Assembly (NCBI GenBank): GCA_025997475.1
Contig: BNUQ01000043.1
Coordinates: forward strand, 1-16,571
DNA: 16,571 nucleotides
Source: Planctomycetales bacterium
GTDB taxonomy: Bacteria; Planctomycetota; SZUA-567
Direction: 5' to 3'
In this document: piece by piece, positions 1 through 16,571 of the stretch
Layout of the letters: the number at the start of each line of letters is the position of its first letter
How positions within the stretch are numbered: position 1 is the stretch's first letter
Notes under the pieces: model-generated
What the model saw: the letters and a program-made list of their open reading frames with translations, nothing else
What the model was told of the DNA's origin: nothing
Databases searched by the model: none
Made by a program: the position numbers and the translations under genes

Positions 1-240
1 AGGGCAACGCCCCAATCGTAGGCGATATGGCGCATCGTCCGATACTCGCGCAGATATTGCAACGTAATGGCGAGTTTATCGGCCACTTTTAACTTTGGCG
101 GACGCCCGCCGCGGCGGTGTTGTTGCCAGTGTTTTTTTTCGCAAGATGACGACCATCGCGGCGTAGGCGGACTTACTCACGCCGAAGAGGCGCTTGAAAT
201 CCGCGTCGCTTAACTTCTGCTGATTGGTAGGCTTTTTCAT
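1..240 (-). pseudogene. IS5-type transposase N-terminus, frame broken at an A8 run (partial)
   Basis: ATG at 240. The protein starts MKKPTNQQKLSDADFKRLFG and is followed by a helix-turn-helix-like segment. In the other copy (16333 onward) the frame continues through a basic stretch into LQYLREYRTMRHIAYDWGVA, typical of the N-terminal DNA-binding region of IS5-family transposases. Here the A run (T8 on the plus strand, 132-139) has eight bases where the right copy has seven, so frame 0 leads to an early stop near 90. Either this copy is mutated, or the family uses slippage at this run to join two frames, or it is a homopolymer error. Everything downstream of the shift is otherwise nearly identical to the right copy. 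Confidence 0.75.
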
Positions 241-308
241 GCCAACCAGTTATGCACTTTGCCACAACCACCGCAACCTATTTCTTACAACCGGTTATCG
301 AACAGGTC
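1..308 (-). mobile_element. IS5-type insertion sequence, 5' part, cut by window edge
   Basis: The element's outer end lies at 308 and its transposase reads leftward out of the window. Its terminus reads GACCTGTTCGATAACC on the minus strand, and a TA dinucleotide (309-310) follows it as the likely target duplication. The same sequence recurs inverted at 16265-16571 with four substitutions and one single-base length difference. TA target, an early poly-A run in the transposase and a short conserved terminus fit the IS427-like branch of the IS5 family, which often uses two overlapping reading frames. That assignment rests on the N-terminal protein sequence only, because the catalytic domain is outside the window. 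The element interrupts an IS630-type transposase at 311. Confidence 0.85.
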
Positions 309-310
309 TA

Positions 311-675
311 TTCACGAAAGCCGCTTTCGTCCACATAAATACGGTGTTCACGCGGCACGCGGGCGATTTGTTTCAGGTGTTTTTCGCGTTGCTCCGGCGT
401 GGCTTCGCGGTAGCGGGTCGTTTTTTTTTATGGGTAACGCCGAGCCGGTTGAGCGCGCGCCAGACCCCGCTTTCCGAGCAATGGAAGTGCGTCGCCATCT
501 CCCGCAAGTAGTCGTCAGGGTGGGCGGCGATATATTCGCGGAGTTCCGCCGTCGGTATTTTTCGCGGGACGGCGGCGCGCGGTTGCGAGCACAACGAGCC
601 GGTAGTCGCGAGTTGTTGGCGCCAATTATAGACGGTGGTGCGACCGACTTTGAAATGCTCGCAGGCGTCGCGCAT
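311..675 (-). pseudogene. IS630-family transposase remnant, frameshifted and interrupted by IS
   Basis: From ATG at 675 the first frame encodes about 100 residues: a helix-turn-helix (GRTTVYNWRQQL) and a second HTH (HCSESGVWRALNRLG), ending HKKKRPATAK. At a run of nine A on the minus strand (421-429) a shift into the neighbouring frame gives HKKKTTRYREATPEQREKHL and then HRIYVDESGF, the IS630 motif carrying the first catalytic Asp. This is one transposase split over two frames; several IS630 members are known to use slippage or frameshifting at A runs. Directly after GFRE the IS5-type copy begins at 308-310, turning GAA-TA(C/T) into GAA-TAG. The rest of the DDE domain is absent. The copy is certainly inactive; whether the A9 shift was once programmed is unknown. 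Confidence 0.85.
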
Positions 676-688
676 TGAGTTGCCGTTT

Positions 689-731
689 CCCCGAGTTACG
701 CGGCGGAAACGCCTCGCCGCTCCACTCGGGG
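689..731. repeat. GC-rich two-tier hairpin upstream of the IS630 remnant
   Basis: CCCCGAGT (689-696) pairs with ACTCGGGG (724-731), and inside it GCGGCG (700-705) pairs with CGCCGC (715-720), leaving a 9-base loop and a small internal loop. It begins 13 bases upstream of the IS630-type transposase start, so it may be part of that element's end or 5' leader. No matching partner copy is visible because the other end of the element is lost. Confidence 0.6.
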
Positions 732-743
732 TTATTCAACATT

Positions 744-765
744 AAACGCCTACGGCGTTTTTTAA
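744..765. repeat. Dispersed terminator-like hairpin, copy 1
   Basis: AAACGCC-TAC-GGCGTTT followed by more T and then AA. The identical 22-base sequence is found at 7467-7488. The 7-bp stem with a T tail resembles a rho-independent terminator on the plus strand. Exact duplication of stem, loop and tail in two non-coding gaps suggests a dispersed repeat rather than independent terminators. Confidence 0.6.
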
Positions 766-787
766 AGCCGCCACCTACAACTGTTTT

Positions 788-807
788 CCCGCCGTTAAAA
801 CGGCGGG
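788..807. repeat. Perfect palindrome, REP-like
   Basis: CCCGCCG-TTAAAA-CGGCGGG, followed by CTATTGAA. Stem, AT loop and the trailing (C)(A/T)ATTGAA resemble the right-hand hairpin of the element at 3785-3963 (CCACGCC-TTAAAA-GGCGTGG, then CAATTGAA), so it is probably a related palindromic repeat. Confidence 0.5.
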
Positions 808-842
808 CTATTGAACGTTTGCCGCGCCGAGCGCATTTTCAA

Positions 843-866
843 TCGGCGGCAATAAATTGCCGCCGA
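843..866 (-). terminator. Hairpin downstream of the nucleotide-sugar dehydrogenase gene
   Basis: Perfect 11-bp arms TCGGCGGCAAT (843-853) and ATTGCCGCCGA (856-866) with a two-base loop lie 35 bases beyond the stop codon at 901. There is no T tract on the minus strand (it continues TTGAAAATG), so intrinsic termination is uncertain. It may instead stabilise the transcript 3' end or be another palindromic repeat. Confidence 0.4.
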
Positions 867-900
867 AAACCGCCCGCCGCCACACTTGCCCGCCAACGAC

Positions 901-2235
901 CTACGCTTTCACCACCGTCGCCTTGACGCCTTTGACGCCCGCCATCGCGTTGCGCGTGTCGATGATGAGTTTGGCGTTTTTGCCGACCAACTCGTAATCG
1001 ACGCCGCTGTGCGCCGTCGCGATAATTACCGCGTCGTATTTCGCCACGCTCGCCGCCGTGCAGGGCGACGACGACAGCGTGAAATCATACGACCGCGTCT
1101 TTTTCAGTTTCGGAATAAACGGGTCGTGATAGTCAACTTTCGCGTCTTGTTTTTTCAGCAAATCCAGCAATTTCCAACTCGGACTTTCGCGGTCGTCGTC
1201 CACGTCTTTTTTGTAGGCGAAGCCGAGGATTAAAATTTTACTGCCGCCGACGCTCTTTTTGACTTTGTTCAGCGCGCCCGCCAAGCGCCCGACCACATAC
1301 TCCGGCATCGCGCGGTTGATTTCGCCGGACAATTCGATAAAGCGCGTGGCGCAGTCGTATTCGCGCGCCTTCCACGTCAAATAGAACGGGTCAATCGGAA
1401 TGCAGTGTCCGCCCAAGCCCGGACCGGGATAAAACGGCGTGAAGCCGAACGGCTTGGTGCGGGCGGCGGCGATGACTTCCCACACGTCGATGCCCATTTT
1501 GTCGAAAACGATTTTCAATTCGTTGACCAACGCGATGTTGACGCCGCGGAAAATGTTTTCCAACAATTTCGTCGCTTCGGCGACCTCCGGCGACGACGCA
1601 AAAACCAAATTCGGCGTTACGCGCTGATACAACGCGCCGGCGATTTCCGCGCAGTCCTTGGTCAAGCCGCCGATGACTTTCGGCGTGTTGGCGAGCGAGT
1701 GTTCGGGATTGCCGGGGTCTTCGCGCTCCGGCGAAAACGCCAGAAAAAAATCCTTGCCGACTTTCAGGTCGGGGCGCTTTTCCAACAGCGCCGGCAAAAT
1801 CACCTCGCGCGTCGTGCCGGGATACGTCGTGCTTTCCAGCACAATCAACTGCCCGCGCCGGACGGCTTCCGCGACCAACGCGACCGTGCTTTTGATGTAT
1901 TGCAGGTCCGGTTCGAGATGCTCGGTCAGCGGCGTCGGCACGCAAATAACCACCAAATCCGCGGCGTGCAGACGGGTGAAATCGGAAGTGGCGCTACAAT
2001 TTTTCCGGTCGGTGATTTCGCGAATTTGCGCGGCGGGCAGGTGTTTGATGTAGGATTTACCGGCGTTAATCGCATCGACTTTGTCGTTGTCGATGTCGAA
2101 ACCGGTTACCGGCAAACCGGCTTTGGCGAAAGCAATCGCCAGCGGCAAACCGACATATCCCAAACCGATAACGCCGACGCGCGCGCGATTAGAACTGATT
2201 TTCTTCAGCAAATCGGCGCCAATAGAACTGTTCAT
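901..2235 (-). CDS. Nucleotide-sugar dehydrogenase (UDP-GlcNAc/UDP-ManNAc 6-dehydrogenase, WbpA/WecC type)
   Basis: 444 residues, full length for the UDP-glucose/GDP-mannose dehydrogenase family. These cytosolic enzymes oxidise C6 of a UDP-sugar to the uronic acid in two NAD-dependent steps, feeding surface polysaccharide or O-antigen synthesis. Visible motifs: Rossmann GVIGLGYVGLP (residues 21-31), VLESTTYPG (132-140), FSPEREDPGN (168-177), the catalytic Cys278 within GPGLGGHCIPIDPFY, and GFAYKKDVDDDRESPSW (338-354) opening the C-terminal UDP-binding domain. FSPERxDPGN and AYKKDVDD favour the WbpA/WecC (N-acetylhexosamine) branch over UDP-glucose dehydrogenase; the exact substrate cannot be read from sequence. 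Start ATG at 2235 is preceded by AAGGGA and five bases. It lies 109 bp downstream of the TPR-like gene on the same strand. No sugar-pathway partner is present in the window. Confidence 0.93.
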   Translation of the reverse strand: MNSSIGADLLKKISSNRARVGVIGLGYVGLPLAIAFAKAGLPVTGFDIDNDKVDAINAGKSYIKHLPAAQIREITDRKNCSATSDFTRLHAADLVVICVPTPLTEHLEPDLQYIKSTVALVAEAVRRGQLIVLESTTYPGTTREVILPALLEKRPDLKVGKDFFLAFSPEREDPGNPEHSLANTPKVIGGLTKDCAEIAGALYQRVTPNLVFASSPEVAEATKLLENIFRGVNIALVNELKIVFDKMGIDVWEVIAAARTKPFGFTPFYPGPGLGGHCIPIDPFYLTWKAREYDCATRFIELSGEINRAMPEYVVGRLAGALNKVKKSVGGSKILILGFAYKKDVDDDRESPSWKLLDLLKKQDAKVDYHDPFIPKLKKTRSYDFTLSSSPCTAASVAKYDAVIIATAHSGVDYELVGKNAKLIIDTRNAMAGVKGVKATVVKA

Positions 2236-2293
2236 AAATATCCCTTTCGGTTACGACAGCGAACTCAATAGCAGTCATTTGTTTAGAAAGAAT

Positions 2294-2330
2294 GATTTAT
2301 CAAAATTGCGCGAAGCGATTTTTGATAATC
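2294..2330 (-). terminator. Imperfect hairpin between TPR-like gene and dehydrogenase gene
   Basis: TATCAAAATTGC and GCGATTTTTGATA face each other around GCGAAG. On the minus strand the second arm carries TTTT but then continues GATAAATC, so it could weakly terminate or attenuate transcription leaving the upstream gene. There is no strong uninterrupted T tail. Confidence 0.35.
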
Positions 2331-2344
2331 AAACGCCAAAATTT

Positions 2345-3292
2345 TTAGTTCGTTTTCGGCAGTTTCGCCAACGTCGCGGCGGCGATTTCCGCGTTGGGCG
2401 AAGCGGCGCCGTCAAGATTGCCGACGATTTTCAGATACGCGGTCAGATATTCGCGGGCGCGGGCGGCGTCGGCGGCGAGTAGCGGCAAACCCTCCGCCGG
2501 CGTGGCGTAATACATCCCCAAATTGAAAAACGGGTCGGGCAATTTCGCCCCGTTCAGCGACGAAAATTCGGTCGCTTTTTCCCAGTCCGCCAACGCCTTT
2601 TTACTGTTGATTTCCCAATTGTCGCGGTCAACCAAATACGCCGGACTGCTGTAAATCAGCGCGCGCAGATTATACGCCTCGGCGCTTTTGGCGCTAATCA
2701 ACAGCACTTCGTCGAGGGTCGCCAGCGCCTCGCCGTAACGCCGGCATTTCGCGAAAATTTCGGCTTTCAACAACCGCAACGATTCGCTTTGCGGCGAAAT
2801 CGCCAAGCCCGTCGCCAGCGCGTCCAACGCGGGTTGCAGTTCTTCCGGCGGCGGCGAAAAACCGTCAGCGTCGGCGAAATTCAAGCGATAGCGCGTTTGC
2901 AGTTCGCCGAAGCGGGCGAGCGCCAATCCGTAAGCCGCCTCGGAAATGCGGGGCTTGAAATAATCAATGCCGTCGCGTTTTTGGGTCTTTTCGTTGTCGG
3001 CGAAAATCCGCACCGGCAAGACGCGCCGCCGCGAATTTATCGGCAGTTCGCGCCACTTCTCGTTGGCGGCAATATCGTTCGCCTGCGCCGTTTTCAGGGC
3101 TTCGGCAAAACCGGTTTCGGCGCGGCGATATTCGCCTTGCAGATAAAATTTCGCCGCGTCTTCGAGTTGCGTCAACAACGGTTTTTCCGCGGCGAGCAAC
3201 CACCCCTGATAATCGGGACGGCGAAAATAAAAAACGCCCGCCGCCAGCCCCGCCAACAGCAGGAATATCACCCAATAGCGCTTTTTACCCAT
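2345..3292 (-). CDS. Membrane-anchored TPR-like protein of unknown function
   Basis: 315 residues. A basic N-terminus (MGKKRYW) is followed by one hydrophobic segment (about residues 7-22, WVIFLLLAGLAAGVFYF), so the protein is probably anchored with the bulk outside the cytoplasm. The remainder is helical and has TPR-like repeats: AAKFYLQGEYRRAETGFAEAL (46-66), LLKAEIFAKCRRYGEALATLDEVLLIS (174-200), and a further unit around AEAYNLRALIYSS (204-216). The combination suggests a scaffold in an envelope or polysaccharide assembly, but no specific family is recognised. Start ATG at 3292 follows AGGGA with seven intervening bases. A promoter-like sequence lies about 45 bases upstream. The neighbouring sugar dehydrogenase hints at an envelope role, but the 109-bp gap with a hairpin weakens an operon argument. 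Confidence 0.8.
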   Translation of the reverse strand: MGKKRYWVIFLLLAGLAAGVFYFRRPDYQGWLLAAEKPLLTQLEDAAKFYLQGEYRRAETGFAEALKTAQANDIAANEKWRELPINSRRRVLPVRIFADNEKTQKRDGIDYFKPRISEAAYGLALARFGELQTRYRLNFADADGFSPPPEELQPALDALATGLAISPQSESLRLLKAEIFAKCRRYGEALATLDEVLLISAKSAEAYNLRALIYSSPAYLVDRDNWEINSKKALADWEKATEFSSLNGAKLPDPFFNLGMYYATPAEGLPLLAADAARAREYLTAYLKIVGNLDGAASPNAEIAAATLAKLPKTN

Positions 3293-3336
3293 CGCGATTC
3301 CCTAATTGTGCTCACGCCCGACGCGAAAAGTGCGGG

Positions 3337-3364
3337 ATTTTATTTTGCCGGCGGCAATAGTCAA
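3337..3364 (-). promoter_or_regulatory. Promoter with palindromic spacer for the TPR-like gene
   Basis: On the minus strand TTGACT (3364-3359), a 16-bp spacer and TAAAAT (3342-3337) form a good sigma-70-type promoter ending about 45 bases before the start codon. The spacer contains the palindrome TTGCCG-G-CGGCAA (3345-3357, as read on plus), placed where a repressor would bind. The operator role is inference. Confidence 0.5.
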
Positions 3365-3392
3365 AGGGACGCGGTCCCGACGCGGATTAGAC

Positions 3393-3610
3393 GCGGATTT
3401 TATCCGCATTAACGCCGCTTGACTTGCCGCGCCGTTTGCTTAAATTGACGAAGTTTTGCCGTGGCGGGGGCGCTCTTCCGACTGCGGTTTTGGCGGCGCT
3501 CGCGCCGCCGTCGCGCGAGCGGAAATTTCGCTTCGCCGCCTAAACGAGCGCGCAACACGACATTCCGGCATTTTTTCAATGCACACGTCTGTGGCGCACT
3601 CCGTTGTCAA
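3393..3610. other. Gene-free stretch with small hairpins
   Basis: Part of the 733-base gap between the divergent TPR-like gene and infC. It holds GCGGAT-TTT-ATCCGC (3393-3407) within GACGCGG direct repeats and GGCGGCGC-TC-GCGCCGCC (3492-3509). Neither hairpin has a T tail. No convincing reading frame or promoter for infC was seen. Confidence 0.4.
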
Positions 3611-3661
3611 TTAAAAATTACGAATTGCGGTTAAATGGCGGCGACCAACCGTAATTTTTAA
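3611..3661. repeat. AT-rich inverted repeat, copy A
   Basis: TTAAAAATTACG (3611-3622) and CGTAATTTTTAA (3650-3661) are perfect 12-bp arms around a 27-base loop. Similar arms occur at 5202-5283, 5665-5784 and 11189-11235, always between genes. Confidence 0.65.
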
Positions 3662-3664
3662 CTG

Positions 3665-3784
3665 AAGTTACGCGCAAAAATAAGAAATTTCCACCGCCCG
3701 GTTGCCAAAGGCGCGCGCGGTAAAAACCGTCGTATTGGGCGCGACTTATTCGCCTTCGCGGTGAAAAACATCTAAAAAAATCCG
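3665..3784. repeat. Dispersed hairpin-type repeat, copy 1 (companion of the 3785 element)
   Basis: This matches 14141-14255 over almost its whole length: AATAAGAAATTT, then ACCGCC, GCCAAAGGCGCGCG, and TCGCCTTCGCGGTGAAAAA, CATCTAAAAAA, TCCG. The ends ACCGC and GCGGT are inverted, so each copy can fold. Both copies sit immediately left of the same palindromic element. Differences are scattered substitutions and short indels, consistent with an old duplication. Confidence 0.7.
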
Positions 3785-3963
3785 CTCTATTCAATTGCCA
3801 CGCCCTTTAGGGCGTGGTCGGCGTTTTTTTAGAAATGGGCTTTAGCCCAAATAACGATTCGGCTAAAGCCGATTGAAGAGACCACATTTTTTATTTGGGC
3901 TAAAGCCCGTTTATTTTTTTTGTCCGCGCACCACGCCTTAAAAGGCGTGGCAATTGAATAGAG
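3785..3963. repeat. Nested-palindrome element (BIME/MITE-like), complete copy
   Basis: Terminal inverted repeats of 20 bp (CTCTATTCAATTGCCACGCC at 3785-3804, its complement at 3944-3963) each run into a hairpin (CCACGCCC-TTTA-GGGCGTGG at 3798-3817; CCACGCC-TTAAAA-GGCGTGG at 3931-3950). Inside is a second perfect 18-bp inverted repeat (3837-3854 and 3891-3908), whose arms are themselves palindromic (GGGCTTTAGCCC). At the centre is TCGGCT-AA-AGCCGA (3859-3872). A right half recurs at 6762-6891 and a left half at 14256-14322. It ends 62 bases before the infC start. There is no coding capacity; it is either a non-autonomous transposon or a REP-type composite mobilised in trans. Confidence 0.8.
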
Positions 3964-4012
3964 ACCGGCGCGTAACGTGAGTTTCTAATTCTTAATTCTT
4001 AATTGTTCTTGC

Positions 4013-4018
4013 GGAGGG
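4013..4018 (+). promoter_or_regulatory. Shine-Dalgarno site that fixes an AUU start for infC
   Basis: GGAGGG lies seven bases upstream of ATT at 4026. The first ATG in the frame (4095) has no such site and would delete the conserved N-terminal strand of IF3. Confidence 0.8.
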
Positions 4019-4025
4019 AGAAGCC

Positions 4026-4718
4026 ATTAACACTAACACCGGCAGTAAAAGCAAAAAGACGCGCCTGAATTTAGAAATTCGCGGCGCGAAGGAAGTGCGG
4101 TTGGTCGATGAAGACGGCGCGATGGTCGGGATTGTCCCGTTTGAGCAGGCGCTCGCGCGCGCCCGCAAAGCCGAACTTGACCTGTGCGAAATATCGCCCA
4201 CCGCCAAGCCGCCCGTGTGCCGCATTATGGACTACGGCAAGCACCTCTATCAGCAAAAAAAGAAGGAACACGAAGCCGAGCGCAAACGCCAGACCCAAGA
4301 GCAAAAACAATTGCGTCTGCGGAGTTTTCGCATTGATAAACACGACCTCGAAATCAAGGTCAAACAAACGCGGCAGTTCATCGAAAACGGCGACCAAGTG
4401 TTGTTCACGCTACAATTTCGCGCCCGCGAAAACGACCGCCCGGAAATGGGGCGCGACGTGTTGCTCGGCATCGCCAAAGCCGTCGCCGACGTGGCGCAAA
4501 TTTCGTCGAAGCCGAACAAAGAAGGCAAGCGGATGACGATGTTGCTGACGCCGGTGCCGAATATCGCCACCGTCGTCGCCAAACTCCGCGCCGAACGCGA
4601 ACGCCTCGCCAAAGAAAAAGGCATCACGCTTGAACCGGAAGTCCTGCCCGAAGACGACAGCAACGCGCCGGACGACGACGATGACGACGAAAAAAGCGAC
4701 GACGGCAAGGCGGAATAA
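4026..4718 (+). CDS. infC: Translation initiation factor IF-3
   Basis: IF3 binds the 30S subunit, keeps it apart from 50S and proofreads the start codon and initiator tRNA. From ATT at 4026 the product is 230 residues. The N-domain includes LNLEIRGAKEVRLVDEDG, IVPFEQALARA and the signature PPVCRIMDYGKHLYQQKKK. A Lys/Glu-rich linker follows, then the C-domain (FRIDKHDLEIKVKQTRQFIENGDQV). The tail after about residue 205 is an acidic extension (EDDSNAPDDDDDDEKSDDGKAE) beyond the usual ~180-residue length. The AUU start, opposite the GGAGGG site, is the rare codon known in Escherichia coli infC, where IF3 represses its own translation by rejecting non-standard starts; the same autoregulation is likely here. 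rpmI and rplT follow, the conserved order. Confidence 0.96.
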   Translation: MNTNTGSKSKKTRLNLEIRGAKEVRLVDEDGAMVGIVPFEQALARARKAELDLCEISPTAKPPVCRIMDYGKHLYQQKKKEHEAERKRQTQEQKQLRLRSFRIDKHDLEIKVKQTRQFIENGDQVLFTLQFRARENDRPEMGRDVLLGIAKAVADVAQISSKPNKEGKRMTMLLTPVPNIATVVAKLRAERERLAKEKGITLEPEVLPEDDSNAPDDDDDDEKSDDGKAE

Positions 4719-4771
4719 AAAAGAATCTATCCACGAATTTTCACGAAGTTAGACGAATCGGAAGCCGGAGA

Positions 4772-4863
4772 TTTCTCACAGAGCCACAGCGGCACGGAGA
4801 AAGAAAAGAGAAGAAATTAATTTCTTTATTTCTCTCGATGGAACGCTGTGCCTCGGTGAGAAA
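4772..4863. repeat. Long imperfect hairpin between infC and rpmI
   Basis: A 92-base near-palindrome. TTTCTCACAGAGCCACAGCG (from 4772) faces CGCTGTGCCTCGGTGAGAAA (to 4863), and the centre is the perfect palindrome AAGAAATTAATTTCTT (4811-4826). It occupies the 271-base gap before rpmI, the region where L20 autorepression acts in Escherichia coli. Its sequence, however, resembles dispersed CACAGAG/CTGTG repeats of environmental genomes rather than an rRNA mimic. It may be a processing or attenuation site, or simply a repeat insertion. Confidence 0.65.
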
Positions 4864-4989
4864 CAAAAAATTGGGAAAGCGCACTAACCTTCGCTTCGCT
4901 CGGTTGCGTGAAAATCGGTTTAATTTCGTGCTAACTTTCGTAGAGAAGTCCTTTGCTTCATTGAATCAAATCTAAAACAGGAGATAAAA

Positions 4990-5184
4990 ATGGGAAAGCA
5001 GAAACCTTGTAAAGCGCTCGTGCGGCGGGTGCGCGTTACGAAAAACGGCAAAGTCGTCGCCAAACCGTGCGGCTCGGTGCACCGCCGCGCCGTCAAAAGT
5101 CCGAAGCGCCGGCGCCAACTCCGCCGCGTCCACGTCCTCGACAACAACGCCGCGAAAATCATCAAGAAAATGCTGGTGCTGTAA
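4990..5184 (+). CDS. rpmI: 50S ribosomal protein bL35
   Basis: 64 residues, the usual size for bL35, a late-assembling 50S protein. It is very basic, starting MGKQKPCKALVRRVRVTKNGK and followed by HRRAVKSPKRRRQLRRVHVLDNN, which matches the bL35 pattern of a conserved K/R-rich core after a short strand. ATG at 4990 follows AGGAGATAAAA, the same leader as rplT. It lies between infC and rplT as in most bacteria. The gap to infC is large (271 bases) and contains a long hairpin, so separate expression or processing is possible. Confidence 0.92.
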   Translation: MGKQKPCKALVRRVRVTKNGKVVAKPCGSVHRRAVKSPKRRRQLRRVHVLDNNAAKIIKKMLVL

Positions 5185-5201
5185 GTCAATTAACAATTGA
5201 C

Positions 5202-5283
5202 AATTAAAAATTAACAATTTTAGCCCTTGTTAATTTGTCGTCAAACTCCGCAGTTGTTAATTGTAAATTGTTAATTTTTAATT
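5202..5283. repeat. AT-rich inverted repeat between rpmI and rplT, copy B
   Basis: Perfect 19-bp arms (AATTAAAAATTAACAATTT at 5202-5220, its complement at 5265-5283) enclose a 44-base loop containing TCAAACTCCGC. The loop motif recurs in the copy at 5665-5784. It would form a strong hairpin in the rpmI-rplT mRNA 20 bases before the rplT start. Confidence 0.75.
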
Positions 5284-5303
5284 CTTAAAATGAGGAGATA
5301 AAA

Positions 5304-5660
5304 ATGTCCCGTTCGACCTACGGCGTCGCTCGCCATCATAAGAAAAAACGTTTGTTCAAACGCGCCAAAGGAATGATTGGCGGGCGGAGCAAACTCTACC
5401 GCGTCGCCAAACACTCGGTCTTGAAAGCCGAACGGTTCGCCACCCGCGACCGCCGCGCGCGCAAGGGCGAATTTCGCCGGTTGTGGATTACCCGCATCAG
5501 CGCCGCCTTGCTTGACCATAACCTCAATTACAGTCGCTTCATCGACGGTCTGAAAAAAGCCGGCATCACGCTCGACCGCAAAGTCCTCTCGGAATTGGCA
5601 ATCAGCAATCCGGCGGAATTCGGGCAGGTCGTCGAACAAGCCAAAGCCGCGTTGAAATAA
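5304..5660 (+). CDS. rplT: 50S ribosomal protein bL20
   Basis: 118 residues, full length. bL20 binds 23S rRNA early in 50S assembly and in several bacteria represses its own operon. Visible family features: MSRSTYGVARHHKKKRLFKRAKGMIGGRSKLYRVA at the basic N-terminus (helical, rRNA-binding), RRARKGEFRRLWITRISAA (about 49-68), LNYSRFIDGLKKAGITLDRKVLSELAI (79-105) and a C-terminal helix. ATG at 5304 is preceded by GAGGAGATAAAA. It lies 119 bases after rpmI with an AT-rich inverted repeat between. The next gene is a thioredoxin-like lipoprotein instead of the common pheS. Confidence 0.96.
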   Translation: MSRSTYGVARHHKKKRLFKRAKGMIGGRSKLYRVAKHSVLKAERFATRDRRARKGEFRRLWITRISAALLDHNLNYSRFIDGLKKAGITLDRKVLSELAISNPAEFGQVVEQAKAALK

Positions 5661-5664
5661 AGAG

Positions 5665-5784
5665 CAATTAAAAATTAAAAATTACGAATTAAAAATTGTG
5701 GCGGTTGCTTGTCAGGTTCGCGTCGCGGGCGCTTGCGGATTGGTTAATCAAACTCCGCCGTTTTTAATTTGTAATTTTTAATTG
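5665..5784. repeat. AT-rich inverted repeat after rplT, copy C
   Basis: CAATTAAAAATTA with a second AAAATTACGAATTAAAAATTG unit (5665-5698) opposes TTTTTAATTTGTAATTTTTA-ATTG (5761-5784). The loop holds ATCAAACTCCGCCG, matching the loop core of copy B. It lies between rplT and the lipoprotein gene and could act as a bidirectional terminator or mRNA-stabilising hairpin. Confidence 0.65.
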
Positions 5785-5824
5785 TCGTTTTCGGGACGCC
5801 AAAATTCTAAAAAAGGAAAATACT

Positions 5825-6211
5825 ATGCGACGCATTTTTGGCTGGTTGGCGGTGTGCTTGGTTCTCGTCGGTTGCGCGAGTTCGTCCGCCGGCGGCGGGA
5901 CGGTCGCGGACGGCGCCGTGGATTTGGCGTCGCGGTTTCCGTCCGGCGTAACGGTGATTTATTTTCATTCCACCTCTTGCGAGTCGTGCAAATATCAAGA
6001 CCGGCACAACCCGGAAATCACGCCGGACTTAAACTCGCTCAACGTCGGTTTCGTCAAAATCGCGCCCAACAACGCGACGATAAAAAAATACGGCATTCGC
6101 CGTTACCCGACGCTGATGGTGTTGCGCGACGGACGCGAAACGCAACGTTTCACCGGCGTAACCTATCGCGAGGACCTACTGCCCGCCGTGCGTAGCGCGC
6201 TCGGACAATGA
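5825..6211 (+). CDS. Thioredoxin-like lipoprotein
   Basis: 128 residues. The N-terminus MRRIFGWLAVCLVLVGCASS is a lipoprotein signal with lipobox LVGC (Cys17), so the mature protein should be lipid-anchored and face the periplasm or equivalent compartment. The thioredoxin fold follows: beta strand VTVIYFHST, then the active-site CESC (Cys52, Cys55), VGFVKIAPNNATIKKYGIRRYP with the cis-Pro (95) and TLMVLRDGRETQRFTG. CxxC plus cis-Pro points to thiol-disulfide redox activity; the partner is unknown. The N-terminal linker is short (about 20 residues). Start ATG at 5825 follows AAAGGAAAATACT. Located after rplT, which is unusual, and probably transcribed on its own or with the next small gene. 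Confidence 0.85.
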   Translation: MRRIFGWLAVCLVLVGCASSSAGGGTVADGAVDLASRFPSGVTVIYFHSTSCESCKYQDRHNPEITPDLNSLNVGFVKIAPNNATIKKYGIRRYPTLMVLRDGRETQRFTGVTYREDLLPAVRSALGQ

Positions 6212-6315
6212 GTGAAAAGAAAAAGTCGGTGTTGGAGGCTGTGAGTTAAAAGAGAAAAAGGCGAGAAAATGTGAGCGAAATTTCGTGAAAAAGTTCGAGA
6301 TAAAGGATATTTGAG

Positions 6316-6564
6316 ATGCAAACATTAGTATTAAACGCTGACGAAGAAAGTTCATTGTTGCAAGTGCCAGCAGGCAATGGGGGATTCCAATCGTTAATAA
6401 AAAAACTGCAAAAGCAGTTTGATCCGCAAACAAAAGAATTGATATTACAAGATTGTGATTTGGAGAAAATCCCGCGTTACGCCTTTGATCATAAAGGCGG
6501 CGGTTGGCAGTCACGTTTGAAAATGATATTTGAGCGACACTTAGGACACAATCTTGGCAGATAG
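6316..6564 (+). CDS. Small hypothetical protein, AT-rich orphan
   Basis: 82 residues, not assigned to a family. It reads MQTLVLNADEESSLLQ at the start, then a helix with SLIKKLQKQF and a C-terminal part with KIPRYAFDHKGGGWQSRLKMIFERHLG. No signal peptide, membrane segment or Cys pair is seen. ATG at 6316 has AAAGGA eight bases upstream, and a strong terminator lies 25 bases after the stop, so the gene appears real and monocistronic. Base composition and codons (TTA, ATA, GAT, AAT preferred) differ from the GC-rich neighbours, suggesting recent acquisition. The compact charged C-terminal segment recalls small proteins of mobile elements, but function is unknown. Confidence 0.65.
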   Translation: MQTLVLNADEESSLLQVPAGNGGFQSLIKKLQKQFDPQTKELILQDCDLEKIPRYAFDHKGGGWQSRLKMIFERHLGHNLGR

Positions 6565-6588
6565 TAAATCAGGTAAAAAGTATCGTGC

Positions 6589-6621
6589 GCGGGGCGAATA
6601 TCTTTTCGCTCCGCATTTTTT
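6589..6621 (+). terminator. Rho-independent terminator of the small orphan gene
   Basis: GCGGGGCGAA (6589-6598) pairs with TTCGCTCCGC (6605-6614) with one G-U pair, a 6-base loop and the tail ATTTTTTG. It follows the stop at 6564. Confidence 0.85.
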
Positions 6622-6761
6622 GTGACAAAAATGCACCCGCTAATAACTATTTTTCGTAGCCGGATTTCTCACCGAGTATCGCCGCGAAAGATTCATTGGC
6701 GATATTTTTTACGGCGACGAAATCGGCGCAACGATGCGTGTCGTCAGTGTCTCTCCAAAAA
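6622..6761. other. Gene-free stretch, possible degraded gene fragment
   Basis: No supported gene. One plus-strand frame (about 6657-6750) stays open and reads FLTEYRRERFIGDIFYGDEIGATMRVVSVSP, running straight into the repeat at 6762. It has no start codon or ribosome site and is not recognised, so it is at most a remnant cut by the repeat. Confidence 0.3.
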
Positions 6762-6891
6762 AGGGCTTTAGCCCAAACAATAATTCGGCTAAAGCCGATT
6801 GGGATGAGACCACATTTTTATTTAGGGACCAAAGCCCGTTTATTTTTTTATCCGCTCACCACGCCTTAAAAGGCGTGGCAATTGAATAGAG
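6762..6891. repeat. Nested-palindrome element, right-half copy
   Basis: Begins at GGGCTTTAGCCCAAA and matches 3837-3963 of the complete copy with scattered changes. It includes TTCGGCTAAAGCCGATT, GAGACCACATTTTT, CCACGCC-TTAAAA-GGCGTGG and the terminal CAATTGAATAGAG. The left terminal repeat and first hairpin are missing. The internal palindrome arm at AGGGACCAAAGCCC has decayed relative to the complete copy. Confidence 0.8.
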
Positions 6892-6980
6892 CGTCCTACT
6901 CCAAGCCGGCGAATCCAAACCAACACGCCGTTCATCGCGCCATCATTGGGGCTAAAGTTGGCGCTCTCTCGTAAGTCCAC

Positions 6981-7226
6981 TCACGGTTTGACCTCGTTGA
7001 GGTCTTCGTCGAACGCGACTTTAATGCCGTATTTCGCGAAATCGCCCCGCCGAATGGTTTCGACGCGCCCGTCGGCAAACGCCGCGTTCAGCGAATTATT
7101 ATGACGCAAATGCAGACCGGCTTTGCCGCTACCAATCTTCACCAATTTGCCCGCATTAAATTTGTAGCCCTGCCAATTATTCTCGCCGGTGATGACGGTG
7201 TCGGCAAAAACCAGCGTGTTCGCCAG
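6981..7226 (-). pseudogene. 3' remnant of an H-X9-DG (prepilin-associated) protein gene
   Basis: An 81-codon open stretch ending in TGA at 6981. It reads LANTLVFADTVITGENNWQG at its upper end, then GLHLRHNNSLNAAFADGRVE, where His42 and Asp52-Gly53 give exactly the H-X9-DG motif, and ends FDEDLNEVKP. That motif marks the C-terminus of the large pseudopilin/DUF1559-like family abundant in Planctomycetota and Lentisphaerota. No start codon or N-terminal methylation segment is present; the frame upstream closes at a TAA near 7266. The break at about 7228 coincides with TATAGTGGTTTGATT, which looks like the end of an inserted element. The gene is probably dead. Confidence 0.75.
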
Positions 7227-7345
7227 TATAGTGGTTTGATTTAAAAAATGAACCGCGACATACCGTAATTAAAAATTACAAATTAGAAATTAAAAATATC
7301 GGAAGCCGCTTCGCTCCACCAAAATTGCGGAGCGAAGCGACAACC
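7227..7345. repeat. Possible mobile-element edge, AT-rich tract and hairpin
   Basis: TATAGTGGTTTGATTTAAAA (from 7227) starts where the H-X9-DG remnant ends. It is followed by the palindrome GTAATT-AAA-AATTAC (7265-7279) and by GCTTCGCTCC (7308-7317) pairing with GGAGCGAAGC (7329-7338). No gene is seen. Confidence 0.4.
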
Positions 7346-7346
7346 A

Positions 7347-7439
7347 CCCTACGGGACTGCGTCCCTACGGGACGGGGATTTTTTACCGTATCGTTTCTAC
7401 CGACATTGCGTCCTACGGGACTGCGTCCCCTACGGGACG
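7347..7439. repeat. Two copies of a CTACGGGAC palindromic repeat
   Basis: CCTACGGGACTGCGTCCC followed by TACGGGACG occurs at 7347-7374 and again at 7410-7439, 63 bases apart. Each unit can pair GTCCC with GGGAC. It is non-coding and REP-like. Confidence 0.65.
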
Positions 7440-7466
7440 ACGCTCGTTAATAGCCGGATAGGTTCT

Positions 7467-7488
7467 AAACGCCTACGGCGTTTTTTAA
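7467..7488. repeat. Dispersed terminator-like hairpin, copy 2
   Basis: Identical over 22 bases to 744-765: AAACGCC-TAC-GGCGTTT, then T and AA. The following 150 bases to the end of the RNase gene contain no supported feature. Confidence 0.6.
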
Positions 7489-7638
7489 GGATTTTTATTT
7501 TTTTCAAGTCGGTTGCGATTTCTTGGCGCGCGTAACATGAGTTAAATAAAATTTAGTTCGATTTTTAAGTTAAACGGCTATAGTTGCCGAACCGCTCTAT
7601 GCTTAAATTTCCGGTCATTTCTCGCTTCTTATCACTTT

Positions 7639-10128
7639 TTACGCTTTGTCCAACGGCGTGAAAACGTATTGGTCGAGCCGGAGTTTTTCATCGGCGGCGA
7701 CCACGATTTTCCGCTGAAATTCGGTTTCCAATTCGAGCAATTTTTGGCGCAGTTCGTTGGCAATCGTCAGCGCCGCGCGCGGGTGGAAGGTTACGCGCAC
7801 GTCCGCCCCTTTGCCGAGTTCGGCGCGGAGTTTGCGGACAAATTCGGCGCCGAGCGATTCCGGCTTGCGGCATTTGCCCGACCCGCCGCAATACGGGCAA
7901 CTTTGATAATGCGCCAAGTGCAAACTCTGCCGCAAGCGTTGGCGCGTCATTTCCATAATGCCCAAGCGCGAAATCGGCAAAATGGTAATCCGCGCGCGGT
8001 CGCTTTTGGTCGCCGCCCGCATCGCGTCCTCGACCTCGCGCTGGTCGGCGGCGTGTTCCATATCGATAAAATCAATCATCACCAAGCCGCCCATATCGCG
8101 CAAACGCAACTGCCGCGCAATCGCCGCCGCCGCTTCGAGATTGGTTTTCTTAATCATTTCGCGCGACGATTCCGCCTTCAACATTTTGCCGGTGTTGACG
8201 TCAATCGCCACCAGCGCCTCGGTTTGCTGAATCAAAATCTCGCCGCCGCTCGGCAGTTTGACCGCCTCGTCAAACAATTTTTCAATATCGTCTTCGACCT
8301 TATACGCCGCCAGCAACGGCTCGCGCTTGTCGTAAAGCCGCGTCCGCTGATAAAAATCCGGCATCATTCGTTTGATGAACGCCACCGCTTTCGCGTATTC
8401 TTCGCGCCGGTCGATAAACAACTCGTCGAGCGAATCGTTGCAATAGTCGCGAATGGCGCGAATCGTCAATTCGTTTTCGTGATACAACAATTCCGGCGAC
8501 TTCGCCTTGCGCGTCCGCTCGCAAATTTCCTGCCAGAGTTCCGTCAGCGCGTTTAAGTCCAACTGCAACTCTTCCGCGCCGTGTCCCAAGCCCGCCGTGC
8601 GAATAATAAAACCCATATCTTTCGGCGGCGACAGTTTCGCGAGTTCGCGCCGCAGTTCGCGCCGCTGATTTTCGTTGGTGATTTTTTTGCTCACGCCGCG
8701 CGTGTGGCTCGCCGGCATCAACACGAGATAGCGCCCCGGCAACGAGATGTAAGTCGTAACGCTCGGTCCCTTCGTCGGCAACGCCTCGCGCGTGATTTGC
8801 ACCAACAATTCCTGCCCGTCGGCGAGCATATCGTTGATTTTCATAAACTGCGGATTCGTCGGCGCTTTTTTGCGGCGGCGCGTCAAAATATCCTCATAGC
8901 CGCCGAACGGCGGAATCACGTCGTCAACGTGCAAAAAGGCGTGTTTTTCACTGCCGATGTCGATGAACGCCGCCTGTAAATTCGGCTGAATGTTGACGAC
9001 GCGCCCTTTGAAAATGTTGCCGTGCACAAACTGCCCGCCGGCTCTCTCAATGTAAAGTTCCTCTAAACCGCTGTTGCCGATAATCGCCACGCGCGCTTGC
9101 TCGGCGTCGATGACGTTGAGCAACATTTTCCGCCCCGTCGGCTGGCGCGGCTTTTTCGGCTCGGATTTTTTCTCGCGGTCTTTCGGCGGCGGCGGCGTTT
9201 CGGTAATCGCATCGGCGGCGGCAATGTCGAGCGATTCGCGATTAGCCGGTGCGGTCGCGTTTGGCGCGGCCACCGCGGGCAATTTTTCATTATTCGCGGC
9301 GGGAGCGGTTAGCGCCTCCGGCGCAATTTCGGCTGTCGATTGCGTGGTCGTCAGCGCGGGGACGACCGTTTTTTCCGGCGCGGCAAACGGCGGTTCGCCG
9401 ACCGCCGTTTCCGCACCGACCGGATTTTCAGGGACGCCGGCGGACGCCGGATAAGCCGCCCGCCAATTGCCGGACGCGCGGCGCGCTTCGTCGTCGCCGG
9501 TATTTTTGCGCCCTTTCCACAACCAGCGGCGCGACGGCGAGGCGGCGTTGTTGACCGGCGGCAACGCGGTCGGCGTCGAGGTAATTGACGGCGGCTTGGT
9601 CGGATTATTTGCCGACGACGGGTTTTCCGCCGTCGCAATTTTGACCGGCGCGGCGACCGGCGCGGTAATCGGTGACGCATTCGGCGAAATCGTCGGCGCG
9701 GAAATCACCGGTGAAGTCGGCGGCGGCGCGATTTTTGCCGCTTGCGGTCGGCGTCCGCGCCGGCGCGAATTGTTTTTACGCGGCGCATTTTGGGCGGGCG
9801 CGTTAGCGGGCGCGATTGTCTGCGTTGATGGCGTTGTCTGCGTTGGCGGCGACGACGACGCGGTAATTCTCGGCGGAGTCGCCGGCATAACGGCGGGCGC
9901 GGGCGGCGCGATTTTTACATTTCTTTTGCCGGCGGGGCGCGGTAGCGCCCGCGTTGGCGGTTGCGGCGAATTTGTCGCCACGGGCGCCGCGGGCGACGCG
10001 CTCGGCTTTTTTACGGCGTTTTTGCGGGGGGCGGGGAGGAGATGCAATTCTTTCGCAACATTTTTTTTCGCCGGTCGGCGCGCCGGTTTGGTCGGGGCGG
10101 GCGCGCCGGAAGTAATTTCGTCAGACAC
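7639..10128 (-). CDS. rne: Ribonuclease E/G family endoribonuclease with long N-terminal extension
   Basis: 829 residues. The catalytic half (about 333-829) starts KMLLNVIDAEQARVAIIGNSGLEELYIER and contains the S1 RNA-binding insert (FVHGNIFKGRVVNIQPNLQAAFIDIG, HAFLHVDD) followed by an RNase H-like domain. The Mg2+-binding aspartates correspond to Asp643 in VAIDVNTGK and Asp686 in GLVMIDFIDM. CPYCGGSGKC (744-753) is the zinc-link that makes the dimer interface. Residues 1-332 are low-complexity Ala/Pro/Thr with basic patches (SRRRGRRPQ at 121-129), taking the place of the C-terminal scaffold of Escherichia coli RNase E. The enzyme makes single-strand cuts in mRNA and in rRNA/tRNA precursors. 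The start is GTG at 10128, preceded by AAAGGAAAATTTAA; no ATG fits. It lies downstream of adk, separated by a MITE. Confidence 0.93.
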   Translation of the reverse strand: MSDEITSGAPAPTKPARRPAKKNVAKELHLLPAPRKNAVKKPSASPAAPVATNSPQPPTRALPRPAGKRNVKIAPPAPAVMPATPPRITASSSPPTQTTPSTQTIAPANAPAQNAPRKNNSRRRGRRPQAAKIAPPPTSPVISAPTISPNASPITAPVAAPVKIATAENPSSANNPTKPPSITSTPTALPPVNNAASPSRRWLWKGRKNTGDDEARRASGNWRAAYPASAGVPENPVGAETAVGEPPFAAPEKTVVPALTTTQSTAEIAPEALTAPAANNEKLPAVAAPNATAPANRESLDIAAADAITETPPPPKDREKKSEPKKPRQPTGRKMLLNVIDAEQARVAIIGNSGLEELYIERAGGQFVHGNIFKGRVVNIQPNLQAAFIDIGSEKHAFLHVDDVIPPFGGYEDILTRRRKKAPTNPQFMKINDMLADGQELLVQITREALPTKGPSVTTYISLPGRYLVLMPASHTRGVSKKITNENQRRELRRELAKLSPPKDMGFIIRTAGLGHGAEELQLDLNALTELWQEICERTRKAKSPELLYHENELTIRAIRDYCNDSLDELFIDRREEYAKAVAFIKRMMPDFYQRTRLYDKREPLLAAYKVEDDIEKLFDEAVKLPSGGEILIQQTEALVAIDVNTGKMLKAESSREMIKKTNLEAAAAIARQLRLRDMGGLVMIDFIDMEHAADQREVEDAMRAATKSDRARITILPISRLGIMEMTRQRLRQSLHLAHYQSCPYCGGSGKCRKPESLGAEFVRKLRAELGKGADVRVTFHPRAALTIANELRQKLLELETEFQRKIVVAADEKLRLDQYVFTPLDKA

Positions 10129-10153
10129 TTAAATTTTCCTTTTTTTTATGTTA

Positions 10154-10168
10154 CGCCCCGTCGGGGCG
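10154..10168. promoter_or_regulatory. Hairpin in the rne leader
   Basis: CGCCCCG-T-CGGGGCG is a perfect 7-bp stem, 26 bases upstream of the GTG start of the RNase gene. No T tract follows on the minus strand. It could be a 5' leader structure; RNase E leaders are known to mediate autoregulation in Escherichia coli. Confidence 0.4.
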
Positions 10169-10178
10169 ATAAGCGGAG

Positions 10179-10207
10179 ATTATTTATTAGACCTGTTCGA
10201 CAACCAA
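10179..10207 (-). promoter_or_regulatory. Possible hybrid MITE/host promoter facing rne
   Basis: On the minus strand TTGGTT inside the MITE end (10207-10202), a 17-bp spacer and AATAAT in the host flank (10184-10179) could form an outward promoter for the RNase gene. The -35 match is modest; this is a sequence-only suggestion. Confidence 0.3.
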
Positions 10208-10350
10208 TTCGCGGCAAATTTTCGGCTAATTTTCCGTCCCGCCGCGTCAAAATTCCTTGCAATACTCTCGGTATTGCTTCGTCATTTTTCCTTGCGGCAC
10301 GAAAAATTAGACACGAACATTTACTCGCTCTTGGTTGCCGAACAGGTCTA
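10188..10350. mobile_element. MITE related to the IS5-type element at the window ends
   Basis: TAGACCTGTTCGACAACCAA at 10188 is inverted as TTGGTTGCCGAACAGGTCTA ending at 10350, with one mismatch in 20. GACCTGTTCG plus the following AACC are shared with the IS copies at 308 and 16265, so this is a non-autonomous relative. The TA at each edge is the probable target duplication. Inside, GCAATAC-TCTCG-GTATTGC forms a hairpin. There is no coding capacity. It lies between adk and rne, and its right edge supplies the adk stop codon. Confidence 0.85.
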
Positions 10351-11001
10351 TTTGATTTTCGCCAACGCCGTTAGCACTTCTTTTTTCACCGCGTCAATCG
10401 GCTGGGAGCCGTCCACGGCGAGGTAGTGAACGCCGGATTTCTTGCCGAGTTTTTGATAATAATCTTTCAGCACTTCGGTCATTTTGTGATACGCTTTCAG
10501 CCGCTCGCGGATAACGTCCTCGTGGTCGTCGGGGCGTTGGATTAAATCCTCGCCGGTCAAATCGTCTTTGCCGGCGACGCGCGGCGGATGGTGCTTGACG
10601 TGATACGTGCGTCCCGACGCCGGATGGATAAACCGCCCCGACAAGCGTTGCACGATGTCGGCGTCCGGCACCGCCATTTCGATGACCGCGTCGATTTTAA
10701 CGCCGGCTTTTTGCACGGCTTCGGCTTGGGCGAGCGTGCGCGGAAAACCGTCGAACAAAAAACCGTTGGCGCAGTCCGGCGCCGCGATGCGGGCGGTAAC
10801 GAGATTGACGATTAAATCGTCGCCGACGAATTTACCGGCGTTGATGAGGGACTGCGCTTGTTTGCCCAACTCCGAGCCGGCGGCAATCGCGGCGCGCAAC
10901 ATATCGCCGGTGGAAATCTGCTTGATTTTGAACTGTTCGGTGATGAAGTGGGCTTGCGTCCCTTTACCGGCGCCGGGCGGTCCGAGCAGAATGAGTTTCA
11001 T
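10348..11001 (-). CDS. adk: Adenylate kinase
   Basis: 217 residues, close to the usual 214. The enzyme catalyses reversible phosphoryl transfer between two ADP and ATP plus AMP in the cytosol. Visible: P-loop [10 protein letters not shown] (7-16), AMP-binding region [11 protein letters not shown], and [15 protein letters not shown]. The long LID ([19 protein letters not shown]) carries no Cys4 zinc site, so this is the non-zinc type. [13 protein letters not shown] follows and contributes the LID/CORE arginines. ATG at 11001 was chosen because [10 protein letters not shown] is the family N-terminus and AAGGA lies eight bases upstream; an upstream in-frame ATG would add 21 atypical residues. 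Its last codon AAA is followed by TAG, whose G is the first base of a MITE. A promoter lies 55 bases upstream. Confidence 0.96.
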
Positions 11002-11055
11002 AAAGCGTCCTTCCATAAAATCGGAGCATCGTCGAATGACGTGCGAACGCGGCGG

Positions 11056-11083
11056 ATTATACAAGCGCCGCGCGCCAGATAAA
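11056..11083 (-). promoter_or_regulatory. adk promoter
   Basis: Perfect -10 TATAAT on the minus strand (11061-11056) with a weak -35 TTTATC (11083-11078), 16-bp spacing, about 50 bases before the adk start. The region 11084-11180 up to the next repeat shows nothing else. Confidence 0.55.
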
Positions 11084-11188
11084 GACGGTAGCGGTCGCGA
11101 CGCCGCCCGTGAAAAAAAACACCGAAATGTTGAAACGATTTCGCCGCCGCCGGTAAGTTATTAGCGACGGAGTTAAAGAACAATTAAA

Positions 11189-11235
11189 AATTAAAAATTA
11201 CGAATGAAAAATTATGGAGTTTGTAATTTTTAATT
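11189..11235. repeat. AT-rich inverted repeat, copy D
   Basis: AATTAAAAATTAC (11189-11201) and GTAATTTTTAATT (11223-11235) are perfect arms around a 21-base loop that contains GGAGTTTG, the complement of the loop core CAAACTCC in copies B and C. It is located in the divergent adk/secreted-protein intergenic region. Confidence 0.7.
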
Positions 11236-11277
11236 CGCAACTTCTTTTTATTCAACTTCTACTCGCAGGAGAAGACG

Positions 11278-12021
11278 ATGAGCAATTATTGGTTGAGTTT
11301 TTCCGCGCTGTTGTTAATCGGCGGCTTACAAAGTTACGGCGGCGAGACGCGCGCCGACGATTGCGATTTATGCGCCGAACTCAAAAAAGTCGAAGAGCCG
11401 CCGTGCGTCGAAAAAGCCGCAAAGAAGTGCTACGCCACGGTGAAAGTGCCGGTGGCGGCGCCGGTCGCGCCGTTGCCGATCAAACCGGTCGCGAAGACGA
11501 ATTGTCAAATCGTCGAACATAAAGTCCGCGCCGTCAAAACGCCGGTGATTACTTACCAAACCGTCGCCGAATGGGTTGACGCGCCGGTTTTGGAAGAATA
11601 CGAGGAAAGGGTGGAAATTCACCGCAAAATGAAGGTGCCGGTTACCGACGAGGTCTGGGATAAAAACCGCGTCGCGGGCAAAAAAACGACCGAGAAAAAA
11701 ATCGACCGTAACCGCACGGCGGTTTGCGAGGAAGACGGACACGGCGCGGTGATTCCGCAAAAAGGACGGCGCGACGGCTATTACACCGACTATAAAACGG
11801 TCAAAAAATATCGCCAAGTGCCGGGCAAGGTGCTGAAATTTAAGCGGGTGCCGGTAACGGTCGTCGCAGAAAGACCGGAGTCCTACACCGAAATCCAAGC
11901 ACCGGTCGCCCCGCCGGTTGCCGCCGCCGCGAAAACGAAATACGTTAAACAAAAAGTTCAGGTCGATTGCGCCACGAAAAAATTGCCGATTGACTGGAAC
12001 GGCGCGGTCATGGCGAAATAG
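11278..12021 (+). CDS. Secreted Val/Lys/Pro-rich protein with short repeats, unknown function
   Basis: 247 residues. MSNYWLSFSALLLIGGLQSYGGETRAD looks like a signal peptide with likely cleavage near residues 22-26. The mature start has a Cys-rich patch (DCDLCAELKKVEEPPCVEKAAKKC). The rest has recurring beta-like units: VKVPVAAPVAP, VRAVKTPVITYQTV, MKVPVTDEVW, KTVKKYRQV, FKRVPVTVVAERP and YVKQKVQVDC. The pattern loosely recalls the short Tyr-Thr-Val-type repeats in planctomycete surface proteins, which would suggest an envelope role; this is a guess by style, not by homology. ATG at 11278 follows GCAGGAGAAGACG. A strong terminator follows the stop, so it is monocistronic. No catalytic motif is seen. 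Confidence 0.75.
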   Translation: MSNYWLSFSALLLIGGLQSYGGETRADDCDLCAELKKVEEPPCVEKAAKKCYATVKVPVAAPVAPLPIKPVAKTNCQIVEHKVRAVKTPVITYQTVAEWVDAPVLEEYEERVEIHRKMKVPVTDEVWDKNRVAGKKTTEKKIDRNRTAVCEEDGHGAVIPQKGRRDGYYTDYKTVKKYRQVPGKVLKFKRVPVTVVAERPESYTEIQAPVAPPVAAAAKTKYVKQKVQVDCATKKLPIDWNGAVMAK

Positions 12022-12064
12022 CGAAATAGTTATTCTCGCGCACCAAACGGAACGAGGTGAGTTA

Positions 12065-12098
12065 ATGGACGCGGGGCGCCGCGTCCATATTTTTTTAT
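12065..12098 (+). terminator. Rho-independent terminator of the secreted-protein gene
   Basis: ATGGACGCGG (12065-12074) and CCGCGTCCAT (12079-12088) form a perfect 10-bp stem with a GGCG loop, followed by ATTTTTTTAT. It separates this gene from the GspE-like gene. Confidence 0.9.
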
Positions 12099-12119
12099 GT
12101 CGTATTCGCCTTAATATGT

Positions 12120-12148
12120 TTGGCAAAGTGTCGGCGAATAGGTATAAA
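12120..12148 (+). promoter_or_regulatory. Promoter upstream of the GspE/PilB gene
   Basis: TTGGCA (12120-12125), 17-bp spacer, TATAAA (12143-12148). It is directly followed by a strong Shine-Dalgarno-like GAGGAGG (12149-12155), although the ATPase starts only at 12299. An 18-codon frame from TTG at 12165 to TAA at 12221 fits that site and could be a leader peptide; the remaining leader to 12298 shows no other feature. Confidence 0.5.
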
Positions 12149-12298
12149 GAGGAGGATAAAAACTTTGTCGGCGGTTGTCCCCGCTGAAACCGCTTACACC
12201 GGAACGGTTCGGGAAAATTAAAGCCGTTTCGCCGCGCGACGGTTGGCGAACCGCGACGGCAATTAAAATGAACGTCGTCTAAATTAGGAAACAGGTCT

Positions 12299-14119
12299 AT
12301 GCCCACACCCACCGACCGGCGTCCCGCCGGCAAACCCACGTCCGCCGCGCCGGAAGCGGAACCGGCGCCGCGGGGAATTAACCGCGGCGCGCCGGTCGTG
12401 GGCGCGCGGTTGCCGCTCGGCGAAATGTTGGTCGCGCAGGGCGTCATCACGCGCGCGCAACTCGACGAAGCGTTGGAAGTGCAAGCCGGCGAAGGCGGCA
12501 ACGTCGGCTTCAATCTGAAAAAACTCGGCTACTGCACCGACGCCGACGTGTTGTTCGCGCTGGCGCGGCAAGCCGGTATGGACGTGGTTACGTTGCCGGA
12601 TATGGAAATTCCGCCGGACATCATCGCGAAAATTCAGCCGCCGATGTTGGCGGAGACCTACCGCATCATCCCGTTTGAATTTGACGAAGACGCCAACACC
12701 CTGACCGTGGCGATGGCCGACCCGCTGAATTTACACGCGCTCGACGAATTGCGGTTTATGCTCAATTGCAACGTCAAGGGCGCGGTGTCCAGCGAAAACG
12801 ACATTCGCGCGGCGCTCGCGAAATACTACGGCAACAACGAAGCCGAAACGTTCGACGGCATCTTGCAAGAGATGGACGAAATCGGCGGCTTGCCCGCCGG
12901 CGTCAACGACGACGAGCTGGACCTTGCCAATTTGGAAAGTTTGGCGAACGCCGCGCCGGTGGTGAAACTGCTCAACCTCGTGTTGCTCTCCGGCATTCGC
13001 GACCACGCCGCCGACCTGCACTTTGAGCCCTACGAAGACAGTTTCCGCATTCGCTACCGCGTGGACGGCGCGTTGCTTGAATTGCAAAGTCCGCCGCGCT
13101 CGCTGGCGATACCGCTGGCGGTGCGCATCAAAGTAATGAGTTCGCTGAACATCGCCGAGCGGCGCGTGCCGCAGGACGGCAAAATTTCGCTGAATTTAGG
13201 CGGTCGCTCGGTCGATTTGCGCGTTTCGACGTTGCCGACGATGTTCGGCGAAAGCATCGTTATCCGTATTCTCGACAAATCGGTGGTGTCGCTCGACATC
13301 AACCGCCTCGGGATGGCGGAAGACGTGCTGAACACTTTTTTGGAGTTAATCAACAAGCCCAACGGCGTGTTGCTTGTAACCGGTCCGACGGGTTCGGGCA
13401 AAACGACGACGCTGTATGCGTGTTTGAACGCGGTCAACGACACGGCGACGAAAATCATCACCACCGAAGACCCGGTCGAATACGAACTCCCCGGCGTGAT
13501 TCAATGCCCGATTCGCCCCGAAATCGGCGTTACTTACGCCGCGTGTTTGCGGGCGATTTTGCGGCAGGACCCGGACAAAATTTTGGTCGGCGAAATCCGC
13601 GACGTGGAAACGGCGGGCATCGCGATTGAAGCGGCGCTGACCGGCCACTTGGTGTTCAGCACTCTGCACACGCAGGACGCGCCCGGCACGGTGGCGCGGT
13701 TGGTGGAAATGGGCGTCGAGTCGTATCTGCTCGCGGCGACGATTGAAGCCGTCGTCGCGCAACGGCTCATCCGGTGCATTTGCCCCGAATGTAAAACGTC
13801 CTACAAGCCGAGCGACGCGGAACTTTTGGAATTGGGGTTGGACGCGACGGACGCGGGCGAGCATCGTTTTTATTACGGGCAGGGATGCGACGTCTGCAAA
13901 AAAACCGGCTATCGCGGACGCAACGCGATTTACGAAATTATGCGGCTGAACTCGCATTTGCGGGACTTTATCATCAACAAGCGGTCAACCGAAGTCCTGC
14001 GGCAGGCGGCGGTGGAGTCGGGAATGTCCACGCTCCGCCGCTCCGGTCTGCAAAAGGTCTTCGACGGCATCACGACCATCGACGAAATTGTGCGGGAAAC
14101 GGCCGGCGGCGACGAATGA
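12299..14119 (+). CDS. gspE: Type II secretion / type IV pilus assembly ATPase (GspE/PilB family)
   Basis: 606 residues, a cytoplasmic hexameric ATPase that drives pseudopilus or pilus assembly at the inner membrane. Domains: disordered Pro/Ala N-tail (1-35); MshEN-type N-domain (LGEMLVAQGVITRAQLDEALEVQ, 40-62; IIPFEFDEDANTLTVAMADP, 123-142); N2 domain with AADLHFEP and FRIRYRVDG (237-257); C-terminal ATPase with Walker A GPTGSGKTT (362-370), Asp-box TEDPVEY, Walker B ILVGEIRD (428-435) and His-box STLHTQD (454-460). Four cysteines (495, 498, 530, 533) form the zinc knuckle of GspE/PilB. GspE versus PilB cannot be settled by sequence alone. ATG at 12299 follows AGGA at nine bases. No other secretion gene follows, so it stands apart from its machinery; the H-X9-DG pseudopilin remnant at 6981 hints at such a system. 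Confidence 0.94.
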   Translation: MPTPTDRRPAGKPTSAAPEAEPAPRGINRGAPVVGARLPLGEMLVAQGVITRAQLDEALEVQAGEGGNVGFNLKKLGYCTDADVLFALARQAGMDVVTLPDMEIPPDIIAKIQPPMLAETYRIIPFEFDEDANTLTVAMADPLNLHALDELRFMLNCNVKGAVSSENDIRAALAKYYGNNEAETFDGILQEMDEIGGLPAGVNDDELDLANLESLANAAPVVKLLNLVLLSGIRDHAADLHFEPYEDSFRIRYRVDGALLELQSPPRSLAIPLAVRIKVMSSLNIAERRVPQDGKISLNLGGRSVDLRVSTLPTMFGESIVIRILDKSVVSLDINRLGMAEDVLNTFLELINKPNGVLLVTGPTGSGKTTTLYACLNAVNDTATKIITTEDPVEYELPGVIQCPIRPEIGVTYAACLRAILRQDPDKILVGEIRDVETAGIAIEAALTGHLVFSTLHTQDAPGTVARLVEMGVESYLLAATIEAVVAQRLIRCICPECKTSYKPSDAELLELGLDATDAGEHRFYYGQGCDVCKKTGYRGRNAIYEIMRLNSHLRDFIINKRSTEVLRQAAVESGMSTLRRSGLQKVFDGITTIDEIVRETAGGDE

Positions 14120-14140
14120 CAATTAACAATTCGCAATTAA

Positions 14141-14255
14141 TTACGCGAAAAAATAAGAAATTTTTACCGCCAAGTCGCCAAAGGCGCGCGAAGGTAGAAA
14201 TCGTCATTATCTGGCGCGGTCGCCTTCGCGGTGAAAAAAACATCTAAAAAATCCG
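14141..14255. repeat. Dispersed hairpin-type repeat, copy 2
   Basis: Counterpart of 3665-3784: AATAAGAAATTTTTACCGCC, then GCCAAAGGCGCGCG, GGCGCGGTCGCCTTCGCGGTG, AAAAA, CATCTAAAAAATCCG. TTTTTACCGC and GCGGTGAAAAA are inverted ends. It begins about 20 bases after the GspE-like stop codon and abuts the next element exactly as in copy 1. Confidence 0.7.
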
Positions 14256-14322
14256 CTCTATTCAATTGCCACGCCCTTTAGGGCGTGGTAGGCGGTCAAA
14301 AAGAAAAGGGCTTTAGCCCAAA
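14256..14322. repeat. Nested-palindrome element, left-half copy
   Basis: CTCTATTCAATTGCCACGCC with the CCACGCCC-TTTA-GGGCGTGG hairpin and GGGCTTTAGCCCAAA, matching the first part of 3785-3963. At the point where the complete copy continues TAACG, the IS630 element starts at TATACTC. The right half is not found beyond the IS and MITE, so it was lost or never present. Confidence 0.75.
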
Positions 14323-15486
14323 TATACTCAAGGCGAATTGTTTTGCGGAAAGTCACGTTGGCGACGGCAAGCGTTTCTTGATCGGAGAAACGATGTCGAA
14401 TTTTAGCGTCAGCAACGTTTTCAGGTCCTCCGCAAAATCGCCCGCGGACAACCGAAAGAAAAATTCGCGCAGGGCACCTCGAAAGCCCCAAAATTTCTCG
14501 TAATAACGGTTATTCGTTACTTGCTGATGCATAAATCGCCACAACCGCTCAATCAAATTCAAATTCGGCGAATACGGTGGGAAAAAGTCCAACTTTATCC
14601 GCGAGGTCTCCAAATACTCGCGCACTAATTTCGAGCGGTAATAACGCGCATTGTCCGCAAAAACGCCGATCGTTTCGGCCGTCGGATATTGCGCCTCGAT
14701 TTGGCGGAAAAGTTCGATGGTGGACTGCGCGTTGACCGTGTCGCTTTCTAACGCGAGGGCTTCGCGCGTCTCAATGTTCAGCGCGCCGTTGATATTTACC
14801 CGCTCGCGACCGGTGTTCGCCGGCACCGCAATCTTTTCGCCGCGCAAACCCCAGACCTTGGTCGGGCGCGGATTATGCGTCGGAGGCACGGCGTCGAGAT
14901 AAATGACCGGCGTTTCCGGCGCTTTATGCGCCAATAAATCGGTGATTTTTTCGACAAATTCGCGTTGCGCCTGCGGGTCGGCGTTGCCCGGCACCAAGAC
15001 CGTGTGCTTATACACGAAGTCCAAGCGATGCAATAAATCGCGCATTCCGCTGATGGAAAACTCGACGGCAAATTTTTCGCGACACCAATCAATCGCCGGT
15101 TGGACGGAAGACAACAAATTTTGATTTACCCATTCCCGGAGTTGCGATTCGGCGTCCGCGCTTAATTTGCCGTCGTAACCGTGATAATTATTGGCGAGAA
15201 GCGCTTCGAGCCCGCAGTTGATAAACGTCGCGTAATGGCTCCGCAAGGTATCGTCCGAGAGCAAAAACAATTCGGCGGCTTCGGCGAAAGAAAGTCCTTT
15301 GTCGAGCGCGAGGATAATTTTGATGCGGTCGGCGTAGCGCTTGGACGGCTCCAACCGATGACGGGAGGCAAGTTCCTGGCGCTGTTCGACGGTGAGAAAG
15401 TTAGCGATGGTTTTCATACGTTATTTTTTTATCTTTTGTCAGCACCAACGCAATCTTTCCCCAAAAAATAATTCGCTATTGGTATA
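14323..15486 (-). mobile_element. IS630-family insertion sequence, apparently intact
   Basis: About 1.16 kb, the typical IS630 size. The left end reads TATACTCAAGGCGAATTGTT, then GCGGAAAG and CGTTGG. The right end, on the minus strand, reads TATACCAATAGCGAATTATT, then GGGGAAAG and GCGTTGG, so imperfect inverted ends of roughly 40 bp are visible. TA dinucleotides at both ends agree with the TA target of IS630/Tc1-mariner elements. It carries one uninterrupted transposase. It sits between a left-half palindromic element and a 102-bp MITE with related ends. Confidence 0.85.
14353..15417 (-). CDS. IS630-family transposase
   Basis: 354 residues, full length. It catalyses cut-and-paste transposition at TA. 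The N-terminal part has two helix-turn-helix regions (SFAEAAELFLLSDDTLRSHYATF, 43-65; ISGMRDLLHRLDFVYKHT, 122-139). The DDE domain is complete: Asp175 in VIYLDAVPPTHN, Asp255 in IGVFADNARYY and Glu290 in FPPYSPNLNLIERLWRFM. The last two are separated by 34 residues, as is typical of IS630. Unlike the broken copy at 311-675 it is a single frame, and it belongs to a different subgroup. ATG at 15417 leads into MKTIANFLTVEQRQ; upstream is the IS right end, so its promoter must lie in the IS terminus or the adjoining MITE. Likely functional. Confidence 0.95.
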   Translation of the reverse strand: MKTIANFLTVEQRQELASRHRLEPSKRYADRIKIILALDKGLSFAEAAELFLLSDDTLRSHYATFINCGLEALLANNYHGYDGKLSADAESQLREWVNQNLLSSVQPAIDWCREKFAVEFSISGMRDLLHRLDFVYKHTVLVPGNADPQAQREFVEKITDLLAHKAPETPVIYLDAVPPTHNPRPTKVWGLRGEKIAVPANTGRERVNINGALNIETREALALESDTVNAQSTIELFRQIEAQYPTAETIGVFADNARYYRSKLVREYLETSRIKLDFFPPYSPNLNLIERLWRFMHQQVTNNRYYEKFWGFRGALREFFFRLSAGDFAEDLKTLLTLKFDIVSPIKKRLPSPT

Positions 15487-15586
15487 TACTCATTACGAAT
15501 TGGTTTGCGGGTTTATTTTACCGAAACGTGAACCGTTGTGTATTTACGCAAATGACTTTTCCGCAAACCAATTCGTAATGAGTATA
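15485..15586. mobile_element. 102-bp MITE with IS630-related ends
   Basis: Two perfect 26-bp inverted ends (TATACTCATTACGAATTGG and on to GCGG, 15485-15510; complement at 15561-15586) surround 50 bases without coding capacity. The ends match the left end of the adjoining IS630 element at 22 of 26 positions, so its transposase may mobilise it. It shares a TATATA junction with the IS. Confidence 0.85.
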
Positions 15587-15638
15587 GATATTACAGTTGT
15601 TGTGTTGGCGAACGGATACAGCCATAGAGGAGAAAACC

Positions 15639-16265
15639 ATGCCGTTTTATATTTCCGGGTTAATGGTTAATAATCCGCGCCCTAAAACCCCGCTTGATTT
15701 CAATAATATACCGGAAGGACGCTTGACTTCTTTGCGATTGAGTTTGGGCAACCACAACAACGCCATCACTGAGCCGGCAACGTCTAATATGCCGCGACAA
15801 GACAGAGTCGAGATATCTGATGAAGCCCAAAAGTGGAGTGAAGCGCACGGAAATCCGCTTTCTGTCACGCATCCCTACCAGACCTATCTTGACGCGCTCG
15901 CCGATATAGAACAATCAATTGCGACGATACTGAAAAAAAAAGGCATTCAAGTTGATGATAAGGAGTATTTGCGCCTTACGGTGAACGACGCGAATGAAAT
16001 TGCGGTCAATGCAGATAGTTATGTGAAAATATCCGCCAATAAGAAGTCCGCGATTGTGCAGGCGCTTAACGCCGCTAGCGGATTGGGAGAAAAAATCAAT
16101 CAATACAAAGAAATTTGCAATAAAATACCGATGTCTTATCGTAGCCAAGAAGTCAGTGTTCAAGGAGCAGTCGGTATCGACGATGTTGACCAAGAACCGG
16201 AATGGGTCAAACAGCGGCGGGCGAATATTTTAGAATTTGTCAGGCAACACCAAGAAAAACAATAG
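15639..16265 (+). CDS. Hypothetical protein, AT-richer, stop codon formed at IS junction
   Basis: 208 residues, unrecognised. MPFYISGLMVNNPRPKTPLD is followed by a likely disordered, Asn-rich region to about 50. A motif DRVEISDEAQKWSE (55-68) resembles the segment common in FlgM-like and other short regulatory proteins but is not diagnostic. The rest is helical (ALADIEQSIATILKKKGI, 86-103; NEIAVNADSYVKISANKKSAI, 119-139) and ends RANILEFVRQHQEKQ. No signal peptide or membrane segment. ATG at 15639 was chosen over an earlier ATG because GAGGAG lies six bases upstream. Codon use is more AT-rich than in the core genes. The TAG stop is completed by the first base of the IS at 16265, so the original C-terminus could be longer or could have ended at TAA. 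Confidence 0.7.
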   Translation: MPFYISGLMVNNPRPKTPLDFNNIPEGRLTSLRLSLGNHNNAITEPATSNMPRQDRVEISDEAQKWSEAHGNPLSVTHPYQTYLDALADIEQSIATILKKKGIQVDDKEYLRLTVNDANEIAVNADSYVKISANKKSAIVQALNAASGLGEKINQYKEICNKIPMSYRSQEVSVQGAVGIDDVDQEPEWVKQRRANILEFVRQHQEKQ

Positions 16266-16571
16266 ATCTGTTCGATAACCGGTTGTAAGAAATAGGTTGC
16301 GGTGGTTGTGGCAAAGTGCATAACTGGTTGGCATGAAAAAACCTACCAATCAGCAGAAGTTAAGCGACGCGGATTTCAAGCGCCTCTTTGGCGTGAGTAA
16401 GTCCGCCTACGCCGCGATGGTCGTCATCTTGCGAAAAAAACACCGGCAACAACACCGCCGCGGCGGGCGTCCGCCAAAGTTAAAAGTGGCCGATAAACTC
16501 GCCATTACGTTGCAATATCTGCGCGAGTATCGGACGATGCGCCATATCGCCTACGATTGGGGCGTTGCCCT
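16265..16571 (+). mobile_element. IS5-type insertion sequence, second copy, cut by window edge
   Basis: Begins GATCTGTTCGATAACC after TA at 16263-16264 and runs to the end of the window, its transposase reading outward. It is the inverted counterpart of 1-308, with four substitutions and seven instead of eight A in the run at 16434-16440. The last 127 bases are identical to the complement of the first 127. Confidence 0.85.
16333..16571 (+). CDS. IS5-type transposase, N-terminal part (runs off the window)
   Basis: 79 complete codons in view. MKKPTNQQKLSDADFKRLFG is followed by SKSAYAAMVVILRKKHRQQHRRGGRPPK, a helical DNA-binding part with a basic linker, and LKVADKLAITLQYLREYRTMRHIAYDWGVA, which matches the helix-turn-helix region preceding the DDE domain in IS5-family transposases. 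The catalytic residues are beyond the window. ATG at 16333 was chosen by agreement with the left copy; its ribosome site is poor (GGTTGGC), as is common in IS. With seven A in the run the frame stays open, whereas the left copy is shifted. Confidence 0.85.
   Translation, partial: MKKPTNQQKLSDADFKRLFGVSKSAYAAMVVILRKKHRQQHRRGGRPPKLKVADKLAITLQYLREYRTMRHIAYDWGVA

Follow-up and report, generated by a model that had tools for sequence, protein, structure and literature searches.

A stop codon that lies partly inside a repeat raises two questions: how can a mobile element enter the end of a gene without altering its protein, and is such an element drawn to stop codons or simply tolerated there? Both arise at the adenylate kinase gene adk of a Planctomycetales bacterium, on contig C43, part of a genome bin of 2.39 Mb with a completeness of 84.57%. 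The window is the whole stretch of DNA that was analysed, 16,571 nucleotides in length. On its minus strand adk is followed by a palindromic insert and then by the RNase E/G gene rne.

The adk locus and the borders of the element

The features at the adk stop codon and around it are as follows.

10351..11001, minus strand: adk (adenylate kinase), coding part; Pfam ADK 1.3e-51; 95% identical to the orthologue of the same-genus genome G001
10348..10350, minus strand: adk stop codon TAG, with T from the target and AG from the element
10350..10352, plus strand: right 3-bp target duplication, ATT (AAT on the adk strand)
10189..10349, no strand assigned: MITE copy, 161 bp, AGACCTGTTCGACAACC ... GGTTGCCGAACAGGTCT, a near-complete palindrome; terminal A and T in 77/79 copies
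10186..10188, plus strand: left 3-bp target duplication, ATT
7639..10128, minus strand: RNase E/G gene (rne), downstream of adk; Pfam RNase_E_G 3.1e-98

The ATG at 11001 is the start chosen here for adk, while the listed open reading frame begins at 11064. Among the 80 of 578 adk loci retained from named genomes, the best identity is at most 63%; three of the 80 are from Planctomycetota, and the majority are from Pseudomonas and other proteobacteria.

The adk frame terminates in ATC AAA TAG and the G of this stop belongs to the repeat, as the original prediction had stated. The palindromic insert between adk and rne that it described is likewise real, and the repeat belongs to a genuine multi-copy family, but the borders given for it (10190-10348, 159 bp) are corrected here to 10189-10349 (161 bp). 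The element contributes to the rebuilt stop as proposed, with two bases (A and G) instead of the G only. Removal of the element and one triplet leaves ATC AAA TAA ATA ATC on the minus strand, in which the proposed ancestral TAA is retained and the proposed context ATC AAA TAA TAA is not. The presumed change from TAA to TAG at adk has the duplicated triplet alone as its basis. The interval 10190-10348 is predicted to fold into a single hairpin of -84.4 kcal/mol (z -12).

Copies of the element and their distribution

A DNA search for the element, in which 40 of 140 candidates were scored, matched its positions 1-159 at no fewer than 40 distinct places. A terminal pattern allowing up to 3 mismatches found 168 ends, 100 of them among the matches listed, against 0 for the reversed control, and a pattern for the centre of the element found 88 places. 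Flanks were fetched for 108 matches, reduced to 94 without duplicates and to 79 full-length copies with at least 30 bp on either side. The 15 excluded copies were truncated, split, decayed or at contig ends, and included two second views at locus edges. The length is 161 bp in 74 of the 79, and the repeat is short, devoid of a transposase and bounded by inverted ends, as is typical of MITEs. An identical sister copy, taken as a sign of activity, exists for 17/79.

Among 60 genomes, its own (G000) included, the element was found only in its own genome and in G001, where 14 of 58 candidates were scored. Of the 392 genomes of the phylum, again counting its own, these two are likewise the sole ones with a match to an 18-base end pattern. 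None of the seven full G001 copies shares its flanks with any of the 79, which would mean that the insertions came later than the split of the two genomes or have been lost since. No match to the element was found among PLSDB plasmids, and two pattern matches were seen in viral contigs. One MITE copy (L165:2980-3251) is broken by another short insert. A reading frame through the MITE stays fully open in 74/79 copies, another is open in 40 and an opposite-strand frame in 33, although the copies are related and these counts are hence close to one observation; in 5000 shuffles of the MITE, one frame was fully open in 1195, two in 150 and three in 6.

Target site duplication

The left flanks mostly end in AATA or ATTA, and the right flanks mostly begin with TAAT or TATT. 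When the element is read as 161 bp, an identical triplet stands on both sides in 73/79 copies (ATT 38, AAT 33, GGT 1, ACT 1) and is absent in 6, so that the duplication has the constant length of 3 bp expected for a MITE. The form ANT accounts for 72 of the 73 identical triplets; ANT duplication is characteristic of the ISL2 group of the IS5 family. The original prediction had the element targeting TA. Read as 159 bp, it does have agreeing neighbouring dinucleotides in 76/79 copies, but this reading leaves the repeated outer bases unexplained. AAT or ATT stands on both sides in 73 copies, and the same triplet is found on both in 71 of these, whereas a TA target with free flanks would predict agreement in about half.

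Paralogous empty sites point in the same direction. Joining the flanks at the 3-bp duplication gave an uninterrupted paralogue for 18 of the 79 copies, with an ungapped best match in 14 of the 18; joining them at TA gave 9, of which one was ungapped. For the 19 queries with any paralogous match, the 3-bp reading scores higher in 17 and the TA reading in 2. Element-free sites in G001, available for four of the six further stop sites described below, fit the 3-bp join better at three and tie at one. Triplet agreement and empty sites together favour 3 bp over the TA duplication of the IS630/Tc1-mariner type, and the claim of TA targeting is abandoned.

Insertions at stop codons

For gene context, the element and one triplet were removed from each copy, and genes were called with an in-house codon model that had been trained on these very loci. 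Sixty-eight of the 79 copies are intergenic, in seven the target T opens a stop codon, and four fall in called genes. The distance to the stop of the gene concerned is 4-5 nt for one of these four and 27-28 nt for another; the remaining two are at the start of a call with a score of 40 and in a call with a score of 27. The AWT sites of the same loci divide into 3820 intergenic, 80 at stops and 8264 genic, and an AWT ends on the T of the stop in 80 of 210 called stops.

The seven stop copies lie at adk, rplC (with rpsJ immediately upstream), valS (Val_tRNA-synt_C) and the genes for a type III glutamine synthetase (GSIII), a KDO transferase, a PMT_2 protein and a DUF4292 protein. Three of these genes, adk, rplC and valS, are vital, and their presence among the 7/79 stop copies bears out the proposal that the element can enter gene-dense, essential regions without harm. 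The restored stop is TAA in five cases and already TAG in two, and the present stop is TAG in 7/7. With a T at the end of the triplet and AG at the start of the element, whichever side is read, TAG appears in one frame at every junction; in the T-first frame it is seen on one side in 78/79 copies and on the other in 77/79.

G001 provides element-free counterparts of several of these stops. Its valS and GSIII genes have TAA at the same codon with an ungapped alignment at the site, and TAA also stands in its rplC, where an A-run is one A shorter. Its DUF4292 gene has TAG, with a 15-base alignment gap directly after the target, in short repeats, where the two border models tie. The matches to the KDO transferase and PMT_2 genes stop short of the site. 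The proposal that TAA became TAG without a change to the protein is thus sustained by the duplication at adk and by the TAA ends of the element-free valS, GSIII and rplC. The original prediction had called for an empty adk-rne site in related strains. G001 adk does not run past this point, but it ends in AAA TAG instead of TAA, beside an unrelated insert of about 200 bp containing a different palindrome. This palindrome, in the same interval of G001 (L147:1293-1498), is also strong.

Is there a preference for stop codons?

An enrichment at stop codons had been proposed. Against all non-genic AWT sites, 7 stop insertions of 71 compare with 1.5 expected (p 0.0006), and a comparison with AWT sites 1-80 bp after stops gives odds of 3.6 (p 0.007). 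These two figures would suit a genuine bias towards stop codons or the 3' ends of genes, whether by targeting or by selection for TAG junctions, but we consider such a bias unlikely. Weighting by the flank preference (T before, A after) lifts the expectation to 3.5 (p 0.06), or to 2.8 (p 0.02) when the weights are trained without the stop copies, and relative to AWT sites 1-20 bp after stops the odds are 2.3 (p 0.08). Tandem, divergent and convergent contexts, at 51:13:9 with 2 not assigned, match the null of 2483:635:431 with 351 not assigned. The excess over the intergenic expectation is mostly AT-rich site preference; about a two-fold excess at stops is left after weighting, which may be a modest real effect. 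The boundary at the stop is sharp, with 7/80 AWT sites occupied at the T of the stop and 1/122 in the final 9 nt of genes (p 0.007). We read the pattern as tolerance plus target preference, with the excess over plain intergenic sites upheld and a special enrichment weakly supported.

Probable partner insertion sequence

Pieces of an insertion sequence (IS) run off both ends of the contig.

1..309, minus strand: IS end running off the contig, AGACCTGTTCGATAACCGG..., with a transposase start whose frame is broken in an A-run
310..312, plus strand: ATT adjoining the left IS end
16264..16571, plus strand: counterpart end of this IS, likewise running off the contig, AGATCTGTTCGATAACCGG..., with the transposase N-terminus (HTH_Tnp_4 6.7e-9); AAT at 16261-16263

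The two pieces (1-309 minus and 16264-16571 plus) are 98% alike and represent outward-facing ends of one IS, copies of which probably broke the assembly here. A third copy, on contig C79 (L262:235-715), has lost internal sequence but retains both ends and a DDE_Tnp_4 C-terminus, and is flanked by AAT and ATT. Its ends equal the commonest MITE ends crosswise over 17 bases each, including the base that distinguishes the two ends. An exact match to IRR was found for 70/79 MITE left ends, and an exact match to IRL for 38/79 right ends; a variant right end, AGACCTGTTCTAAACCT, with a poorer fit to the IS end, occurs in 33/79. In the adk copy, the left end is exact and the right end, AGACCTGTTCGGCAACC, matches at 15/17 bases, with 2/17 differing from the IS end. 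The MITE therefore has ends in common, at 17/17 bases of the L262 copy, with a transposase-bearing element of the same genome whose transposase pieces are all broken or cut. Outside its ends, the MITE has no significant match to the available IS pieces. No intact autonomous copy was seen among the two contig-end pieces (one of them frameshifted) and the one internally deleted copy.

HTH_Tnp_4 and DDE_Tnp_4 score above their cut-offs in the IS pieces. The best NCBIfam match is NF033581 (IS5_4), at 2.6e-6 and 7.4e-12, with 27 and 45 bits for these partial queries against a full-length cut-off of 140; the right-hand piece, which holds the transposase start, is among the partial matches under the cut-off. 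Since the ends are shared, the mobiliser of the MITE is likely to be the IS at both contig ends, with its IS5-like transposase pieces.

Other candidates for the partner were set aside. PF01609 and PF13586 transposases in G000 and G001 have no matching ends beside them, and at L201 a solo matching end lies about 1.2 kb from a transposase piece, beyond another gene. At L210, L211 and several places in G001, solo ends begin like the repeat but continue into another interior, and inspection of these stretches by eye revealed no recognised transposase. The solo sequence AGACCTGTTCG occurs at L210:1502, L201:1775 and L211:1502, and also at L237, L239, L241, L250 and L255, each time followed by a different interior, often GAAAGAAAGAGC-like sequence with AT-rich repeats; these copies are possibly another family or decayed ends. 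Another repeat family (GCTCTATTCAATTGCCACGCC...) is present in the window at 3783-3963, 6740-6893 and 14246-14346, and several MITE copies are nested within it. The window also contains an IS630-family transposase gene (14353-15417, minus strand), between other inverted repeats (TATACTC...) at 14323-14351 and 15558-15586.

Proposed explanation and alternatives

We hold with good confidence that the repeat is a non-autonomous MITE moved by an IS5-like IS, which enters ANT with a 3-bp duplication and rebuilds stop codons as a by-product. Judging from the shared ends, the MITE would be mobilised in trans by the transposase of the IS, which would recognise the ends AGACCTGTTCGAYAACC. The target of insertion would be an ANT triplet, in nearly all cases AAT or ATT and best with Ts before and As after, and insertion would generate the 3-bp duplication that is seen directly in the flanks. 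In a stop codon that starts with the target T, TAG results or is preserved and the protein is unchanged, as the sequences of the seven copies bear out. The distribution of copies suggests that selection would remove insertions inside genes, while those at stops would be tolerated like intergenic ones. The rebuilding of stops would then follow from the end sequence and the target preference, with no guidance to stop codons, and is probably harmless.

It is also conceivable, if rather improbable, that the ANT target and the AG termini, which give TAG at both junctions, were selected as a safe-landing design for the stops of vital operons; if true, this design would let the element persist in compact genomes.

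Retention of the hairpin between adk and rne as an operon regulator (a terminator, or an RNase III or RNase E site) is very doubtful: the fold is very stable, the next gene encodes RNase E/G and G001 holds a different palindromic insert in the same interval, but none of the seven full G001 copies is at a site common to the 79, no Rfam match was found in the window at gathering scores, and the gene contexts match the null. Least credible is a 159-bp element of IS630/Tc1-like type that begins with G and targets TA. The agreeing TA dinucleotides (76/79) and the IS630-family transposase in the window could be cited for it, but a direct repeat (AAT..AAT or ATT..ATT) extends past the TA in 71/73 copies, the empty sites mostly require 3-bp gaps (TA better in 2/19 paralogous sites), the repeats flanking the IS630-like gene differ from those of the MITE, and the elements that share the MITE ends carry other transposase pieces.

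Relation to known elements and significance

The MITE and its proposed partner resemble IS5-family ISs and their MITEs in the HTH_Tnp_4 and DDE_Tnp_4 pieces with IS5_4 as the best NCBIfam match, in the 3-bp ANT duplication and in the cross-matching 17-bp ends. They differ in that the transposase is known here from pieces only, and in that the right ends of 33/79 MITE copies are of the variant type.

Repeats that supply stop codons are already known (PMC3049150). In 36 reported cases the stop of an upstream gene is encoded by a BOX element, an interspersed repeat of Streptococcus pneumoniae, with no strong sign that the genes were truncated (PMC3049150). The present repeat likewise supplies the stop of an upstream gene, but it is a different element, and the sections of the BOX description drawn on here contain no rule by which target and element end together re-create a stop at its original codon (PMC3049150). 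Like RUP and Correia/NEMIS, it is a short MITE-like repeat found mostly between genes (PMC2229807). Pneumococcal RUP has been linked to IS630-Spn1 and TA targets, unlike the ANT target and IS5-like partner here (PMC2229807). No description of the element or of the ANT-plus-AG rule was found in the open-licence literature searched.

As a caution, a TA at both ends of an element may consist of a target T and an element A, and not of a TA duplication. The end sequence and the target triplet jointly decide whether a hit in a stop codon is silent, which is illustrated here with element-free sites in a relative. The resulting rule is simple, requiring a target that ends in T and an element that starts with AG, AA or GA, and it lends itself to comparison across IS families.
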